NCBI GenBank assembly: GCA_030041095.1
Contig: JASHON010000164.1
Coordinates: 1-64,000, forward strand
Source of the DNA: Terriglobia bacterium
GTDB lineage: Bacteria; Acidobacteriota; Terriglobia; UBA7540
Reading direction: 5' to 3'
DNA length: 64,000 nt
Part shown: one piece after another, positions 1-64,000 of the stretch
How positions within the stretch are numbered: the stretch's first letter is position 1
Layout of the letters: each line of letters opens with the position of its first letter
Notes under the pieces: model-generated
The model's input: only the letters and a program-made list of their open reading frames with translations
What the model was told of the DNA's origin: nothing
Databases searched by the model: none
Translations under genes and position numbers: made by a program

Positions 1-316
1 AATTCCGTGCCCCTGCCGACCCGTTCCCCTCCGCCGCCGGGGGAACCTGGTTTTCAAACCAGCCTTCAGGGGCGAAGTTTGTTCAATAGAATCAACAAGC
101 GGTTTGCTGGCCCGAAGCTAATTTGGACAGCCCTGGGTTTCAAACCCGCCCCTACTCAATTTTCAAGACAGGGCATGACTTCAGTCATGCCGCAAAGGTG
201 CTGAAGGAAAGAGGGCTTTAGCCCCTGCCGATGCGTTCGGCTTCAGCAACTTGGCGAAGCGAAGCCCCGTCTTCCCGCGCCGTAGTGAGAAATGCAGCTT
301 AGGCCAGGAGGCTGTC
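1..316. other. Intergenic region with REP-like palindrome
   Basis: I see no convincing gene here. The stretch holds a REP-like unit: a perfect 9-2-9 palindrome at 172-191 (arms GGCATGACT/AGTCATGCC) followed by a second short palindrome GGGCTTTAGCCC near 216-227. A related unit lies at about 8354-8415. The open frame across 7-204 is low-complexity and has no recognisable domain. Confidence 0.6.
172..230. repeat. REP-like palindromic unit, copy 1
   Basis: Two palindromes in tandem are visible: GGCATGACT-TC-AGTCATGCC, then a GGCTTTAGCC core. The same two-palindrome architecture recurs at 8354-8415, so this is a repeat family and not a gene-specific terminator. Function is unknown; bacterial REP sequences of this kind often act in mRNA 3' stability or as targets of RAYT-type proteins, but no such gene is in the window. 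Confidence 0.6.
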
Positions 317-805
317 ATGCCATCTGCCCAACCGTTGAATATTGAGCGTGAGCTACTGGAAGCCCTGGAGCACTGCTTCCGAGTGAGCGAATACCTTGTA
401 GAAGTATTGCCGTCTTCGCTTTGGCGTGTCGAGCCGCCGGATGGCAAAGGCCGGTCGGTGGCTGCGATCGTCGCGCACCTTCAAAGTGTGCGGCGGATGT
501 TCGCCAAAACCGGCGGCGCGAATCCCGTCCCGCCGGCGCTCGACCGCGCTCGTTCCACGCCCGATGAGGCGCTCCGGGCGCTCAAACAAAGCCGCGAAGC
601 GCTCCTGTCGCTGTTTCGTGACGCGCTGGCGCAAGGCCGGCCGCGCGTCAAGCGGATGCCACGCCGCACGGTAAACATGATGGCTTACTTAATACAGCAT
701 GACGCGCACCATCGCGGCCAGATCTGCGCGCTCGCCCGAACGCTGGGTCACCGGCTCTCCAGGGAAGACGTGATGCGAATTTGGGGATGGAAGAGTCTGA
801 CGTAG
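317..805 (+). CDS. DinB family protein
   Basis: This is a 162-residue protein of the DinB/YfiT-like four-helix-bundle superfamily, often metal-dependent thiol transferases or enzymes of unknown substrate. The sequence shows His54 in 'VAHLQ' and the C-terminal HDAHHRGQ motif (His128, His131, His132), which supply the usual metal triad. The start at 317 is chosen because a perfect AGGAGG (306-311) sits 5 nt upstream; an in-frame ATG at 251 would add 22 unrelated residues. The gene ends immediately before the convergent truncated GIY-YIG relic. A 39-bp piece of this gene (538-576) reappears with one mismatch at 1523-1561. The true substrate cannot be told from sequence. Confidence 0.75.
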   Translation: MPSAQPLNIERELLEALEHCFRVSEYLVEVLPSSLWRVEPPDGKGRSVAAIVAHLQSVRRMFAKTGGANPVPPALDRARSTPDEALRALKQSREALLSLFRDALAQGRPRVKRMPRRTVNMMAYLIQHDAHHRGQICALARTLGHRLSREDVMRIWGWKSLT

Positions 806-817
806 CCGCAGCAACCG

Positions 818-970
818 ACAGTACACCAGCCGGCCGAGGTTGTATTTCGCGGTGAAGCCGCGAATGAGCTTGCGCTTGTGTTCAAGCACCCGACCTTCCA
901 GGTTGCTTGTGACACCAGTGTACAATGTGCGCGATTTGCCAGACATAATGTAAACGCTGTAGGTCTTCAT
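818..970 (-). pseudogene. Truncated GIY-YIG endonuclease
   Basis: Residues 1-51 read as the N-terminus of a small GIY-YIG nuclease: 'YSVYIMS' and 'LYTGVTS' correspond to the GIY and YIG strands and the conserved Arg27 is in 'GRVLEHK'. Homology stops after 'LVYC'. The frame then runs into the end of the DinB gene and loses the C-terminal half, where the catalytic Glu and Asn region should be. Full-length members are about 85-100 residues, so this is a broken copy. It starts directly after the ORF6N relic, with a 4-nt overlap. Confidence 0.65.
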
Positions 971-1326
971 CTCAATTCCGCGTTCAAATGCCGGGATTCT
1001 TCGCTTCCCGAAAGCATCGCCACGCCTTGTTCGGTGAAGGCCAGCGGATTGTAGCGCCTCCCTCCGCGTCCCGCGTTTGAGGTCACAATTTGTGACCTCA
1101 AACCTTCTGACTCCTCCGCCGAAAGCTGGAACATGAAATCTGCTGGAAAGCGGTCAATGTTTCGCTTAACAGCCTGATTGAGCACTTTTGTTTCAACTCC
1201 ATAGAGTTCGGCAAGGTCTGCGTCCAGCATGACCTTTTGGCCGCGAATCAACAGGATTCGCCGCTCAATCCGCTCGTGAGGAATGGCCAAGCTTGAGGTG
1301 CCAATTTGTGATTTCAAACTGCCCAC
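967..1326 (-). pseudogene. Truncated ORF6N domain protein
   Basis: The frame matches the ORF6N domain found in phage and mobile-element regulators. It shows '[29 protein letters not shown]', quoted here only by its key words [18 protein letters not shown] and FPADFMFQL, followed by [10 protein letters not shown]. Normal members continue for another 60-200 residues. Here the frame ends in 13 unrelated residues that come from the intergenic word 'GGGATTCTTCGCTTC'. A second shorter relic of the same gene is at about 4563-4870. Probably a remnant of a mobile or defence-associated gene, now non-functional. Confidence 0.7.
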
Positions 1327-1965
1327 GCCTCACTTCTCCTTACGAAATCGCCGCGGCAGCCCCAGGTCAGCTTCAGCGATCCCGACCAATCTTTGGTGTA
1401 AGCCATCCAATACTTGCGAGGCTTGCGACCCGCCCCGTGGCCTGTCACTAAGCAGGCTGCATGAAAACTTCTGGTAGTCTTCCGTAACACGGTCCTCTGC
1501 CAGCCGCTGCCGTACGAGGATGCGCTCGACCGCGCTCGCTCCACGCCCGATGAGGCGCTCCGTTCGCGGAGTCCACGGTACTGACGCTAGCGCGAGCATA
1601 TGAGCGGGACACGGAATGGCACACCAAACATCCAAAGCTAACGAGCATTTAGTCGGTTGCTCAGAGAGCCTGGCATTGGTATGGCGGTCGGCTAGTGCCA
1701 AATCGCCATACCACTCGCCGAGTCAGAAATTGAGTTCCGGGTGGATCACCGGCTACACCTACAGAACCAGAAAATGGCGTTACGTCCGAATTGGCGACCA
1801 TCCACCCGGAGAACTGTCAACGAGTGCTAAGGCCTGTACGCAGCAGTTGACAATTCCCGCTGCGGAAGCTCGCCGGACTTTGCTGACTCCTCGTTCCTGA
1901 CCGGGAATCAACAACAGAGGGCCGGCGGCCGTCGGCCATTGCGACCCGCATCCACTTGTCGACCT
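1327..1965. other. Intergenic region with gene fragments
   Basis: No intact gene is supported. At 1523-1561 there is a 39-bp near-copy (one mismatch) of an internal part of the DinB gene at 538-576. At about 1450 the sequence AAGCAGGCTGCATGAAAAC resembles one end of the palindromic element seen at 4719-4848. The plus-strand frame at 1616-1900 encodes no domain that I recognise. Confidence 0.5.
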
Positions 1966-2463
1966 CTACGGCTGCACGTCCCGTTCCGGAAACATGAAAA
2001 CAAGCAGCACGATTCCAACGATTGTGAAATCGCGAAAGGCGGCTTCCTCGCCGTTCCACGCGCGCGACTGCCACATGAGGAACCACTCCCCGCCAACTGA
2101 GATGAACGCAACCAGCCACATGAGGAGCGATAGCGTCAGCGCGATTATGGGTATTTGCTTGGCCGCTTCAAAGTTCATGGCCGGACGCCGGATGGCGCGT
2201 ACTAGCGCCACGCAGCCCAACCACAGCAAAATTGCCGTCACGATCTCCCACACAATAATGGCGATGTAAAACGAATAGTCGGCGGCTGATGACGTGAGGG
2301 CCCGCCACATTCCATGGTTCCCGGGAAAGGTTGTGTCCATCATGAGGATGTGACGTACAAGCTGGTAATTCGAGTTGAAGTCAGTCAGATTGTTGAATAC
2401 GACGAACGAGTAGAAACAAGCAACTGCTGCAAGGAGCAACAGCTTTGCGGTGCGTGTGATCAC
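1966..2463 (-). CDS. DUF2165 family small integral membrane protein
   Basis: A 165-residue protein with four predicted membrane segments: an N-terminal one (about 6-26), two in the middle (about 65-90 and 105-125) and one at the C-terminus (about 143-158). The C-terminal motif 'GGEWFLMWQS.WNGEEAAFR' and the N-terminal 'FNNLTDFNSNY' are typical of DUF2165 (COG5472). The family is widespread but has no established function. It stands alone, with no operon partner on the same strand. The ATG start is followed immediately by a hydrophobic helix, as usual for the family. Confidence 0.75.
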   Translation of the reverse strand: MITRTAKLLLLAAVACFYSFVVFNNLTDFNSNYQLVRHILMMDTTFPGNHGMWRALTSSAADYSFYIAIIVWEIVTAILLWLGCVALVRAIRRPAMNFEAAKQIPIIALTLSLLMWLVAFISVGGEWFLMWQSRAWNGEEAAFRDFTIVGIVLLVFMFPERDVQP

Positions 2464-3146
2464 TTTCTGTCTCCTTGGGTTGGAACTGAAGCAAGGTCGT
2501 CGGGGTTCATGCCAACTTGGAGTCCCGAACGGTTCAACGATAGACTTCTCGCAAACCGGCCCAGCAACTGCTCCGGAGCTCGCGTCCGATCCCCGTAAGT
2601 GCTAAATCGCCAACTCACTTATCGAGCGATTAGCTATTTTTTCACGTACCTTTAGGATGCGTGAAAATTTGGAACGACGGCGAGGTTGGTCAAGGCGAAC
2701 AAAGATCACTGGCACAGCGCCTTCCACACAGCTAAGAATCGTCTCTCTAGATGGTGTCTCGCGCTCAAGATATACAGGGAAATCGAGAATTTACCTGCAC
2801 AATTCATACACAGGCGACAATAGACATATTGTCTGCAATAAAATAAATCTGATGAAAGAATCTCATCACCCGCTCTGCATGACACACGGCGCTAGGCCCT
2901 TTGTATTCAGCGAGCCGGAATGGCGCCTCGGTGCCGCGTGTCACGCCCCAGATTGGCAGCCCAAGCTGTGGACGCTCGGAATGACAAATACAAGGCCGCG
3001 AGATCGTTATCTTGTTCGTGCAGGGCAAGGGCAAACCGCATAACCGGGACTGTCCTTATTTGCAGCCGCTGGCGGCTGTTTTCGTGCGCGCTCATGGTGG
3101 TCCTTCCTCAATCGCGCCGCTGAGATTCCCGGCATGTTGCTGCACG
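2464..3146. other. Intergenic region with mosaic repeat and dyad
   Basis: No gene is supported. An inverted repeat GACAATA-GACA-TATTGTC lies at 2816-2833. From about 2873 to 2986 the sequence is a close copy (around nine mismatches) of 8523-8637. The plus-strand frame at 2657-3043 runs through this repeat and has no domain, so I do not call it. Confidence 0.5.
2873..2986. repeat. Mosaic intergenic repeat, copy 1
   Basis: This block shares CTGCATGACACACGGCGCTA, TTTGTATTCAGCGAGCCGGA and CCCAGATTGGCAGCCCAAG in the same order with 8523-8637. Copy 2 continues into a second block also found at 12421-12490. It is non-coding in all three places. Words such as GAGCGAAGCGAAGCAT in the family are common in acidobacterial intergenic DNA (general knowledge; not checked here). 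Confidence 0.7.
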
Positions 3147-3446
3147 CTAATGCGTAGCGGCCAACACGGAAATGCGCGGCACGCGGATTTGATTCTCACG
3201 CTTGCGCGTTTGGGCAATGTCGTAAGACGACTGCATCCGCATCAACGTGTCCATCTTCACTCCAAAGGCTTTCTCGATACGGAGCGCCATATCCCCGGAG
3301 AGGTCGGCCTTGCCATTGAGCAGACTGGACAACGTAGGACGCGAAACGCGCAAGGCTATCGCCGCTGCCGTGACCGTCAGCCCCGCGGCTTCGATAATCT
3401 CCGTCCGAATGAAATCCCCGGGATGGGGCGGGTTCTTCAGGGGCAT
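3147..3446 (-). CDS. higA: HigA-type antitoxin (XRE family)
   Basis: A 99-residue helix-turn-helix protein of the HigA/VapI addiction-module antitoxin family. The opening 'NPPHPGDFIRTEI' is the family signature. The HTH lies at about residues 25-60 ('LTVTAAAIALRVSRPTLSSLLNG'), followed by 'LSGDMALRIEKAFGVKMDTLMRMQ'. It neutralises the adjacent HigB toxin and, by family precedent, represses the operon. Toxin precedes antitoxin, separated by 18 bp, which is the usual HigBA order. Confidence 0.88.
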   Translation of the reverse strand: MPLKNPPHPGDFIRTEIIEAAGLTVTAAAIALRVSRPTLSSLLNGKADLSGDMALRIEKAFGVKMDTLMRMQSSYDIAQTRKRENQIRVPRISVLAATH

Positions 3447-3464
3447 CGTCTCTTCTCCCTTGGC

Positions 3465-3755
3465 CTAGTGGTAGTCCTCTAAGTTCACGTCGTAAATCTC
3501 GCGCTCTGCCATGTCGATACGAAAGGTTAACCGCCGGTTGGCCGTAACGCTCAGGCTCCATGTGCCTTTGCGGTCGCCCGTCAAAGTATGCGCCTTCCAG
3601 GAGGGGAGCGTCCGCAACTCTTCGGGGTCTTCCATGTCGTCCAGAAACGCGAGCATCTTGCGGAGCTTATCCACCGCATCGGGCGGCACGCCCTTTGCGG
3701 CGTCGTCTGCGTAGAGCTTCTTCAAACCTTTGTGGACAAAGTTCCGTATCTTCAC
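3465..3755 (-). CDS. higB: HigB/RelE-type mRNA interferase toxin
   Basis: A 96-residue toxin of the RelE/ParE superfamily. It begins 'VKIRNFVHKGLKKLY' and carries 'LRTLPSWKAHTLTGDRKGTWSLSVTANRRLTFRID', quoted here by its key words WKAHTLTG and WSLSV.NRRLTF, typical of HigB. By family it cleaves mRNA in ribosomes. I prefer the GTG start at 3755 over the upstream TTG (3809). A TTGACA (3786-3791) and TACAGT (3763-3768, minus strand, 17-bp spacer) promoter places the transcript start at this GTG, which would make the message leaderless, and the protein then begins where other HigBs begin. It is divergent from a second HigB gene, 140 bp away. Confidence 0.85.
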   Translation of the reverse strand: MKIRNFVHKGLKKLYADDAAKGVPPDAVDKLRKMLAFLDDMEDPEELRTLPSWKAHTLTGDRKGTWSLSVTANRRLTFRIDMAEREIYDVNLEDYH

Positions 3756-3762
3756 CTGAACT

Positions 3763-3791
3763 ACTGTAGCCCGTAGCCTAACACTTGTCAA
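3763..3791 (-). promoter_or_regulatory. Promoter of higBA module 1 (leaderless)
   Basis: On the minus strand a consensus -35 TTGACA and a -10 TACAGT are separated by exactly 17 bp. Seven bases separate the -10 from the GTG start at 3755, so transcription would begin at or next to the start codon. A GGCTAC direct repeat lies in the spacer and -10 region and might be an antitoxin contact. No Shine-Dalgarno sequence is present, consistent with leaderless translation. Confidence 0.6.
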
Positions 3792-3860
3792 AGGCTGAGA
3801 TAGGGACAACAGGAACTTCGCACGGCTCGGGCGAAGTTCCTGGCGACCGGCCTCCCTGAC

Positions 3861-3889
3861 TGGACAGTGTGTAATCGCTCGATTACACT
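3861..3889 (+). promoter_or_regulatory. Promoter and palindromic operator of higBA module 2
   Basis: TGGACA (3861-3866), a 17-bp spacer and TACACT (3884-3889) form a sigma70-type promoter. The ATG of the toxin is 7 nt past the -10, so the message should be leaderless. A perfect palindrome GTGTAATCG-CT-CGATTACAC (3869-3888) covers the spacer and most of the -10. Binding there would directly block RNA polymerase, which fits autorepression by the antitoxin encoded downstream. Confidence 0.65.
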
Positions 3890-3895
3890 TGACCT

Positions 3896-4189
3896 ATGTT
3901 GTCGATTCGTCCTTTGCCCGAATTCACCACTTGGGTCGACGGGTTGAAGGATGAGACGGTACGCTGCGTAATCGTCGCCAGGATCAAACGACTGGAGCGC
4001 GGTTTGATGGAAGACGTTCGGCCGGTGGGTGAGGGCTTTTCGGAGTTGCGCATCCATGTGGGCGCGGGATGGCGTCTGTATTTCACCCAACGCGGGACGC
4101 AGCTTATTGTGCTGCTTGTAGGCGGCTCGAAACGAACGCAGAAAAAGGACATCAAGCGGGCCAAAGCACTAGCCGCATTACTGGATTGA
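3896..4189 (+). CDS. RelE/HigB-like addiction module toxin
   Basis: A 97-residue protein of the 'addiction module killer protein' branch of RelE/ParE toxins (TIGR02683-like). Diagnostic segments are 'FTTWVDGLKDETVRCVIVARI', shortened here to its key words WVDGLKD and ARIKRLERG, then 'GEGFSELRIHVGAGWRLYF', 'LIVLLVGGSKRTQKKDIKRA'. The GxGWRxYF core and the C-terminal KxxQxxDI.A motif are the family hallmarks. Toxicity would be mRNA cleavage or ribosome interference by family analogy. The antitoxin gene follows after 12 bp. No ribosome binding site precedes the ATG; the promoter position implies a leaderless transcript. Confidence 0.88.
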   Translation: MLSIRPLPEFTTWVDGLKDETVRCVIVARIKRLERGLMEDVRPVGEGFSELRIHVGAGWRLYFTQRGTQLIVLLVGGSKRTQKKDIKRAKALAALLD

Positions 4190-4201
4190 GCGGAGGAAAT
4201 C

Positions 4202-4528
4202 ATGAGCAAACGCATCAAGGTCGCTGACCTGCCCGAGTTCGACGCCGCACACTATCTCGACAGTGAGACTGCCATCGCTGCTTATCTGACCGACATTCTG
4301 GAGGCCAACGATGCGGCTTTGCTGGCATCGGCGCTGGGGGACATTGCCCGTGCTCGGGGCATGACAGAGATCGCCAAGGCGGCGGGGATCACGCGGGAAG
4401 CCCTGTACAAAGCCTTGCGCCCCGATAGCGCACCGCGATTCGATACCGTGAGCCGCGTTTGCGCCGCGTTAGGCGTGCGGTTGGTGGCTCAGCCTGTCCA
4501 TTCCGCCTCCGATGGAGTAGGGCTTTGA
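4202..4528 (+). CDS. Addiction module antidote protein (HigA-like, XRE family)
   Basis: A 108-residue antitoxin of the TIGR02684-like family paired with the preceding killer protein. The N-terminus 'DAAHYLDSETAIAAYLTDIL' is the toxin-contacting region of the family. The HTH is at about residues 55-98 ('MTEIAKAAGITREALYKAL...FDTVSRVCAALGVRL'). A GGAGGAAATC ribosome binding site lies just before the ATG. It likely binds the palindrome at 3869-3888. The two neighbouring TA modules belong to different RelE subfamilies and are not a recent duplication. Confidence 0.88.
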   Translation: MSKRIKVADLPEFDAAHYLDSETAIAAYLTDILEANDAALLASALGDIARARGMTEIAKAAGITREALYKALRPDSAPRFDTVSRVCAALGVRLVAQPVHSASDGVGL

Positions 4529-4562
4529 CTAGGTCCATCAGTGAAAAAGCGGTCCTTGTGAC

Positions 4563-4870
4563 AGGCGGTCTTCATCTCGATTCCGCGTTCAAATGCCGGG
4601 ATTCTTCGCTTCGCTCAGAATGACCCGAGAAGGGCTCAGCGCAACAAAGTCTGGAGGCGCGCGTTTCGCGGCACGCTCGAAAGCATCGCCACGCTCGGTG
4701 AAGGCCAGTGGGCTATACAGGCTGCGGAAAAACTCGACGCCGCCGCGAACGTAGCGCCGGCATCTTGCCGGCCTCCGTTGAATTGAAGGGAGTTGCCGGC
4801 TGGAAGCCGGCGCTACGTCAACTCCCGAAAGAGTTTTTCCGCAGCCTGTATAGCGCCTCCGGCCGCCCGC
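4563..4870 (-). pseudogene. ORF6N relic interrupted by palindromic element
   Basis: The sequence at 4566-4718 together with 4849-4870 parallels the 3' part of the ORF6N relic at 967-1326. The minus strand can still be read as G-R-R-Y-S-P-L-A-F-T-E followed, after a small deletion, by V-A-M-L-S. The element at 4719-4848 is inserted in the Arg-Tyr codons. Only a short piece of the domain survives, so this is a dead copy. The 5' part of the gene is missing, replaced by the end of the large propeller gene. Confidence 0.5.
4719..4848. mobile_element. MITE-like palindromic element, copy 1 (TATA target duplication)
   Basis: The element is 130 bp with perfect 18-bp terminal inverted repeats (CAGGCTGCGGAAAAACTC). 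It is flanked by TATA at 4715-4718 and TATA at 4849-4852, which looks like a 4-bp target-site duplication. Internally it has GCCGGC hairpins (GCGCCGGCATCTTGCCGGC and GCCGGCTGGAAGCCGGC). It encodes no protein and would need a transposase in trans. Related copies lie at 12548-12678 (opposite orientation) and 14069-14171. Confidence 0.75.
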
Positions 4871-4875
4871 CCAGG

Positions 4876-7800
4876 TTACCTTCGTTCGTATTCGTATGAC
4901 CGTAAGATGACATAGGAAAACGGCATCGCGGTTTCAAGCACGACGTTGCCGCGCGGGTCGAGGATCGCCCCGGCGATCCGCCTGCCACCGACGAACGGTT
5001 GCCGTGAGGAGCCGGAGAGGATGGACCGGCAGTGGCCAGGCACACCCTCGTAGAGCGTATCGCCAGCAACCCACCATGCACGGCCTGTGGAGTCGCGGAC
5101 GAGGCTTGAAGGAAGGGTTGTCGTGCATCCTGCAGGAGGAGGCGGCAGTGGAGCAAAAGGGTTGTAACGTGATAGTGATTTTATTTGGTGCGATTCATAC
5201 GGCACAGCGTGCCAATGAGTGGCCGGCGTCCACTCCCAGGTGGCCGGCCGGCTCTGACCCTGCAGGCGCGGCTTCACGCCTGGCAGGATCACGTTAGGCC
5301 CGCCATCGAAGGCCAGGTTTCCGGCGGCGTCAAAGAAAAGCACCCCGAGCGGGGCGGGCAGTAGCCGCTGCCTCCACATATGCCAGGAAGAGCCGTCAAA
5401 GTAATTCACGGCCCCGCACATGCCCACGAACACAATCTGGGAATTGGGGCCGTAAGTCGGCCGCAACCGGTCGTCTTCCGGGTGCAAAAAGTGAACGGGC
5501 TCTGCGCTGTGCGCCAAGGCGATCCGGTAGCTCCGATACAGCGCCCAACGACCGTCAGACGGATTGAAGATTCCCATCGGCCCCAGCCAACAATCCGGAA
5601 ATAGCCATTCGCGGCCAAGGGTGTCGACGTCGACGCTAACGATCCGGGAGGCAATAACGAAGGGAGGGAAAGGATGTGGAATCCATCGTGACCCATTCCA
5701 TTCGCTCAGGACGCCGGATTTCAATATGCCCCACAAATGGTGATCGCGATCCAGCTCAAGAGGGCTGCGAGGGTAAACCACGGAGAACGCCGTTGATGGC
5801 CTCTGTGGGCTCAGCATGGACGCGGGGCGAAACTCCACCGAATGCGCGGTTGCCAGATCTCCGGCGTCTGTGGCCAGGATGTCTCCCCCTGGAAGTTGAA
5901 ACATTTGGTTAGCGGTGGGAAGCGGAAAGCCTTGGCGCCAGTCAGTTCGTCGCGCCGGGCCGCTCGCGGGAAGAAACCAAAGGCCGCGAAAGTCAGAAGT
6001 GGCGAGCCACAAACCGTCAGCGGTTGCCAGGCCGGCTCCAGAAGCGTCGGGGAGGTTCTTGGCAATCTCTTTCCACTGGCGGCCGCGCAAGCGCCAGACG
6101 GCGCCGCCCGCGCCAGAGCTCATTCTCCCAGCTACATAAGGCACGAACGTCAGCACGTACCGGTCGTTGCCGGAGCGAAACACACTTTTGACGAACGAAA
6201 AGGCGCCGGGCTGAGGCTCAGGGACCGGACTGGCTTTCAAGGTGGTGGTATTGATCGCATAAAGCCCCTGCCCGAACGTCGCCGCAACCAGGTGATCGTG
6301 ATCCCAGGCATCGAGGCTGACCAGGTGGGCGTTCGGCAAGCCGGGAATATGCCGGTAATACTTCACCGTCTTCCCGTCCGTCACTAGAAATCCTGCGAGA
6401 GCCGCGTCGTTGGGCTCACGCCGAATCCAGCCACACCAAATCCAGACGTGGCCTTGCTCGTCCCGAGTAACGCTGAGTGGCAGGAATGACGGTGCGCCTG
6501 CCACACCCGTTCGGTACGGCAGATATTGGTCCGTCTTCAATGTGTAGATCTGGTCCAGCTCGCCGTTAGGGCTAAGGCGGAAAATGGCCGCGCCCTGCCC
6601 GGTAACGGGGACGCCGTTTCGCCAGCCGTGAGCGTCTGCAGTGACAGCAACGATGCCGAAGGAGGCGAGCGCCAGCGTTTCTATATGGCCAGCCGCCGGA
6701 ACCACGGCGAGGGGTTTTGCGCTGCCGCCGCGCTGCCAGAAAAGCTCTGACTTCTGGGTTGTGGGATCCAGCCAATCCACCACGACGCCGCCCTTCGGCC
6801 CCACCCACAGACCCGAAGGCTCCGGTACCTCGCCGTTCGCCCGCAGGTATTCTTCCTCCCACGGCCATGATTTTGCGGAGGGCAACGGGCTCGCTACGTC
6901 TGTCCAGCCGCCATCGCGCCAGCGGAGGAGCCCGGAAGTCCCCGAGCCGAGAGCCCAAACCGTCCCGCCGCCGGCTTGCACAACGGTGGACACACTCGTC
7001 GTATCCGCTGCGGGGATTTGGGCTGCACGCGGTAGAGCTGTCTTGAGGCAGGATACCGGCTTCGCCACGAGCGCTGCCCAGTCCCAACGGGCGGGCCAGC
7101 GGCCGGTTTTCGGCGTCACGATTTCGCACGCGTCGGGCAGAAAGCTGTTGCCGGGACTCAGTTCCGGAAAGCCGCCGGCCGCAGGGAAGGGCAGCACCAT
7201 GGCGTATCGGGTGAGTTCGTCCTGGGTCGCCGAGAGGTGCCGCGCAATCACGAGGTCAACTTGCCGGCCACCGCGCTCAAATGAGGCCCCGGTTACGCCC
7301 CAGCCCGTCGCTTGGCTCAGAACGGGCCAGTACCAACCGCCTGGTTCAACGTGAGCGTAGACTGAGATGCTGCAGTTGCGGTTCACGCCGCACGGTCCCA
7401 GCGTCATGGCGACGAGCTGAGAGCGATTGATGCCGCGGAGATTCATGGCGTGCGCGCCGTCGAACGGGAAGTGCAGAGCGCGGCCGGGCGCTCGCCTCTT
7501 GAGATTGGCCGCAACCAGCCGCCGCAGCGCGCCATATTCGGCGGGAGAGAACGCCGCCACGCCGGTGTTGGTTTCCATCGCTTGGTTCTCAGCGGCGCAT
7601 GTTGGATCGGACTCGTTCTTGCCCGTGCAGTCTACCTGGGGCGCCTGGACGAACTTCCCTTGATCGTACTGATATGACGCAGCGATTGATTCGCCGACGG
7701 ACACGTTCGAGTAGAAAGCAATATCCGGGACGGGACCGGAAGAAGGTAGAACAGCATAACCCCAGCCTCCGGACATGATCCTTAAGCGATAGCCCTTCTG

Positions 7801-8172
7801 TCCTCGGGTGAACAAGGCCATGGGGCAATTTCCGGTTGCGCCGCAGGGCGGCGCCCGATTGCCAAAGGAAACAACGACGCCGTCGCCAAGGGTACCCAGC
7901 TTGACGCGCGTCGCCTCGATTTCGCTGAAGTCGCCCAAGCCGGTACCCTCTTGCAGCGCCTGGGCATTCTTTTGTGCCCAAGCTCTGATTGCTATTTCGA
8001 GCTGGGAAAGCTCGCCGGGGGTTATCGCTTCGCTGAGCGGGAATATTCTGAAGGGAATCGGGAACTTCGGAGACCTCACGCGAGCGTGAGCGGGCAGGCT
8101 GACGATAAGGAACAGTACGAGCTGGACAGCAACGCCCGAGAAGCCCGACCTTTTGCAGGATGAACGAAACAT
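4876..8172 (-). CDS. Large secreted protein, beta-propeller-like, unknown function
   Basis: This 1098-residue protein starts with a signal peptide (MFRSSCKRSGFSG then a hydrophobic stretch ending LPAHA). The ATG at 8172 is chosen because GGAGGGGAG lies directly upstream; the longer frame to 8280 adds residues without signal-peptide character. Residues about 35-300 look like two tandem modules of about 130 residues. Each has a helix like 'ITPGELSQLEIAIRAW' or 'FSPAEYGALRRLVAAN' and a Cys pair (PCGATGNC, PCGVNRNC). The remainder has recurring W-rich strands (for example 'LRWRDGGWTDVASPLP', 'LWVGPKGGVVVDW', 'HVWIWCGWIRRE', 'HLWGILKSG') resembling the two-component-regulator-type propeller. It has no membrane anchor and no operon partners. 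Not recognised as a named family. Confidence 0.6.
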   Translation of the reverse strand: MFRSSCKRSGFSGVAVQLVLFLIVSLPAHARVRSPKFPIPFRIFPLSEAITPGELSQLEIAIRAWAQKNAQALQEGTGLGDFSEIEATRVKLGTLGDGVVVSFGNRAPPCGATGNCPMALFTRGQKGYRLRIMSGGWGYAVLPSSGPVPDIAFYSNVSVGESIAASYQYDQGKFVQAPQVDCTGKNESDPTCAAENQAMETNTGVAAFSPAEYGALRRLVAANLKRRAPGRALHFPFDGAHAMNLRGINRSQLVAMTLGPCGVNRNCSISVYAHVEPGGWYWPVLSQATGWGVTGASFERGGRQVDLVIARHLSATQDELTRYAMVLPFPAAGGFPELSPGNSFLPDACEIVTPKTGRWPARWDWAALVAKPVSCLKTALPRAAQIPAADTTSVSTVVQAGGGTVWALGSGTSGLLRWRDGGWTDVASPLPSAKSWPWEEEYLRANGEVPEPSGLWVGPKGGVVVDWLDPTTQKSELFWQRGGSAKPLAVVPAAGHIETLALASFGIVAVTADAHGWRNGVPVTGQGAAIFRLSPNGELDQIYTLKTDQYLPYRTGVAGAPSFLPLSVTRDEQGHVWIWCGWIRREPNDAALAGFLVTDGKTVKYYRHIPGLPNAHLVSLDAWDHDHLVAATFGQGLYAINTTTLKASPVPEPQPGAFSFVKSVFRSGNDRYVLTFVPYVAGRMSSGAGGAVWRLRGRQWKEIAKNLPDASGAGLATADGLWLATSDFRGLWFLPASGPARRTDWRQGFPLPTANQMFQLPGGDILATDAGDLATAHSVEFRPASMLSPQRPSTAFSVVYPRSPLELDRDHHLWGILKSGVLSEWNGSRWIPHPFPPFVIASRIVSVDVDTLGREWLFPDCWLGPMGIFNPSDGRWALYRSYRIALAHSAEPVHFLHPEDDRLRPTYGPNSQIVFVGMCGAVNYFDGSSWHMWRQRLLPAPLGVLFFDAAGNLAFDGGPNVILPGVKPRLQGQSRPATWEWTPATHWHAVPYESHQIKSLSRYNPFAPLPPPPAGCTTTLPSSLVRDSTGRAWWVAGDTLYEGVPGHCRSILSGSSRQPFVGGRRIAGAILDPRGNVVLETAMPFSYVILRSYEYERR

Positions 8173-8353
8173 CTCCCCTCCGTCTCGGCGTAAGATTGGC
8201 GCCCGCAATCGGCGAATATACAGCCCACAGGCTGAGAATTCAACGTATGATCTGGCCTCCGCGGTTTGCGGGTTTATCATGCCCCGCTTCAGTTTCTACC
8301 TTTCACACGTCGTTTCCCGCACGCTCCACCAGCCGCTTCGTACCCCTGTATCA

Positions 8354-8415
8354 GGCCATGACTTCAGTCATGCCGCACTGCGTCATCGACGCCAACGGCT
8401 TTAGCCGCTGGCCGG
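8354..8415. repeat. REP-like palindromic unit, copy 2
   Basis: GGCCATGACTTCAGTCATGCC is followed about 25 bp later by an ACGGCTTTAGCCGCTGG palindrome, the same architecture as copy 1 at 172-230. The outermost pair of the first palindrome is less perfect than in copy 1. Confidence 0.6.
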
Positions 8416-8454
8416 CGCGACCAGTGACTAAACGCGCTGCGGGAAAAGGCCAGT

Positions 8455-8700
8455 CATGTCATGCTGAGCGAAGCGAAGCATCTCTGTATTTCCTCGGAAA
8501 CGAATGCTGGGATTCCTCGCTACGCTCTGCATGACACACGGCGCTAAGCCCTTTGTATTCAGCGAGCCGGAATCGCGCCCAGGCGCCGCGTGTCATGCCC
8601 CAGATTGGCAGCCCAAGCTGTGGACGCTCAGGATGACAGCGCCGCCCGTGTTCAACAGGCGCCAGGCATGCTTTTGGCAACTTGGGGTCAGAACAAAGTT
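8455..8700. repeat. Mosaic intergenic repeat, copy 2
   Basis: The block is a mosaic: 8455-8490 matches 12341-12376 (CATGTCATGCTGAGCG.AGC), 8523-8637 matches 2873-2986, and 8631-8699 matches 12421-12490 (GACAGCGCCGCCCGT, CATGCTTTTGGCAACTT). The three loci therefore share modules in different combinations. It is non-coding. Confidence 0.7.
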
Positions 8701-8824
8701 CGCGCCCTACCGTGCCCGCGAGAAGCGGGGCGTTAGAAAAGGAATGTGACCGGGGGAATCAAAGCCAACAGCAGGGAAGGGGCGGTTCCCGAAACCGCAG
8801 GGGCTAGCAGTAGGTTTTGGCTTG

Positions 8825-8853
8825 TGGACATATGTATAGACACGTGTTATTAT
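8825..8853 (+). promoter_or_regulatory. Promoter of the ParS/RES module with palindrome
   Basis: TGGACA (8825-8830), a 17-bp spacer and TATTAT (8848-8853) form a promoter. A perfect 8-bp palindrome ACACGTGT (8840-8847) fills the spacer next to the -10. It is a candidate operator for the HTH antitoxin encoded downstream. A Shine-Dalgarno AAGGAG lies at 8869-8874, so unlike the HigBA modules this transcript has a normal leader. Confidence 0.55.
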
Positions 8854-8884
8854 CAAAACAGATTGGGCAAGGAGATTATCTTTT

Positions 8885-9292
8885 ATGCATGCCACCGCTT
8901 CTGTGCATCATGGTCCTGCGCGACGCTCTTCAAAAGTCAGAGATGGCGTGCTGACAAACCGGCAGGCGATCCGCCGGCTTAGGACAGCGAAACTAGCCGC
9001 ATCGAGAACCACGTTCTCACGGTTGCTCAAGGTTTCGGAGAATACGATCTTCCGATGGGAAGCAGGAAAGGTGAAGCCGGACCGCCGCGCGGCGCAGACG
9101 TTGGATCATCTCGACCGAGTCTGTGACGTGCTGTCGCCATCGATGGAACCCACCGCGATAGCCAGTTGGCTTGAGAAACCCAACCACGCAATCGAAAATT
9201 TCCGTCCAATCGACCTGCTGGATTCTGAATACGGCCGGCTCAAACTAAAGCCTCTCATCGAAGAAACAGGACTGGCGGTTCAATCCATCTGA
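8885..9292 (+). CDS. ParS/MbcA-like antitoxin with HTH domain
   Basis: A 135-residue protein. Residues about 27-65 form an XRE-like HTH ('LRTAKLAASRTTFSRLLKVSENTIFRWEAG' by its key words FSRLLKVSENTIFRWE). The C-terminal part ends with 'WLEKPNHAIENFRPIDLLDSEYG', key words WLEKPN..IENFRPIDLL, which is the DUF2384/ParS toxin-binding pattern. Antitoxins of this type bind and inhibit RES-domain toxins and repress their own promoter. The gene lies 30 bp upstream of a RES-like toxin gene, the standard order. The ATG at 8885 has AAGGAG 10 nt upstream. Confidence 0.72.
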   Translation: MHATASVHHGPARRSSKVRDGVLTNRQAIRRLRTAKLAASRTTFSRLLKVSENTIFRWEAGKVKPDRRAAQTLDHLDRVCDVLSPSMEPTAIASWLEKPNHAIENFRPIDLLDSEYGRLKLKPLIEETGLAVQSI

Positions 9293-9322
9293 TGATGTCT
9301 TCACATTGCAACGGGACACCCC

Positions 9323-9823
9323 ATGCCTGTTTACAGCCTCCCCGCGTCATTATTTCCCCTCACTTTCGCAGATAACCGGCTCTACAAATCCTATCGAGAC
9401 CTGGAGCTGTACTGCGCGCTGGCTTCGGCAGGGCACTTCCGTCTTTTCCCGAAGGTCCCAGTCAATACAGCGCGCTGTGATGTGCCTCGATTCTTCGCGG
9501 CCCGGTACTTTTCAAGCGACAGTGAAACGGCGATCCGGGAGTTTGAGCACCGCTGGGCGGGTATGAAGTACCGCTTGTGGAGAGGAATGGTCGAGCTGAA
9601 CCGCTGCATTGATTTGTCGGATGAAAAGGTTACTGAAAGGCTGCGACTCCGGGCGGATTTTTTGATGGAGGCTTCCTATTTTCCGTGGCACTTCGTAACG
9701 GCGTGCGCTCTGACGGGGAATTGTGATTCAGTGTGTTATCGTTCGTTCCGTGGTGGCGGCCTGAGCTACGCGATTTTCGAACTGCCGGAAGCTTCAATCA
9801 TCGAGCCGTTTGAAGCAGTTTAG
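9323..9823 (+). CDS. RES-domain-like toxin
   Basis: A 166-residue protein that I assign to the RES (NAD+-degrading toxin) fold mainly from context plus weak motifs. 'GHFRLFPK' offers the conserved Arg, 'FFAARYFSSDSETAIREF' offers the Glu helix after the first strand, and 'SVCYRSFRGGGLSYAIFELP' offers the conserved Ser near the C-terminus. Length (150-165) fits. RES toxins deplete NAD+ and are neutralised by ParS-type antitoxins such as the one encoded upstream. Similarity to canonical members is low, so a divergent subfamily or another toxin is possible. Confidence 0.55.
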   Translation: MPVYSLPASLFPLTFADNRLYKSYRDLELYCALASAGHFRLFPKVPVNTARCDVPRFFAARYFSSDSETAIREFEHRWAGMKYRLWRGMVELNRCIDLSDEKVTERLRLRADFLMEASYFPWHFVTACALTGNCDSVCYRSFRGGGLSYAIFELPEASIIEPFEAV

Positions 9824-9866
9824 AAGCTGCTCGGTGACCTTGCTCGCCACGGTCAAAACGCGGAAA

Positions 9867-9905
9867 AGTAAGTATCCCCCCGGCAGCGCCGGGGGGATAC
9901 TTACT
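9867..9905. terminator. Perfect 18-bp stem-loop downstream of the toxin gene
   Basis: The arms AGTAAGTATCCCCCCGGC (9867-9884) and its exact complement (9888-9905) enclose the 3-nt loop AGC. It lies 44 bp after the toxin stop codon, so a terminator or mRNA-protecting role is plausible. There is no U-run, and the perfect symmetry could equally mark a small palindromic element. Confidence 0.5.
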
Positions 9906-10187
9906 GAAAAACTGTCCTGTTTGTCTCCCTTGTCCCACCGGGTTCTGTTAGGCTGTACTCGCATGCGCTCGAAGCACGTCTTTTTTAGGAACGGGTAGTG
10001 ATGAACGTTATCGAGGAGATCTTTGAAAAAGACTGGGCTCCCGCCGCTCGGCCAGGACTACCACGCCATTCGTCGTTACGTTCCGCGACGCAGGCGGAAT
10101 CCGCTCGAGCCGTCTCGAACGACCGCTTCCCCGCGGCCGCGGCTCTCAACATTAGAGCGCCGGTGGCATGTATTGTTTTTTTTGACG

Positions 10188-10430
10188 AGGAAAGCCGTTA
10201 TGTATATGAAAAACAGGCCACATAAGTTTTTGCTAACCAAAAACGAAGCCAAATTGCCGCTATATTACTGAAAAAGCTTAAGTTGCAAAGTTTGAAAGCC
10301 GTTATGTTATTGAAAAATAAGGGCACGATTTCATTAAAATCGATGGTGAAAGCAGGCGAAAGCCGTTATGTTGTTGATAGCAAAAAGGCTGGACAAATTG
10401 AAAGCCGTTATCTTGTTGAAAAATAAAAGG
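10188..10430 (+). repeat. Five AT-rich direct repeats in a 105-bp higher-order period
   Basis: Copies of GAAAGCCGTTATGTTATTGA (degenerate) have their GCCG cores at 10194, 10256, 10298, 10362 and 10404. Spacings are 62, 42, 64 and 42 nt, i.e. a roughly 105-bp unit repeated, with each unit containing two half-copies. Local AT content is far above the neighbourhood. Spacings near multiples of 21 put the copies on about the same helix face. Reading frames shift between copies and contain stops, so it is not a coding repeat. Confidence 0.7.
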
Positions 10431-10621
10431 GCATTTTGCGCCTTTTTTCGCTGTGGAGGAACCTCGTCGGATTGTGTTCTGTTAACAGGATGCGGAAAAA
10501 GTCTTTCGGCCAGTCTTACCTTCGCCCGCGTGGCCGATGACCTGGCGAAGGAGCGCGAAACCATTGAGGGAGGACACCCTGGCGTGGCATGTAATATCCT
10601 CAGTTAAGGAGTATGAGCGCT

Positions 10622-12064
10622 ATGGCTACAGTGGCAACGGAGAAAATGGAATTTCCGCTTTGGGTGGGAGGCAAAGCGGTGAAAACCGGAAAGCTTCGCA
10701 CGATCAATCTGCCCTACGACGGCGCCGCAGTGGCGGAAGTGCACGAAGCGGACGAAGCGACCTTCGGACGCGCTGTTGAGTCTGCGCAGGAAGGCTCGCG
10801 CGCGATGGCTGCTCTCACGCTTTACGAGCGCGCGTCGCTGCTCGAGAAGCTCAGGGCCTTGCTCGTGCGCGATGCGGAACCGTTTGCCCGGCTGATCGCC
10901 ATGGAGACGGGTAAGCCGATTCGTGAGGCGCGGACTGAGGTGGAGCGTGGGCAGCTTACGCTCACGGCCTCTGCGGACGCCGCGAGAAGCCTGCACGGCG
11001 AAGTAGTGCCGATGGAAGCAGCTCCTTCGGGCAAGGGGCGCTGGGCGATCACCGTGCGGGAGCCCATCGGGATTGTTGGAGCGATTACGCCGTTCAATTT
11101 TCCGCTCAATCTTGCTTTGCACAAGCTTGGGCCGGCTCTGGCTGCCGGCAACAGCGTCATTCACAAGCCGTCGGAGAACACGCCGTTAAGCGCATTGCGC
11201 CTGGCGCCGCTCGTTCAGGAAGCTGGCGCGCCTCCGGGCGCTTACAACGTCGTGCCGGGCGACGGCGAGACCGTTGGAAACTGGCTGGTGATGGACAGAC
11301 GGATTGCCATGGTCACCTTCACCGGCAGCGTTCCCGTGGGAGAACAGATCCGGGCGAAAGCGGGTATGCGGCGCATCGCTCTGGAAATGGGAAACAATTC
11401 CTCACTGATCGTCGAGCCGGACGCTGACCTTGAAGCGATTGTTCCTCGCTGCGTTACGGGCGCTTTTTCGCATTCCGGGCAGGTTTGCATCTCCGTGCAG
11501 AACGTTTTTCTCCACGAACGGATCGCCCGCGAGTTTACGGAGCAATACATCGAAAGAGCGCGGAAGCTCAAGCCGGGGCATCCACTGGAAGAGAGCACGG
11601 AGATTTCTTCGTTGATCAACGTCGAGGCCGCCAGGCGGGTTGAGAGCTGGATCGGTCAGGCCCGCGACGCGGGCAGCCGCATTCTGACCGGAGGAGTCCG
11701 CCGCCACGCAAGCATCGAGCCTACGATCATCGCGGACGCCGACCCGAGCCTCAACGTCTGTTGCAAAGAAGTTTTCGGGCCGGTTGTGGTTCTTCATCGT
11801 TACAGCAAGATCGAGGACGCCATCGCCCAGGTGAATTCGGGTGACTATGGCCTGCAGGTGGGTGTTTGCACCCGCGACCTCAGCCTTGCCTTTCGCGCCG
11901 CCAGCGCTTTGCGTTTCGGTGGCGTCATCGTAAACGACGTCCCCGCCTATCGCGTGGACCACATGCCTTATGGCGGCGTCAAGAAGAGCGGAATTGGACG
12001 CGAAGGCCCGCGCTACGCGATCGAAGAAATGACGGAGCTGAAGCTGATTTGCTGGAAAGCCTGA
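10622..12064 (+). CDS. NAD(P)+-dependent aldehyde dehydrogenase
   Basis: A 480-residue aldehyde dehydrogenase family enzyme, oxidising an aldehyde to the acid. Visible landmarks are the 'PFNFP' oxyanion Asn (about 159), 'HKPSE' (Lys182) and 'FTGS' (233-236) of the Rossmann fold, general base Glu255 in 'LEMGN', nucleophile Cys289 in 'SGQVCIS', and 'EVFGPV' near residue 380. The motif LEMGNNS differs from the usual LELGG and recalls the lactaldehyde and phosphonoformaldehyde-type subfamilies, so the substrate is uncertain. An ATG nine bases upstream (10613) is only 1 nt from the AAGGAG; the 10622 ATG has 10-nt spacing and is preferred. It is cytoplasmic. Confidence 0.85.
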   Translation: MATVATEKMEFPLWVGGKAVKTGKLRTINLPYDGAAVAEVHEADEATFGRAVESAQEGSRAMAALTLYERASLLEKLRALLVRDAEPFARLIAMETGKPIREARTEVERGQLTLTASADAARSLHGEVVPMEAAPSGKGRWAITVREPIGIVGAITPFNFPLNLALHKLGPALAAGNSVIHKPSENTPLSALRLAPLVQEAGAPPGAYNVVPGDGETVGNWLVMDRRIAMVTFTGSVPVGEQIRAKAGMRRIALEMGNNSSLIVEPDADLEAIVPRCVTGAFSHSGQVCISVQNVFLHERIAREFTEQYIERARKLKPGHPLEESTEISSLINVEAARRVESWIGQARDAGSRILTGGVRRHASIEPTIIADADPSLNVCCKEVFGPVVVLHRYSKIEDAIAQVNSGDYGLQVGVCTRDLSLAFRAASALRFGGVIVNDVPAYRVDHMPYGGVKKSGIGREGPRYAIEEMTELKLICWKA

Positions 12065-12340
12065 CACGCGGATGAAACTGAGAATTCCTGAAAACCTCAC
12101 CCGGCTCGCCTATCGCGCGATCGCTCAGGCCGACACCAACACCCGTCTGCGTCGCATCCTGGGAAACGTGCAAGGGCAGATGCTGGTGCTTAGCCATCGC
12201 ACGTGCGACCTTTCGAGCGGCCAGTCGATGAACGAGCATCGAGGCATCAGTTGCTGACGAAGACTGGCGGGAAGGCAAAAGCAGAGAGTACCGGCACGGT
12301 AGATTTGTTCTGACAGGGGGCTGAAAAAGCACTTCGGGTC

Positions 12341-12490
12341 ATGTCATGCTGAGCGTAGCGAAGCATCTCGACATTTGAAAAATCAAGCAAATACAGAGAT
12401 CCTTCGTCGCCCTGGCTCCTCAGGATGACAGCGCCGCCCGTTTTCAACAAGCGCCAAGCATGCTTTTGGCAACTTGAAGCTCAGAACAAA
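12341..12490. repeat. Mosaic intergenic repeat, copy 3
   Basis: CATGTCATGCTGAGCGTAGC (12341-12360) matches 8455-8474, and 12421-12490 matches 8631-8699. The middle module shared by copies 1 and 2 is absent and replaced by a unique AT-rich linker. It is non-coding. Confidence 0.65.
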
Positions 12491-12547
12491 ACTACTCCGA
12501 GAGCGCGGGTTCTCGCGTTGACGGAGAGGTTGCGATCCTGGCTTAAC

Positions 12548-12678
12548 AGGCTGCGGAGAAACTCTTTTGGGGAGTTGACGTAGCGCCGGCTTCCAGCCGG
12601 CAACTCGCTTCAACTCAACGGAGGCCGGCAAGATGCCGGCGCATCATTCGCGGCGGCGCCGAGTTTTTCCGCAGCCTG
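12548..12678. mobile_element. MITE-like palindromic element, copy 2 (inverted)
   Basis: The ends CAGGCTGCGGAGAAACTC and GAGTTTTTCCGCAGCCTG correspond to those of copy 1, with TTAA on the left and TTAG on the right as possible target bases. The interior is the reverse complement of copy 1, including the GCCGGC hairpins and the central TTCAACTCAACGG. It inserts just beyond the stop codon of the convergent amidohydrolase gene. Confidence 0.7.
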
Positions 12679-14025
12679 TTAGCCCCGGGCGCCCACCTCA
12701 CGTGGGAAGTCGTCTGCGGAGGCATGTTTCTTGCCTTGAACGATCGGTGTGTGGAAATACTGCCTGCGAGCTTTTTGCCATTCAGGCGCGCTCAGGCCGG
12801 AAGGATCGTAGACAATGGCGCCCGAGCGGATGGTCATGCGGGCCACGAGCTGCTCCTGCCCTTTCTGACGCGCGTAGCCATCATCCATAAAACTGAATCG
12901 GCCTCGCTGCAATTCAAAGACGGCGACGTCGGCCACCGAGCCCACGGAAAGCGTTCCAAGTTCCGGATGGTTGATTTGCCGCGCCGGGTTCACCGTCGAT
13001 TGCCGGATGACGTCCGGCAACGTTTCACCGATGGCGAGAAACTTAGACATCACGTTCGTCATGCTCGCGGCCAACTGCACGATGCTGCCCGAATGCAAGT
13101 CTGTCGAGATGGAATCCGGCAAGAAGCCTTGTTGCACCGCGGGCGCGGCATTGCGAAACCAGAAGCTTGCGGCGCCGTGGCCCACGTCGAAAAGGACGCC
13201 TCGCTTGCGCGCTTCCCACATGATGGGATTCACCTTGCCGTTCCGGGCAATCACCGGAAACTGTTGCGCGAAGACGTGCGTATGAATGTCGCCCGCCCTT
13301 AGCTTCTTCAGAATCAGGTCGGCATAAGGGCGAGCCGGTGGACGCGGGAAGAAATCCGCCATCACAGGAAGGCCCGCAACGCGTCCGCAAGCCACCGTGC
13401 GATCCACCGCTTCCCAAGGCGGGTGCGCGCCGTCCCAGGGTTTTTCAGTCCAGTAGTGCGCCGTCTTCACGCCGACGATGAGGTCGCGGAATTCGCGGAT
13501 GCAGGTCGCGCATCGCTCCACATTCATTTGGTCCAGATCCTGTTCTCTGCCTCCGCCCATCCCGTCCGCAACGATATTGAGCCACGCAAGAACTCTGATC
13601 TGGGAGCGGTCAATGACTTCTTCTTTTTCTCTCAGGAATGTGTCGCAGCCTGCCGTGCCCGCATCGACGACGGTCGTCACTCCCGACTGCAACATCAGGT
13701 CCGCCGGGATCGCCAGCGGGCGATCGTGGCACGGAGCGGCTGGAGAAAACCAATCAACCGGCGCGCCGCCTTGCGCCACATGAACGTGAAGATCAATGAG
13801 CCCTGGAGTTACATAAAGCCCTTTCGCATCCACGGTCTTTTCCGCCCGGCTTGCGGGAATCCCGCGCGCGATCGTGGCGATTCGCCCATCGCGTACCGCC
13901 ACGTCCAATATAGAGTCCAGCCGGCTGGCGGGATCGATGACATGCCCTCCCTTCAAGAGCAGATCGTAATGCGGCGGTTTGGCTCGCCCGCGGAGTGTCG
14001 CGTTCGCCGTTGGCAGGTGTGGCAT
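12679..14025 (-). CDS. Amidohydrolase/deacetylase family metallohydrolase
   Basis: A 448-residue member of the amidohydrolase superfamily, close to dihydroorotase-like and N-acyl-amino-sugar deacetylases (EF_0837/AHA_3915 type). Metal ligands visible are His80 and His82 in 'GLIDLHVHV', then the histidine-bearing segments 'IHTHVFAQ' and 'FDVGHGAASF', and the catalytic Asp in 'STDLHSG'. The C-terminal small domain ('GSVADVAVFELQRG') is typical. It is divergently transcribed from a SelA-like PLP enzyme. These two families are adjacent in many genomes, where they act on amino-sugar acids or related compounds. A GAGGAAA motif precedes the ATG. Confidence 0.82.
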   Translation of the reverse strand: MPHLPTANATLRGRAKPPHYDLLLKGGHVIDPASRLDSILDVAVRDGRIATIARGIPASRAEKTVDAKGLYVTPGLIDLHVHVAQGGAPVDWFSPAAPCHDRPLAIPADLMLQSGVTTVVDAGTAGCDTFLREKEEVIDRSQIRVLAWLNIVADGMGGGREQDLDQMNVERCATCIREFRDLIVGVKTAHYWTEKPWDGAHPPWEAVDRTVACGRVAGLPVMADFFPRPPARPYADLILKKLRAGDIHTHVFAQQFPVIARNGKVNPIMWEARKRGVLFDVGHGAASFWFRNAAPAVQQGFLPDSISTDLHSGSIVQLAASMTNVMSKFLAIGETLPDVIRQSTVNPARQINHPELGTLSVGSVADVAVFELQRGRFSFMDDGYARQKGQEQLVARMTIRSGAIVYDPSGLSAPEWQKARRQYFHTPIVQGKKHASADDFPREVGARG

Positions 14026-14068
14026 CGTTGGATTTCCTCGTTTCCCGAAATGCGAGGCGCATCATTAG

Positions 14069-14171
14069 CAGGCTGCGGGAAAACCGGGCGCCACCGCGAA
14101 TGGTGCGCCGGTATCTTGCCGGCTGGAAGCCGGTGCTACGTCAACTCTCCAAAAGACTTTTTCCGCAGCCC
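14069..14171. mobile_element. MITE-like palindromic element, copy 3 (internally deleted)
   Basis: The ends CAGGCTGCGGGAAAAC and TTTTTCCGCAGCCCG are recognisably those of copy 1. The interior lacks exactly the 28 bp of copy 1 that lies between two TTGCCGG direct repeats, leaving GTATCTTGCCGGCTGGAAGCCGG. Length is about 103 bp. It fills most of the gap between the two divergent genes, so it may carry or disturb their promoters. Confidence 0.65.
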
Positions 14172-14176
14172 GTGAA

Positions 14177-15448
14177 ATGACTCCTCAGTATAATGTGATT
14201 CTCATGCAACACGAGCCACGAACTTTTCCGCCGGTTGCTGTGCGCGAATCGCGGCATCTCGCTGAGGGACCGCTCAGCGAGCCACGGGGGAATCTCAGTC
14301 TTGATTATTACGAGAAGCTCGGCGTAGCCCGGATCATCAATGCTGCAGGCACGTTCACGCGCCTTTCGGCGTCGATCATGCCGCCTTCGGTTCAAGAAGC
14401 CGTCGCGCGCGCGGCAAAGCATCCCGTCCGCTTGTTGGAATTGCAGAAAAAGGCAGGAGAATACCTTTCGCGGCGCCTGGGATGCGAAGCAGCTCTGGTT
14501 ACGAGCGGCGCCGCTGCCGCCATGACGCTGGCCACGGCTGCCTGCGTGACGCAGGCGAACGGCGAACTGATTTCCCAGCTTCCGTGTGCGACGGGCGGCC
14601 TGAAGAACGAAGTGATCGTTCAAAAAGCTCATCGCTATGAATACGATCGCGCCATACGCAATTGCGGTGTGATTTTCATCGAAGTGAGTGCGCCTGATGA
14701 TTACGAAAAGGCGTTTTCCGCCCGGACCGCGATGGCGCATTTCTTTAATGCTGCCGAAGGCGGAATGATCAGCCGGGAGGAATGGGTGCGCGTTGCTCAC
14801 GCTCATGGCGTGCCGTGCCTGAATGACGCAGCCGCGGATATTCCGCCGATTTCAAATTTGTGGAACTACACGCAAATGGGATTCGATCTGGTGGCGTTCT
14901 CCGGAGGAAAAGGAATACGTGGCCCTCAGAATGCCGGACTTCTTTTGGGGCGCAAAGAGCTGATCGAATCGGCTGCAGCCAATGCCAACCCGTTTTCCGA
15001 TTCCATCGGTCGCGGCATGAAGGTGTCGAAAGAGCAAATCGTGGGCATGGTGGCGGCAGTGGATTGGTTACTGGCCCGGACGGATGAAGATATGGAAGCA
15101 GAATTCCGGCGACGGGCGCTTCGGATTGCGGACCTGTTGGCGGATATCCCGACGCTCCACTCGGAAATCTGCGTGCCTCCCGTAGCCAATCACGTCCCGC
15201 ACTTGATCCTTCGCTACGATCCGGCGCGGATGCGCATTCCGGCCAGTCAAGTTGCTGAAGAGCTTCGGAATGGCAATCCCAGCATCGAGCTGCATCCTGC
15301 GACGGGAAGCGAACGGGCGCCGATGGGTTGGGCCGGCCTGCCCTCCGGCGCCGGCACGATTGTGGTGGGCGTCTGGACGTTAGAACCGGGAGAAGAGGAA
15401 ATTGTGGGCCGGCGCCTGCGCGAAGCGCTGGGCCGCGGCGGATGTTAG
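14177..15448 (+). CDS. SelA-like PLP-dependent enzyme (D-glucosaminate-6-P ammonia-lyase type)
   Basis: A 423-residue fold-type I PLP enzyme related to L-seryl-tRNA(Sec) selenium transferase but lacking its tRNA-binding N-terminus. Features are 'YEKLGVARIINAAGT' (45-59), the phosphate-binding 'TSGAAAAMTLA' (109-119), Asp217 in 'CLNDAAADIPP' for the pyridine nitrogen, and the Schiff-base Lys245 in 'FSGGKGIRGPQ'. Proteins of this type include DgaE-like ammonia-lyases that act on amino-sugar acids. The divergent amidohydrolase is the usual neighbour. The start could be 14177 or 14204 (see the TATAAT at 14189). The true selenium pathway is unlikely, as no selB or selD is seen nearby. Confidence 0.78.
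   Translation: MTPQYNVILMQHEPRTFPPVAVRESRHLAEGPLSEPRGNLSLDYYEKLGVARIINAAGTFTRLSASIMPPSVQEAVARAAKHPVRLLELQKKAGEYLSRRLGCEAALVTSGAAAAMTLATAACVTQANGELISQLPCATGGLKNEVIVQKAHRYEYDRAIRNCGVIFIEVSAPDDYEKAFSARTAMAHFFNAAEGGMISREEWVRVAHAHGVPCLNDAAADIPPISNLWNYTQMGFDLVAFSGGKGIRGPQNAGLLLGRKELIESAAANANPFSDSIGRGMKVSKEQIVGMVAAVDWLLARTDEDMEAEFRRRALRIADLLADIPTLHSEICVPPVANHVPHLILRYDPARMRIPASQVAEELRNGNPSIELHPATGSERAPMGWAGLPSGAGTIVVGVWTLEPGEEEIVGRRLREALGRGGC
14189..14194 (+). promoter_or_regulatory. Candidate -10 (TATAAT) before the SelA-like gene
   Basis: A perfect TATAAT lies 9 nt upstream of an in-frame ATG at 14204 (residue 10 of the longer frame). No good -35 is visible at 16-18 bp. If used, the transcript would start within a few bases of 14204, which argues for that internal start. 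Confidence 0.35.
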
Positions 15449-15518
15449 CAAATCCTTCCTCAGATTCAACAATTTGTCCAAGTTTGCGGCGCTCCGCCTC
15501 GGGCAAAGACACTGCGCG

Positions 15519-16757
15519 TCACCCGGCGAATAAGATCGCTGAGGGCGTGCCCACCGGAACGTAGCGTCCGGTAAATTCGAGCCGGCCGGATTCTGCGTCA
15601 CGGCGGAAAATGGTCACCGCGTCGGCTCGCTGATTGCACGAATAAACAAACCTCTCGCTCGGATCGAAGTTGAAACTTCGCGGATAATCGCCTCGCGTCC
15701 ATTCTTCTCCCGCGTACGAGAGCGCGCCGTCCTCGCCAATCGCGAACCATGAGATGCTATCGTGCAGGCGCCCGGCTGCATAAAGAAATCTGCCATCCTT
15801 TGAGATACGCACTTCGGAGCCAAAGTTCGTCCCTGCGAATCCAGGAGGGAGCGAGGAGATCGTTTTTCTAGCCGAAAGCGTTCCTTGATCCGGATCGTAG
15901 TCGAAGTGGACGAGCGTCGACGCTTCTTCCGTGAGCAAATACATCCAGGGACGCGTGGGATGAAAGACAAAATGGCGCGGTCCATCGCCAGACGGTAGGG
16001 AGACCGAGTGTGGCTCGTGCGGATGCAATTTTCCCGTGGTGAGATCCAGCTTCCAAACGTAAATTCGGTCCAGGCCAAGATCGGTTTGGAGCACGAATCG
16101 CCCGTGCGGATCAGACCGGATCATGTGCGGATGCGGCGCGTCATGGCCGCTGATTGCAAAGCTTCCCGGCGGCGCATCCGTGGGCATCTGCTTCCCCGGA
16201 GTTCCGTGATCGTGCTTCACGTCGGTTGCGGAGCCGAGCGAGCCGTCGGAGCGAATGGGAATCACGGAAATCGTGCCCCCGGCGTAATTGGCTGCAAGGA
16301 CGTAGCGGCCTGAAGGATGAACGCTCAGGTGAGCGGGTCCCGAGCCTTCGGAGCTGACTGTGTTCAACGATCTCAAGCGGCCGGTGCCGGGTTCGATGGC
16401 GTACGCGCTCACCGCGCCCGAATTCGTCTGATGAAAATTCCCAATTTCATCAACTGAATAGAGGTGCGTGCCGGAGGGACTCATGTAAATCCACGAAGGG
16501 TTCGTCGGAGTCTCGAGCACGTCGCGCTCGTTCAATTCTCCCGTCCTCTCATCCATCTCGTACAGATAAATGCCGCGGCCGTTGCCGCGGTATCCTTCAG
16601 GACCTTCGGGCAGGCTGTACGTGCCAACGTAGGCGCGGACCCGCCTTGGTGGATCCACCGCACGCGGCCCCTGCGCACCTCCAGCCGGCATCGCATCCGC
16701 TATCGCCAACGCCGCCGCTCCTTTCAGAAAACCCCGCCGTGACGCTTCAAGAACCAT
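15519..16757 (-). CDS. Tat-exported lactonase family protein (seven-bladed propeller)
   Basis: A 412-residue protein of the YbhE-type 6-phosphogluconolactonase/lactonase family (PF10282). A twin-arginine signal 'SRRGFLKGAAALA' opens the sequence, so it acts outside the cytoplasm and probably on free sugar lactones, not on 6-phosphogluconolactone. Family segments include 'AYVGTYSLPEG', 'PSWIYMSPSGTHLYSV', 'GSGPAHLSVHPSGRYVLAANY', 'GDGPRHFVFHPTRPWMYLLTE' (given by key words PRHFVFHP) and the closing 'PVGTPSAILF'. The start at 16757 follows a perfect AGGAGA at 5-nt spacing; the longer frame to 16856 would bury the Tat signal. It lies 96 bp downstream of the beta-mannosidase on the same strand. 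Confidence 0.85.
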   Translation of the reverse strand: MVLEASRRGFLKGAAALAIADAMPAGGAQGPRAVDPPRRVRAYVGTYSLPEGPEGYRGNGRGIYLYEMDERTGELNERDVLETPTNPSWIYMSPSGTHLYSVDEIGNFHQTNSGAVSAYAIEPGTGRLRSLNTVSSEGSGPAHLSVHPSGRYVLAANYAGGTISVIPIRSDGSLGSATDVKHDHGTPGKQMPTDAPPGSFAISGHDAPHPHMIRSDPHGRFVLQTDLGLDRIYVWKLDLTTGKLHPHEPHSVSLPSGDGPRHFVFHPTRPWMYLLTEEASTLVHFDYDPDQGTLSARKTISSLPPGFAGTNFGSEVRISKDGRFLYAAGRLHDSISWFAIGEDGALSYAGEEWTRGDYPRSFNFDPSERFVYSCNQRADAVTIFRRDAESGRLEFTGRYVPVGTPSAILFAG

Positions 16758-16852
16758 ATTACTCTCCTTGTGATTTAAGTTTGCCGGCCACCATGGTGAA
16801 TCTGCAATCAGCCCGCAGTGTCGAAGCACTCGAGCCAAATGCTGCTTGGTGA

Positions 16853-19435
16853 TCAACCGGAGGTCTGCGGCGCCTCGCCGCGCATCTCCGGAGCGATGTC
16901 GTAAACGCTGCGGACGTGAAGCTTTCGCCGAAAATCAAACGGGCTCATGGGTTGCGCAAGGTTCACTCGAATCGTGGCAGCGCGGCCTGGCCGCAGGTTG
17001 AAAAAGTTATCCGAATAGATGGCATCCATCTCGCTCAGGTTAGCCCAAACCCAAAGCGCCGGAACGTCCGTCGCAATCCGCACGTCGTACCGCCGGTCGC
17101 CGCCACTCGCGCGCACGGCGAGTTTCGGCTTGTTGAGCTTCAACTCCACGGGGCGGCCGAAAAACAAAGTGTTCTCAGCGACTGTTTGACCCTCGACGAG
17201 CACCTCGGGCCAGATCAATAAATTCGCCGCGCCGTGGATCCGGACGAGGTCCGCAAGATCGAGGGATTCGGCTTGCTGGCTCGTCCGCGCGGGGATGTCG
17301 ATTCGTTTCGAGCCGTGCCGAAGCACGCTCCCCGCGAGGTCCGTGACGCGCCAGCGCAACCTGCCGGATTCTTCCTGCTGCCGGTCGCTCGTCACCCAGA
17401 TTCCCGCCTGCCCGCTCTGCGCGTCGGGAATTCCGCTTACCATAATGGGCGCGAAAAAGTGCCGGGACTGGTATTGGACGGCCTTCCAGCGCCGATAATA
17501 GTCAACCATCGACCAGGTGGCGCCGGGCCAGCAGTCATTGTATTGCCAGATCGTCGCCGCCATGGAGCGGGGCATGTCGCGCCGCCAATGCTCGACGCCA
17601 TAACGCATGGCCCAGGCTTGGTTGATCTGGGTGAGCCACAGCGTGTCATCGAACTGGTCCGGGGCCTTGCCGAAGTTCTCCTCCGTGTAATGCATGATGA
17701 TGCCAATGCCGTGGCCGCTGCCGTCCAATTCGTGATAGCGCATGACGGGGGAATGCACGCTTTGCCGGTCCGCCGCGTCTGTGTATGCTCGAACGGTCTT
17801 CGGCTCGGGAATCGACTGCATGCCGAATTCCGTCACGAAGCCTTCGACCTTGCGGTAGGATTCCACGGGCCGGTTTCCATGCCACACGCCCCAGGTATGA
17901 ATATCACCGCTGCCATGGGCGCCGCTGCCCACTTCGTAAAACGCGCCGGGGATAAGCTGATGCACGATGCCGCCAATCACGTCCTGAAAGATTTCGTTGT
18001 AGCCGTCGAAGTAGTCGATTTCATTGTTGCCGCTCCAAATCACGATGGAGGGGTGGTTTCGGCGCCTCCGCGTCTGCTCCGAGATTTCCTCCTTCAAATT
18101 GTTCATCCAATCCTGGTCGCGAACCGGGTAGCTGGCGTTGGCGAACTTGAATTCGAATTGCAGCATCAAGCCCAGCTCGTCGCACAAGTCGAACAGCTCG
18201 TCTTCTTCGTAATACCCACCACCCCAAAGCCGGATGAAATTGAAATTGCATTCCACGGCGCGGGTGATGAACCAGTGAAGGATTTCCGGCGTGACGCGCG
18301 TGGGCATGTTATCCGCAGGAATCCAGTCCGCGCCTTTGACGAATACTGGCGCCCCATTGACGCGCACGTGCATGGCGACTTCCGCTGAAGGAGGCAACAC
18401 TTCCACTTTCCGCAGGCCGATTCGCCGGCTTGCTGTGTCCACGCTGCGTGCTTGACCGTCCGTCAGTTGAACCGTGACGGTATAGAGCGGCTGGTCGCCC
18501 ATCCCATTGGGCCACCAGAGCTGGGGGTTGGAAATCAGAAGTTGAAGCGCGGAAGCGCCGTTCGCAACCGGACCCGTCGCGGTTGCCACAACCTGCCCGG
18601 CCAGTGAGATCTGCGTGGCGACGGACAAACCCGTCGAGTCACCAAGCACGGTGGTCTCAATTTCAAGCCGCACGCTACCGTCAGCCTCGTGGCTCTGAAG
18701 CACGCCCAAGTCCGCGATGCGAGCGTCAAAGCCAAGGATCGCGATTTTTTTCCATACGCCTTGGGTGAGCACAGGACGGCACCAGTCCCAGCCCCACATA
18801 TACGGCGCTTTGCGCACCCAGGAGCGCGGGTTGTGAAGGTCAATGCCGTACTGCTTTTTGTATTTTGCCCTCTGGCTTTCGACGTAAGGCGCCAAAGTGT
18901 CGAAGCGGACGCGGAGCCGGTTCGTCCCTTTGCGCAGGTGGCGTTTGGCGTCAAAGGTCCAAGTACGAAACATGTTGTCGGCGCGGCCAAGCTCGTGCCC
19001 GTTAAGAGATACAGCCGCCAGCGTGTCCAGGCCGTTGCAGACCAGTTCCACGTGCTGCCGCGCCAGCAGGCTCTTGTCAGCGTCAAATTCGCGGTGGAAA
19101 ATCCAGTTGTGCTTTGCCACCCACTGATCGGCGCCGTTGTTCTCGCGGAAGAATGGATCAGGGATTTTGCCGGCGCGCAATAGGTTGGTATAGGTGCTGC
19201 CCGGCACGATGGCCGGCACGGATTGCGCTCCTCCTTCCTGTTCCATGGTCCACATGTCGCCTCGCAAATCGAGTGAGAACACGCTGCCGGCTGGTTTTGC
19301 AGGCGCCGCGACGCCGACCGGAGCGCCTCGACCCAATCGGCCGAGCGCGAGCGTTGCGCCATAGCCCGCACTTGCCTGGAGCATCTGCCGCCGCGTGAGG
19401 CTGGGCTGTCCTCTTTCCGAAATGAACTTGTTCAT
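16853..19435 (-). CDS. Tat-exported beta-mannosidase (glycoside hydrolase family 2)
   Basis: An 860-residue GH2 enzyme hydrolysing terminal beta-mannosides. The N-terminal Tat signal is 'SLTRRQMLQASAGYG'. A sugar-binding beta domain and an immunoglobulin-like domain follow. The TIM barrel has 'FNFIRLWGGGYYEED', the acid/base Glu in 'IVIWSGNNEIDY' and the nucleophile Glu in 'FVTEFGMQSIPE'. These are the signature positions of family GH2 mannosidases. The start at 19435 has GGGAGGA just upstream; the frame to 19540 lacks a signal. Export plus the following lactonase suggests extracellular or periplasmic mannan breakdown, which is an inference. Confidence 0.88.
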   Translation of the reverse strand: MNKFISERGQPSLTRRQMLQASAGYGATLALGRLGRGAPVGVAAPAKPAGSVFSLDLRGDMWTMEQEGGAQSVPAIVPGSTYTNLLRAGKIPDPFFRENNGADQWVAKHNWIFHREFDADKSLLARQHVELVCNGLDTLAAVSLNGHELGRADNMFRTWTFDAKRHLRKGTNRLRVRFDTLAPYVESQRAKYKKQYGIDLHNPRSWVRKAPYMWGWDWCRPVLTQGVWKKIAILGFDARIADLGVLQSHEADGSVRLEIETTVLGDSTGLSVATQISLAGQVVATATGPVANGASALQLLISNPQLWWPNGMGDQPLYTVTVQLTDGQARSVDTASRRIGLRKVEVLPPSAEVAMHVRVNGAPVFVKGADWIPADNMPTRVTPEILHWFITRAVECNFNFIRLWGGGYYEEDELFDLCDELGLMLQFEFKFANASYPVRDQDWMNNLKEEISEQTRRRRNHPSIVIWSGNNEIDYFDGYNEIFQDVIGGIVHQLIPGAFYEVGSGAHGSGDIHTWGVWHGNRPVESYRKVEGFVTEFGMQSIPEPKTVRAYTDAADRQSVHSPVMRYHELDGSGHGIGIIMHYTEENFGKAPDQFDDTLWLTQINQAWAMRYGVEHWRRDMPRSMAATIWQYNDCWPGATWSMVDYYRRWKAVQYQSRHFFAPIMVSGIPDAQSGQAGIWVTSDRQQEESGRLRWRVTDLAGSVLRHGSKRIDIPARTSQQAESLDLADLVRIHGAANLLIWPEVLVEGQTVAENTLFFGRPVELKLNKPKLAVRASGGDRRYDVRIATDVPALWVWANLSEMDAIYSDNFFNLRPGRAATIRVNLAQPMSPFDFRRKLHVRSVYDIAPEMRGEAPQTSG

Positions 19436-19687
19436 GTTCCTCCCGCGGATTCGGTTTGGCGCCGCACGCTTCCAGTTATTCTTACCCGGGCGCTGTTCTT
19501 TTGAACATGGCATTGTTAACCAGTTCGAGCGTCTTCGCAAGTCTCGCGTAACGTTTCCCCGGGATTTACAGCGGGGCTTCTTTGGACTTATAGTTGCGTT
19601 CTGCGCTGTCTATTGCGAATCTGCAAGGATAACGAGCAGCCGGACGCGGGTGGGCGCCGCGGGCCTGGACCTGGTGAAGGAGCAATC

Positions 19688-20872
19688 ATGGCAACAAAGC
19701 GCATCGGCATTTTGACGGGGGGCGGCGACGTGCCGGGATTAAACTCGGTGATCAAGTCGGTGGTCTACCGTAGCAGCGAGATGGACTGCGAAGTGACTGG
19801 AATTCGCAAGGGCTGGGAGGGGCTCACTCACGTCAACCTTGAGGATCCCGCGAGCCGCGCGCAATACATTCTTCGTCTCAACCGCGAGAACACGCGCACT
19901 ATTGACCGAACCGGCGGCACGTTTTTGCACACCTCCCGCACCAATCCCGCAAGGATGAAAGCGCTTCCTGTCGCCTGCAAGGGTGAAAGCTTTCCCCAGA
20001 GCCAAAGCACGAAAATGGGAGCTGCGTCGGTCACTTACGACGTCACGTCGCGCGTGCTCCACAACATTGAGGAACTCGATTTGGACTATCTCATTGCCAT
20101 TGGCGGTGACGATACGCTCAGCTATGCGGCGCGTTTGGACAAGGAAGGCGTGAAGGTGATTGGCGTTCCCAAGACGATGGATAATGACGTGCGTAACACC
20201 GAATATTGCATCGGCTTTTCGAGCGCGGTCACTCGCGCCATGAACGCGATCGAGCGCCAGCGGACCACCGTGGGCTCGCACGAGCGGATCGGGATCTTCC
20301 GCGTTTTCGGACGCGACGCCGGATACACGGCGCTCTATACGGCCTACGTCACGTCGGTGCGCTGCTGCATTCCGGAGTATAAGTTCAATCTGAGCCATCT
20401 CATCGAGCTTCTGGCCCGGGACAGGAAGCTCAACCCCAGCAATTACGCGCTGGTCATCCTCTCGGAGGGCGCAGAGTGGGAAGGTTATAAAGTCGTCGAA
20501 TACGGTGAAGCGGATGCCTTCGGACATCGCCACAAAACCAATGTGGGCGAAGCGCTCAGCGATGAGGTTAAGAAGGCGATCCACGCGGAAACCATCGTCA
20601 GCGATCTCACTTACGATCTGCGAAGCGGCAGCCCGGATTTCGTCGATAAGATGGTGGCGTCAACTTTTGCGGGCATGGCGATGGACTGCATCGTGAAGGG
20701 CGAGCACGGCTTCATGACGGCGATCTCGCACGGCTGCTACGCAACGGTGCCTATTCCGGATCCCAAGCTTGGTCCACGCAAGGTAGACGTGGAAACGATG
20801 TATAACACGGAACGTTACAGACCGACTTACGCCCATAAACTTGACCTGCCGCTTTTCCTGACGCGTGCTTGA
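19688..20872 (+). CDS. 6-phosphofructokinase, likely PPi-dependent type
   Basis: A 394-residue phosphofructokinase phosphorylating fructose 6-phosphate in glycolysis. 'GILTGGGDVPGLNSVIK' binds the phosphoryl donor, 'IAIGGDDTLSYA' (137-146) and 'GVPKTMDND' (159-167) form the active site with catalytic Asp165 and Asp167. Asp at the second position after GG and Lys in PKT replace the two Gly found in ATP-dependent enzymes; these are the residues associated with pyrophosphate use. Some clades with these residues still use ATP, so this needs biochemical proof. The start at 19688 has AAGGAG 6 nt upstream; a longer frame from 19613 is unlikely. Confidence 0.85.
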   Translation: MATKRIGILTGGGDVPGLNSVIKSVVYRSSEMDCEVTGIRKGWEGLTHVNLEDPASRAQYILRLNRENTRTIDRTGGTFLHTSRTNPARMKALPVACKGESFPQSQSTKMGAASVTYDVTSRVLHNIEELDLDYLIAIGGDDTLSYAARLDKEGVKVIGVPKTMDNDVRNTEYCIGFSSAVTRAMNAIERQRTTVGSHERIGIFRVFGRDAGYTALYTAYVTSVRCCIPEYKFNLSHLIELLARDRKLNPSNYALVILSEGAEWEGYKVVEYGEADAFGHRHKTNVGEALSDEVKKAIHAETIVSDLTYDLRSGSPDFVDKMVASTFAGMAMDCIVKGEHGFMTAISHGCYATVPIPDPKLGPRKVDVETMYNTERYRPTYAHKLDLPLFLTRA

Positions 20873-22151
20873 AGATCGTTTCCCGGAATTCGACTGCCCG
20901 CAGAATGCCCCAGTGCCCCCTGCAGCAGATCGCCGCAATTCGTCAATTCCCGCCGGCGTCCAACGGTCAACAGGCGCCCCGCTGGTGCCCGAGGACATCG
21001 GCAAGCTAATCAGCGAACGTATTGCACCGCATTTTCCGGAATTCCTCAAATGCAATTCCACGGCGGCGCTTGAGAGCCTCTCCTCCTACCGGGAGCGTGA
21101 GCGTGACATTCGCACCGTTCTGGAAAGTTTGCTCCGAGGCGATTTTCGTCCCTGCCCGGCGCCTGCTCGCAGTCGTTATCGGTTTGTCGCGTGGAACCTG
21201 GAGCGTGGCATCGAGTTGGACGGCCAGCTTCAAGTGCTAAAGTCGCATCCGTACTTGTCCGCCGCGGACGTTTACCTGCTCACCGAGGCAGATATAGGAA
21301 TGGCGCGCTCGGGAAATCGCGCCGTGGCTCAGGAGATCGCACGTGAATTGGGCCTTTGTTACAGCTTCGCTCCGTGCTATTTGAACCTGTCCAAAGGAGC
21401 CGGCTGGGAGCGAATGGCAGTGGGGGAGAATGAGCTGGGGTTGCATGGAAACGCGATCCTCAGTCGGTATCCTATCCGCGCCGTCCGCGCGATTCACCTC
21501 CGGAACGGAATTGACAAGATGGCCGGACGCGAAAAGCGTTTGGGAAGGCAGGCTGCATTGGCCGCCGAGATCGAGTTTCCGAATTATCGGGCGATGGCCG
21601 TCTGCGTCCACCTCGACGCCAATTCCAGCCAGGCGCATCGCAGCGGGCAGATTCGCGATGTGGTTCGCAACCTGTCCACCCATCCGCCGGTTGTCCTTGG
21701 TGGCGACTGGAATACTTCGACGTATAATTCGTCTCACGCCAACTACGCGATATTCGGCTTTTGGCTGAGGGTGATGATGGGTGTGGAAAACGTCATTTCG
21801 AACCATTACCTTCACCCGGAGAGGCGCTTCGAGCGGGGACTTTTCAACCTGCTTGAAGCGCACGGATTCGAATATCGCCAGTCAAACCGGCTCGGCGAGC
21901 CAACTGTCTATTATGATGTGAACGACCACAAGGCACGGCTGAACCTGGGCGAGTGGGTTCCCGGCTGGTGCTTCGCCTTCATTCGCTGGGCTCTTCGCCG
22001 GCATGGAGGCAGATGCCCGCTGAAACTTGATTGGTTCGCCACGCGCGGCGTGCGAGTCGACAGTCCCGTTATTGTGGAGAGCTTGCGCTCGCGGGATGGC
22101 CGTTTGCTTTCCGACCACGCTGCCATCGGGGTGGATGTAGTGGTGGATTAG
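20865..22151 (+). CDS. Endonuclease/exonuclease/phosphatase family protein
   Basis: A 428-residue protein whose residues about 105-425 form an EEP (DNase I-like) fold. Conserved motifs are 'FVAWNLERG' (Asn and metal-binding region), 'LLTEADIG' (metal-binding Glu), 'GNAILSRYPI', 'CVHLDANSS', 'VVLGGDWNTS' (Asp/Asn pair) and the terminal 'LSDHAAIGVDV' (catalytic His). The substrate could be a phosphodiester lipid, nucleic acid or sugar phosphate. The GTG start overlaps the phosphofructokinase stop by 8 nt, so the two are probably translationally coupled. The first 100 residues match nothing I recognise. No signal peptide is evident. Confidence 0.78.
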   Translation: MLEDRFPEFDCPQNAPVPPAADRRNSSIPAGVQRSTGAPLVPEDIGKLISERIAPHFPEFLKCNSTAALESLSSYRERERDIRTVLESLLRGDFRPCPAPARSRYRFVAWNLERGIELDGQLQVLKSHPYLSAADVYLLTEADIGMARSGNRAVAQEIARELGLCYSFAPCYLNLSKGAGWERMAVGENELGLHGNAILSRYPIRAVRAIHLRNGIDKMAGREKRLGRQAALAAEIEFPNYRAMAVCVHLDANSSQAHRSGQIRDVVRNLSTHPPVVLGGDWNTSTYNSSHANYAIFGFWLRVMMGVENVISNHYLHPERRFERGLFNLLEAHGFEYRQSNRLGEPTVYYDVNDHKARLNLGEWVPGWCFAFIRWALRRHGGRCPLKLDWFATRGVRVDSPVIVESLRSRDGRLLSDHAAIGVDVVVD

Positions 22152-22224
22152 CGCCGCGCCTGAGCGCGAGCCTGGCGGTGAGCCCAAGGGCAGCTCCAAT
22201 CCAAACTTGAGTGAATATCCTCGC

Positions 22225-22270
22225 TTGACAGGCGCGCAAGGGGCAGGGTATAGTCCTAAATATCTTAGGA
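22225..22270 (+). promoter_or_regulatory. Promoter with dyad for ADOP permease 1
   Basis: TTGACA (22225-22230), an 18-bp spacer and TATAGT (22249-22254) are near consensus. A perfect dyad TCCTAA-ATATC-TTAGGA (22254-22270) begins at the last base of the -10 and covers the expected transcript start. It is a probable repressor site; PadR- and BlaI-type repressors often control acidobacterial genes of this class, but none is encoded nearby. The leader would be about 150 nt. Confidence 0.6.
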
Positions 22271-22410
22271 TCAGAATTGAACCACAGGGTTTGCTTTGGC
22301 GCCCTGCGGCTCTTTGATCCGTTCTGCAAGGGAGCGCGGCAGCGGCGCCTTCGAGAAAACGGGTTGAGCTGCGAACGCTGCGGTGCGCCGCGCACACAGC
22401 GCGGAGGACC

Positions 22411-25074
22411 ATGCGACTCATTCCATCCATTCGCGCGTTGATCGATTTCCTTTTTCGCCGGTCGCGCATCGAGCGCGAGATGGAAGAAGAACTGCGAACG
22501 CACTTGCGAATCCTGGCGGCTGAGCTGGAGCGCCAGGGACTCTCGCGGGAGGGAGCGGAGCGGCAGGCGCGCATCGAGTTTGGTGGCTACGAGCGTTACA
22601 AAGAAGAGTGCCGGGAAGCATTCGGAGCGAGACTTCTCGGAGAACTCATCGCTGACCTTCGCTGCGGCTTGCGGCAGCTTCGCCGCAATCCGAGCTTTGC
22701 AGCCGTAGCCGTTCTCACCTTGGCCCTCGGTCTCGCCGCGAGTACCGCGATCTTTTCCGTCATCAACGGGGTTCTCCTGGAACCTCTCGAATATGCCAAC
22801 CCAGGTCAATTGGTGGGGCTCCAGTTATTCATTCCCGCATGGGCGCAGAAATTCCCGACTATCCCTCTGAATGCCGCGACCTATCTGGCCTGGTCCCATC
22901 AAGCGAAATCGCTGAGTGGAATCGCGGTCTTCGAAGAAGGAGTGACGTTGAACCTGACAGGCGGTGGGCCGCCTGCACTGTTAAGCGCGGATGCCGTCAC
23001 GGCGGATCTTTTTGATGTGCTCGGCGTCCAGCCGAAGTATGGCCGCAATTTTCTAGCGGACTCCAATCAAGCCGGTCATAACCAGGAAGCGATTCTCACG
23101 AACAAGTTGTGGCAAAGCCGCTTTCACGGCGATCCGGGAATATTGGGACGTACCATTGAGCTCAACGGTAGCGCGTACTCGGTTGTTGGCGTCCTGCCGG
23201 CGTCATTCCGGTTCCCGCGCGGGAATGATCTGATCTCCGCATTTGGTTCTATCGCTGAGCCTGAGCTCTTCGTGCCGGAGGTGTTCGGCAAATTTGGGCT
23301 CGCGAAGGAAGGCTTCGGCTTAGGGACCATCGCCAGGCTCAAGCCAGGCGTCACTCCCGGGCAAGCCACGGCGGAATTGAACGTGATTCTGAGTCGCCTG
23401 TTCCGCTCCGCGCCCGCTGGGTTCCATCCAACAACGGTCATGATGCCGCTGCGCGATATGATCGTGCGCTCGTCCAAGCGCGGGCTTTGGCTGCTGTTCG
23501 CTGCGGTGTTGGCGGTGCTTCTGATTATCTGCGTCAATCTGGCCGGCCTGATGCTGACGCGCTCGACCGCGCGCGAGCACGAAGCCGCCATCCGCAGCGC
23601 TTTGGGTGCTGGCCGTGGACGGCTTCTGCGCCAGGCCTTGGTTGAGACACTGCTGCTGGGCGTTTCAGGCGGAGCGTTGGGGCTTTTGCTAGCATATTGG
23701 GCTCTTTGGGCGTTCCTGGCTCTTGCGCCGCCCGGCTTACCGCGCATCAATAATGTGCGCCTGGATGCCGCAGTGCTGGTTTTCACGCTAGCCGTTTCCG
23801 TTTTGGCTGGTTTGTTGGCCGGGCTTCTTCCTGCATGGCGGATCGCGCGAGTCCAACCCCAGGATGCGCTGCACTCCTCCAGCCAGCGTGGCGGAGAAAG
23901 CCGCGGGCGGTCTCGATTGCGCGAGCTGTTGGTTGGGCTCGAGACGGCGCTCAGCGTCATGCTGCTGATTGCAGCCGGACTGCTGATCGCGAGTTTTGCA
24001 AAGTTGGAGCGCGCGCCAACGGGCTTCGCGGTCGATCACGTTCTCACAGTGAACCTGCAATTACCGGCGGCGCAATACACGCAAGCGCCGCAGCGGAGCG
24101 AGTTCTGGCGCAGGCTGCTCGCGGCCACCTCCAGTCTGCCGGGAGTCCGGACGTCCGCCGTGACAAGCTGGCTTCCGCTCGGAGGCGAAGAGGACGACGA
24201 TCCCGTCAATCTGCCGGGCGGCACGCGGCGGGCGGCGGACCGCCCGCTCGCCAGCTATCGCCGCGTGAGCCCGTCATTTTTCAGAACGCTGGGTATTCCT
24301 TTGCTGCGAGGCCGCGAGTTGACGTGGGCTGACGCCGGCACGCCGGCTGCAGTGATTTCCGAGGCTGCTGCCCGGACCATCTGGCCTGGCATCAACCCGC
24401 TCGGCCAGAGATTTGACGTGGACCCTTCCTCACACTTTCCCGGATATCAGGTGGTCGGCGTTGTGGCGGATACGCGCAGCGTCACTCTTTCCCAAGCGCC
24501 CGCTCCCATGATCTATTCGCTCTATGACGGCAGTCTGACGGGATCGTTGATCCTGCGCACGCGTTTGCGCGCAGCCGCCGTTCTTCTCGAGCTGCAGCGC
24601 GCCCTATGGAAGATCGATCCTAGCGTTGCCATACCGCACATCCGGAGCATGGGAGGGATCGTTTCGGCCTCGCTTGCGACGCGCCGGTTCGAAACTTTGT
24701 TGACCGCGCTCTTTGCTGCTTCGGCCCTCTTGCTGGCGTGTTTGGGGATTTATGGCGTCGTCTCTTTCTCCGTCGTGCGGCGCACGCACGAGATCGGCAT
24801 CCGCATGGCGCTGGGCGCGCAAAAGGTGGAGATACTTCGCCGGACCATCGGGCAGGGAATGATGCCCGCTTTGCTGGGCATCGCCGCTGGAATCGCGGGT
24901 GCTCTCGCATTCACGCGGCTCCTGTCGAGCTTGCTGTACGGCGTAACACCAACGGATCCGCTCACCTTCGTCCTGGTTTCCCTCATTTTGGCCGGCGTGG
25001 CATTGCTAGCCTGCTACATTCCTGCGCGACGCGCCGCCAAAGTCGATCCGACGGTCGCGCTAAGGTACGAGTAG
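22411..25074 (+). CDS. ADOP-family ABC-type permease (MacB/FtsX-like), copy 1
   Basis: An 887-residue permease of the 'acidobacterial duplicated orphan permease' type. Residues 1-85 are the ADOP N-terminal extension ('REMEEELRTHLRILAAELERQG' by its key words EMEEELRTH). '[21 protein letters not shown]' leads the first membrane helix. Two MacB periplasmic domains and two FtsX domains follow, with helices near 365-395, 410-440, 455-480 and a C-terminal trio near 745-880. Signatures 'RTHEIGIRMALGAQ' and 'PARRAAKVDPTVALRYE' end the protein. No ATPase gene is adjacent, as usual for these orphan permeases; substrate is unknown. A terminator-like hairpin follows. Confidence 0.9.
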   Translation: MRLIPSIRALIDFLFRRSRIEREMEEELRTHLRILAAELERQGLSREGAERQARIEFGGYERYKEECREAFGARLLGELIADLRCGLRQLRRNPSFAAVAVLTLALGLAASTAIFSVINGVLLEPLEYANPGQLVGLQLFIPAWAQKFPTIPLNAATYLAWSHQAKSLSGIAVFEEGVTLNLTGGGPPALLSADAVTADLFDVLGVQPKYGRNFLADSNQAGHNQEAILTNKLWQSRFHGDPGILGRTIELNGSAYSVVGVLPASFRFPRGNDLISAFGSIAEPELFVPEVFGKFGLAKEGFGLGTIARLKPGVTPGQATAELNVILSRLFRSAPAGFHPTTVMMPLRDMIVRSSKRGLWLLFAAVLAVLLIICVNLAGLMLTRSTAREHEAAIRSALGAGRGRLLRQALVETLLLGVSGGALGLLLAYWALWAFLALAPPGLPRINNVRLDAAVLVFTLAVSVLAGLLAGLLPAWRIARVQPQDALHSSSQRGGESRGRSRLRELLVGLETALSVMLLIAAGLLIASFAKLERAPTGFAVDHVLTVNLQLPAAQYTQAPQRSEFWRRLLAATSSLPGVRTSAVTSWLPLGGEEDDDPVNLPGGTRRAADRPLASYRRVSPSFFRTLGIPLLRGRELTWADAGTPAAVISEAAARTIWPGINPLGQRFDVDPSSHFPGYQVVGVVADTRSVTLSQAPAPMIYSLYDGSLTGSLILRTRLRAAAVLLELQRALWKIDPSVAIPHIRSMGGIVSASLATRRFETLLTALFAASALLLACLGIYGVVSFSVVRRTHEIGIRMALGAQKVEILRRTIGQGMMPALLGIAAGIAGALAFTRLLSSLLYGVTPTDPLTFVLVSLILAGVALLACYIPARRAAKVDPTVALRYE

Positions 25075-25093
25075 GGAATGGGTAGCCCGGTAG

Positions 25094-25120
25094 CGCAGAC
25101 CGCCGCTCCTGCGGTCTGCG
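25094..25120 (+). terminator. Hairpin after ADOP permease 1
   Basis: The arms CGCAGACCGC and GCGGTCTGCG (10 bp, perfect) enclose a 7-nt loop and are followed by GCTTTTC. It lies 20 bp after the stop codon, a good position for a rho-independent terminator, although the T-run is short. Confidence 0.55.
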
Positions 25121-25182
25121 GCTTTTCAGGCAGGACGTCGCGCAGCGCGGCGAACTATGGGACGGCAGCCGCGGCTAGCGGC

Positions 25183-25200
25183 TTTCTCGCCGTGGGCCTT
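25183..25200. repeat. TTTCTCGCCGTGGGCC repeat, copy 1
   Basis: The core TTTCTCGCCGTGGGCCTT is preceded by a GGCTAGCGGC-type segment. The same core follows the second ADOP gene (28185-28202) and the second DinB gene (28948-28964), each time shortly after a stop codon. It is non-coding. Confidence 0.6.
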
Positions 25201-25305
25201 TCTACCCCGAAAGGCCGGTAGAGATCGTCGCAATCATTCTCTTTCCGGGATTCTCGCCTTCAAGAAAGCCCTCCGAAGTTGGATCACACTTGGTCCTCAA
25301 AGCGC

Positions 25306-25340
25306 TTGACATCGCCCACGCAACCCTGTAGGGTATCTAC
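25306..25340 (+). promoter_or_regulatory. Promoter with dyad for ADOP permease 2
   Basis: TTGACA (25306-25311), a 17-bp spacer and TAGGGT (25329-25334) are followed by a dyad GTAG-GGTAT-CTAC (25328-25340) centred on the -10. The arrangement parallels that of the first ADOP gene, with a different dyad sequence. The leader would be about 125 nt. Confidence 0.5.
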
Positions 25341-25465
25341 GTGCCTGGACGCAACGCCTGCCGCAGGACGATCAAGGTGGTTGCGGCCCCTGGAGTTAGG
25401 AGCGAGTGAGTCCGTCGCTGCGGCTGTTCCCGCGACGTGAAACGTGAAATCTGAACGCTACGTTT

Positions 25466-28124
25466 ATGAAGTTCCTCCCACGCAGAAAACTTCACGAACA
25501 TGACCTTGAAGACGAAATCCGTTCTCACTTGGCGATGGCCATTCGCGAGCGGATCGAGCACGGAGAAGACCCGGCGGAGGCCGAGACCAATGCACGGCGG
25601 GAGTTCGGCAATGCGGCCATGATCAAAGAAGTTACGCGCGAGATGTGGGGTTGGCGCTGGCTCGAAACACTCCTTCAAGACGTGCGCTACGGCCTGCGCC
25701 AACTTCGCCGGAATCCCGGCTTCACAGCAGTGGCTGTACTTACTCTCGCCCTCGGCATCGGCGCAAATACGGCTCTCTTTTCTGTCGTAAACGGCGTCTT
25801 GCTGAACCCCTTGCCCTATCCCGAGCCCGGTCGCCTGGTTACAGTTGATGAAAGCAAGCCCAATTTCAAACACGGCGCCATCTCATACCCCAATTTTCTC
25901 GACTGGCACCGCCTTAATCAATGCTTTTCATTCTTCGCCGTTTCACGCCCAACGGGTTTTTTGCTCACCGGCGTGGGCGCGCCCGAGGAGATCAACGCCG
26001 CCGCCATCACCTCCGATTTCTTTCCGATGCTTGGCGTCAAGCCTGTCCTCGGGGGGTACTTCACTCCTGCCGAAGACCGGGTCGGCGTGGCGCACATTGT
26101 GGCCATCAGCTCCGACCTCTGGAGACAGAAATTCGGCGCCTCCCCCGCGGTTATCGGAAAGGAAGTTTCGCTTGATGGCAAAGGATACACCATCGTTGGC
26201 GTCTTTCCGGGCCATCTCGACTTGCCTATGGGGTATTTCAGTTCGGAGGATGCGTATATCCCGCTAGGGGAGTTCGCTAACCCGCTCGTTAATAATCGCC
26301 TTGCCGGACTGGGCATTCACGGCATTGCAAGACTGAAACCCGGTGTAAGTTTGCAGCAGGCCCGGGCTGAGATGAAGATTGTCACCGACAGTCTCTCCGG
26401 GATTTACCCCGAAGCTGACAAGGACATAGGAGCCGCGCTCACTCCATTGAAGGACCGCATGGTGGGCAGCGTTCGCGGATTACTTTTGCTCCTGCTCGGA
26501 GCAGTAGGATTCGTCTTGTTGATCGCTTGTGTCAACGTCGCCAATATTTTGCTCGCGCGCGGCGAAGCTCGCAGCCAGGAGATTGCTGTTCGGTCCGCCC
26601 TGGGCGCCGACGCTGGACGGCTCGTACGTCAGATGCTGACAGAGAGCGTCCTGCTCGCCCTACTGGGCGGAGCTTTGGGTCTTGCCTTGGCTTCTCTAGG
26701 CACGCGGGCCTCTCTTTCAGCCCTTCCTGCCACTCTACCGCGCGCGGACGAAGTTGGCATTGACGCTCGCGTGTTCTGGTTTAGCCTCATCATCTCGCTG
26801 CTTGCGGGAGTCCTCTTTGGACTTCTTCCTGCATTCCGCGCCACACGCCATAACCTCTTCGGAATCGTGAAGGAAGGAGTGCGTGCTTCGAGCGGACGGA
26901 CGCGGAGCAGAACCCAGGCCGTACTCATCACCGTTCAAATGGCGCTCGCGCTAGTGCTCCTTGCCGGAGCCGGCTTGCTCATCCGAAGCCTCTCTCAGCT
27001 CTGGAAAGTGAGCCCTGGCTTCGACCCCAACCACGTCATGATCTTCAACCTCACTCTTCCTCCGCAAATGAACCAGGCTTCTCCGGCTGCTATCCGTGCG
27101 GCGCTTCGCAATTTCGACGCCGCTGTATCCTCGGTTCCAGGGGTTGAAGCTGAAGCCCTCAGTTGGGGCGCGTTCCCTATGTATTCCGAAGACGATCAGA
27201 ACTTCTGGATCGAAGGCCAGCCCCGGCCTGCGAGCGAAAGCCACATGTACGGTATGCTCGACTACATCGTCGACCCCGGTTACTTCAGGGCGATGCGCAT
27301 TCCTCTCCTCAAGGGGCGCTTCTTTACCGCCAGCGACAACGAACATTCCAAACCGGTTGTTGTCGTGGACGAAGACTTGGCGCGAAAGTATTTCCCGAAT
27401 AGCAATACGGTGGGGGAAGGCGATCTGCCAGGGCGACGCGACCCACACCTTTTGTTACGAAATCATCGGCGTCGTTGGCCACGTTAAGCAGTGGGGGCTG
27501 GATTCTGACTCCCAGAACTCTCTCCAGGCGGAAGTCTATTTTCCATTCATGCAAAGGCCGGATAACGTCATATCTCTGGTTCCGTCGAGTACCAGTGTTG
27601 TCATCCGCACTTCAGCGAACACTCCAGGCGTGATAAATTCCGTGCGTGAAGCCAGCGATCACCTCAGCAAAGAGGAAGTTGTCACTGGCTTCGCAACCGT
27701 GCACGCAATCATTCAGTCCTCGCTCGCCTCGCGCCGCTTCGCTGTGATGCTGCTCGGGAGTTTTGCCGTGCTCGCTCTCGTCCTCGCAGCCATCGGCCTA
27801 TATGGCGTGATGGCCTATGCGGTGGGCCGGCGCACGCATGAGATTGGCATACGAATGGCCTTGGGTGCTGAGAGGGGCGCCATCTTAAAGATGGTGGTGG
27901 CTAAAGGTCTTAAACTTGCTCTCCTCGGCGTAACGCCAGGAGTCATAGGAGCGTTGGGCCTGACCCGCCTGTTATCGGGACTCTTATACGGTGTGAAACC
28001 CACCGATCCGGTTACTTTGATCGTCGTTTCGTGTGTTTTGACCCTTGTCGGGCTTGTAGCCAGTTACATCCCCGCACGACGCGCGGCCAAAGTCGATCCA
28101 GTGGTTGCGCTGCGGCATGAATAG
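25466..28124 (+). pseudogene. ADOP-family permease, copy 2, frameshifted
   Basis: The sequence encodes a second ADOP permease of about 885 residues but is split in two frames. The 5' frame (25466 to 27487) has the N-terminal extension '[19 protein letters not shown]', '[21 protein letters not shown]' and the first FtsX domain. It leaves the family frame at the GGGGG run 27412-27416. The 3' frame restores '[13 protein letters not shown]...EIIGVVGHV', the last helices and 'PARRAAKVDPVVALRHE' (ends 28124). Removing one G joins them perfectly. Either a sequencing or assembly error in a homopolymer, a real inactivation, or phase variation. Codon use and domain order downstream are normal, suggesting a recent event. 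Confidence 0.85.
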
Positions 28125-28184
28125 AACCGGACTCGCGATAGAGTGCGAACGCCAAACTCCAGGGTGGTAGCCACAGCAAGCGCA

Positions 28185-28202
28185 TTTCTCGCCGTGGGCC
28201 TT
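28185..28202. repeat. TTTCTCGCCGTGGGCC repeat, copy 2
   Basis: TTTCTCGCCGTGGGCCTT again, preceded by GGTAGCCACAGCAAGCGC. It lies about 60 bp after the stop of the second ADOP gene. Confidence 0.6.
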
Positions 28203-28335
28203 CCCGCCTCGAAATAAGGAACGCCACAGTTTCAGAGTGGGCTCTTCGATGTTAAGGGTCGACTACTCCGATTTCGGTTAGAATGACTGATGCATCGTCC
28301 CCTGAATCCAATGGCTTCGACAGCGGAGGAATGAA

Positions 28336-28833
28336 ATGGCGTCTCGTGAGTTCTATCTTGAACGGCTCAGAGCAGAATCCGATGTGACAAAGCAAGTGCT
28401 GCAGGCACTGCCTCCGGAGAGACTCGATTACAAACCGGACCCACGTTCGCCTTCAGCCCATCAGCTTGCGTGGACCCTCACCTATGAATTGCAATCAAAT
28501 CTGGATGTTGTGAATGAAAGGAAGAGCGATTGGAAGGCGATTCCACCGCCGCCGCTCCAGGAAATCGTGCGCGCCTTCGATCAGAAGGCTAAAGATCTTG
28601 CGGAGCGCGTAGCCAGGCTGGATGACGGATCCTGGGATCAGAAGGCTCAGTTCCTCTATGAAGGCCAACTGATCGCGGAGCATACCGTCCAGCAGTTCTT
28701 GTGGCTTACCCTGTTTGATTCAATTCATCATCGCGGCCAGCTCACGGCGTATCTGCGGCCGATGGGCGGCAAGGTGCCGGCCATTTACGGCCCTTCCGCA
28801 GACGAACCGCAGGGCATGGGCGCGTGGCGCTGA
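28336..28833 (+). CDS. DinB family protein
   Basis: A 165-residue DinB-superfamily protein. His42 in 'SAHQLAW' and the C-terminal 'SIHHRGQL' (His131, His132) form the probable metal site; the first His of the usual HxxHHRGQ motif is Asp128 here. Helix-rich pattern and length fit the family. It is only distantly similar to the DinB protein at 317-805. A GGAGG lies about 7 nt upstream of the ATG. It stands alone, and its biochemical role is unknown. Confidence 0.78.
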   Translation: MASREFYLERLRAESDVTKQVLQALPPERLDYKPDPRSPSAHQLAWTLTYELQSNLDVVNERKSDWKAIPPPPLQEIVRAFDQKAKDLAERVARLDDGSWDQKAQFLYEGQLIAEHTVQQFLWLTLFDSIHHRGQLTAYLRPMGGKVPAIYGPSADEPQGMGAWR

Positions 28834-28947
28834 AGACGTAGCGCCGCCGTCCCGGCTGCATGTTGCATGGCCGGCTACATGCTAGCGTTATGCTTCCCAT
28901 TCTCCCCTCGACCCTGCTGCGAAAGGGACGTAGCCACGCGAGCGATT

Positions 28948-28964
28948 TTTCTCGCCGTGGGCCT
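28948..28964. repeat. TTTCTCGCCGTGGGCC repeat, copy 3
   Basis: TTTCTCGCCGTGGGCCT, preceded by CGTAGCCACGCGAGCGA as in copy 2. It lies 115 bp after the stop codon of the DinB gene. Confidence 0.6.
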
Positions 28965-29185
28965 GTTTCCTGGAAAATCCAATCGCGATGCTGATTCGGC
29001 ACAGCGGGGAAAGCAGCTCACTAACAAGGCGTGACGTTTGCTCAGGAACCGAAAGATGAGTCCTGGGGAACAGGTGCGGTCTTCAACGATCCCGATGAGA
29101 ATCGATTCGTGCTTTCCAGCAAGGGGAGGCGGAAATATCGAGCCTGGGAAATGCCGCAGGATGAAGAGTGACCTTGCACATGGTT

Positions 29186-29293
29186 TTATCCACGGCGCCA
29201 CCACAATCCCTTACGAATCTTGGTTTCGCACTTTGCTTCAAGCCGTGCAGCATTGTTCAATCCACCACAATGCGGACAAATCTGGCCGTCGCA
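29186..29293 (-). pseudogene. Relic of an IS1595-type transposase (zinc ribbon)
   Basis: A 35-codon open stretch on the minus strand reads 'CDGQICPHCGGLNNAARLEA', then K-x-E-T-K-I-R-K-G-L-W-W. This is the pattern of the N-terminal zinc ribbon of IS1595-family transposases (CPHCG...RKGLW.C..C). A stop codon lies immediately upstream and another follows the second Trp, and the second Cys pair is lost. No inverted repeats or catalytic DDE residues remain. Confidence 0.5.
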
Positions 29294-29296
29294 TTT

Positions 29297-29947
29297 TTAC
29301 CTTGAGGGCGCGGACGCCTGGTAGATGGCTGCCTCCGAGATTCCGAAGGTCAGACTGCAGTGGCCGATGACGGCGGGCTTGGCAAAACCGGCCTCATGGA
29401 GGAGTGCGATGATTCGTTCTTCGCTGTTATCTTTCAGACGTGCGGTGGGTGCCCAGAGACGCGCCCAGAAGGCATCCTGACCGGATTTTACCCTCGCGAA
29501 ATCCAGCAGCAAGAGGTTCCCGCCGGGACGTAGAACCCGCACGAGCGCGCGCAAAGTATTCGATTTTTCGTGACGCTCAAGATGGTGGAACATGAAGGAA
29601 GAGAATACCGTGTCAACGGATTCATCGGGAAGGGGAATAGTGTCAGAGAAGCCTCGAATCAGATCGAGAGTTGCATGGGCGCGTTTTGCTTTCCGCTGTG
29701 CTCTTCGAAGTATTTTGGGGTCGGGATCGAGACCGATCATCTCGATGTCCGGATGGCGACTTTTCAGTATCACCCCGAGCGTGCCCGTGCCACACCCGAT
29801 ATCCAGAATGCGAGATTTTGGTCCAATCCTTGCACGCAGGACAAGCTCTCGCCGGGCCGAGTCGAGGCCGAGGATCTTGGAAGCAGGATCGTAGAATGGC
29901 AAAGCCCATTCATATTGCGCTGCCGAAAGATAGGGTCTCACCGCCAT
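29297..29947 (-). CDS. Class I SAM-dependent methyltransferase
   Basis: A 216-residue methyltransferase. Motif I is 'ILDIGCGTGTLG' (47-58), motif II is 'EMIGLDPDPK', and 'FSDTIPLPDESVDTVFSSFMF', given by key words LPDESVDTVFSS, covers motif IV with 'LRPGGNLLLLDF' as motif VI. It most resembles UbiE/MenG-like and Methyltransf_11 enzymes of unknown acceptor. The start at 29947 is an ATG; an in-frame TTG four codons upstream is less likely. It is monocistronic and cytoplasmic. Confidence 0.83.
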   Translation of the reverse strand: MAVRPYLSAAQYEWALPFYDPASKILGLDSARRELVLRARIGPKSRILDIGCGTGTLGVILKSRHPDIEMIGLDPDPKILRRAQRKAKRAHATLDLIRGFSDTIPLPDESVDTVFSSFMFHHLERHEKSNTLRALVRVLRPGGNLLLLDFARVKSGQDAFWARLWAPTARLKDNSEERIIALLHEAGFAKPAVIGHCSLTFGISEAAIYQASAPSR

Positions 29948-30053
29948 AGTTTTTTTCAATCTACGGCGACTATTTTACTCCGACGGATTTTTTGGGGTTG
30001 AGCAAGGCGTCCGCTCCGTTGCCCGGTAATGTTTACTGCCGGCAGCGTCGATG

Positions 30054-33000
30054 CTACGGCGTGGGGACGTCGGCTGACGCTTGGATCGAATAAGTGCTTT
30101 CGATGTTGCTGGAATTAACAGCGGTGACCACGTAATAGTACGTGTTGCCCGCCAGCGGCGTGGTATCCGTGTACGAAGTGCCGGCGACGAAGGATGAGTT
30201 CAGCTTCGAATAGGGACCGCCAGAAACGGTTCCACGATACACGTTGTAACCCGAGATATTCGGGGACGTGCTGGCCGTCCAGGTGAGTGACACGGTGTGG
30301 GAATTCACGCCATCGCCGGAGAGCGCGATGTCATTGGGTGAGTTGCTGGCGGTGCTTGCGACCGCGACCGTCCCGGTGCCGCTGCCCGTGGCTGTCGGCG
30401 AAAACACCGCATTGAAGCTCGTGTTCTGATTGGCGCCCAAAGTGACTGGCAGGGTAATGCCGCTGATGCTGAATCCCGTTCCGCTGGCTGTAACCGAGTT
30501 GATTGTTACGCTCGCGGTCCCGGTGTTGGTCACTACAATCGATTGCGAACTGCTGTTGTTGACGATGACGTTGCCGAAATTGACGGTTGAAGGAGACGCT
30601 GAGAGTTGGAGGGTGACGCCAGTGCCGGAAAGCGCCACGGACGCGGGCGAATTGGAAGCGTTGCTCACAATGGAGATGCTGCCTGTAACGCTTCCAGTCG
30701 AGGTAGGAGAGAAAGTCGCACTGAAGTTAGCGTTCTGACCGCCGGCCAGGGTCGCCGGTAGCGTGAGTCCGCTCACACTGAAGCCAGTCCCACTGACGTT
30801 TGCCTGAGTGACGGTCACGCTGCCGGTGCCGGTATTCGTGAGCGTCACCGTTTGTGAATTTATCGTGCCCGTACTGACGTTACCGAAGCTGACGGACGCC
30901 GGCGAGGCAGAAAGCTGAAGCGTTACGCCGGTGCCGGACAATGCAATGGAGGCCGGCGAATTCGATGCGTCGCTCACTACAGAAATGCTGCCCGTTGCGC
31001 TCCCGGCCAACGTAGGAGAAAACGAGGCGCTGAGGTTAGCGCTCTGACCGCTGGCCAGCGTCACCGGCAGCGTGAGCCCGCTCACGCTGAAGCCTGAACC
31101 TGTCACGTTGGCCTGCGAGATCGTTACGCTGCCTGTCCCGCTGTTGGTGAGGGTGACGGTCTCGGTGCTCTTCACGCCGACGGTGACGTCTCCGAAGCCG
31201 ACCGAGCCCGGAGAAGCAGAAAGCTCGAGCGTCGTGCCGGCGCCCGAAAGCGAAACTAAAGTCGGTGAGTTGGAAGCCGTGCTTACGACGGATATGTTCC
31301 CCGTCGCGCTTCCTGCCGACGTAGGAGAGAACGTGGCGCTGAGGCTCGTGCTCTGACCCGCGGCGAGAGTCACCGGCAGCGTCAGACCGCTCGCGCTGAA
31401 GCCCGTGCCAGTGAGGGTCGCCTGCGAAATCGTTACGCTGTCAGTTCCGTTATTCGTCAGCGCCACCGTTTCCGTGCTCTTGCTTCCAGCCGTGACGCTG
31501 CCGAAATTCAAACTGCTGGGTGACGCGGAGAGTTCGAGTGTGCCACCTGTCCCTGATACCGACACAACCGTCGGTGAGTTGGATGCATTGCTCACCATCG
31601 AAACGCTCCCGGTGATGCTGCCGGTGGATGCCGGGGCAAAAACGACGCTGAAGCCCGCGCTCCGGCCGCCGGCGAGCGTGAGTGGCAGCGTCAGCCCGCT
31701 GACGCTCAACCCTGCGCCCGTCACGTTGGCTTGAGTCACGGTCACGCTCGCTGTTCCATTGTTGGTGAGCGTGACGGCCTGGCTGCTGCTTCCACCGACG
31801 CTGACGTCGCCGAAGCTGATGTTGCTGGGAGCCGCCGAGAGCTGGAAAGTGACTCCTGTCCCGGAGAGTGTAACAGAGGATGGTGAATTCGATGCGTTGC
31901 TGCCGATCGAGAGAGTTCCGGTCTCGGACCCGGTGGTTGAAGGCGAGAACGCGGCGGCCAAGGCGGCGCTTTGACCGCTCGCGAGGGTCAGTGGCAAGGC
32001 AAGGCCACTTGCGCTGAAGCCTGCTCCGGTAACGCTTGCTTGCGTCACCGTGACGGCGCCAGTTCCAGTGTTAGCTAAGGTTACCGATTGCGTACTCGTC
32101 GAATTAGTCTCGACGTTTCCAAAAGTGATCGTGGCCGGAGAGACGGAAAGCTGAAGCGTAATCGCCGTGCCGGAAAACGAGACCGTAGTGGGCGAGTTCA
32201 GAGCGTTGCTCACCAGCGACACGTTGCCTGTTGCGCTACCGGTGGTCGTGGGCGTGAAGATCGCCTCGAAGGAAGAGGACTGCCCGGACGCAAGCGTGAG
32301 AGGCAATTGAAGTCCGCTGATGCTGAATCCGGTTCCTGCCGCATTGGCCTGGGTGACAGTCACGCTTGACGTTCCAGTATTGGTCACGGTCACGGTTTCC
32401 GCGCTGCTCGTTCCCACGACGACGCTGCCGAAGTTGATGCTCGCAGGCGTTGCCGATAGTTGAGGAACCACACCGACCCCCGTGAGAGCTGCGGCGGTGG
32501 GAGAGTTGGACGCGTCGCTGGTCACGGAGACACTGCCTGTGGCGCTTCCTCCCGCTGTCGGAGAGAACGTGGCACTAAAGTTGACCGTTTGGCCCGCCCC
32601 AAGCGAGAGGGGTAGTGAAAGGCCGCTCGCGCCGAAACCGGCGCCAGCAATGTTCACTGCGGAAATCGTCATGCTTGTGGTTCCGGAATTGGTGAGCGCT
32701 ACGGTCTGCGTGCCCGTTCCTCCAACCGCAACGTTTCCAAAATTGAGGCTCGAGGGCGAAATGGAGAGATCGCGGGTGACTCCCACACCTTCGAGCGGCA
32801 GCACCTGCGGCGTCGGCGAGGCGTTGCTCACGACGGACAAATTGCCGGAATAGCTTCCCGCAGCCTGCGGGGCGAACATCGTGTTGAAGGAATAGCTCTT
32901 CCCGGCCGTGAGATCGAGCGGAAGAGATAGCCCGCTGGCGCTGAAGCTTTTCCCGGTGACCGTGATTCCCGAAACACTTAAAGAGGCGGAGCCGGCGTTC

Positions 33001-33221
33001 GTTAGCGTGACCGTAGCCGATTCCTGGCCACCTGCCAGGACTTGCCCAAAGTCGACGGTGGGCGGAGCCATGCCCAAGTTCTGAGACTGAGTGGCTGCTG
33101 AGGTCGAAGGGGTAAAAGTGCTCTCTCCGCAAGAGGTGAGAAATGCCACGAGCGACAATATAGAGATGACCGAGCAGGTGAAAATGGCGTTCTTTGCCCG
33201 GTTCGGATCAAGGCCCTTCAT
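30054..33221 (-). CDS. Lipoprotein with nine ASH-type repeats and a fibronectin III domain
   Basis: A 1055-residue surface lipoprotein. The signal peptide ends in the lipobox 'LTSC' (about residues 28-31). Then come nine 'choice-of-anchor D' (ASH-like immunoglobulin) repeats of about 102 residues. Each starts 'LSxSPxxxxFGNVxxG' and contains 'TVTLTNTGTGSVT', 'GxGFSxSGLxLPxTLAxGQ' and 'FSPTxxGSxTGxxSxVSNAS'. A C-terminal fibronectin type III domain ('LTWTASTSPNISGYNVYRG') ends the protein. Repeats 3-9 are nearly identical and form a 306-309-bp DNA repeat. Likely a structural or adhesive cell-surface protein; the family has no proven enzymatic role. Repeat number may vary between strains. Confidence 0.85.
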   Translation of the reverse strand: MKGLDPNRAKNAIFTCSVISILSLVAFLTSCGESTFTPSTSAATQSQNLGMAPPTVDFGQVLAGGQESATVTLTNAGSASLSVSGITVTGKSFSASGLSLPLDLTAGKSYSFNTMFAPQAAGSYSGNLSVVSNASPTPQVLPLEGVGVTRDLSISPSSLNFGNVAVGGTGTQTVALTNSGTTSMTISAVNIAGAGFGASGLSLPLSLGAGQTVNFSATFSPTAGGSATGSVSVTSDASNSPTAAALTGVGVVPQLSATPASINFGSVVVGTSSAETVTVTNTGTSSVTVTQANAAGTGFSISGLQLPLTLASGQSSSFEAIFTPTTTGSATGNVSLVSNALNSPTTVSFSGTAITLQLSVSPATITFGNVETNSTSTQSVTLANTGTGAVTVTQASVTGAGFSASGLALPLTLASGQSAALAAAFSPSTTGSETGTLSIGSNASNSPSSVTLSGTGVTFQLSAAPSNISFGDVSVGGSSSQAVTLTNNGTASVTVTQANVTGAGLSVSGLTLPLTLAGGRSAGFSVVFAPASTGSITGSVSMVSNASNSPTVVSVSGTGGTLELSASPSSLNFGSVTAGSKSTETVALTNNGTDSVTISQATLTGTGFSASGLTLPVTLAAGQSTSLSATFSPTSAGSATGNISVVSTASNSPTLVSLSGAGTTLELSASPGSVGFGDVTVGVKSTETVTLTNSGTGSVTISQANVTGSGFSVSGLTLPVTLASGQSANLSASFSPTLAGSATGSISVVSDASNSPASIALSGTGVTLQLSASPASVSFGNVSTGTINSQTVTLTNTGTGSVTVTQANVSGTGFSVSGLTLPATLAGGQNANFSATFSPTSTGSVTGSISIVSNASNSPASVALSGTGVTLQLSASPSTVNFGNVIVNNSSSQSIVVTNTGTASVTINSVTASGTGFSISGITLPVTLGANQNTSFNAVFSPTATGSGTGTVAVASTASNSPNDIALSGDGVNSHTVSLTWTASTSPNISGYNVYRGTVSGGPYSKLNSSFVAGTSYTDTTPLAGNTYYYVVTAVNSSNIESTYSIQASADVPTP

Positions 33222-33665
33222 CGTTTACGCTCGCTACTTCTGCCGAAACCTGAACGTGCGGTGGCCCTGGTTTTCTTTTATCTATTGAGAAATATCGACT
33301 GGATAAGATCTGTTAATGAGCAAAAATTCACGAAGCTTGGCTTGAGATCGGGAATGCTGGGCTCAAACCGGGGATTGGTCTTTATGCGAGGCGCAAGGAT
33401 TAAGAGCGGCGAACTAGCAGGCTTGGTGCTCCACCACGCCCCTCCAGGCGCAGTGTGCCCAGGCTTGGCAAAACATCCGTATTCACCGGACGTGAAAACC
33501 GAGCCCTGGGCGCACACACGCACCCACGGGACCTACCGCACGCCACATGCCATGGGCTTTAAGTGTGTTTCTTGTTGTAGTAGCTATGGTTATGCGCTAG
33601 GCGGAAGTGTCGGGACTCCGGAGAAATTACACCGAGAAAGTAAATCTTACCGACCTGGATGCCGT
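33222..33665. other. Intergenic region, nothing recognised
   Basis: This lies between the start of the ASH-repeat lipoprotein gene and the 3' end of the LuxR gene, both on the minus strand. The plus-strand frame 33261-33941 has no domain and runs antisense into the LuxR gene. I see no RNA gene or clear terminator. Confidence 0.4.
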
Positions 33666-34796
33666 TCACGCACTAGCGGTAGCGGGAACCGGAATGGCTT
33701 GCTCGTCATCAGACTCGTTATCGAGTACGGCCACAGAAAAGGCCGAGTCCTCCGAGCCGCGTTTAATCCGCTTTGTGTCCCCATCGCCATTGAAGTGTTT
33801 GCTCAACCATTTCACTGCACGGCTCTCGGCTGCGGCAATATCGCTGTTTGCCATTTTAGCGGCCATCCGCCCCCGGACGGCTCTGGCGGTTTCGGAAACC
33901 GACGCTGCAGTCTTCTCGGCAAGCGTCAGCCACATGTATGAGGCGACGGAATCTTTCGGTAGACCCTGTCCACGGTGATACATCTCCGCCAGCCGGAACT
34001 GCGCGGATGGGCAGCCGGCCTGGGCTTCTTTGAAGAACGATGACAGAGGCGACTGATCATTGTTGGGAGACTTCGCCGGCTGCGGGGTCGTCTCCGGCTC
34101 GGAAGGCTGTGGCCGGCGGCTGAGAACATATAAGGTTAATTCGGCCCGGTTCGAAACCCCCAGCCGGTCAAAGATCCGGAAAAGGTAATTCTTCACCGTG
34201 TGCTCGCTCAGCTTCAGCTTCTCGGCGATTTCCCGATTGGAATATCCCTCGATCACCCAGCGGGCGACCGCTTGTTCTTGATTCGTGAGCATGGCCTTTC
34301 CGTGCGTGTTCAGCAAGCGAACGGGCGGAGACTGAACCAGCGTTTCGACGATGGCGGAAACATCGGCCTGACCCGCGTAAATCTTGCCTTGATGAACGTG
34401 GGAGATGCATTCCCACAGGCCCTCGATCGCCTCGCCCTGATGGAAGATCCCTCTCGCGCCTGATTGGAACGCTTCGGCGATCACTTCGCAGGCGGGTGAA
34501 TCGACCACAATCACAATCTTGGTCTCTGGAGAACAGGCTAACAGGCGCTTTGCCAAGTGAAGGCCTTTGAGCGGCTCGCCCTCCAGATTCTGGTTAATGA
34601 CCACAACGTCGGGCGAGTTCGCCGACGCGCTAGAAAGCGCCTCTTCGCAACTGATTGCGGAATCAACGACTTCGCAGCCCGAAAACCGGCCCAGAACGTC
34701 CTTCAGCAGAAAAGCCACCATGCGGTTTTCTGCAACCGCCGTAACCCGAATTCGTTTTGAGTTCGTGAGTTGAGATACACTTCTCCCCCTCGGCAT
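33666..34796 (-). CDS. LuxR-family regulator with degenerate receiver and Sel1 repeat
   Basis: A 376-residue regulator. Residues about 15-130 have the fold pattern of a response-regulator receiver, but the phosphoacceptor Asp is replaced by Asn ('PDVVVINQNLEG'), the acidic pair is reduced to 'AEN' and the Lys is lost ('GIFHQGE'). It therefore cannot be phosphorylated normally. Residues about 168-226 are a NarL/LuxR HTH ('LTNQEQAVARWVIEGYSNRE', then EIAEKLKLSEHTVKNYL). Residues about 255-300 contain a Sel1-like repeat ('AQFRLAEMYHRGQGLPKDSV'). The ATG at 34796 has GGAGAGG upstream; a GTG two codons earlier is too close to it. It is divergent from the PilZ gene that heads the polysaccharide locus and may control it. 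Confidence 0.82.
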   Translation of the reverse strand: MPRGRSVSQLTNSKRIRVTAVAENRMVAFLLKDVLGRFSGCEVVDSAISCEEALSSASANSPDVVVINQNLEGEPLKGLHLAKRLLACSPETKIVIVVDSPACEVIAEAFQSGARGIFHQGEAIEGLWECISHVHQGKIYAGQADVSAIVETLVQSPPVRLLNTHGKAMLTNQEQAVARWVIEGYSNREIAEKLKLSEHTVKNYLFRIFDRLGVSNRAELTLYVLSRRPQPSEPETTPQPAKSPNNDQSPLSSFFKEAQAGCPSAQFRLAEMYHRGQGLPKDSVASYMWLTLAEKTAASVSETARAVRGRMAAKMANSDIAAAESRAVKWLSKHFNGDGDTKRIKRGSEDSAFSVAVLDNESDDEQAIPVPATASA

Positions 34797-34877
34797 AGAC
34801 ACCCCTCTCCCGCGTCTTCACGCGGATGCTATTCGCGGTTTTCCTGGGGGTTTCCCCTCCTCCAGGTCTTGCTCCTA

Positions 34878-34908
34878 TGAGACATCCTTCTTGAGAAGGT
34901 CTGTCTCA
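34878..34908. promoter_or_regulatory. Interrupted inverted repeat (TGAGACA / TGTCTCA)
   Basis: The outer arms TGAGACA and TGTCTCA and inner arms CCTTCT and AGAAGG enclose a TG centre. One arm has a T and the other TC between outer and inner parts. It lies about 80 bp upstream of the LuxR gene start and could be an operator or a leader hairpin. Confidence 0.45.
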
Positions 34909-35011
34909 GCCAATCAATAACACACCCTTTTCAGGTAGGACTAACAACCATAGTGTATACGGCAGACGGGGAACCCTGTCAAGTACGCGGGTCATAATTA
35001 ACCGCTCAGTC

Positions 35012-35029
35012 AAGAGAAGTTCTTCTCTT
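35012..35029. promoter_or_regulatory. Perfect 8-2-8 dyad (AAGAGAAG-TT-CTTCTCTT)
   Basis: A perfect palindrome with a 2-bp centre 149 bp upstream of the PilZ start. Its CTTCT/AGAAG half-site also occurs in the dyad at 34878-34908. A dimeric HTH regulator, possibly the divergent LuxR protein, is a reasonable binder, but this is inference. Confidence 0.45.
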
Positions 35030-35177
35030 CCTGCGATGAGAAGAGACGCGCCGTCGCTCGCAAAAACTCTCTATTGTCCCGGAGTCCTAGTTGTGATGCT
35101 GAGTACGGCCATTCGCTTCCTTGTGCCAAAGGGCCTTGGGAATGTAGCCTGGAAGTGATTTCGGGGGGAAATCTAAC

Positions 35178-35684
35178 GTGGCTTCGCTTTCACGGCCAAT
35201 CCCCCCCACGAGTCATTTAATAATGCGCCGACTTCGAAGAGAAAATCTCGCGCCGACCGACCGTAGAAAGGCTACTCGCTACGAGCAGGGTTTGCCTGCC
35301 AGCTTTCGATGGGTTGACGGAGCGGGCACAAGGATCGCCTACGGCACTTGCCGGGACCTGAGTTGCGAGGGAGCTTTCGTCGTGACCAACGTCGTTCCTG
35401 GGTTGGGCACGACCGTCACGGTTGACATTCGCGTACCGTTGCCCGCGCCGAGTTCCCGGAACGTCAGGTTTAGCGGAAAGGGCATCGTTGCCAGAGTTGA
35501 TCGAGGGCAAGGCGAAGGCGGTTTTGCCATTTCGGGGCATTTCAATCTCAAGAGAGCGGTGGCATCTAGCCGTGGACAGGATGGACCGGGGCAGGCGCGA
35601 GTGGCAGGACTTGTCGAGGACCGGCCGCTGACGTCTGCGGTGTTCGCCGCGGTGGCCGAGCAGCCCAAGTCCAAAGCAAACTGA
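35178..35684 (+). CDS. PilZ domain protein (c-di-GMP receptor)
   Basis: A 168-residue protein with a PilZ domain at about residues 25-125. The RxxxR motif is in 'TDRRKATRYEQG' and the D/NxSxxG motif in 'CRDLSCEGAFV', so cyclic-di-GMP binding is expected. PilZ proteins commonly adjust exopolysaccharide export or motility, matching the locus that follows. The start is GTG 35178 or ATG 35223; both precede the domain. The C-terminus (about 130-168) is a low-complexity tail. It is the first gene on the plus strand of the locus. Confidence 0.8.
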   Translation: MASLSRPIPPTSHLIMRRLRRENLAPTDRRKATRYEQGLPASFRWVDGAGTRIAYGTCRDLSCEGAFVVTNVVPGLGTTVTVDIRVPLPAPSSRNVRFSGKGIVARVDRGQGEGGFAISGHFNLKRAVASSRGQDGPGQARVAGLVEDRPLTSAVFAAVAEQPKSKAN

Positions 35685-36082
35685 CCGTTCGCACGCTGAG
35701 GGGGAGCATGAGTTTAGAGCGGCCACACCGAGTCTACCAGAATGTTGAGTTGACGGCTGATGGGCGAGGTTCCCAGCAGCGACTTCCCTTAAACTCGAAG
35801 AGATTTTCGCGCACAGCGTGCGCACCCTGGGGCACGACCCCAGCGGATGGTGGAACTGACGAGCTCGAAGCTCTTGGCCTTGGCGCCGAGCGGATTTGGG
35901 TGGAACCAGCCCGGCGCTGAGAAGTGGTGACATTCACTGCCGATGCATGATCGTTCGATCGTGGTTTCGGCAGCGTCGTAACAATCGCGAGGCGGACGGC
36001 GTTTGGGCCTGCCGTTAGCGATTTGCTTTCAGGAGGGGCTTACCTGCGGGAGAACCCGATGTAAGTCAGGTGGCGGAGCTTT
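35685..36082. other. Leader region of the antiterminator gene
   Basis: No gene is supported. A hairpin CTTAC-CTGC-GGG-AGAA-CCC-GAT-GTAAG lies at 36039-36065, just upstream of the NusG-like gene. The rest shows short palindromes only. It may be an untranslated leader of the operon. Confidence 0.45.
36039..36065 (+). promoter_or_regulatory. Leader hairpin before the NusG-like gene
   Basis: Outer stem CTTAC/GTAAG and inner stem GGG/CCC with an AGAA tetraloop, ending 17 nt before the ATG. GGAG at 36075-36078 then serves as ribosome binding site. A recruitment hairpin for a specialised NusG is a possible role; no match to a named riboswitch was recognised. Confidence 0.4.
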
Positions 36083-36706
36083 ATGCAAAATCCTTTATTA
36101 ATTGAAAACAGCTTCACTCCAGAATCTGATACTCCGTGGCACGCCATCTACACGTGGCACCAGCACGAGAAGATGGTGGCGGACCTGCTTTCGAGAAAGG
36201 GTTTTGAGATTTTCCTGCCTTTGTATCAATCCACTCGGCGCTGGAAGGATCGCCTCAAGACCCTCTCGTTGCCTTTATTTCCCTCTTACGTTTTCATTCG
36301 TGGAGGAATGGACCAGCATTTACAGATCGTCACGACGCCCGGCGTATCGTCACTGCTGACGGTGTCGGGGCGCGTGGCTGAAATTTCCCGCGACGAAATT
36401 GATGCGGTGAAGCGGACCGTCGAGAGTTCTTTGCGAGCGGAGCCGCATCCGTTCTTGAAGTGTGGCGACTGGGTACGGGTGAAGGCTGGGCCGCTGGAGG
36501 GAATCGAAGGCATTCTAGTACGAATGAAGGGTATGTTCCGCTTGGTCATTTCGGTCGAGCTGCTGCAAAAGTCCGTAGCCGTGGAAGTGGATTCCGCAAT
36601 GGTCGAGCGTGCACGTTGCCCCTATCCGACGCCGATTGGGAACATACCGGGGAATATTGCACTAAGAGTTTCCACCACCGCGAATCTTGCCGCCGCGGCT
36701 CGTTAG
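36083..36706 (+). CDS. UpxY/RfaH-like transcription antiterminator (NusG family)
   Basis: A 207-residue specialised NusG paralogue. The NGN domain spans about residues 18-115 ('WHAIYTWHQHEKMVADLL', 'EIFLPLYQSTRRWKDR', 'PLFPSYVFIR', 'VTTPGVSSLL'). A KOW domain follows ('GDWVRVKAGPLEGIEGILVR'). Such proteins ride on RNA polymerase and allow read-through of long polysaccharide operons. Location at the head of the locus supports that role. A ribosome binding site GGAG is 4 nt upstream. Confidence 0.85.
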   Translation: MQNPLLIENSFTPESDTPWHAIYTWHQHEKMVADLLSRKGFEIFLPLYQSTRRWKDRLKTLSLPLFPSYVFIRGGMDQHLQIVTTPGVSSLLTVSGRVAEISRDEIDAVKRTVESSLRAEPHPFLKCGDWVRVKAGPLEGIEGILVRMKGMFRLVISVELLQKSVAVEVDSAMVERARCPYPTPIGNIPGNIALRVSTTANLAAAAR

Positions 36707-37013
36707 CGCAGGGTGGCCATGATATCTCGCCATAATCTAAAGCTCCGTCGGGTAACCAACGGGCATGCTCACGTTACCCCCCCTCACGAGGGCATGCCCT
36801 CCCGGCGGTCGTTATGAAGACCGCGTCCGTGACGAGGGTGTCCATAACTTGAGGGCTAGAGTTTTGGGTTCTCCCGCGGGTTGCCGCGCATCGGCAGCCT
36901 CTTCTCTAACTCGAAGGGGGCATTCGGACTGCAGAAGTACAGGTCTGGATGCTGAATTCCTGGCCCTTGCAGCGGAAAGCTGCAGGGATTCCAACGAAAG
37001 GAGGAACACCGCA
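36707..37013. other. Leader of the PEP-CTERM gene
   Basis: 307 bp without a supported gene. A GGTAAC...GTTACC inverted repeat with a 16-nt loop lies near 36750-36777 and is followed by two GGGCATGC words. The strong AAAGGAGG at 36997-37004 serves the downstream TTG start. Confidence 0.4.
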
Positions 37014-37667
37014 TTGAAACCAACGAAAATCCTGACCGGCTTGGCAGTGGCTTTCCTGCTTGCTTGTTTCGTAGGCATGCCTGCCATGGCCGATACCATT
37101 TCGTTCGACGGATTCGGCGGCAGTTTCTCATTCACTAACACCTCCCCTGGCTCGTTAAGTGTAACGAATGCCGGGGTCAGTTACATTTTCGATCAGGTCA
37201 CCGGGGCGGTGGATTCGACGGTCAGCGGCACTTTGAACCTGACCAGTGGGTCTGCAAGCTCGACCTGTGCTACTTCCAATTGCACGGTCAGCTTCGACGC
37301 GGGCGGGTCGCTAACGATCGTCGGCAGCGATTCCACACTCGGCATCAGCTCTGGGACTACGCTACTTTCGGCTACTTTCGCTGATGGCTCTGCTACGTTC
37401 TCCAGCAGCGGAAGTGGCACGTTTAGTGGCGACTTAGCTGACATACAGCTCAACTCGATCATCGCTAACTCCTACGGACTGACTGGACTGAGCGGCTCTG
37501 ATGCTGAAACGGAGTTCTCAGTTTCATTCGGCAGTAGCGGGTTCAGCGGCGCCGTCGGGACCTCAGGCGTCACCATTGCAGAGGCCCCCGAGCCCAGCAG
37601 TCTTAGTCTGCTGGCATTAGTGCTGCTAGGCGGACTGCTGTTTATGAGGAAAAAGGTTTTTGCCTGA
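37014..37667 (+). CDS. PEP-CTERM sorting domain protein
   Basis: A 217-residue exported protein. It has a signal peptide ('LKPTKILTGLAVAFLLACFV' start, cleaved after 'AMA'), a Ser/Thr/Gly-rich beta body, and a C-terminal PEP-CTERM signal 'APEPSSLSLLALVLLGGLLF' followed by MRKK. Exosortases (XrtA/EpsH type) process such proteins in exopolysaccharide-producing bacteria. I place the start at the TTG 37014 because a perfect AAAGGAGG lies 9 nt upstream and it begins exactly at the signal peptide; the frame extends to 36765 but without any signal-peptide character. Two Cys are in the body (CATSNC). No exosortase gene is in the window. Confidence 0.82.
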   Translation: MKPTKILTGLAVAFLLACFVGMPAMADTISFDGFGGSFSFTNTSPGSLSVTNAGVSYIFDQVTGAVDSTVSGTLNLTSGSASSTCATSNCTVSFDAGGSLTIVGSDSTLGISSGTTLLSATFADGSATFSSSGSGTFSGDLADIQLNSIIANSYGLTGLSGSDAETEFSVSFGSSGFSGAVGTSGVTIAEAPEPSSLSLLALVLLGGLLFMRKKVFA

Positions 37668-37848
37668 TTCTCACGCCGCGGTTTGCGATCGCAGCGATCT
37701 TCACCTGTCCAGCTCCAGGGAGAACCCGAATCTTCTCTTCGTCGTTGTAAGAGGCTCACCAAGCGCCTGCCGGCGCGCAGAACAATCAAAACTTTGATCC
37801 CAGCGCTTCACTCCGGCGAGACGCGGCAAATGAACTCTTGATCATTCG

Positions 37849-39408
37849 ATGTCACAACCACGAGTCTTAACAGTTCAAGATTACATCGCCATGGCGCGGC
37901 GCCGGTGGTATCTCATCATACTGCCGGCCATCCTTGGAGTGGCGGCGGGTTACGGCTTGGTCCGCGTTCTTCCCAAGCGCTACACGTCCCAGGCAATGAT
38001 GCTGGTTGAACAGCAACAAGTCCCGAATACTTACGTAGAGCCCATCGTGACCGAAGATCTTAACGCGCGGATCGCTAACATCGAGGAGCAGACGCTCAGC
38101 CGGACGCGGCTCGCTCCCGTCATCGAGCGCTACAGCCTTTTCAAGGAAGACGGCAAGCAGCCGCCTATGGATCAAATGATCGTGCTCATGCACAAGGCGG
38201 TCAAGCTCACTCCGGTGCAGCCTATGGTCACGACGCCCTCGCAAACGATTCCGGGCTTCTACCTGGCGGTGACCCTCGATAATCCGCGGCAGGCGCAAGC
38301 TGTATGTAACGATCTAACCTCCATGTTCGTGGATGAATACATTCGCCAGCAGGAAATGACGGCACAAGGCACAACGAACTTTCTGCAGAGTCAGTTGGAC
38401 GATGCGAAACGGAAACTCAATGAACAAGATGCCATCCTGGCGGATTTTGAAGGCAAGTATATGGGGGCGCTGCCCGACGAAACCAGAACCAATCTCGACA
38501 TGCTGGGAACCCTGAACACGCAGCTTGAGGCCGTGACGGAGAATCTAAACCGTGCCGTACAGGATCAGTCCTACATGCAGTCTGTGCTCGCGGAGCAGGT
38601 CCAGGCGTGGAACGTCACGCGTGAAATGAAAGACGGATACGTCGCCACTCCGGATACCCAAGGCGGGAATCCCTTGCTCGATCAGCTCGCAACCTTGCAA
38701 TCACAGCTTTCAACGCTCCGGGCGCGTTACACGGATGACTTTCCGGATGTGATCAAAGTAAAGTCTGAAATCTCCGCAATTCAAAAACAGATTCGAGACG
38801 CCGCACCGGCCACGCCGGCTACGAAACAGTCGAAGGTGCCTTCAGCCACCACACTCGAGCCGCCGGAGATTCAAAAACTCCGGGGCGAGATTCAGTCCTT
38901 GGGCTCAACCATTAAGATCGACACGCAGCAGCAAGACCAGTTGAAAGGCCAGATTGCAGTTTACGAATCACGTCTCAAGCTAAGTCCTGAGGTTGAGGAG
39001 GAGTACAAGAAAATCACCCGCGATCACGACACCGCGCAGAAGTTCTATAACAGTCTCCTGGCGAAGAGCGATCAGTCGCACATGGCCAGCGAACTCGAAC
39101 GCCGGCAGGAAGGTGAGCAGCTCCGCGTAATGGATCCGGCCAGCTTGCCGGACCGTCCGTCGTTTCCGAAGCCGCTGTTGTTCATTGGCGGAGGATTCGC
39201 CGGAGGGCTGGCTTTGGGAGTGGCGGGAGTTCTCGGGCTGGAAATGAGCGACAAGCGCATCCGCTCGGAGCGCGACCTCCAATACTACCTCGGCTCTTCA
39301 GCATTTGCCTTGATTCCCTCCATTGAGATTGCAGCCCTCAGAAAGTCCCAGCATCTGAAAACCACAGGGCGGAAAGACAAGCCGCGGAAATTGATCGAAG
39401 CATCATGA
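37849..39408 (+). CDS. GumC/Wzz-type polysaccharide chain-length protein
   Basis: A 519-residue inner-membrane co-polymerase. Helix 1 is at about residues 18-40 ('WYLIILPAILGVAAGYGLV'), followed by a Wzz domain ('RYTSQAMMLVEQQQVP'). A long coiled-coil section follows (about 180-420) with 'GNPLLDQLATLQSQLSTLRA', and helix 2 is at about 443-465 ('LLFIGGGFAGGLALGVAGVL'). It sets polymer length and links the polymerase to the outer-membrane exporter. It is coupled by an ATGA overlap to the BY-kinase gene. No strong ribosome binding site precedes the ATG. Confidence 0.88.
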   Translation: MSQPRVLTVQDYIAMARRRWYLIILPAILGVAAGYGLVRVLPKRYTSQAMMLVEQQQVPNTYVEPIVTEDLNARIANIEEQTLSRTRLAPVIERYSLFKEDGKQPPMDQMIVLMHKAVKLTPVQPMVTTPSQTIPGFYLAVTLDNPRQAQAVCNDLTSMFVDEYIRQQEMTAQGTTNFLQSQLDDAKRKLNEQDAILADFEGKYMGALPDETRTNLDMLGTLNTQLEAVTENLNRAVQDQSYMQSVLAEQVQAWNVTREMKDGYVATPDTQGGNPLLDQLATLQSQLSTLRARYTDDFPDVIKVKSEISAIQKQIRDAAPATPATKQSKVPSATTLEPPEIQKLRGEIQSLGSTIKIDTQQQDQLKGQIAVYESRLKLSPEVEEEYKKITRDHDTAQKFYNSLLAKSDQSHMASELERRQEGEQLRVMDPASLPDRPSFPKPLLFIGGGFAGGLALGVAGVLGLEMSDKRIRSERDLQYYLGSSAFALIPSIEIAALRKSQHLKTTGRKDKPRKLIEAS

Positions 39409-40340
39409 GCCGCATTTACGACGCGTTGAAGAAGGCCGAAGAAGACGGCGTCACAGGGCTGACGTCCCAGCCGGAGCCGGCGTCGCTCGATACTGCCAGG
39501 CACGCCGATCGGGTGGATGTTCAGATTGAGGCGAGCGTGCCACGGCTTGACCAGACAGGGCGCAACGAGTCCGCGAACGGCGCAGGCACGTTGAGAGCCT
39601 TTGCCGAGCAGTGTCCACAGACCGACTGGGCGCCGGATCCCGCGACGGTTCTCTTCTATGGCGAAGAATTCCGCACGCCCGGAAGCGAAGAATTCCGCAC
39701 GCTGCGATCTCGCCTTGATTTGGTGCGCGAGCGGCAATCGCTCCAGACGTTGCTCGTCACCAGCGCCCTGCCGGGTGAAGGAAAAACCTTTGTCGCGGCG
39801 AACCTGGCGCAGGTCATTGTCTGGCAGCGCGAGCGGCACGTCCTGCTGATCGACGGTGATCTGCGAGCGTCGCGGCTTCACCGGGCTTTGGGTGTAAACG
39901 CCAGTCCGGGGCTTTCGGACTATCTCAGTGGCGACGCGAGCGAATTCGCGATCGTCAAGCGCGGTCCTCTGGAGAACTTTTTCTTTATTCCGGGCGGCAC
40001 GCCGGCAGCCAACGCCAGTGAACTCATCGCCAACGGCCGCCTTCGGACGCTGCTCCGGCGGCTCGCCGTTGCTTTCGACTGGATCATCGTTGATTCACCT
40101 CCGGTCATTCCCTTGGCGGACGCGCGGCTGATTGCGGAGTTCTGCGATGGCGTCCTGCTGGTCGTCAAGAACGGCGAAACCCCCGGCGATCTCGCCCAGG
40201 TGGCCTACCGCGAGTTTCGCGGCAAGCCTTTTGTGGGGATTGTATTGAACGGAGTAGACCCCGAGGCTAGCTATGGGTACGAATACTACCACTACGGAGA
40301 CGCGGAGCAGAAGTTACGCAGCAAGGCAGGAAAACGATGA
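39405..40340 (+). CDS. CpsD/CapB-type tyrosine autokinase (BY-kinase)
   Basis: A 311-residue cytoplasmic BY-kinase working with the preceding GumC-like protein. Walker A is 'SALPGEGKT' (120-128), Walker A' is 'LLIDGDLR' (147-154) and Walker B is 'WIIVDSPP' (226-233). A tyrosine cluster YGYEYYHY at 290-297 is the expected autophosphorylation tail. The N-terminus 'MSRIYDALKKAEEDG' is typical of PEP-CTERM-locus kinases. It overlaps both neighbours by 4 nt, so the three genes form one translational unit. Confidence 0.9.
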   Translation: MSRIYDALKKAEEDGVTGLTSQPEPASLDTARHADRVDVQIEASVPRLDQTGRNESANGAGTLRAFAEQCPQTDWAPDPATVLFYGEEFRTPGSEEFRTLRSRLDLVRERQSLQTLLVTSALPGEGKTFVAANLAQVIVWQRERHVLLIDGDLRASRLHRALGVNASPGLSDYLSGDASEFAIVKRGPLENFFFIPGGTPAANASELIANGRLRTLLRRLAVAFDWIIVDSPPVIPLADARLIAEFCDGVLLVVKNGETPGDLAQVAYREFRGKPFVGIVLNGVDPEASYGYEYYHYGDAEQKLRSKAGKR

Positions 40341-41491
40341 AGGCTTTAACTTCAGGACAAGCGGTCCAGCCCATCGATTCCAGAGCAGGCCGCGCTTGGA
40401 TGGCAGGTGGTAGCCAGCGCGGACTGAGGTTTCTGGCTGAAGGCGATTTCGCGAGCTTCTTTGCATTGGAGCTCAAGCGCGTGGAGCGCTCCGGCAAGCT
40501 GTTGTTGCTGATGCTCCTTGATGTGAGCAAAGCCCTCGAGGGTGGGGACTCGAAGATTGTGCTTTCCGGCATTCTCTCCACGTTGACGACATCGACTCGC
40601 GAGACCGACCTGAGAGGCTGGCACAAAGATGGTTCGAGTCTTGGTGTGATCTTCACGGAGATCGGCGAAGCGGAAAAGGGCTTCGTAGAGAATGCCGTGC
40701 TCGGCAGGATTACGAAGCTTCTTGAGGCGAAATTGAACCCCTCGCGTGCCAGAGAGATTGGCATTTCGCTGAGCTTTTTCCCGGAGGATTTGGTGCTCGG
40801 ACGCGGAGGATCAGTCGCCAATGCCGGAATCATACCTTCGTCTTTTGAAAACAGCGTGCTCAAGACGTCGGGACGCACATTGAAGAGATTGGTTGATGTG
40901 GCTGGCAGCGGGCTGGCCTTGGTGACGCTTTCGCCCGTGTTTGCGATCGTCGCGGTGCTCATCAAGCTTACGTCGGAGGGTCCGGTGTTTTTCCGGCAGG
41001 AGCGAGTGGGCAAGGGCGGACGACCGTTCGAGTTTCTCAAATTCCGATCGATGTACGTTGCGAACGATCACAAGGTTCACCAGGAGTATATTCGCAATCT
41101 GATCGCGGGCAACGGGCCTTCGGGCGAAGGCGCGGTATACAAGATCAAAAACGACGCCCGGGTCACGCCCGTCGGACGGTTCCTGCGGAAGACGAGTCTC
41201 GATGAACTGCCTCAGTTCTGGAACGTATTTAGGGGTGAAATGTCGCTGGTCGGTCCCAGGCCGCCCATCCCTTACGAGATCGAGTACTACGCCGTGTGGC
41301 ACCGACGCCGGGTGCTGGACGTGAAGCCAGGAATTACCGGGCTCTGGCAAGTTTACGGCAGAAGCCGAACCACGTTCGACGAGATGGTCCGCCTCGACCT
41401 GAGATACGTAAGAACGTGGTCGATCTGGTTGGACTTGAAAATCCTGTTGAAAACGCCGCACGCGGTTCTCTCAGGCGACGGAGCGTATTGA
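40337..41491 (+). CDS. Phosphoglycosyl transferase with degenerate GGDEF-like N-terminus
   Basis: A 384-residue protein in two parts. Residues about 175-384 are a bacterial sugar transferase (PssY/WcaJ type) loading the first sugar-phosphate on undecaprenyl phosphate. They show a reentrant helix 'KRLVDVAGSGLALVTLSPVF', 'GPVFFRQERVGKGGRPF', 'KFRSM', the catalytic 'KTSLDELPQFWNV' and 'VGPRPP', ending 'PGITGLWQVYGRS'. Residues about 35-165 resemble a diguanylate-cyclase fold whose GGDEF motif has become 'RGWHKDGSSLGVIF', so no activity is expected. The first 4 nt overlap the kinase gene. It probably initiates the repeat unit; the N-terminal domain may sense a ligand. Confidence 0.85.
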   Translation: MKALTSGQAVQPIDSRAGRAWMAGGSQRGLRFLAEGDFASFFALELKRVERSGKLLLLMLLDVSKALEGGDSKIVLSGILSTLTTSTRETDLRGWHKDGSSLGVIFTEIGEAEKGFVENAVLGRITKLLEAKLNPSRAREIGISLSFFPEDLVLGRGGSVANAGIIPSSFENSVLKTSGRTLKRLVDVAGSGLALVTLSPVFAIVAVLIKLTSEGPVFFRQERVGKGGRPFEFLKFRSMYVANDHKVHQEYIRNLIAGNGPSGEGAVYKIKNDARVTPVGRFLRKTSLDELPQFWNVFRGEMSLVGPRPPIPYEIEYYAVWHRRRVLDVKPGITGLWQVYGRSRTTFDEMVRLDLRYVRTWSIWLDLKILLKTPHAVLSGDGAY

Positions 41492-41666
41492 AAGACAGTG
41501 GTCAGTGATTAGTCATCAGCAATCAGCTCTCAGAGATAGTGGTAAGCGGTCAGTGATAGGAAATCAGCAGTGCCGCGAGTTCGCGGCGCGTAGCCACTGA
41601 CTGCTGAGTTCTGATCGCTGATAACTGATATCCGATTACTCACCACCGCTTTTGGGGGCATAACCC
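41492..41666. repeat. Word-like repeats (CAGTGATCAG type), joint 1
   Basis: The stretch is made of recurring words: GTCAGTGATTAG, ATCAGCAATCAGCTCTCAG, GGTCAGTGATAGGAAATCAG, CACTGACTGCTGAG, GATCGCTGATAACTGATA. Similar words fill 50430-50560. No gene is present. It separates the initiation genes from the sugar-modification genes. Confidence 0.65.
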
Positions 41667-42668
41667 ATGTTACGAATTGGCCTTGTCGGATACGGGTACT
41701 GGGGACCCAATGTCGCGAGGAACTTCGGCGGCATCGAGGGTGCGAAGCTGGTTGCCATCTGCGACGCCAGTCCAACAGCGCTGGCTCGCGCCAAGCGACA
41801 GTGTCCGGGAGTTCGCCTCACGCGGAATGCAGAAGAGCTGCTGACCGGCAACGACATTGATGCGGTAGCCGTGATTACGCCCGTGGCTTCGCATTACACG
41901 CTGGCCCGCACGGCATTGCTGAACGGGAAGCACGTCTTTGTTGAAAAGCCGTTCACGTGCAATGTGGAGCATGGTGAAGAGCTGGTGGAGCTCGCGCACG
42001 AACATAACCTGACCATCATGGTCGATCACACGTTTTTGTTTACCGGCGCGGTCCGGAAAATCCGCGAACTGATCGAAGAAGGCGCGCTCGGAAACTTGTA
42101 CTATTACGATTCAAGCAGGGTCAATCTGGGGCTCTTCCAGCACGACGTGAACGTGATTTGGGACCTTGCGCCGCACGATCTTTCGATTATGGATTACGTG
42201 ATTCATGCGCGGCCTGAAGCCGTAGTCGCCACCGGCGAAGCCCACCTTAACGGCCACGCGGACGTTGCATATATCACGGTCTATTTTCCTGGAAACACGA
42301 TCGCGCACATCAACGTGAACTGGCTGTCACCGGTGAAGGTGCGCACGACGCTGATTGGCGGCGAAAAAAAGATGCTCGTCTGGAACGATCTGGAAAACGA
42401 CGAGAAGATCAAAGTGTACGACAAAGGTGTTCAAGTAACGAACCGCGAGGGCCTTTATGAGTTGCTCGTGAGCTATCGTTCCGGCGATATGTGGGCGCCG
42501 AGAATCGAGCAAACGGAAGCGTTGAAAGCGGAAGCGGAATATTTTGTCGATTGCGTGGAAAAGCACGAGAGCCCGTTCAACGACGGCGCCGCCGGGTTGC
42601 GGGTGGTGAAAATGCTGAGTGCCGCGCAGCAATCGCTTAAAGAACGCGGCAGAGCCGTAGCCGTTTAG
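41667..42668 (+). CDS. Gfo/Idh/MocA-family sugar dehydrogenase (WlbA/WbpB-like)
   Basis: A 333-residue NAD(P)-dependent oxidoreductase. The Rossmann motif 'GLVGYGYWGPNVAR' opens the protein, 'FVEKPFTCNVEHGEEL' carries the conserved EKP lysine, and 'WDLAPHDLSIMDYV' carries the catalytic Asp/His. Together with the downstream acetyltransferase it resembles the pair that makes 3-acetamido (or 2,3-diacetamido) uronic acid sugars. Substrate is inferred, not shown. It is cytoplasmic. Confidence 0.82.
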   Translation: MLRIGLVGYGYWGPNVARNFGGIEGAKLVAICDASPTALARAKRQCPGVRLTRNAEELLTGNDIDAVAVITPVASHYTLARTALLNGKHVFVEKPFTCNVEHGEELVELAHEHNLTIMVDHTFLFTGAVRKIRELIEEGALGNLYYYDSSRVNLGLFQHDVNVIWDLAPHDLSIMDYVIHARPEAVVATGEAHLNGHADVAYITVYFPGNTIAHINVNWLSPVKVRTTLIGGEKKMLVWNDLENDEKIKVYDKGVQVTNREGLYELLVSYRSGDMWAPRIEQTEALKAEAEYFVDCVEKHESPFNDGAAGLRVVKMLSAAQQSLKERGRAVAV

Positions 42669-42864
42669 GTTCGAGGCGACACGCCACAGGCAATAGAAGA
42701 GCAAGGATCAGAGACGAGAGGCTGGGAGAAGCAGGCTGCAGGCCATAGGCCTAGGGAACGGCGTCATTGGGAGCAGACGCACCGAAAAACCCACAGACTT
42801 CGAACAGCGCGACGTCTGCGGCGCCCAACAACCTAAAAATGTACAGCGTGTTGAAGCGCTCGCC
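42669..42864. repeat. Word-like repeats (GGCAATAG/GGCCATAGG type), joint 2
   Basis: Words CACAGGCAATAG, GATCAGAGACGAGAGG and GCAGGCCATAGGCCTAGG fill about 42675-42765. The remainder (42766-42864) is unremarkable and precedes the acetyltransferase start. Confidence 0.5.
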
Positions 42865-43362
42865 GTGGCTAATTTCAATATGGCCGAGTTCCTATCCATT
42901 GCGCCGGACGTGAAGCTTGGCGAAGGCGTCAAGCTTTCAAACTTCATCAATCTCTACGGCTGCGCAATCGGAGACAACACCAAGATCGGCGCATTTGTAG
43001 AAATCCAGAAAAACGCACGCGTGGGCAAGAACTGCAAGATTTCAAGCCACACTTTTATATGCGAAGGAGTAGCGATTGAAGACAACGTCTTCATCGGCCA
43101 CGGAGTGACCTTCATCAATGACACTTACCCTCGCGCTACGACGGGTGGCCGGCTTCAAACCGAAGCAAACTGGAAAGTCGAGCCCACGCTGGTGCGCCGT
43201 GGAGCTTCAATCGGCTCCGGCGCCACGATTCTTTCGGAGGTAACGATTGGCCAGAACGCAATCGTAGGAGCGGGCAGCGTCGTCACCAAAGATGTGCCGC
43301 CCAACGTGATCGTCGCTGGCAACCCCGCACGCGTACTGCGCAGCTTAGAGAGCGGGCAATAG
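42865..43362 (+). CDS. Left-handed beta-helix N-acetyltransferase (WlbB/WbpD-like)
   Basis: A 165-residue hexapeptide-repeat acyltransferase. Repeated [LIV]-G-x4 units run from about residue 20 to 155 ('CAIGDNTKIGAFVEIQKNAR', 'ASIGSGATILSEVTIGQNAI', 'VGAGSVVTKDVPPN'). 'FINDTYPRATT' carries the sugar-contacting Asn/Asp and 'AGNPARVLR' ends the protein. It probably N-acetylates the amino sugar made with the upstream dehydrogenase. The start is GTG 42865 or ATG 42880. An aminotransferase, needed between the two steps, is not in the window. Confidence 0.85.
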   Translation: MANFNMAEFLSIAPDVKLGEGVKLSNFINLYGCAIGDNTKIGAFVEIQKNARVGKNCKISSHTFICEGVAIEDNVFIGHGVTFINDTYPRATTGGRLQTEANWKVEPTLVRRGASIGSGATILSEVTIGQNAIVGAGSVVTKDVPPNVIVAGNPARVLRSLESGQ

Positions 43363-43453
43363 GCCACAGGCAACAGGAAAAAAGTAATAAGCATTCGTTG
43401 CCCCGCGATCATGGGGTTCGGAGCATGAGGCTTCACTGCAACTGAAGAGATTA
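43363..43453. repeat. Word-like repeats (GGCCACAGGCAACAGG), joint 3
   Basis: A single clear word AGGCCACAGGCAACAGG lies at about 43362-43378; the same word family recurs at 63257-63310. The rest of the gap is plain. Confidence 0.45.
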
Positions 43454-44488
43454 ATGAGATCCTCTGTCCGCAACGCGTATTTCAGTTTAAGACCGTGGTT
43501 ACCCAAAAGATTTCGTTTGGCAACGCGGAGATGGCTCGCGGCAGGCACGAGGAAGTCATCCTTGGGGACTTGGCCGATCAATCCCGCGGCGGCGACTCCG
43601 CCCCAACAATGGCCGGGCTGGCCGGGCGGTAAGAAGTTTGCCTTTGTGCTCACCCACGACGTCGAAGGTGCGAAAGGTTTAGACCGTTGCCTCGAGTTAG
43701 CCGACATGGAAATACGCTTGGGCTTCCGCTCCTCGTTTAACTTTGTCCCTGAAGGTGAATATCAAACGCCTCCAATGCTGCGTGATTTTCTTACCGACTA
43801 TGGATTCGAAGTCGGTGTTCATGACTTGCATCATGACGGCAAGCTCTACGCTTCACGGAAGGCCTTCCGCCGCTGCGCCGGCAGAATCGATCACTACCTT
43901 AAGGAATGGGGAGCGGTTGGCTTTCGCTCGGGCTTCATGCTTCACAATCTGGACTGGCTTGGCGATCTCGATGTTCTCTACGATGCCTCAAGCTTTGATA
44001 CGGACCCATTTGAGCCGCAGCCGGAAGGCGAGAACACAATATTTCCTTTTTGGGTAGGCCGCGGCGGTCGGGCGGGTTATGTCGAACTGCCGTACACGAT
44101 GCCGCAGGACTCTACGCTTTTCCTTTTACTGCAGGAAAAAGACATTAGCATCTGGACTGAAAAGTTGGACTGGGTTGCCTCCCAGGGTGGGATGGCGCTG
44201 GTCGGCGTTCATCCGGATTACATGAGCTTTGGCTCTAGCCGGGGCCCGTCCGAGTATCCAATGTGCCTTTATGAGGAGTTCCTGGAACACGTGGCCAGCA
44301 CCTACGCGGAGGAATGCTGGTTTGCTCTGCCCCGGCAAGTGGCCGAGCACGTAATGGCCTCTCGCTCCTGCGTCGCCAGCCTTTGTCCCGCGTACGCGCG
44401 CTCTGACGCACTCGAAGCTTCGTGCGCAAGATCTGAGGTACAGACTGGAACTTGCGCCGCTATCGTCGAGCGGACCTTCGAACCTTAA
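43454..44488 (+). CDS. Polysaccharide deacetylase-like protein (CE4-like)
   Basis: A 344-residue protein with a polysaccharide-deacetylase-type fold in residues about 60-320. 'FVLTHDVEG' (Asp69 region) and 'GFEVGVHDLHHDGKLY' with His123 and His126/127 match the metal-binding D and H-x3-H positions. 'GFRSGFM' and 'DASSFDTDPFEPQPEG' are later motifs, and 'MALVGVHPDYMSFG' supplies a late His. It would N-deacetylate a sugar in the polymer or its lipid-linked precursor. The last 12 codons overlap the longest upstream frame of the next gene. No signal peptide is clear, so the location may be cytoplasmic. Confidence 0.7.
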   Translation: MRSSVRNAYFSLRPWLPKRFRLATRRWLAAGTRKSSLGTWPINPAAATPPQQWPGWPGGKKFAFVLTHDVEGAKGLDRCLELADMEIRLGFRSSFNFVPEGEYQTPPMLRDFLTDYGFEVGVHDLHHDGKLYASRKAFRRCAGRIDHYLKEWGAVGFRSGFMLHNLDWLGDLDVLYDASSFDTDPFEPQPEGENTIFPFWVGRGGRAGYVELPYTMPQDSTLFLLLQEKDISIWTEKLDWVASQGGMALVGVHPDYMSFGSSRGPSEYPMCLYEEFLEHVASTYAEECWFALPRQVAEHVMASRSCVASLCPAYARSDALEASCARSEVQTGTCAAIVERTFEP

Positions 44489-44496
44489 GGCTGCCT

Positions 44497-45990
44497 TTGT
44501 TCAACGACCCCAATAGCATCTTCCAAGCAGTCCGCTCCGGATTTCGCGGCCTTCGTGCCATTGTGGTGGGCGATCTGATCCTGGATCGTTACCTTTGGGG
44601 CAGAGTTGACCGAATATCTCCGGAGGCGCCCGTGCCCGTCGTCCGGCTCGATCATGAAACCAAGACCGCGGGCGGCGCTGCAAACGTGGCGGCCAACCTC
44701 AGTGCGCTGGGCTGTGACGTCTCCGCGATTGGGCTGCTGGGTACGGATGAGGATGGTTACAGGGTTCTTGAACTTCTCCACAGCTTCCACATTGACACAG
44801 GGGGCATTCTCAAATCGCCAGAACGACCGACAACCTCCAAGACGCGGGTCATTGGTGGCCGGCAGCAAATGCTCCGTCTGGATTTAGAAGAAGCCAGCGA
44901 ACTCAGCTCTCGGTTGAAAAGAGATCTTGTTGCCGAGGTCGACCAGCGGATTCAAGGGTCCTGTGCCGTGGTTCTGTCGGACTACGGCAAAGGTTTGCTG
45001 AGCGAGCCCGTTTGCCGGGACATCATCGCCCGCGCACGGAAGCTGTCGATACCCACTTTCGTTGATCCGAAAGGCCTCCACTTTGACAAATATGCTGGCT
45101 GCACTGTGCTCTCACCGAACCGGCTTGAACTGGCTGCGGCCACTGCCGCGGGCTCTGGCGATCTTGAAATGCTGCTGCAAAAGGGTTGCCGGCTCCGCTC
45201 GGATCTGGGAATTGAGCATCTCGTGGTTACTCTGGGCGAGTTAGGAATCGCGCTATTGGACGAATCCGGGATCAGCCGCTTTCCTGCGCTGGCCCGGGAG
45301 GTGTTTGACGTCTCGGGCGCCGGCGACACTGCGATTGCCACGATCGGAGCCTCCGTCGCCGCGGGGCTGCAGATCCAGGATGCAATTCGCCTGGCCAATC
45401 TGGCTGCCGGCACCGTCATCAGCAAGGTGGGAACAGTGCCGGTGAACCGCGAAGAGCTGCTTGCAAGTCTCGCATCGGACGAAGGGGCGACGGAAAAAAT
45501 CTGCACTTCGGCCGTGCTTTTGCAACGTGTCGCGCGTTGGCGCACGGCAGGCCGGAGAATCGTCTTCACCAATGGCTGTTTCGATCTGCTCCACGCCGGT
45601 CACCTTGCTCTGCTCGAGCACGCCAAGCGGCTGGGAGACTGCCTCGTCGTTGCTCTTAACACGGATCGGTCGATCAGAAGCCTGAAGGGGATTGGCCGGC
45701 CTATTGTTTCGGAGGAATCCCGAGCCAAGCTGGTCGCCGCCCTGCCTTGCGTTGATGCCGTCGTGCTGTTCGACGAAGAGACTCCGCTGAACCTGATCGG
45801 AACTGTACGTCCAAACGTGCTTGTCAAAGGCGGCGATTACACGGAAGAAGAAGTGGTGGGCGCCAGAGAGATGAAGACCTGGGGTGGCGAGGTCAGGTTG
45901 GTCCCCCTTATCGAGGGCTTCAGCACCACGGCCCTCCTGAAGAGGGCCCAACATTCGTTGCCGGAGACGCCTGTACGGTTCGTGCAGTGA
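44497..45990 (+). CDS. hldE: HldE-like bifunctional heptose-7-P kinase / heptose-1-P adenylyltransferase
   Basis: A 497-residue two-domain enzyme. The N-terminal ribokinase-fold kinase (about 15-320) has 'GGAANVAANL' (59-68) and 'VSGAGDTAIAT' (272-282, catalytic Asp). The C-terminal nucleotidyltransferase (about 345-490) has 'FTNGCFDLLHAGHL' (357-370) and 'VLVKGGDYTEEEVVGA'. It makes ADP-activated heptose. I start at TTG 44497, which has TAAGG 6 nt upstream and fits the 477-residue E. coli enzyme; a TTG at 44452 is less suited. GmhA and GmhB are not in the window. Its place in a capsule-like locus suggests a heptose in the exopolysaccharide, although inner-core LPS is the alternative. Confidence 0.85.
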   Translation: MFNDPNSIFQAVRSGFRGLRAIVVGDLILDRYLWGRVDRISPEAPVPVVRLDHETKTAGGAANVAANLSALGCDVSAIGLLGTDEDGYRVLELLHSFHIDTGGILKSPERPTTSKTRVIGGRQQMLRLDLEEASELSSRLKRDLVAEVDQRIQGSCAVVLSDYGKGLLSEPVCRDIIARARKLSIPTFVDPKGLHFDKYAGCTVLSPNRLELAAATAAGSGDLEMLLQKGCRLRSDLGIEHLVVTLGELGIALLDESGISRFPALAREVFDVSGAGDTAIATIGASVAAGLQIQDAIRLANLAAGTVISKVGTVPVNREELLASLASDEGATEKICTSAVLLQRVARWRTAGRRIVFTNGCFDLLHAGHLALLEHAKRLGDCLVVALNTDRSIRSLKGIGRPIVSEESRAKLVAALPCVDAVVLFDEETPLNLIGTVRPNVLVKGGDYTEEEVVGAREMKTWGGEVRLVPLIEGFSTTALLKRAQHSLPETPVRFVQ

Positions 45991-46055
45991 TTGAACCCAT
46001 GTCAGTCTGGGCCCCCACGCCTACGTTATCGTCAAGATCCTAAGAGGTTCCTACA

Positions 46056-47864
46056 TTGCCAGGAATCGTTGGGCTTATTACCAAGCTGCCTAGGGAGAAT
46101 GCCGAGGCACAACTGCTAGGCATGGTCCAGTCTCTTTGCCACGAGCCGTTCTACTCGAGTGGCACGTGGGTGGACGAGACGCATGGACTTTACGTGGGCT
46201 GGGTGGCCCGGCGTGGGTCGTTTGCGGACGGCATGCCTTTGCAAAACGAAGCTGGGGACGTCACGCTGATCTTTTCCGGTGAGGATTTTACCGGGTCCGA
46301 CGTCGCTGAGGCGCTCAAGGAGCATGGTCATCAGGTTGCCGCAGGCGGAGCGTCCTACCTGGTGCACCGGAGCGAAGACGAGCCGGATTTCCCCTCCGGG
46401 CTGAACGGCCGGTTCCATGGTCTTGTTGCCGATCGGCGGCGTGGAACGGCGACGCTGTTTAATGACCGCTTCGGCCTCCAGCGCCTTTACTACCACAAAG
46501 CCAAGGATGCCTTTTACTTCGCAGCGGAGGCGAAAGCGATCCTCAAGGTTCGGCCCGAGCTGCGGGAGATGGATTCGCGCGCTCTTGGCGAATTCCTGGT
46601 GTGCGGCTGCGTGCTGGAGAATCGAACGCTGTTTCCCCGGGTGCAGGTTCTTCCTCCCGGGTCTGCGTGGATCTTCCGCGACGGAAAGCTCGAGACGAAA
46701 GGCTCTTACTTTGAGCCGCGCCAGTGGGAAGAGCAGGAGCCGCTGGGCATGGAAGAATACTATGCTCGCCTGCGGGACGCGTTTGTCGGTCATCTCCCAC
46801 GCTATTTCAATGGGCGGGAACGCGTTGGTGTCTCGCTTACTGGCGGCCTGGATACGCGCATCATCATGGCATGGCACAAGCCGCCGCAAGGCTCATTGCC
46901 GTGTTATACCTTTGGCAGCGTCTATCGAGATAACCAGGACGTCCTCCTGGCTCGCAAGGTTGCCGGGATCTGCGGCCAGCCGCATCAGGTGATCACCGCC
47001 GGGAACGGCTTTCTGTCACGGTTTCCATACTACGCGGAGCGTTCGGTCTATCTCACAGACGCCTGCATCGATCTCAGTCGCTCCCCGGACCTCTACGTGA
47101 ACGAAAAAGCGCGCCAGATAGCTCCCGTAAGGGTTGTGGGAACTTACGGCAGTGAGATGCTCCTGAATGCGGTGATGTTCAAGCCGGAACAGCCTGCCAG
47201 CGGCCTTTTCCAGTCAGAGTTGTTGCCACAGTTTCGCGCCGCCGAAGAAACATACAACTTGGCGCGGCGGGTTCATCCCGTCACCTTTGTCGCCTTTCGC
47301 CAATCGCCCTGGCACCACTACGGCGTGCTGGGGCTTGAACAGACGCAGGTGGCCGTTCGCTCCCCTTATCTCGACAACGATTTAGTCAGGACTCTCTACC
47401 GCGCTCCCGGCCCGCTCGAAGAGAATCAGGAAGCGAGGCTGCGGCTCGTACGCGAGGGCAATCCCGTTCTCGCCCGCCTGCGGACCGATCGGGGCATTGG
47501 CGCACGAAGCGGCTTATTAAGTCGCGGTCCGCTGGAGTTTACTTTCAAAGCTGAATACGCGTACGACATGGGAATGCCGCAATGGGTTGCCCGGTTGGAC
47601 CACGTGTTTGCCCCGCTGCATCTGGAGCGTTTGTGGCTCGGCCGTCACAAGCCCTTTCATTTCCGCGTATGGTACCGCGATCAGCTTGCGCCGTGGGTCC
47701 GCGAGGTGCTTTTCGATAGCGGTTCTCTGGCGCGCCCGTATCTGGTTGCCGCAGCCGTTGGCGCCGCCATAGACGGCCATCTGAAGGGTATTCGCAACTA
47801 CACGACAGAGATTCATCGCCTCTTAGCGCTGGAGCTTGCGCACCGGCTTTTTGTAGATGCGTGA
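46056..47864 (+). CDS. Asparagine-synthase-like protein without the glutaminase Cys
   Basis: A 602-residue protein with the class II amidotransferase plus asparagine synthetase layout, but it begins M-P-G-I-V-G, where Cys2 of active enzymes is replaced by Pro. The glutaminase half (1-210) is kept ('NGRFHGLVADRRRGTATLFN') yet should be inactive. The synthetase half carries 'VGVSLTGGLDTRIIM' (258-271), the ATP-pyrophosphatase loop with T-G-G-x-D-T in place of SGGxDS. It may aminate or amidate a sugar acid using free ammonia or another donor. The start is TTG 46056 with AAGAGG 8 nt upstream. The next gene overlaps by GTGA or starts 11 nt later. Confidence 0.75.
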   Translation: MPGIVGLITKLPRENAEAQLLGMVQSLCHEPFYSSGTWVDETHGLYVGWVARRGSFADGMPLQNEAGDVTLIFSGEDFTGSDVAEALKEHGHQVAAGGASYLVHRSEDEPDFPSGLNGRFHGLVADRRRGTATLFNDRFGLQRLYYHKAKDAFYFAAEAKAILKVRPELREMDSRALGEFLVCGCVLENRTLFPRVQVLPPGSAWIFRDGKLETKGSYFEPRQWEEQEPLGMEEYYARLRDAFVGHLPRYFNGRERVGVSLTGGLDTRIIMAWHKPPQGSLPCYTFGSVYRDNQDVLLARKVAGICGQPHQVITAGNGFLSRFPYYAERSVYLTDACIDLSRSPDLYVNEKARQIAPVRVVGTYGSEMLLNAVMFKPEQPASGLFQSELLPQFRAAEETYNLARRVHPVTFVAFRQSPWHHYGVLGLEQTQVAVRSPYLDNDLVRTLYRAPGPLEENQEARLRLVREGNPVLARLRTDRGIGARSGLLSRGPLEFTFKAEYAYDMGMPQWVARLDHVFAPLHLERLWLGRHKPFHFRVWYRDQLAPWVREVLFDSGSLARPYLVAAAVGAAIDGHLKGIRNYTTEIHRLLALELAHRLFVDA

Positions 47865-47875
47865 CAAGGATACTG

Positions 47876-49147
47876 ATGGCAACACCAGCAACCGTAGGAG
47901 TTGAGCTTTCATCCAGCCGGCGGGAATCGTCCACCGTGCCCGAGGATCAGGTCCGGACCGGGATCCGGCGCTTCGTCGCCTGGCTCGACCACTATGGAGA
48001 AGTCTCTTACGACTTTCAAAGCTTCTATGCCGGTCAACTCGGAAAAAGTGCCAAGGCCTTGTACTACCGGAATCGGGCCCTTGGCGCTTTGGCAGTGTCA
48101 CCGATCATCTTCTGCGAGGCCTTTCTGCCCTCGGCGCGAAGGTTTTTCTGGAAACGCCAGCGGTTTCCTATCGCGGATGCCCACTATGCGATGGGCTTCG
48201 CGTTGCTCGCGCAGGTTCTCGGTGAGGAGCACAACTATAAGCGCGCAGTCCATTTTCTGGAAATCCTGGAAAGGACAAGGTGTCCGGGCTATGACCACTG
48301 TTGTTGGGGTTATCCCTACGACTGGGTGACGCTGCGCGGCACTATTAAGGAAGGCACGCCGCTCATTACGACCGTCCCTTACGTCTACGAGGCCTTTAAG
48401 TACGTTTACGACATTGATGGAGACCCCAAATGGCAGCGGGTGATGCGGTCCGTCGCTGACCACGCTCTCCTGGACTATAAGGATTTTGAAACCTCGGCTG
48501 GCGCCTCGACGTGCTCCTACACGCCCAACCCCAAAGAATCCGTGAGCGTCATCAACGCGAATGCCTACCGGGCGTTCCTCCTGATCAGCGCCGCGCACGA
48601 CTTTTCGGAAGAAAAATACGTGGCCGTCGGCGAAAGAAATGTGAACTTTGTCATTGAGTCCCAAAACGCGGATGGCTCGTGGTACTACGCCAACGATGGC
48701 AAGCGCCACTTTACGGATCATTTCCACACCTGCTTCGTTCTGAAGGCGCTCGCAAAGATCGAGGCGCTCACCGGTGACCCGAAATGCACCAAGGCTATTG
48801 AGCGCGGCGTCGGCTACTACATCCGCCGGCTTTTCGATGAGCGGCTGCTGCCTAAGCCGTTCTCCCGCGCTCCTCGCCTGACGATTTATCGCCGCGAATT
48901 ATACGACTACGCGGAGTGCCTGAATCTGGCGGTGCTGCTGCAAGGCCGTTTTCCAGGGCTCGATCGGATTCTTCGAATGGTGCTCGATGAGGTCCTGACG
49001 GTATGGCAGAGGCCGGATGGATCGTTCCGCACCCGGCAACTTCTGCTGGGTTGGGATCAGGTTCCGATGCATCGCTGGGGCCAATCACAGATGTTCCGAA
49101 GTCTCTGTCTCCTGCTCAGCCGCTCGAAGAATCACCTTGGAGCTTAG
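47876..49147 (+). CDS. Alpha/alpha-toroid-like protein of the polysaccharide locus
   Basis: A 423-residue protein of paired helices with repeated 'A.GFALLAQVLG', 'PYVYEAFKYVYDIDGDPKW', 'ANAYRAFLLISAAHDF', 'NVNFVIESQNADGSWYYAND', 'FHTCFVLKALAKIEALTGD' segments. These are typical of an (alpha/alpha)6 or (alpha/alpha)7 barrel as in glycoside hydrolases, epimerases or terpene-cyclase folds. It shows no signal peptide. An ATG at 47876 with AAGGA 5 nt upstream is preferred to the GTG at 47861. It follows the asparagine-synthase-like gene without a gap and likely acts with it. A precise function is not known to me. Confidence 0.65.
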   Translation: MATPATVGVELSSSRRESSTVPEDQVRTGIRRFVAWLDHYGEVSYDFQSFYAGQLGKSAKALYYRNRALGALAVSPIIFCEAFLPSARRFFWKRQRFPIADAHYAMGFALLAQVLGEEHNYKRAVHFLEILERTRCPGYDHCCWGYPYDWVTLRGTIKEGTPLITTVPYVYEAFKYVYDIDGDPKWQRVMRSVADHALLDYKDFETSAGASTCSYTPNPKESVSVINANAYRAFLLISAAHDFSEEKYVAVGERNVNFVIESQNADGSWYYANDGKRHFTDHFHTCFVLKALAKIEALTGDPKCTKAIERGVGYYIRRLFDERLLPKPFSRAPRLTIYRRELYDYAECLNLAVLLQGRFPGLDRILRMVLDEVLTVWQRPDGSFRTRQLLLGWDQVPMHRWGQSQMFRSLCLLLSRSKNHLGA

Positions 49148-49187
49148 CTTTGCGTTCCGTTGCGTCTTTGCGAGAGGCCGTTATTAC

Positions 49188-49282
49188 GGAGAGGTCGCTG
49201 TTGGCTAAGGCAGCAGCCTCGGCAAACCGGGGTTGCGGTGGCTCACGCTACCCGAGGGTTCGAATCCCTTCCCTCTCCGCCA
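49188..49282 (+). pseudogene. Degenerate class II tRNA gene (tRNA-Ser-like)
   Basis: 95 nt from GGAGAGG to CTCTCCGCCA fold as a tRNA in three arms. The acceptor stem GGAGAGG/CCTCTCC with encoded CCA is perfect. The T arm is GAGGG-TTCGAAT-CCCTT with one extra base before the acceptor strand. A long variable arm has stem GGTGGC/GCTACC with a TCAC loop. The D-arm is GCTG/CAGC. The anticodon arm is broken: CCTCGG-CAAA-CCGGGG leaves only a 4-nt loop and no usable T33 or anticodon. It looks like a chimeric or mutated tRNA-Ser; it cannot decode. A tRNA scan might miss or misassign it. Confidence 0.5.
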
Positions 49283-49497
49283 CAATCTCTCCGTGTTCCT
49301 GGTCTGCGGAATTGGGCGCCACTGCGTAGGCGCAGCCAAAAGGCATGTCGTTCTGAGGGACCGCCGCGACCGAAGAATCCCTGCATTTCCGGCCTTTGCG
49401 AAATCAGCAGCTTATTCGCAGAGACAAGCCGCAGACTTCGCGAACCGCGAAGCCTGAGCTACCCGGCCGAATGTTGGATCAAAGCCGGACCGAGATC

Positions 49498-50427
49498 ATG
49501 ACTCAACTTAACGTGCTCCCGTCTTACGTTCTGATCACGCCGGCCCACAACGAAGAAGTCTTCCTCGAGAAGACAATCGAATCGGTGATCCGGCAGACCG
49601 TGCTTCCTCTGAAATGGGTGATCGTGGATGATGGATCGACGGACCGCACGGCGAGCATTGTGGAGCGCTATCTTCCGGATCATTCCTGGATGGAGCTGCG
49701 CAAGAGGCCAAGACGGCTGGACCGCACGTTTGCCGGGAAAGCTTACGCAGTCAGAGAGGGTTGTGAGCGAGTGGCGAGCTTGCCGTATGAGATCATCGGC
49801 AACCTGGATGCCGACATTTCCTTTGACCCGGACCACTTTGAATTTCTGCTCCGCCGTTTTGCGGAGAAACCGTCGCTCGGCGTAGCAGGGACCGTCTTCA
49901 GGGAAGACGGCGGCTACAGCTCAGAGAGCGACAGCTTCGAAGGGTCCACCCATGTTGCTGGACAGTGCCAGTTGTTTCGACGGGAATGTTGGGAGCGGAT
50001 TGGCGGCTACGTCCCGCACCGCGCAGGCGGAGTTGACTGGATTGCAGTCATCACCGCGCGCATGCTGGGCTGGAAGACGCAGTCTTTCCGGGAAAAGTCG
50101 TTCTTCCACCACCGCCATTTGGGCACCGCCGAGCGCAGCGTTCTTTCGTCTTCGTTCTCCTATGGGGAAAAGGACTACTATTTGGGCGGCCATCCCGTTT
50201 GGGAGCTTTGCCGCGTAGCGTACCGCTTCATCAAGCCGCCTTACGTTGTGGGAGGCCTGACGCTTGCAGCCGGCTACTCCTGGGCGTTCCTGCGCCGCGC
50301 GCCGCGCCCCGTCTCGCCCCAATTGATGGGGTTTCATCGCAAGGAGCAGATGGCAAAGCTGAAAGCCATACTGAGGTCTCTCGCGTCGTTCAAGAGGCTG
50401 GATGCCTTCGATGTCTTGCCCCAGTAG
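49498..50427 (+). CDS. GT2-family glycosyltransferase
   Basis: A 309-residue GT-A fold enzyme. 'YVLITPAHNEE' and 'VIVDDGSTDRT' bind the nucleotide, 'GNLDADISFDPDHF' carries the DxD-type metal motif, and 'GGYVPHRAGGVDW' includes the C-terminal acceptor and catalytic region. A single hydrophobic stretch near the C-terminus (about 240-262) may attach it to the membrane. The frame extends upstream to 49396 across the tRNA flank; ATG 49498 puts the start next to the first strand and is preferred. It adds one sugar to the repeat unit. Confidence 0.82.
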   Translation: MTQLNVLPSYVLITPAHNEEVFLEKTIESVIRQTVLPLKWVIVDDGSTDRTASIVERYLPDHSWMELRKRPRRLDRTFAGKAYAVREGCERVASLPYEIIGNLDADISFDPDHFEFLLRRFAEKPSLGVAGTVFREDGGYSSESDSFEGSTHVAGQCQLFRRECWERIGGYVPHRAGGVDWIAVITARMLGWKTQSFREKSFFHHRHLGTAERSVLSSSFSYGEKDYYLGGHPVWELCRVAYRFIKPPYVVGGLTLAAGYSWAFLRRAPRPVSPQLMGFHRKEQMAKLKAILRSLASFKRLDAFDVLPQ

Positions 50428-50563
50428 GCAGCGATCAGCAATCAGAAATCAGCAGTCAGCGATCAGTCGTTAGCAATTAGCGCTCGGCAAACGTAGCCTG
50501 CTGATATCTGAAAGCTGATAGCTCGCTCAACATTTTCTACCCACCACTAATCACTGTTCCTGT
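50428..50563. repeat. Word-like repeats (CAGCAATCAG type), joint 4
   Basis: A run of CAGCGATCAGCAATCAG, AAATCAGCAGTCAGCGATCAG, CGTTAGCAATTAGCG and CTGATATCTGAAAGCTGATAG fills the gap between the glycosyltransferase and asnB. The closest relatives lie at 41492-41666. It is non-coding. Confidence 0.65.
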
Positions 50564-52453
50564 ATGTGCGGCATTTGCGGACAATTTAATTTCGGAAATC
50601 GGGCGCCGGTTCGCCGCAGCGATCTGGAACGCATGGCTGGCTCCATCGTCCATCGTGGCCCGGATGACGAAGGATATTTCATCTCCGGTTCGCTCGGCCT
50701 CGGATTTCGCCGCTTGTCCATCATCGATCTCGCCGGCGGCCATCAGCCCATGTCGGACCAGGAAGAGACCGTTTGGGTGGTATTCAACGGCGAAATCTAC
50801 AATTTCCACGAGCTAAGGCGAGAGCTGGAGGCGTTCGGGCACGTCTTTCGGACGAACTCAGATACGGAAGTGATCATCCACGGCTACAAGCAGTGGGGCG
50901 ACGAAGTGCTCAACCGGTTGAACGGCATGTTCGGCCTCGCGATCTGGGACGTGCGGACGCAGCGGCTCGTGGTCGCGCGCGACGCCTTCGGGATCAAGCT
51001 GATCTATTATCGGATTGATCGCGACCGGTTATACTTCGGCTCCGAAATTCGCGCCGTTCGCGCTGCGATGGAGGAAAGCGCCGGGGTCGATGCCACTTCC
51101 CTTAATCTTTTTCTGCGTTATCGCTTCACGCCGTCGCCCTATACGATCGTGAAGAGTGTGCGCAAGCTTGCTCCCGGAACCAAGCTGACTGTTGAAAATG
51201 GTGCATGCCACGTCAGCCGTTGGTACAACTTTAAGCCGACGCCCTTTTCGCCGGCCAAGCGACCGGCCGATGCCCAAGAAGAGTTGCTGGAACTCTACAA
51301 GCAGGCCGTCCGCCGGCAGCTCATCAGCGATGTGCCGGTTGGGCTGCTCTTGAGCGGCGGGCTCGATTCCGGCCTGCTGTTGGCCTTGATGAATCTAAAC
51401 GGAAACCATTGGCCTACCTTCAGCGTGGGCTATGGCTCGAGCTTCGCGGACGATGAGCTGGCGGACGCCTCGGAAACGGCGCGCATCCTGGGTTCAAAGC
51501 ACACCCCGGTCACCATTTCGAGATCGACTTTCGAAGAGGCCCTTCCGAAGATCGTCGCGGCGCTCGAAGAGCCCGTAGCGCCGTCTTCGATCGTTCCAAT
51601 GTATTTTGTCTGCGAGCGGGCCCGCCAGGATGTGAAGGTGGCGCTCATCGGCCAGGGGCCTGACGAGCTTTTCGGAGGGTATCGCCGGCATGTGGGCGTT
51701 CGATATGGCGCCCTGTGGTCGAATCTACCGGGCTGGCTGCGTAGTAGTCTCTCTGCGGCCGCGAACGCCCTTCCTAGAAATGAGACGCTCAAGCGGGGAG
51801 TCCATTCTCTGGCCATTCCGGACCGCATGCGCCGGTATCAGCACGTCCTGTCGCTCCTGCCGGGCAACCAGGTGGACGGATTATTTCGGGACGGAGTGCT
51901 CGATGATGGCGTGGGCAACAGGATTCTGGAATCCTGGACGGATCTGACCGGCCTTATGACCAACACGGACGAGCTGGGCGGGCTCCAATTCCTGGAGCTG
52001 CGATCCGCCCTCCCGGATGAGCTTTTGATGTACGCTGATAAGCTTTCCATGGCACACAGCCTGGAGCTTCGCGTTCCTTACCTCGATAAAGATATCGTGG
52101 AATTCGTCGAGCGCCTGCCGGCAAACTTGAAAGTAAGGAACGGCTCGCGCAAGTGGCTGCACCGCAAGGTCTGCCGTGAGTTCCTTCCGGAAGCGGTTGT
52201 GAAAAGGCCGAAGCGTGGCTTTGCTTGCAATGTCGTGGATGGCTGGTTCCGCGATGCAATTAATAGCGGAATGTCTGAAACTTTCCTTGACGAAACTTCC
52301 ATGATTTATCAATACCTTCGCCCGGCCGCGGTGCGCAAGCTCTACGAGCAGCACGTCTCCGGCCGGGAGGACCATCACAAGATTCTCTTCAGCTTGGCCG
52401 TTCTCGAGGAGTGGCTCCGCACGCAGGAGGAGCCGGTCGCGGCGCTGAGCTAG
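50564..52453 (+). CDS. asnB: Asparagine synthase (glutamine-hydrolysing)
   Basis: A 629-residue class II amidotransferase. It begins M-C-G-I-C-G with the catalytic Cys2, followed by 'SIVHRGPDDEG' and 'VVFNGEIYN' of the glutaminase domain. The synthetase domain has the pyrophosphatase loop 'LLSGGLDSG' (262-270) and 'GQGPDELFGGY'. It converts aspartate or a sugar-acid carboxylate to the amide with glutamine; many polysaccharide-locus members act on uronic acids. It forms an active counterpart to the Cys-less homologue at 46056-47864. Confidence 0.88.
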   Translation: MCGICGQFNFGNRAPVRRSDLERMAGSIVHRGPDDEGYFISGSLGLGFRRLSIIDLAGGHQPMSDQEETVWVVFNGEIYNFHELRRELEAFGHVFRTNSDTEVIIHGYKQWGDEVLNRLNGMFGLAIWDVRTQRLVVARDAFGIKLIYYRIDRDRLYFGSEIRAVRAAMEESAGVDATSLNLFLRYRFTPSPYTIVKSVRKLAPGTKLTVENGACHVSRWYNFKPTPFSPAKRPADAQEELLELYKQAVRRQLISDVPVGLLLSGGLDSGLLLALMNLNGNHWPTFSVGYGSSFADDELADASETARILGSKHTPVTISRSTFEEALPKIVAALEEPVAPSSIVPMYFVCERARQDVKVALIGQGPDELFGGYRRHVGVRYGALWSNLPGWLRSSLSAAANALPRNETLKRGVHSLAIPDRMRRYQHVLSLLPGNQVDGLFRDGVLDDGVGNRILESWTDLTGLMTNTDELGGLQFLELRSALPDELLMYADKLSMAHSLELRVPYLDKDIVEFVERLPANLKVRNGSRKWLHRKVCREFLPEAVVKRPKRGFACNVVDGWFRDAINSGMSETFLDETSMIYQYLRPAAVRKLYEQHVSGREDHHKILFSLAVLEEWLRTQEEPVAALS

Positions 52454-52584
52454 CGCCCCTACTTGGTGTCTTGGTGGTGCTGTGGCCTACTGCCTGCGAA
52501 CTATCCGCTTTCTTTGCAATATCCTGCGCCTTCGCGTGAGGCTTCTCACTTTTCGAGTGAAAATTGAACGCTAGCAATCCGGGC

Positions 52585-54024
52585 ATGACAAACCCAAACG
52601 GCGGGCACGCCCCTTCAGATCCAACGGTGCCCTACCGTCTTACGAGCTCGCGGTCGAAACTCTTGCGCATTGCCGCGGTTCTCTTTATCGCGGCGGCGAA
52701 TGCGCTTCTCCTCTTCGTCCTGGTCCCGAAGGTCCGCGGCCCCTTCATGCGGTCTTACACCATGGACCGCTACGACGGCGACGGCTATGATCAGATTGCA
52801 GAGAATTTGGCGGACGGCAACGGCTACCGCCTATATCCCAACATGGCTGAAACCTTAGTGCGCGAGCCCGGATATCCGATTCTCCTCGCCGGGCTTTACA
52901 AGACGGTTGGGCGAAGTCTGCGAGCGGTGCAGTTTGTGAATCTGATCTTTGCGCTTGCCACAGCGTGGCTGATTACGCGGATCGCGAGCCAACTTTCGAG
53001 CAGCCGGCTACTGATTTTCGGTTCTCCATTGCTGTTTCTCCTTCATCCTGAAACGCTGCTGGCAGAGAGCCGGGGTGGCATCGAAATCCTCTTCGGGTTC
53101 ATGTTGGCTCTCTTTATACTCACAGTGCTCAGAGCCGTCAAGACCAACCGTTGGCGGGATTACCTGGTGAGCGGAGCGGTTCTGGGACTAACTTGTCTGG
53201 TCCGGAGTACACCCATCCTGTTCCCGGTTTTTCTGCTCGGCTACGTTCTTGCTTTCGACCGCCGGAGACATTCTGCGGTCGCCATCGTTCGGAACTTCGC
53301 CTTAATGGCCGCCGCCATGTTCGTGGTGCTTTCCCCATGGATCGTCCGAAATTACAAGCTGACTGGGAAATTCGTGCCAACCGCCAGCGTGCTGGGAGTG
53401 GCAGCGCAGGCGGGCCTCTATCACTCCGCCCATCACGCGCTTGGGTACGTAGTGGCCGATACCGAAGCCGGGCGGCAGAGGAACAGGCTGGCTCAGCGGT
53501 TTGGGTTTCAGTTCAGGCCTGGCTACTACCAGTATTTTTATTCCAGCGCGGACGAGCTGGCATTTTCCCGCGACCTTTTCGACAGAGTTGTACGAAGGTA
53601 CGAAAGCTCGCCCCTGCTACTGGTAAGGACCGTGCTCGACAACGCGTTTTTCAACTTCTGGTGTGGGGCTAAGACGCGGATATCCGCACTCATGGACGCC
53701 GTCGTACAACTTCCTTTCGTCGCGCTCGCGCTCGTCGGCCTTGTAATTTGTCTGAGAGCCGGCCGGGCCCGCGAGACGGTGCCGATGGCCTTGCTGGTGG
53801 TCTATATTGTCGCGGTGTCGACGCCGATACTGGCGCAGGCGCGGTACTCTGCGCCATTGACACCATTTCTATCAATCTTAGTGTGCTCTGCCTTCGCGGC
53901 CTGGCTGGGAGAGTTGGTCGGCGCCCGCCACGCGCCGGCGAACGCAGTCGCGCTCGATGAGCAAGAGCCTGATGAAGAGCGGCGGGAGCCCGTCGCCGCG
54001 GCCTGGATAGGGCGCCCGATTTAG
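52585..54024 (+). CDS. GT-C type membrane glycosyltransferase (family 39-like)
   Basis: A 479-residue integral membrane protein with about ten helices. The first periplasmic loop has 'YDGDGYDQIAENLADGNGYR' (acidic DxD-like residues) and 'REPGYPILLAGLYK', typical of the PMT/ArnT-like GT-C family that uses polyprenyl-phosphate sugars. 'LLFLLHPETLLAESRGGIEI', here by key words HPETLLAES, is also characteristic. It probably decorates the polymer on the periplasmic side. The ATG at 52585 is preferred to a TTG seven codons upstream. The tail (about 455-479) is polar and low-complexity. Confidence 0.72.
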   Translation: MTNPNGGHAPSDPTVPYRLTSSRSKLLRIAAVLFIAAANALLLFVLVPKVRGPFMRSYTMDRYDGDGYDQIAENLADGNGYRLYPNMAETLVREPGYPILLAGLYKTVGRSLRAVQFVNLIFALATAWLITRIASQLSSSRLLIFGSPLLFLLHPETLLAESRGGIEILFGFMLALFILTVLRAVKTNRWRDYLVSGAVLGLTCLVRSTPILFPVFLLGYVLAFDRRRHSAVAIVRNFALMAAAMFVVLSPWIVRNYKLTGKFVPTASVLGVAAQAGLYHSAHHALGYVVADTEAGRQRNRLAQRFGFQFRPGYYQYFYSSADELAFSRDLFDRVVRRYESSPLLLVRTVLDNAFFNFWCGAKTRISALMDAVVQLPFVALALVGLVICLRAGRARETVPMALLVVYIVAVSTPILAQARYSAPLTPFLSILVCSAFAAWLGELVGARHAPANAVALDEQEPDEERREPVAAAWIGRPI

Positions 54025-54086
54025 GGCAATCCCGCCGATCACGAGGAAGCGCGGCGGGCCTCAGTCCTGCCGGAAAAAACGAAACA

Positions 54087-55946
54087 ATGAAGCGCTTTGC
54101 AGAATTCGTCATCTCTCTGGCTTTGGCGGGGCTCATCTTCTACGGCCTGTCCCGCCACTTCGACTTCCGGCAGACGATGGAGGCGGTGCGGCGAGCGCGG
54201 GTCGGTGCTCTGCTACTCGCTCTTGCGTTTGTGGTAGCCGCTTATCTCTTGCGCGGAGCTCGCTGGCGGATTTGGGAGCGGAGTCTCAGCTATTGGAACT
54301 CGCTGCGGCTCATCCTGATCGGTTTTATGGGAAATAACATCCTGCCGGCGCGGATGGGCGAGGTGCTGCGCGCGCATTGTGCCGCCGCCAAAACCGATAG
54401 AGATCGCGGCCGCAGCGCCGCCCTGGGTTCTATCGCTGCCGAGCGCATCCTCGACGGGTTGGTTTTGGGCGTGTTCGGACTCGTCGCTATCGCTCTCGTT
54501 CCCCTGGCCCATCGCCTCGACTGGTTGCTGCTGCTGCCGTCGCTGGGTTTTGCGGCCCTCGCTGCCGTGCTCGTCTTCAGCTTCTGGCGCCATGCCTGGA
54601 TCCGTTCCCTCATCTGCGCGGCAAGCGACAGGCTGCCGGGCCGCTTGGCCACCTTTGCGCGCGAAAAGGCATCTGCGTTTCTCGATGGCCCGCGCCCGCT
54701 GGGCACCGTGCCGCGCATGCTATACGCGATCGCGGCCACGGCCATCATCTGGGGCCTCGAAACCGCTGCCTGCTACCTTTTCGGCAAGGCCGTCTGGAAC
54801 GGAATGACCGTAGGTGCTGCGCTCCTGTTTCTCGTGGTGGTGAATTTTGCCTCTCTGGTTCCGCTCACCATGGGTGGAATTGGAACCATCGAGGCGGCCG
54901 GGCCGCTTTTCCTCATTAGCTCCGGCGTCTCCGCTCAGTTCGCTCTCGCAATGGTCTTAGTGCAGCATGCCGCGCAGTATTTCCTCACTACTCTCAGCGG
55001 CGGTATCTTTTACCTGGCGGGCAAGTTCCATCGCATCCCTGTCGTCCGGCCCAAGGAGGGAGCTATGCGAGCTGCGGCGCTTGCCGCTGCTCCGTCGGCC
55101 CCATCAGCCGTTCAGGAATCTGGCGCGAAGCTGCATCAGCTCAGCGAGACGGCTGAGCTGATGCAGGAGCCGCGTAACGAGATCCAGCTATCGATCGTCA
55201 TCCCGGCGTATAACGAGCAGGCGCGCCTTCCGAAGACGGTGCTTGAAACCCTCCGCTGGTGCACGGGTCGCGGGCTCGCGTTCGAGCTTATTATTGTGGA
55301 TGACGGCAGCCGCGATGAGACTCTGGCCCTCGCGCGCGGTTTCGAGGAAAGCGATGCCCGGGTTTGTGTTCTAGCCCGCCCGCACGCGGGCAAGGGAGCG
55401 GCCGTGCGCTCTGGAGCGCTTAATGCGGCAGGACGCTTCGTTCTTTTCATGGATGCGGACGCGGCTACTCCTTTGGATGAGATTCCGAAACTGCTGGCGG
55501 CGGTCGAGACAGTGTACGACGTGGCGATTGGCTCACGGGCGGCACGCGGTCCCGGCGAGGCTGAAGTCAGGACGTCCGTCCATCGGCGGCTCGTCGGCCG
55601 CACCTTCGCTTTTGCGGTCGGCCTGCTCGCGTTCGATGGCATTGCGGATACGCAATGCGGCTTCAAGATGTTTCGGCGCGATGCAGCCGCGGCTATCTTT
55701 TCCCGGCAAAAGCTTGCCGGCTTCGCCTTCGATGTCGAAATTCTGTTTATCGCTCGCCGGTTGTCGCTCTCGGTCGCCGAGATTCCGGTCAACTGGGTCG
55801 CGCAGCCGGGCTCGAAGGTAAATCTCGTCACGGACTCAATGAGGATGCTGTGGGATATCAGCCGCATCCGGTGGATGCATCGCCGGTTCCAGCCAAGCGC
55901 TCCGCTAATGGAAAGCGCCCAGCGGCCAGCAATGAGCAATCAGTAG
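54087..55946 (+). CDS. Flippase-like membrane domain fused to a GT2 glycosyltransferase
   Basis: A 619-residue fusion. Residues 1-315 form an AglD/LPG-synthase-type membrane domain with about eight helices ('FMGNNILPARMGEVLRA', 'SLVPLTMGGIGTIEA'). Residues 368-600 form a GT2 domain like dolichyl-phosphate glucose/mannose synthase ('SIVIPAYNEQARLPKT', 'LIIVDDGSRDETL', 'FMDADAATPLDEI', 'DTQCGFKMFRRDA'). Between them is a 50-residue Ala/Pro linker holding a perfect 15-bp inverted repeat. It probably makes and moves polyprenyl-phosphate sugars for the GT-C enzyme upstream. In archaeal AglD the domain order is the reverse. The last residues (SAQRPAMSNQ) derive from repeat words. Confidence 0.8.
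   Translation: MKRFAEFVISLALAGLIFYGLSRHFDFRQTMEAVRRARVGALLLALAFVVAAYLLRGARWRIWERSLSYWNSLRLILIGFMGNNILPARMGEVLRAHCAAAKTDRDRGRSAALGSIAAERILDGLVLGVFGLVAIALVPLAHRLDWLLLLPSLGFAALAAVLVFSFWRHAWIRSLICAASDRLPGRLATFAREKASAFLDGPRPLGTVPRMLYAIAATAIIWGLETAACYLFGKAVWNGMTVGAALLFLVVVNFASLVPLTMGGIGTIEAAGPLFLISSGVSAQFALAMVLVQHAAQYFLTTLSGGIFYLAGKFHRIPVVRPKEGAMRAAALAAAPSAPSAVQESGAKLHQLSETAELMQEPRNEIQLSIVIPAYNEQARLPKTVLETLRWCTGRGLAFELIIVDDGSRDETLALARGFEESDARVCVLARPHAGKGAAVRSGALNAAGRFVLFMDADAATPLDEIPKLLAAVETVYDVAIGSRAARGPGEAEVRTSVHRRLVGRTFAFAVGLLAFDGIADTQCGFKMFRRDAAAAIFSRQKLAGFAFDVEILFIARRLSLSVAEIPVNWVAQPGSKVNLVTDSMRMLWDISRIRWMHRRFQPSAPLMESAQRPAMSNQ
55131..55166. repeat. 15-bp perfect inverted repeat at the domain junction
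   Basis: CTGCATCAGCTCAGC (55131-55145) and its exact complement (55152-55166) with loop GAGACG. It lies inside the coding sequence of the fusion gene and encodes the linker residues L-H-Q-L-S-E-T-A-E-L-M-Q (349-360). Most linkers do not contain such a hairpin. Confidence 0.7.
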
Positions 55947-56012
55947 CCTGTCGCCTATAGCCCACAACCTATAACCTGGTTTTCCGCTCGTCACTCATCA
56001 CTGCTTTCAGCC
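55947..56012. repeat. Word-like repeats, joint 5
   Basis: Words AGCCTGTCGCCTATAG, CCCACAACCTATAACCTGG and CGTCACTCATCACTG fill the gap, and GCCAGCAATGAGCAATCAG extends them back into the upstream gene's last codons. Confidence 0.55.
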
Positions 56013-57443
56013 ATGAACCCACACATTGCGCTCCTCCTCTTCGCTGTTGGAATCGCTGGCCTTTTTTTTCTCGATCACGATAAAACCGCGCGGCCATCGA
56101 AAGCGGTATGGCTGCCTGCAATCTGGCTGGCGATCAATGGATCGCGGTCCGTCTCCACCTGGCTCGGTGTGGGCGTCGCCCGAATGGCCCCGGGTCAACT
56201 TCCGCCGGAGAACTTGCTTGACCAGGCGGTTGCCGCGACCTTGATGATCTTAGGGGCCGTTGTTGTTTACAGCAGGCGGAAGGAAGCCGGCGCTGTGCTA
56301 AGGGCCAGTTGGCCGATTGTGCTCTACTTTTCCTTTGCGCTATTCAGCCTTTGTTGGTCGGATTTTCCGGCATGGGGCTTGAAGCGATGGGTCAGAGCTT
56401 TGGGTGATGTGATCATGGTGCTGGTGGTAGCCACGGACGCTCGGCCGGCTGCGGCTCTCAGGCGGCTTTTCTCGCGCGTGGGGTTCGTCCTCCTGCCTGC
56501 TTCGATGCTTTTGATCAAGTACTATCCGGATCTGGGGCGCGGCTTCGATTCATGGGGCAGAAGTAATGAAATAGTGAACGTCGGGGTGACAACCAACAAG
56601 AATTCGCTGGGCGTCCTGGCTTACGTCCTCACGCTCGGAGCGCTATGGCAGGTACTCGAGCTGCTTCGGGACAAGAATCAGCCTAACCGCCGCCGGCGCC
56701 TGTTGGCGCACGGTGCCCTCCTCGCCTTTGGGCTATCTGCCTTACAGGCCGCTCATTCGGCGACCTCCGAGGCTTCTTTCGTTCTGGGAGCGGCGCTGAT
56801 GCTTGCCCTCGCTATGCGATTTTTCAGAGGCCGCCCTGCGGCCGTGCACGCTCTGGCTCTGGCGATATTGTTATGCGGCGGCGCCGCAGTGCTCCTGGGT
56901 GGCGAAGCGGCAGCCGCGAGGGCGCTGGGAAGAAAGCCGGACCTTACGGGGCGAACGGAGATCTGGAAGATCCTGATTCCGATGTGTCCTAACCCGATCG
57001 GCGGCGCCGGCTTCGAAACTTTCTGGCTAGGGAGCCGCGCCGGGAGCGCTGCCAGGGCGGTCGGCGGACTCGATGCGATCAACGAGTCGCACAACGGTTA
57101 CATCGAAGTGTACCTGAACCTGGGCTTGATCGGCGTCAGCCTCTTCGCTCTGATTCTAGTTCAAGGCTACGGGAGGGCAGTTCGCGCGTTTCGTCGCGAC
57201 CCGGCGCTCGGCGCTCTGCTGGTAGCTTACGTCGCCACCGCGGCGACTTACAACGTCGCCGAAGCGGGTTCTCGGATGCTGAATCCGGCATGGTTCTTCC
57301 TGCTTCTGGCAATTGCGGCAGCGGGCCGGGTAGCCCCGGGCGAGGAGGGCCGCTCCGCACAGGGCGAAGACGGAACGCGCGAAAGCTCAGAGCCGGCTGA
57401 TGGCGACACGACCGACCTGGATGCCGTTTGGATCGACGCTTAA
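56013..57443 (+). CDS. O-antigen polymerase/ligase family protein
   Basis: A 476-residue membrane protein with about ten helices and the Wzy_C/WaaL loop. The loop shows 'PDLTGRTEIWKIL', 'PIGGAGFETFWLG' and 'INESHNGYIEVYLNLGLIG', in which the H-x-x-Y region is conserved in polymerases. It joins repeat units in the periplasm. A hydrophilic acidic tail (about 440-476) follows the last helix. As the only Wzy-like gene seen, it is the best candidate polymerase for this locus. No Wzx flippase of the MATE-like type was found in the window. Confidence 0.8.
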   Translation: MNPHIALLLFAVGIAGLFFLDHDKTARPSKAVWLPAIWLAINGSRSVSTWLGVGVARMAPGQLPPENLLDQAVAATLMILGAVVVYSRRKEAGAVLRASWPIVLYFSFALFSLCWSDFPAWGLKRWVRALGDVIMVLVVATDARPAAALRRLFSRVGFVLLPASMLLIKYYPDLGRGFDSWGRSNEIVNVGVTTNKNSLGVLAYVLTLGALWQVLELLRDKNQPNRRRRLLAHGALLAFGLSALQAAHSATSEASFVLGAALMLALAMRFFRGRPAAVHALALAILLCGGAAVLLGGEAAAARALGRKPDLTGRTEIWKILIPMCPNPIGGAGFETFWLGSRAGSAARAVGGLDAINESHNGYIEVYLNLGLIGVSLFALILVQGYGRAVRAFRRDPALGALLVAYVATAATYNVAEAGSRMLNPAWFFLLLAIAAAGRVAPGEEGRSAQGEDGTRESSEPADGDTTDLDAVWIDA

Positions 57444-57591
57444 TACCACCTGAGCGACTCCCCGGACCTGGGCGATTGTCGCGTAGATCGCGGCGGAACC
57501 CGGCTCGTCCCGAGCCGACACCGGACCCCGCCTAACGGCCTCAAGAGGCCCGCCCCGAATAGCCTTTGAGAAAAGGAGTGACAAGCAAGCA

Positions 57592-58485
57592 ATGGACGTA
57601 TGCGGTAGGGAAATCCGGACGCGGGGAAGCATCATCCGCGTGGCGTTCGTCGACGGGGAGGGTTACCAGTTTCTGAAAGATCCCCAAACGGCATTGGCGG
57701 CGCTTCGCGAATCCCGACCTAGGGCTGACATTTTCACGTTTATACAACCGTTGGCTGACCCCGCCCCCAAATATTCCTATCCGATGGAGTACGACAATTT
57801 CGCGGATCTGCCTGTCTCCACGTTCGAGCATTGGTGGAAAGACCAGATAGGATTCAAGGCCCGCAACAAGGCGAAGCAGGCGGAGAAAAGGGGTGTCGTG
57901 GTCAGGGAGGTGCCTCTCGATGACGCTCTTCTCCAGGGAATACACGCCATCTACAACGAGTGCCCGATACGTCAGGGTAGACGGTTCCCGCACTACGGCA
58001 AGGACATTGAGACTCTGCGAGGAATGAAGTCGACCTTCCTGGACCGCAGCGTCTTCATTGGGGCATTCTTTGACGAGAGCCTCATCGGCTTCGCGAAGGT
58101 CGTCAGCGATGAGGAAGGGACCCAGGCCGGCCTGATGCATATCCTTTCCATGGTTGCGCATCGCGACAAAGCGCCCACTAACGCCCTGATCGCCCAGGCT
58201 GTCCGCTGCTGCGCGGAGCGGCAAATCGAGCATCTCTGGTACGCAAACTTCAACTACGGGAAGAGAGGCGGCGACAGCTTGGCCGACTTCAAGCAGCGTA
58301 ACGGGTTCCGCAGAGCCAACGTGCCCAGGTACTACGTCCCGCTTACCTCGGCGGGAACGGCCGCTTTGCGGCTGGGCTTGCACCACCAACTCCTGGATTG
58401 GGTACCCGCTCCAGCGGCTGTTTCGTACCGGTGGCTGCGCAAGCTGTGGTACGCGACGAGATATCCGCAGTGGGAGAACGCCTAG
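57592..58485 (+). CDS. GNAT/FemAB-like acyltransferase
   Basis: A 297-residue protein with an N-terminal region typical of FemAB-like and 'BioF2-like' acetyltransferases ('FKARNKAKQAEKRGVVVREV'). The core is 'GIHAIYNECPIRQGRRFPHY', then 'FIGAFFDESLIGFAKVV' and 'HILSMVAHRDKAPTNALIAQ'. 'LWYANFNYG' and 'DSLADFKQRNGF' match the end of a GNAT fold. It probably transfers an acyl or aminoacyl group to a sugar or lipid in the locus. An AAAAGGAG lies upstream. Function is not otherwise known. Confidence 0.65.
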   Translation: MDVCGREIRTRGSIIRVAFVDGEGYQFLKDPQTALAALRESRPRADIFTFIQPLADPAPKYSYPMEYDNFADLPVSTFEHWWKDQIGFKARNKAKQAEKRGVVVREVPLDDALLQGIHAIYNECPIRQGRRFPHYGKDIETLRGMKSTFLDRSVFIGAFFDESLIGFAKVVSDEEGTQAGLMHILSMVAHRDKAPTNALIAQAVRCCAERQIEHLWYANFNYGKRGGDSLADFKQRNGFRRANVPRYYVPLTSAGTAALRLGLHHQLLDWVPAPAAVSYRWLRKLWYATRYPQWENA

Positions 58486-58494
58486 GAGCGCCCT

Positions 58495-58516
58495 TTGCCG
58501 GTGCCCGACCCGGCAA
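58495..58516. terminator. Hairpin between convergent genes
   Basis: TTGCCGG (58495-58501) and CCGGCAA (58510-58516) enclose an 8-nt loop. It lies between the ends of the convergent acyltransferase and beta-helix genes and may terminate from one side or both. No T-run follows. Confidence 0.4.
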
Positions 58517-58591
58517 TCGCGCAGCGGGAATACACCCCCGAAGGCGGTCCAGGGGGGACGTTCGAGAAGGTAACCCAGCGGCGGCCCTCAG

Positions 58592-60178
58592 TCAATTGCT
58601 GGTGCTCACCGTAGCGGAGAGATTGGTAGGCGCCGCAGGGGGATCGGAGCTCGCCTGGGTAAGAGGATGCGGATAGATATAGGGCGTATAAAAGGCTGTC
58701 CAGGTATTGGTAGGATTGCACACGTACAGTGTGTTGTTCGATGTATCCCACCAGGCTACGCCAGGCGCGGCTGCGCCAGTCATCGGATCTGTGCCCGCGG
58801 TGCAATCCCCAGACGGCGCGGAACTGCTTTGGTTGATTCCTGCAGTGCCGTTCCAGCTTCCCGGCTCTCCGTAGATAGCGAGAAACTCCTGGTAGTAGTC
58901 GAGATTATCCGTAGTAAGACTACCGTCAGGACCGACTAAGCCCTCGGGCGAGTAGCCAGCGGAATTGTACGTGTTGTCCCAAACGTAGATGGGATCGAGC
59001 ACTTCGTGGGGCCACGACTCGGTTCCCGTCTTCGAATCCACAATGTCCGGAAAGGCGCTTCCAGTTATCAGATCTCCCGCGCCGCGGCCCGGCTGGTCCA
59101 GACACGGATAACCGCTGGAATTCATGTTCCCATCCCAAACGCTGTCTGAACTCGTCTGTGTGGTACCGCAGTAACCCCATCCGTTGGGGATAGTGGCCTC
59201 CGCGTAGGTTTCGTCATTCTGTCGGACGTCACTGAGGCTGACAATATAGCGGACGCCGGAGACCGTGTTACCCCAAACGAGCATCGGCCCACCGTTGTTC
59301 GATTCGACGGCCCCGCCGTTGGGTCCGGATGGGCTTGTTACTGTGTTCATGTAGAACTCCACAGCCCTGCAGCCACGGGCCGGACTGCTGTTCGTGCCGT
59401 GGTTGTACATGACCGAATTCGTGAGCGTGCTGTAGCGGATCACATATCGTCCGCCGTACACGCAATCGCCCGCACCCCCTGTGAAAAGGTCGTCCTCGGC
59501 AAAAAAGAACTCGCTTGACCCGAAGTGATCAGTGTCCGCCCACGATTCGTCACCGTTGCCCGTACTGTCACCTTCCCAAGTCCCTCCGTTATAGACTCGG
59601 ATGGCGTTCGAGACAGCATCGGACGAGTCGAAGAAGTTATGATCGGCCACGCCAAGCACCGAACCATCCAATTCGATACCTTCGAGTTCAGCACCCCCTG
59701 TGGCCTGAAAATGGCAATGGTCTACGCGCACGGACGCCGAATTCCCGGATATCTCAACCTCCCCGTGATCAGGGGTATACCCGGAAGCTTCAGAGAAGGC
59801 GATCCCAGTGACCTCCAGGTACTGGCCGGAAGCCGTGCCTATGACGAACGCCGGGTTTCCGCCAGATACATTGACGCTGATAATCGTTTCGTCCGTGCCC
59901 GCCGTGCTCGCCCCTCCGGTGTTAGCATACTCCGCCCCTGCGCCTTGGATGACAAGACTGGTGGTGCCGGACGGAACGCTGTAGGAGATGCCGGATGTCC
60001 AGGAGCATGTTCCTGCCGGGATGTTCACCGTGGCTGAGGATTGCGTAACGGAATTGAGCGCTGTCTGAACATCGCTGGTATTGCACGACGCCGCGCTGAT
60101 GGTCTGCGCGGCCACGCGGCCAGCAACGAGCCAGGCAGTAACGATTGCCAAAGAGAGCCACTTTACGATTTTGTCCAT
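58592..60178 (-). CDS. Secreted right-handed beta-helix protein
   Basis: A 528-residue exported protein with a signal peptide (residues 1-25, ending 'GRVAAQ'). Residues about 90-300 show regular strand-turn repeats with Asn and Gly turns ('VRVDHCHFQATGGAELEGIE', 'VADHNFFDSSDAVSNAIRVY', 'FYMNTVTSPSGPNGGAVESN'), typical of a parallel beta-helix as in polysaccharide lyases and hydrolases. The C-terminus contains 'WWDTSNNTLYVCNPTNTW'. Catalytic residues cannot be assigned. It is the only minus-strand gene within the locus proper and may process or bind the exopolysaccharide. Confidence 0.72.
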   Translation of the reverse strand: MDKIVKWLSLAIVTAWLVAGRVAAQTISAASCNTSDVQTALNSVTQSSATVNIPAGTCSWTSGISYSVPSGTTSLVIQGAGAEYANTGGASTAGTDETIISVNVSGGNPAFVIGTASGQYLEVTGIAFSEASGYTPDHGEVEISGNSASVRVDHCHFQATGGAELEGIELDGSVLGVADHNFFDSSDAVSNAIRVYNGGTWEGDSTGNGDESWADTDHFGSSEFFFAEDDLFTGGAGDCVYGGRYVIRYSTLTNSVMYNHGTNSSPARGCRAVEFYMNTVTSPSGPNGGAVESNNGGPMLVWGNTVSGVRYIVSLSDVRQNDETYAEATIPNGWGYCGTTQTSSDSVWDGNMNSSGYPCLDQPGRGAGDLITGSAFPDIVDSKTGTESWPHEVLDPIYVWDNTYNSAGYSPEGLVGPDGSLTTDNLDYYQEFLAIYGEPGSWNGTAGINQSSSAPSGDCTAGTDPMTGAAAPGVAWWDTSNNTLYVCNPTNTWTAFYTPYIYPHPLTQASSDPPAAPTNLSATVSTSN

Positions 60179-60195
60179 TCTTCTCGCTCCGTGTT

Positions 60196-60224
60196 ATATT
60201 ACGAGTCATTGAATGTATCGACAA
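60196..60224 (-). promoter_or_regulatory. Promoter of the beta-helix gene
   Basis: On the minus strand TTGTCG (60219-60224), a 17-bp spacer and TAATAT (60196-60201) precede the start at 60178 by 17 nt. GGAG about 9 nt before the ATG is the ribosome binding site. The gene has its own promoter, independent of the polysaccharide operon. Confidence 0.5.
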
Positions 60225-60500
60225 CACAGGGCAAGAACTTGAGTCAGTGACCGGTCCCATGGGCCGCGTGAGGGGATTTGAAGAAGGTTTTCAGAAGCGG
60301 GAAGAAATCGAGCCAAGACACTCGCCTCACCTGATCCCGTTAGGTCGGTCCGGCTCGCTCCGAAGAGCGGAGCGAGCCGCGAGTGCCCTTGCCCAAACCA
60401 CCGACGATATACCATCAGGGAACAGGAATCAAGTGGTTTTCTTAGGAGTTTTTCAGGGTTTTCCCTTAGAGGGTTTTGCAACGCTTAGCGAAGACGATTC
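60225..60500. other. Divergent gap with an imperfect tandem repeat
   Basis: No gene is supported. An imperfect tandem repeat of about 24 bp with core GGTTTTC.CTTAG lies at about 60433-60480, just upstream of the glycosyltransferase start. A short GC-rich inverted segment (CTCGCTCCGAAGAGCGGAGCGAG) lies at about 60357-60379. Confidence 0.4.
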
Positions 60501-61808
60501 ATGAATCAATTACGCGTTCTCGTGCTGGCGCCAGATGCAAATCCGGAAGGCATTTGCGGTGCACTCTTGAGCTACTCTCAGGCCGAAGCGCTTGCACAAT
60601 TCCATGACGTGACCGTTGCCATCCGCTCGCCGGGCAAGGAGGCCGTGCGGCGCAGACAGGGGAGGGTTCAATCCGTAGAGGTAGTCGGAATGCCTCGGCT
60701 TGAGCGTCTGTACGCCTGGACGATAAGGCGGATTTTCAAGAACGGCTACACCAGCAGGGCTCTGACGGTTTTCGCCTATCCGTTCGCTGTTGCCTTTGAA
60801 TGGCAAGCTTGGCGGCAGATGCAGGATCGGATCAGGGCCGGCGGGTTGGACGTTGTCCTACGACTCTTGCCCGTCCCTGCGGTTTTGCCAAGTCCATTCG
60901 CTTTCTTCCTGAGGAAAGGACCTATACCTTTTGTGATCGGGCCTGTCAGCGGCGGTTTGCCGTGGCCGCCAGGTTTCAGCCAGGCGGCGAAGCAAAGAGA
61001 ATGGTTCGCGCACTTAAGAAACTTGTACCGATTCATGCCCTTTGCCCGGTCGACGTACCGGAATGCGGCGGCGATCATAGCCGGCTCGTCCCAAACCTAT
61101 GGTGAGTTCGCCTCGCACCGCGACAAGCTCTTCTTCCTCCTGGAGAACGGAGTCAGCGGCTCAATGTGCTCCGAGGTCCGGGGCACTTCGGAGCGCGACG
61201 GGCAGCTCGAGCTGATCTTTGTCGGCGGGCTGGTCCCGGTAAAGGGTTGCGATCTAGCATTGCGCGCGGCCGCACCACTTTTGCGAAACAACTCGGCCCG
61301 CTTCACGATTGTCGGCGACGGCCCCGAGCGAAATCGCCTCGAACAGCTCGCGACGTCTCTCGGAATTGGGAGCGCCGTTTACTTCTGCGGTTGGCTCAGT
61401 CACCACGAAGCCCAGCGGAAGCTGCGGCAGGCGGACGTGCTGGTGTTTCCGTCGGTTCGCGACAACAGCCCAGCCGTCGTCTTTGAAGCTCTTGCGGCCG
61501 GCGCTGTACCGGTGGTTGCGGATTTCGGCGGTCCGGGGGACACCGTCACTCCGGAGATAGGGTTCAAGGTACCGCTCACCACCGAGGACGATGTGGTTTC
61601 ACGGATGCAAGAAATTCTCACCTCTCTCGCACAGGATCGGGAGCTCCTGAATCGCCTGCGACTGCAAGGCATGGCGTATACTCGCGAAAACCTCACCTGG
61701 GACGCGAAGGCGCGTACGCTTAGCACGATCCTGAATTGGGCGGTGCGGCACGGCCCGAAGCCGAGCCTGCCACCACCGAAGCCGTTGCAAATCAAGCCTG
61801 TGAGCTGA
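60501..61808 (+). CDS. GT4-family glycosyltransferase
   Basis: A 435-residue GT-B fold enzyme. The C-terminal half carries 'LIFVGGLVPVKGCDLALRA', 'FTIVGDGPERNRLEQLA', 'VYFCGWLSHHEAQRKLRQAD', and the E-x7-E donor motif 'SPAVVFEALAAGAVPVVAD'. The N-terminal acceptor domain has two hydrophobic patches (about 115-140 and 150-160) suggesting membrane association. It adds a sugar to the lipid-linked intermediate. The N-terminus 'RVLVLAPDANPEGICGALLS' is the usual Gly-rich start. Confidence 0.83.
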   Translation: MNQLRVLVLAPDANPEGICGALLSYSQAEALAQFHDVTVAIRSPGKEAVRRRQGRVQSVEVVGMPRLERLYAWTIRRIFKNGYTSRALTVFAYPFAVAFEWQAWRQMQDRIRAGGLDVVLRLLPVPAVLPSPFAFFLRKGPIPFVIGPVSGGLPWPPGFSQAAKQREWFAHLRNLYRFMPFARSTYRNAAAIIAGSSQTYGEFASHRDKLFFLLENGVSGSMCSEVRGTSERDGQLELIFVGGLVPVKGCDLALRAAAPLLRNNSARFTIVGDGPERNRLEQLATSLGIGSAVYFCGWLSHHEAQRKLRQADVLVFPSVRDNSPAVVFEALAAGAVPVVADFGGPGDTVTPEIGFKVPLTTEDDVVSRMQEILTSLAQDRELLNRLRLQGMAYTRENLTWDAKARTLSTILNWAVRHGPKPSLPPPKPLQIKPVS

Positions 61809-62031
61809 GGCAGAGAGGCCAGCTGGGTGGGCACATCCGCTCGGTCAACCTGCCGAAGCACCGCTCTCGACGAGGCGGAACTGGAACCTGTTCCGCCAGC
61901 AGACTAAAACCGCGGTGCTCTGCAGGGACACGTTGGAGCGGCCCTGCGGGCCTTCCAGACGTAGAAGCTACATGGTCGCAAGCGTGCGCAACCGGGCGCG
62001 AGGATTACTACTTAGCGGGCGGAGGCACGCT

Positions 62032-63354
62032 GTGAACCACAAAATCCTGATCATCGACGAAAACGGTACCGTGCCTCACGACACGCGTGTGTGGAGGGAA
62101 GCTGTGGCCCTGCGCGATGCAGGATACGAAGTGACCGCGCTGTGTCCTCGTGGCCAGGGACGTGATAGTCGCGGATACGAAGTGATCGACGGTGTTCACA
62201 TCTATCGCCATCCGATGCCGCCGGAGGCAAAGTCGGCTGCCGGCTATGTCCTTGAATACTCTTGTGCGCTGTTCTGGCAGTTTTTGTACGCGTGGTGGAT
62301 TTTCATGCGGCGGGGCTTTCACGTCGTCCAAGGCTGTAATCCGCCAGACACCATCTTTCTGGTGGCAGGGCCCTTTAGGCTACTAGGCGTGGCGTATATT
62401 TTCGATCACCACGATGCCAACCCGGAATTGTATATCGCCAAATTCGGAAGCAAAGGGCCCTTATACAAGGCCCTGGCGTCGTTTGAAAGATGGACGTTTC
62501 GCCATAGCGAAGTAGTGATATCCACGAACGAAAGCTATCGGGAGATTGCAATCAAGAGGGGTGGCTGCAAGCCGGAGGATGTTTTCATTGTCCGGAATGG
62601 GCCTGACTTGCGGACGTTCAAGAGCGTCCGTGCAAATCCGGAGCTGAAGCGTGGCAAGCGCTATTTGGTGGGTTATGTTGGCACCATGAACGCCCAGGAC
62701 GGTTTGGATATCCTCGTGGATGTAGCTCTCCAAGTCAAAAATCTGGGGCGGCGCGACGTTCATTTCACTTGCATCGGCAGAGGCCCGGAGCTATCCACAC
62801 TCAGGAACACGGTGCGTGAAAAGGGTCTTGAAAGCATGATGAACTTCACCGGGAGAATTCCAGACGAGGATTTGCTGGAGATTCTCTCAACGGCTGATGT
62901 TTGCGTGAATCCGGACAAGCCGTGCGAGATGAATGACATTTCAACCATGAACAAAATCATGGAATATATGGCGTTGGGCAAGCCCATCGTTCAGTTCGAA
63001 TCGAAGGAGGGCCGGTTCAGCGCCCAGGACGCTTCCCTTTACGCCGATTGGCGTGGCGGAGCCGCTGATTTTGCGGCAAAGATTCTGTGGCTTCTCGACC
63101 ATCCCGATGCAAGAAAAAAGATGGGCGCGTTCGGCCGGCAAAGAGTTCAGCAAACACTGGCGTGGGAGTATTCGGTCGGCCATTTGCTTGCCGCATATCA
63201 ACGAGCTCTGGATAAAGCGAGAGGCGAACGCCGCGAAACCGTCCCGGCCCGTGCAGGTGATAGGCCACAGGTCGTAGGTCCCAGGCAACAGGCCATAGGC
63301 AACAGACCGCAGGCAACGGCAGTAGAAGCCGAAGATACGGTGAATGTAAGGTGA
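62032..63354 (+). CDS. GT4-family glycosyltransferase with repeat-derived tail
   Basis: A 440-residue GT-B enzyme related to WbuB/ExpE-type glycosyltransferases. 'ILIIDENGTVPHDTRVWREA' opens the protein, 'YIFDHHDANPELY' is in the acceptor domain, and 'YLVGYVGTMNAQDGLDIL', 'FTCIGRGPELSTLR' and 'CEMNDISTMNKIMEYMALGK' form the donor site. The GTG at 62032 has GGAGG 6 nt upstream and is preferred to the frame opening at 61915. The last 40 residues ('DRPQVVGPRQQAIGNRPQAT') are encoded by the intergenic word family GGCCACAGGTCGTAGG and have no structural counterpart in the family. Confidence 0.83.
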   Translation: MNHKILIIDENGTVPHDTRVWREAVALRDAGYEVTALCPRGQGRDSRGYEVIDGVHIYRHPMPPEAKSAAGYVLEYSCALFWQFLYAWWIFMRRGFHVVQGCNPPDTIFLVAGPFRLLGVAYIFDHHDANPELYIAKFGSKGPLYKALASFERWTFRHSEVVISTNESYREIAIKRGGCKPEDVFIVRNGPDLRTFKSVRANPELKRGKRYLVGYVGTMNAQDGLDILVDVALQVKNLGRRDVHFTCIGRGPELSTLRNTVREKGLESMMNFTGRIPDEDLLEILSTADVCVNPDKPCEMNDISTMNKIMEYMALGKPIVQFESKEGRFSAQDASLYADWRGGAADFAAKILWLLDHPDARKKMGAFGRQRVQQTLAWEYSVGHLLAAYQRALDKARGERRETVPARAGDRPQVVGPRQQAIGNRPQATAVEAEDTVNVR

Positions 63355-63444
63355 ACCAATCCGCCTCTCGTCACGCGTCACTAACCGCTGACCACTAGTG
63401 ACCGCTTGTCCGTCCTGTCGCCTATTGCCGGCGAACTATCGCCC
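63250..63444. repeat. Word-like repeats, joint 6
   Basis: Words AGGCCACAGGTCGTAGG, CCCAGGCAACAGGCCATAGG and CAACAGACCGCAGGCAACGG lie inside the 3' end of the upstream coding sequence. After the stop codon CGTCACGCGTCACTAACCGC and CGCCTATTGCCGGCGAACTATCGCC follow. The last word also occurs, slightly changed, at 52479-52512. Confidence 0.6.
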
Positions 63445-64000
63445 ATGCAACCTCTAGTTTCCATTCTCATTCCGGCTTACAACGCCGAGCGCTGGATTGC
63501 GTACACGCTCCAGTCTGCCGTCGCACAAACCTGGAAGCGCAAAGAGATCATCGTGGTCAACGACGGATCCACAGATCGTACGGAGGAAGTGGCGCAGCGC
63601 TTTGCCCCGAGCGGTGTCACGGTAGTGTCGACAGAGAACCAAGGCGCTGCGACGGCTCGCAACCGCGCTTTCGATCTCAGCCATGGCGATTACATCCAGT
63701 GGCTGGATGCGGACGACGTTCTGGCGCCGGATAAGATCGAGCGGCAGCTTGCCGCGCTTCGCGGTGCCGACAGCAAGCGAGTGCTTCTTTCTTCGCCCTG
63801 GGCGCCTTTTTACTACCGCACTCGCAGCGCGCCCGTTGTACGCAATTCGCTGTGCCAGGACCTTGCTCCTGTCGAGTGGCTGCTGAGGAAGATGGGAGAG
63901 AACCTGCACATGCAGACCGCAACGTGGTTGACCAGCCGCGAGTTGGCGGAAGCGGCAGGACCCTGGGATACACGCTTGGTCTCCGACGACGACGGAGAGT
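63445..64000 (+). CDS. GT2-family glycosyltransferase, partial
   Basis: The frame runs off the window end without a stop; 185 codons are visible. 'VSILIPAYNAERW' and 'IIVVNDGSTDRT' bind the nucleotide, 'NQGAATARNRAF' follows, and 'IQWLDADDVLAPDKI' holds the DxD metal motif. 'DTRLVSDDDGE' at the edge matches the ED catalytic-base region. It is the N-terminal two-thirds of a normal GT-A enzyme. Confidence 0.85.
   Translation, partial: MQPLVSILIPAYNAERWIAYTLQSAVAQTWKRKEIIVVNDGSTDRTEEVAQRFAPSGVTVVSTENQGAATARNRAFDLSHGDYIQWLDADDVLAPDKIERQLAALRGADSKRVLLSSPWAPFYYRTRSAPVVRNSLCQDLAPVEWLLRKMGENLHMQTATWLTSRELAEAAGPWDTRLVSDDDGE

Follow-up and report, generated by a model that had tools for sequence, protein, structure and literature searches.

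Two type II toxin-antitoxin (TA) operons lie head to head near one end of the window (the whole 64,000-nucleotide stretch of DNA that was analysed), module 1 on the minus strand and module 2 on the plus strand. In our assessment, both are probably autoregulated toxin-first operons in which the antitoxin operator includes the promoter -10, the toxin is made from a leaderless mRNA, and the antitoxin is led. Comparisons with related loci indicate that this predicted combination, in which the toxin is leaderless, the antitoxin is led and the operator merges with the -10, is widespread and no peculiarity of the window. The toxin gene comes first in both modules and is separated from its antitoxin gene by 18 nt in module 1 and 12 nt in module 2 (Table 1).

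Table 1 Coordinates of the features of both modules in the window.
Feature	Position	Strand	Details
Toxin 1, HigB	3465..3755	-	GTG start 3755; PF05015
Antitoxin 1, HigA, HTH	3147..3446	-	ATG 3446; TIGR02607
-35, module 1, TTGACA	3786..3791 (read 3791-3786)	-	sequence and promoter scan
-10, module 1, TACAGT	3763..3768 (read 3768-3763)	-	sequence and promoter scan
Likely HigA operator, module 1	3763..3784	-	overlaps spacer and -10; imperfect repeat; position conserved
Insertion-sequence tip/hairpin	3805..3837		33 bp, between the promoters, outside the regulatory unit
-35, module 2, TGGACA	3861..3866	+	sequence and scan; TTGAC in relatives
Predicted operator, module 2	3869..3888	+	GTGTAATCG-CT-CGATTACAC; perfect palindrome, 9-bp arms 3869-3877/3880-3888
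-10, module 2, TACACT	3884..3889	+	sequence, scan and relatives
Toxin 2, HI1419-type RelE/ParE toxin	3896..4189	+	ATG 3896; TIGR02683, PF05973 Gp49
Antitoxin 2, HI1420-type	4202..4528	+	ATG 4202; TIGR02684; led, GGAGG

Both toxins had originally been read as HigB, which holds for module 1 and not for module 2. Toxin 1 matches PF05015 (Pfam, 2.5e-12, 47.5 bits vs. a cut-off of 27) and aligns with the PDB HigB structure 4mct (4.9e-16, residues 1–96), with conservation of the H/R/H active-site positions, which are presumably catalytic and would serve the ribosome-dependent mRNA cleavage expected of a HigB toxin. Antitoxin 1, directly downstream, matches TIGR02607 (NCBIfam, 3.1e-25, 87.8 bits vs. 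a cut-off of 47.7), and a PF05015 toxin followed by a TIGR02607 antitoxin identifies module 1 as HigBA. For toxin 2 an assignment to HigB was rejected, given that it has no PF05015 match, its Pfam match is to PF05973 only, and it scores 116.6 bits with TIGR02683 (NCBIfam, 5e-34, cut-off 62.85). Its antitoxin matches TIGR02684 (NCBIfam, 1.6e-34, 117.9 bits vs. a cut-off of 53.7); with both curated cut-offs passed and the toxin first, module 2 is of the HI1419/HI1420 type. We take the TIGR02683, HigB and BrnT toxins all to belong to the RelE/ParE superfamily; higB of E. coli K-12, which we assume to represent another Pfam family, was left out of the comparison.

The promoter hexamers named in the original prediction were confirmed to the base by reading the sequence and were found again by an independent scan of 1.9 kb, which returned three promoter-like sites against 0.5 expected from shuffling, two of the three being the toxin promoters. 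On the minus strand, TTGACA and TACAGT are separated by a 17-bp spacer and followed by seven nucleotides (AGTTCAG) before the GTG (3755–3753); on the plus strand, TGGACA and TACACT are also 17 bp apart, with six nucleotides (TGACCT) before the ATG (3896–3898). No Shine-Dalgarno (SD) sequence of at least four bases was found in the sequence upstream of either toxin start, whereas antitoxin 2 is preceded by GGAGG (GCGGAGGAAATC-ATG, 4202), and on both points the earlier reading stands. It had not mentioned a purine-rich, SD-like site before antitoxin 1 (AAGGGAGAAGAGACG-ATG, 3446), where the SD-like AAGGGAGAAGAG lies upstream of HigA.

The 6–7 nt gap between -10 and start was predicted from the window alone, together with a call to survey related genomes, and our survey indicated that it is conserved. 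A locus was counted as positive when a TANNNT hexamer ended 5–7 nt before a start that, for the relatives, had been set by homology independently of the promoter. Counted over related sequences, which are not independent events (a dependence that the existence of separate operator classes and of three toxin families lessens without removing), the rule held in 56 of 69 TIGR02683 toxins, all nonredundant and with reliable starts (shuffles: mean 4.8, maximum 12) and in 38 of 55 HigB toxins (mean 2.8, maximum 9). The gap was exactly 6 nt in 45 of the 56 TIGR02683 positives, and the HigB relatives L189, L190 and L089 keep a gap of 6–7 nt. BrnT, a third toxin-first family, was positive in 17/26 cases with starts placed by a conserved N-terminal motif (shuffles: mean 1.2, maximum 6) and in 15/28 with starts taken mechanically; the BrnT of the source genome itself is among these positives. 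Several loci that are negative by the rule narrowly miss it, with TACACT 4 nt or TACAGT 8 nt before the start. With regard to phylum, the TIGR02683 gap was present in 25/32 Acidobacteriota and 30/35 Proteobacteria, and also in the single Chloroflexi contig.

Control families of the same phylum, which give a background from small samples of Acidobacteriota only, scored 0/29 for cold-shock genes (SD of at least five bases in 20/29) and 3/29 for the antitoxin-first Phd/YefM genes (SD of at least five bases in 10/29). HicA, counted as an extra toxin-first family, reached 2/29, a count made uninformative by ambiguous gene order and starts. The close TIGR02683 relatives and part of the HigB relatives had been inspected before counting; the BrnT and control sets were counted by the same rule with their promoters unseen beforehand (six control loci per family were displayed for strand handling).

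The missing SD is also a property of the families. An SD of at least five bases precedes 1/69 TIGR02683, 1/55 HigB and 4/26 BrnT toxins. Within operons, an SD of at least four bases was present before 55/67 antitoxins vs. 6/67 toxins in TIGR02683 loci, and before 46/51 HigA vs. 8/51 HigB genes. In an alignment of the 45 TIGR02683 promoters with a 6-nt gap, information was high in the -35 (TTGAC), in the palindrome and in the -10 (TACANT), but only 0.01–0.33 bit per position in the six bases that lead from the -10 to the start. The base at -1 is a pyrimidine in 36/45 of these promoters, and in 44/45 the first base of the start codon is A or G, which fits a YR initiator with transcription starting at the start codon. 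Taken as a prediction, a toxin mRNA that lacks a leader, combined with an antitoxin that has one, is strongly supported by the gap, the missing toxin SD and the antitoxin SD across families, and the controls do not show the pattern. Nonetheless, led members exist both in HigB (Rts1-type, Shigella and Pantoea homologues) and in TIGR02683 (Klebsiella, Proteus and a Pasteurella phage). Neither family thus depends on leaderlessness, and the leaderless form is the common one, though not the sole one.

The palindrome of module 2 (GTGTAATCGCTCGATTACAC) was overlooked in the original prediction. Its right arm enters the -10, such that the first five bases of TACACT form the right end of the predicted operator, and it is retained in dozens of relatives. 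Across TIGR02683 loci the outer TGTA...TACA is near-invariant, as expected from the double use of the right end as -10. Among 54 sites, the outer four bases carry 4 mismatches in the right arm and 11 in the left, which is compatible with an additional constraint on the right arm, bearing in mind that the numbers are small and that the right arm had been selected to begin with TA.

Half-sites also vary with the recognition helix of the antitoxin: GTAATCG pairs with [TS]REALYKALR, GTAGCC with SRESLYKALS, GTATCC with GRESLYKALS, and GTAAAC or GTGAAC with REGLYKALS. The pairing has exceptions (e.g., L012, L018, L020), but the association persists when overall antitoxin divergence is removed (partial Mantel r 0.45; 0/999 permutations). 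A natural test of this half-site code is offered by locus L028, where a hybrid operator (GTATTCG) upstream of the toxin accompanies a hybrid helix, GRESLYKALR (GRES...KALR). These observations make a strong case for the palindrome as the predicted operator of antitoxin 2, and the correspondence between operator and helix provides a readable code for TIGR02684-type antitoxins of the module 2 kind. The operator of module 1 is likely, with weaker evidence than that of module 2: at the same place, its relative L089 has GTAGC-N7-GCTAC, and clear palindromes occur there in other HigB relatives (e.g., L112). The operator placement proposed here matches that of the footprinted operator of HigA2 from the V. 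cholerae higBA2 operon, toxin-first as here, which is TGTACGC-N5-GCGTACA and extends from after the -35 over the -10 (PMC11006873).

We propose that each module would be an autoregulated type II operon, with the toxin gene first, driven by one sigma-70-type promoter, in which an antitoxin dimer binds the operator between -35 and -10, including the -10, and represses its own operon. With a -10 ending 6–7 nt before the toxin codon, transcription, as predicted from the hexamer spacing, would start at or within ~2 nt of that codon. Translation of the toxin would then begin at a leaderless 5′ end, and the antitoxin, whose gene follows on the shared mRNA, would start from its SD. The likely purpose would be to keep toxin synthesis below that of the antitoxin although the toxin gene comes first. 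We infer the transcription start site, the leaderless translation and the lower toxin output from sequence. Unequal translation of toxin and antitoxin is likely. A shift of the balance with ribosome state, as first suggested, is speculation: leaderless mRNAs are known to differ in how they are initiated (see PMC8630535 and PMC3898074), but the best-known precedent of such a shift, the specialised ribosomes made by MazF, is disputed (PMC7167474).

The two modules do not fit this explanation equally well. A GTG start and a 7-nt gap, as in module 1, are less favourable for leaderless initiation by E. coli-type ribosomes. All leaderless starts of S. meliloti are AUG (PMC3616915). Together with the imperfect operator, the GTG and the 7-nt gap count against the proposed explanation for module 1.

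The short gap could instead be a by-product of compact promoters, in which the operator covers the -10, the gene starts as near as it can and being leaderless plays no part in regulation. In its favour, TA loci are compact and mobile, and operator and -10 are indeed fused in module 2. We consider this account unlikely, however, as it leaves unexplained why the gap is fixed at 6–7 nt with its bases free to vary, and why most antitoxin-first Phd/YefM operons in this phylum retain a leader. The Rts1-type HigB also shows that a led form under operator control is viable.

The leaderless reading also depends on the starts themselves, and the original prediction had named use of an upstream in-frame start with an SD as the observation that would speak against it. 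In module 2 an in-frame TGA (3890–3892) lies two codons 5′ of ATG 3896, which excludes an upstream start and secures the ATG. In module 1 the frame remains open upstream of GTG 3755 to TTG 3809; this TTG has no SD and lies 5′ of the -35. A relative at 69% identity (L089) has an in-frame TGA two codons 5′ of its GTG, which is evidence against a longer form of toxin 1 beginning at the TTG, and the toxin 1 protein aligns from residue 1 with the solved HigB. The open frame would suit a distant promoter that gives the real mRNA, led but SD-less, with the near promoter being minor. This is improbable, since the scan found no other promoter-like site in the divergent region, the TGA closes the reading frame before the ATG in module 2, and there is almost no conservation 5′ of the -35 in TIGR02683 promoters.

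Between the modules lies a hairpin (3805–3842, with a 15-nt inverted repeat at 3810–3842), 33 bp of which match the end of an insertion-sequence-like element beside a transposase-like ORF on another contig of the genome (G000 contig C42; 97%) and a further such tip on contig C108 (96%). Because the intergenic hairpin is the tip of an insertion sequence, the divergence of the two modules appears accidental, and they were probably brought together by mobile DNA; divergent coupling was rejected on the same grounds. Although the head-to-head promoters are ~70 bp apart, it is very improbable that they belong to a single unit in which the modules share the intergenic region and regulate each other. 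That region is an insertion-sequence tip with other copies in the genome, the sequence upstream of close module 2 relatives is unrelated, and the operators of the two modules differ.

Further observations concern the neighbourhood of the modules. Just 3′ of module 2 (4700–4860) is a palindromic repeat of ~150 bp that occurs in at least 40 places in the genome at 91–100% identity (40 of 253 first-look candidates were scored), a large dispersed, REP/MITE-like family. An Xre/MbcA/ParS-type antitoxin-like protein (PF09722) at 8885–9292 is possibly part of a third TA locus. On the minus strand, a GIY-YIG fragment and an ORF6N-domain protein (689–1326) suggest that the DNA close to the TA modules is accessory and decaying.

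In M. tuberculosis, leaderless transcripts predominate among TA gene pairs (32/37 with a primary start), and the centre of their TANNNT -10 lies 7–12 bp upstream of the transcription start (Cortes et al. 2013, PMC3898074); the -10 here is TANNNT too. However, M. tuberculosis belongs to the Actinobacteria, in which about a quarter of all genes are leaderless and TA operons are mostly antitoxin-first, whereas the loci described here are from Acidobacteriota and Proteobacteria, and the control genes, tested in Acidobacteriota, are led. Unlike the M. tuberculosis TA genes, the pattern here marks toxin-first modules, and in module 2 the predicted operator takes in the -10.

HigBA of the Proteus vulgaris plasmid Rts1 has proteins homologous to those of module 1, the same gene order and an HTH antitoxin. 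The promoter region of an identical HigB (L334) has a -10-like TATAGT ~30 nt before the ATG and, unlike module 1, looks led. PaaR2 of E. coli O157:H7 and lambda cI have leaderless mRNAs from promoters ending at the start codon, as proposed here, and for PaaR2 the start was demonstrated by 5′ RACE and N-terminal sequencing (PMC8630535). In those systems the leaderless gene is the regulator, whereas here it would be the toxin. An Acinetobacter match (L162) was considered as the higBA2 of PMC5906591 and rejected, as its size does not fit.

The open-licence papers searched, mostly judged by title and abstract, contained no prior report of a leaderless higB or of leaderless toxin-first TA systems. 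Leaderless TA transcripts as a kind are already known from M. tuberculosis (PMC3898074); the toxin-first, operator-fused version, common to several toxin families and rare in the controls, did not turn up in these papers. How the ratio is controlled in reverse TA systems has been stated as not known (PMC5906591), and the conserved pairing of a leaderless toxin with an SD-led antitoxin may offer a simple, testable answer to the problem of keeping toxin below antitoxin in toxin-first modules. Tentatively, and at somewhat less than an even chance, this could be a general rule: in several groups of the RelE/ParE superfamily (TIGR02683, HigB, BrnT), type II operons with the toxin first would have a leaderless toxin, an SD-led antitoxin and a -10 made from the antitoxin operator, with the ratio set by leaderless vs. 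SD initiation and able to move with ribosome subunits or initiation factors.

Toxin-first modules were also seen clustered elsewhere: in genome G007 (contig C14), a TIGR02683 module adjoins a HigB module in tandem (L005 and L098). In the Granulicella plasmid pACIX904 (L156, 812–994), the annotation places the toxin start 37 codons into the gene, although the full frame and a promoter of the same layout are present. This is probably an automatic mis-annotation caused by a true start without SD, and leaderless toxin starts may account for annotation errors of this kind.

Follow-up and report, generated by a model that had tools for sequence, protein, structure and literature searches.

The window—the whole 64,000-nucleotide stretch analysed here, with a GC content of roughly 55–60%—contains an AT-rich block in which a 24-nt direct repeat, found de novo, occurs five times between positions 10190 and 10423. 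The copies start at 10190, 10252, 10294, 10358, and 10400, i.e. at spacings of 62, 42, 64, and 42 bp, and are 67–88% identical to the first (10190). An initial annotation of this DNA had described five direct repeats in an AT-rich island without a conserved reading frame, and all three observations are borne out: its core coordinates equal the de novo copy starts plus 4, the block stands out from its surroundings in composition, and neither 62 nor 64 is divisible by 3. A coding reading was rejected, the box frames being shifted and the ORF tried across the first copy (10002 onwards) carrying a stop. The core GAAAGCCGTTATGTT, at up to three mismatches, has six matches in the 64-kb window, four of them inside the array (1.06 expected), and none of 100 shuffled windows reached six; the degenerate copy at 10252 falls outside this count. 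The features of the locus, with R1 denoting a sequence-only model built from 12 copies in the same genome (the window copy among them), are as follows:

10172–10317, forward strand: element copy 1 (T-tract, box 1, core, boxes 2 and 3); R1 match at 10176–10317, 90.8 bits, E 2.4e-25; alignments A1 and A2
10176–10183, forward strand: T-tract with GACGAG after it, marking the element's conserved left edge; TTTTT invariant in 12/12 aligned copies
10190–10213, forward strand: box 1; de novo repeat and box matrix
10239–10250, forward strand: core AAAAACGAAGCC, between boxes 1 and 2; identical in 12/12 aligned copies
10252–10275, forward strand: box 2, degenerate, 67% identical to box 1; under the box-matrix threshold
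10294–10317, forward strand: box 3, core intact; de novo repeat, box matrix, and core count
10331–10423, forward strand: element copy 2, partial (model positions 59–144); R1 30.8 bits, E 1.3e-6
10358–10381, forward strand: box 4, core intact; de novo repeat, box matrix, and core count
10400–10423, forward strand: box 5; de novo repeat, box matrix, and core count
10613–12064, forward strand: aldehyde dehydrogenase gene (PF00171, E 1.9e-148), nearest downstream in array orientation, about 190 bp away

The partial second copy accounts for a 106-bp higher-order repeat: positions 10256–10320 and 10362–10426, two 65-nt stretches offset by 106, match at 71% identity, so that the 105-bp unit proposed earlier is real as a duplication.

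Three other features of the window deserve mention in their own right. At 9867–9905, 3' of an ORF at 9323–9823, an 18-bp sequence is repeated perfectly in inverted orientation around a 3-nt loop (AGTAAGTATCCCCCCGGC...); it is terminator-like or REP-like. Positions 8885–9823 form a two-gene unit encoding an HTH protein with an Xre/MbcA/ParS antitoxin C-terminal domain (PF09722) and then a 166-aa protein without a Pfam match, a pair that presumably resembles Xre-RES toxin-antitoxin systems. Finally, GTCATGCnGAGCGAAGCGA, at up to two mismatches, occurs four times (4606–4624, 8458–8476, 8517–8535, and 12343–12361; 0.02 expected) and constitutes a separate dispersed repeat.

Eleven more pairs of cores at 43-bp spacing were found in the same genome (8 forward and 3 reverse, with none in the control), and these align with the window over about 145–170 bp. 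R1 yields 13 strong matches on 13 contigs at E 2.4e-25 or better—the window copy and 12 others, one of which (on C105) was not among the training copies—and nine weak ones (E 0.007–0.41). The window copy (10172–10317) scores 90.8 bits and the C105 copy similarly, against 113–124 bits for the other 11, making these two jointly the most diverged strong copies of the genome. The repeats in the window are one partly duplicated copy of a dispersed intergenic element of about 145 bp. This copy number strongly disfavours the suggestion, made in the initial annotation, of an iteron, partition, or replication locus: the iterons of a replication origin or a parS-like locus would indeed offer directly repeated sites, regularly spaced within an AT-rich block, but the 13 strong copies on 13 contigs, together with the genome's many arrays of a second box type, are scattered beside unrelated metabolic genes. 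No initiator or ParB gene was recognised by Pfam among three window-flanking proteins (two with a family, one without) and 16 proteins near other type-1 copies, and we regard such a locus as barely credible.

The element is also shared by relatives. At E ≤0.01, R1 has matches in 18 of 61 genomes, all within the same family (18/37 against 0/24 outside it). A looser box pattern (one mismatch), run over 121 genomes of the class, gave at least five matches in 15 of 23 family genomes, these 15 together having one control match; the highest counts were 96 (G002), 74 (G010), 69 (G023), and 66 (G015), and the family genera g6, g4, and g12 had 0–2. Outside the family, at least five matches were obtained in one of 98 genomes (G115, with six) and one or two in 13 more, the reversed-pattern control totalling four matches over the 121 genomes. 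The pattern recurs genome-wide and relatives have such arrays, so that the refuting condition set in the initial annotation (absence from relatives, with random spacing of any other copies) did not overturn the binding-array reading. Exact matches among named genomes fall mostly in Acidobacteria/Terriglobia records, and scattered single exact matches in unrelated taxa look like chance. Viral contigs gave seven single matches and none to the type-3 box described below; one 201-base query found no match in plasmids. As a separate observation, five of the six box matches of G115, which belongs to family f5, are near the consensus of the window's family, by transfer or through an older origin.

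All related arrays have a common box, roughly CGAAGCCnnTAnGTTnTTGAAAAnA (matrix consensus cgAAGCCgcTAnGTtatTGAAAAnAag), which is about 27 bp long, asymmetric, and approximately CGAAGCC-nn-TA-n-GTT-n-TTGAAAA-n-A. At a score of at least 6, the box matrix, which was trained on the same arrays it scored, has 228 matches in 72 array regions vs 4 in 332 kb of flanks. The arrays of G015 reach about 270 bp and contain as many as six scored boxes, of which one is inverted; their ungapped alignment shows boxes that hardly vary and several spacers whose pairwise identity drops to 20–40% at constant length, and the distance from box 3 to box 4 is 41 bp in all 20 fetched arrays. Other layouts also occur: type 2 (G002 and G015; TTTTGACgAAACGAACCGGATATGTTGTTGAAAA) has a single box, type 3 (the window's own genome; TGACCAACAAACCCAGTAAGTTGnTGAAAACA) has three boxes at 51–52 bp and a sharp left edge at TGACCAA, and the arrays of G001 are built of units of about 140 bp.

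Some further details of these layouts were noted. The type-2 sites (L210–L228) tend to have, about 40–100 bp upstream, AT-rich stretches with several TTGTATAC/TGTAnAC-like words, perhaps the sites of a second protein. The left half-box alone is repeated at steps of about 10–11 bp (AAAACGAACCC/AAAACGAACCG) in arrays of G029 and G025 (L136, L137, L141, and L142) and in L055 (G010), as if half-sites had been multiplied by single helical turns. The GTCATGCnGAGCGAAGCGA repeat of the window also adjoins the type-3 arrays L275, L279, and L288.

The proposal that the copies form a cooperative-binding array at near-whole helical turns stands in part. In the window's own genome, the window included, 8/8 spacing classes fall no more than 1.5 bp from a multiple of 10.5 (p 0.0006 by jitter); adding G015 and G011, a grouping chosen after seeing the data, gives 15/15 with a best period of 10.6. 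The alternative spacings of G015 differ by about one turn (52 or 63 bp; 105–107 or 115–117 bp), and relatives, too, have arrays. When the family is pooled, however, only 18 of 31 classes (another set had 27) come within the same 1.5-bp margin (p 0.0008), and a 12.45-bp period fits better. Phasing is thus good in these three genomes, and as a family-wide rule it was dropped.

Arrays that are conserved, oriented, intergenic, and often upstream of genes could in principle belong to a small RNA family or to a structured leader RNA with repeated loops, and in G015 box 1 and the inverted box 2—the only plausible stem—can indeed pair in 85.3% of cells. Their covariation, however, is no higher than that of shuffles, 428 of 500 of which reach it, and we therefore read the conserved unit as DNA. 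The RNAalifold consensus fold (−2.68 kcal/mol) holds no pair with changes on both sides, the window fold has a z of −1.12, and no promoter- or terminator-like site was found on the forward strand at 9800–10660; Rfam has no match in window positions 8000–12000 and only one tRNA in 11 loci. An RNA is accordingly very improbable.

The placement of arrays relative to genes was examined with gene calls from a home-made ORF score rather than from annotation. For 73 arrays (72 fetched type-1-like arrays and that of the window), the neighbours, written in array orientation, are 27 (<,>), 23 (>,>), 8 (<,<), and 7 (>,<), while 8 have no called gene on one side; the corresponding background counts, for gaps of at least 200 bp, were 10, 17, 10, and 4. 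In co-directional gaps, 23 arrays run with the genes and 8 against them (p 0.011; background 17 vs 10), and convergent genes enclose 7 of the 65 arrays that are flanked on both sides. Among 19 type-2 sites (L229 left out because it has no pattern match), 10 are (>,>), 7 (<,>), 2 (>,<), and none (<,<), i.e. 17/19 have a co-oriented downstream gene and all 10 in co-directional gaps run with the genes; a fixed promoter distance downstream of the type-2 boxes was looked for and not found. The 19 type-3 sites (L291 left out) comprise 6 (<,>), 3 (>,>), 2 (<,<), 3 (>,<), and 5 without a called gene on one side. Overall, arrays tend to point at gene starts, and the aldehyde dehydrogenase gene at 10613 is the putative target of the array in the window.

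The neighbouring genes are functionally unrelated (a Crp-type regulator, a transglycosylase, a symporter, a metal ATPase, AcrB, aldehyde dehydrogenase, aroA, a glycosyltransferase-3 family gene, a SucC-like gene, guaB, and priA), and conservation of sites at orthologous loci is mostly absent. Few proteins encoded near arrays match between genomes, and in one case an array clearly sits beside orthologous genes (L097 in G015 and L078 in G000). Boxes lie within 500 bp upstream of guaB in G015, G002, and G010, and further out in G018, across 14 loci scanned; two of 13 other loci have a box within 500 bp (counts without L258 and L259). For aroA, the array is present only at G002 among 13 loci, the other 12 having none (L239 left out). 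None of eight relatives' aldehyde dehydrogenase loci carries an array, a count that leaves out the window's own locus and three distant matches at 41–45% identity. Array positions turn over quickly and are seldom common to species.

What has been observed, then, is a set of conserved boxes at fixed spacing, dispersed between genes, restricted mainly to one family, and biased toward gene starts. We infer from these that the arrays are bound by a protein, that binding is cooperative, and that it regulates genes: dispersed arrays of protein-binding boxes, with cis-regulation of nearby genes as the likeliest use, is a reading to which we give an even chance. A putative lineage-specific DNA-binding protein would recognise the box of about 27 bp, would bind cooperatively along one face of the DNA within an array, and would thereby shape transcription from nearby promoters. 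Counting for this reading are the drift of the spacers at constant length while the boxes stay and the bias toward gene starts; counting against it are the failure of phasing in the pooled family and the copying of some arrays inside longer repeats. It also has against it that the neighbours lack a common function, that 7 of 65 arrays lie in convergent gaps, and that positions are rarely conserved. With tens of copies in a genome, next to housekeeping genes that have nothing in common and in some cases in convergent gaps, the arrays might also be sites of chromosome architecture, occupied by a nucleoid-associated or segregation protein without regulating particular genes, but the bias toward gene starts speaks against this. 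The same orientation of a few array pairs on the same contig had suggested a replication-arm polarity, a suggestion that was rejected because box orientation is mixed along single contigs (C6 and C14 of G002, C5 of G015), which likewise counts against architecture sites; these seem to us quite improbable.

The main rival is a mobile origin, in which the arrays would be non-autonomous, MITE-like dispersed repeats, copied in trans by a recombinase or transposase that binds the boxes and tolerated in gaps; we consider this a genuine possibility, if not the one we expect. It fits the coexistence of several differently laid-out subfamilies in one genome, the positions rarely common to species, the sharp left edge of type 3, and the presence of some copies inside longer duplicated blocks—three type-3 arrays (L275, L279, and L288) are about 90% identical over some 400–580 bp, so some copies move with larger repeats. 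Copies within one genome are, however, not near-identical, their boxes being kept and their spacers drifted at constant length, and neutral insertion would not lead one to expect an orientation bias toward genes. No inverted second end is apparent in type-3 loci of up to 4 kb, nor any convincing inverted partner array within about 2 kb of type-3 sites. Mu-transpos_C occurs in only 5 of 23 genomes; G000, G001, G002, G011, G015, and G024 are among those without it, and the lack of a Mu/TnsB-type domain from these genomes, G001 aside, counts against mobility. Y1_Tnp (RAYT) is found in 19 of 23, the window's own genome among them, and in neither G002 (96 box matches) nor G015 (66). The transposon-end and RAYT readings were rejected on the strength of these absences from array-rich genomes, in which a MAG completeness of 96–98% (G000, G015, and G002) leaves a small gap. 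A mobile origin and protein binding are compatible: the arrays may spread as repeats and also serve as sites.

A bolder form of the protein-binding reading, in our judgement rather improbable, is a family-specific global DNA-binding system in which one box grammar has diversified into several array types per genome with co-evolving readers, so that genera quickly come to differ in array sequence, box number, and spacing but keep the grammar. If true, this would amount to a cis-regulatory or nucleoid code that spans the genome, evolves fast, and has no bacterial precedent in the literature searched. Acidobacteria are abundant in soil and their gene control is little understood. A recurrent non-coding element with so strict a pattern, repeated tens of times in a genome, would represent either a global regulator or nucleoid system not yet discovered or a novel class of dispersed repeats, and with the box consensus its arrays are easy to annotate.

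Passages of PMC3174227 describe the genome of Candidatus Solibacter usitatus as containing numerous short repeats, most under 50–100 nt; these are likewise acidobacterial and short, and the passages give repeat counts without describing the present motif. The literature searched, including passages of PMC3174227 and PMC2864571, yielded no description of it, which, with the lack of an Rfam match, agrees with the original remark that the array matched no feature the annotator could name. REP/REPIN elements and their RAYTs, as characterised in parts of PMC3116915 and PMC2817692, are similarly short, dispersed, intergenic, and numerous, with lineage-specific subfamilies; unlike them, the arrays have direct, mostly non-palindromic boxes, and the Y1 transposase is absent from the array-rich G002 and G015. 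The palindromic unit expected of a REPIN was not seen among these direct repeats, whose consensus folds at the −2.68 kcal/mol given above.

Iterons and parS sites consist of direct repeats at fixed spacing in AT-rich DNA, an anatomy that the arrays reproduce in all three respects; the difference is that the arrays are dispersed rather than confined to one locus. The ends of Tn7 and Mu transposons carry several TnsB or MuA boxes, and the arrays resemble them in a stretch of about 145 bp that bears three asymmetric boxes at intervals and has a sharp outer edge starting with TGAC; unlike such ends, the arrays are single-sided, no partner end was seen, and Mu-transpos_C is absent from the window's own genome, G015, and G002. 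The operator or enhancer arrays of cooperative bacterial regulators comprise several direct asymmetric sites, helically constrained and mostly upstream of genes. The arrays described here differ from these in lacking a coherent regulon, in the turnover of their positions, and in a box and layout that vary by genus, and they share with them direct asymmetric sites that tend to lie upstream of genes and that, in the window's own genome, G015, and G011, stand at helical distances.
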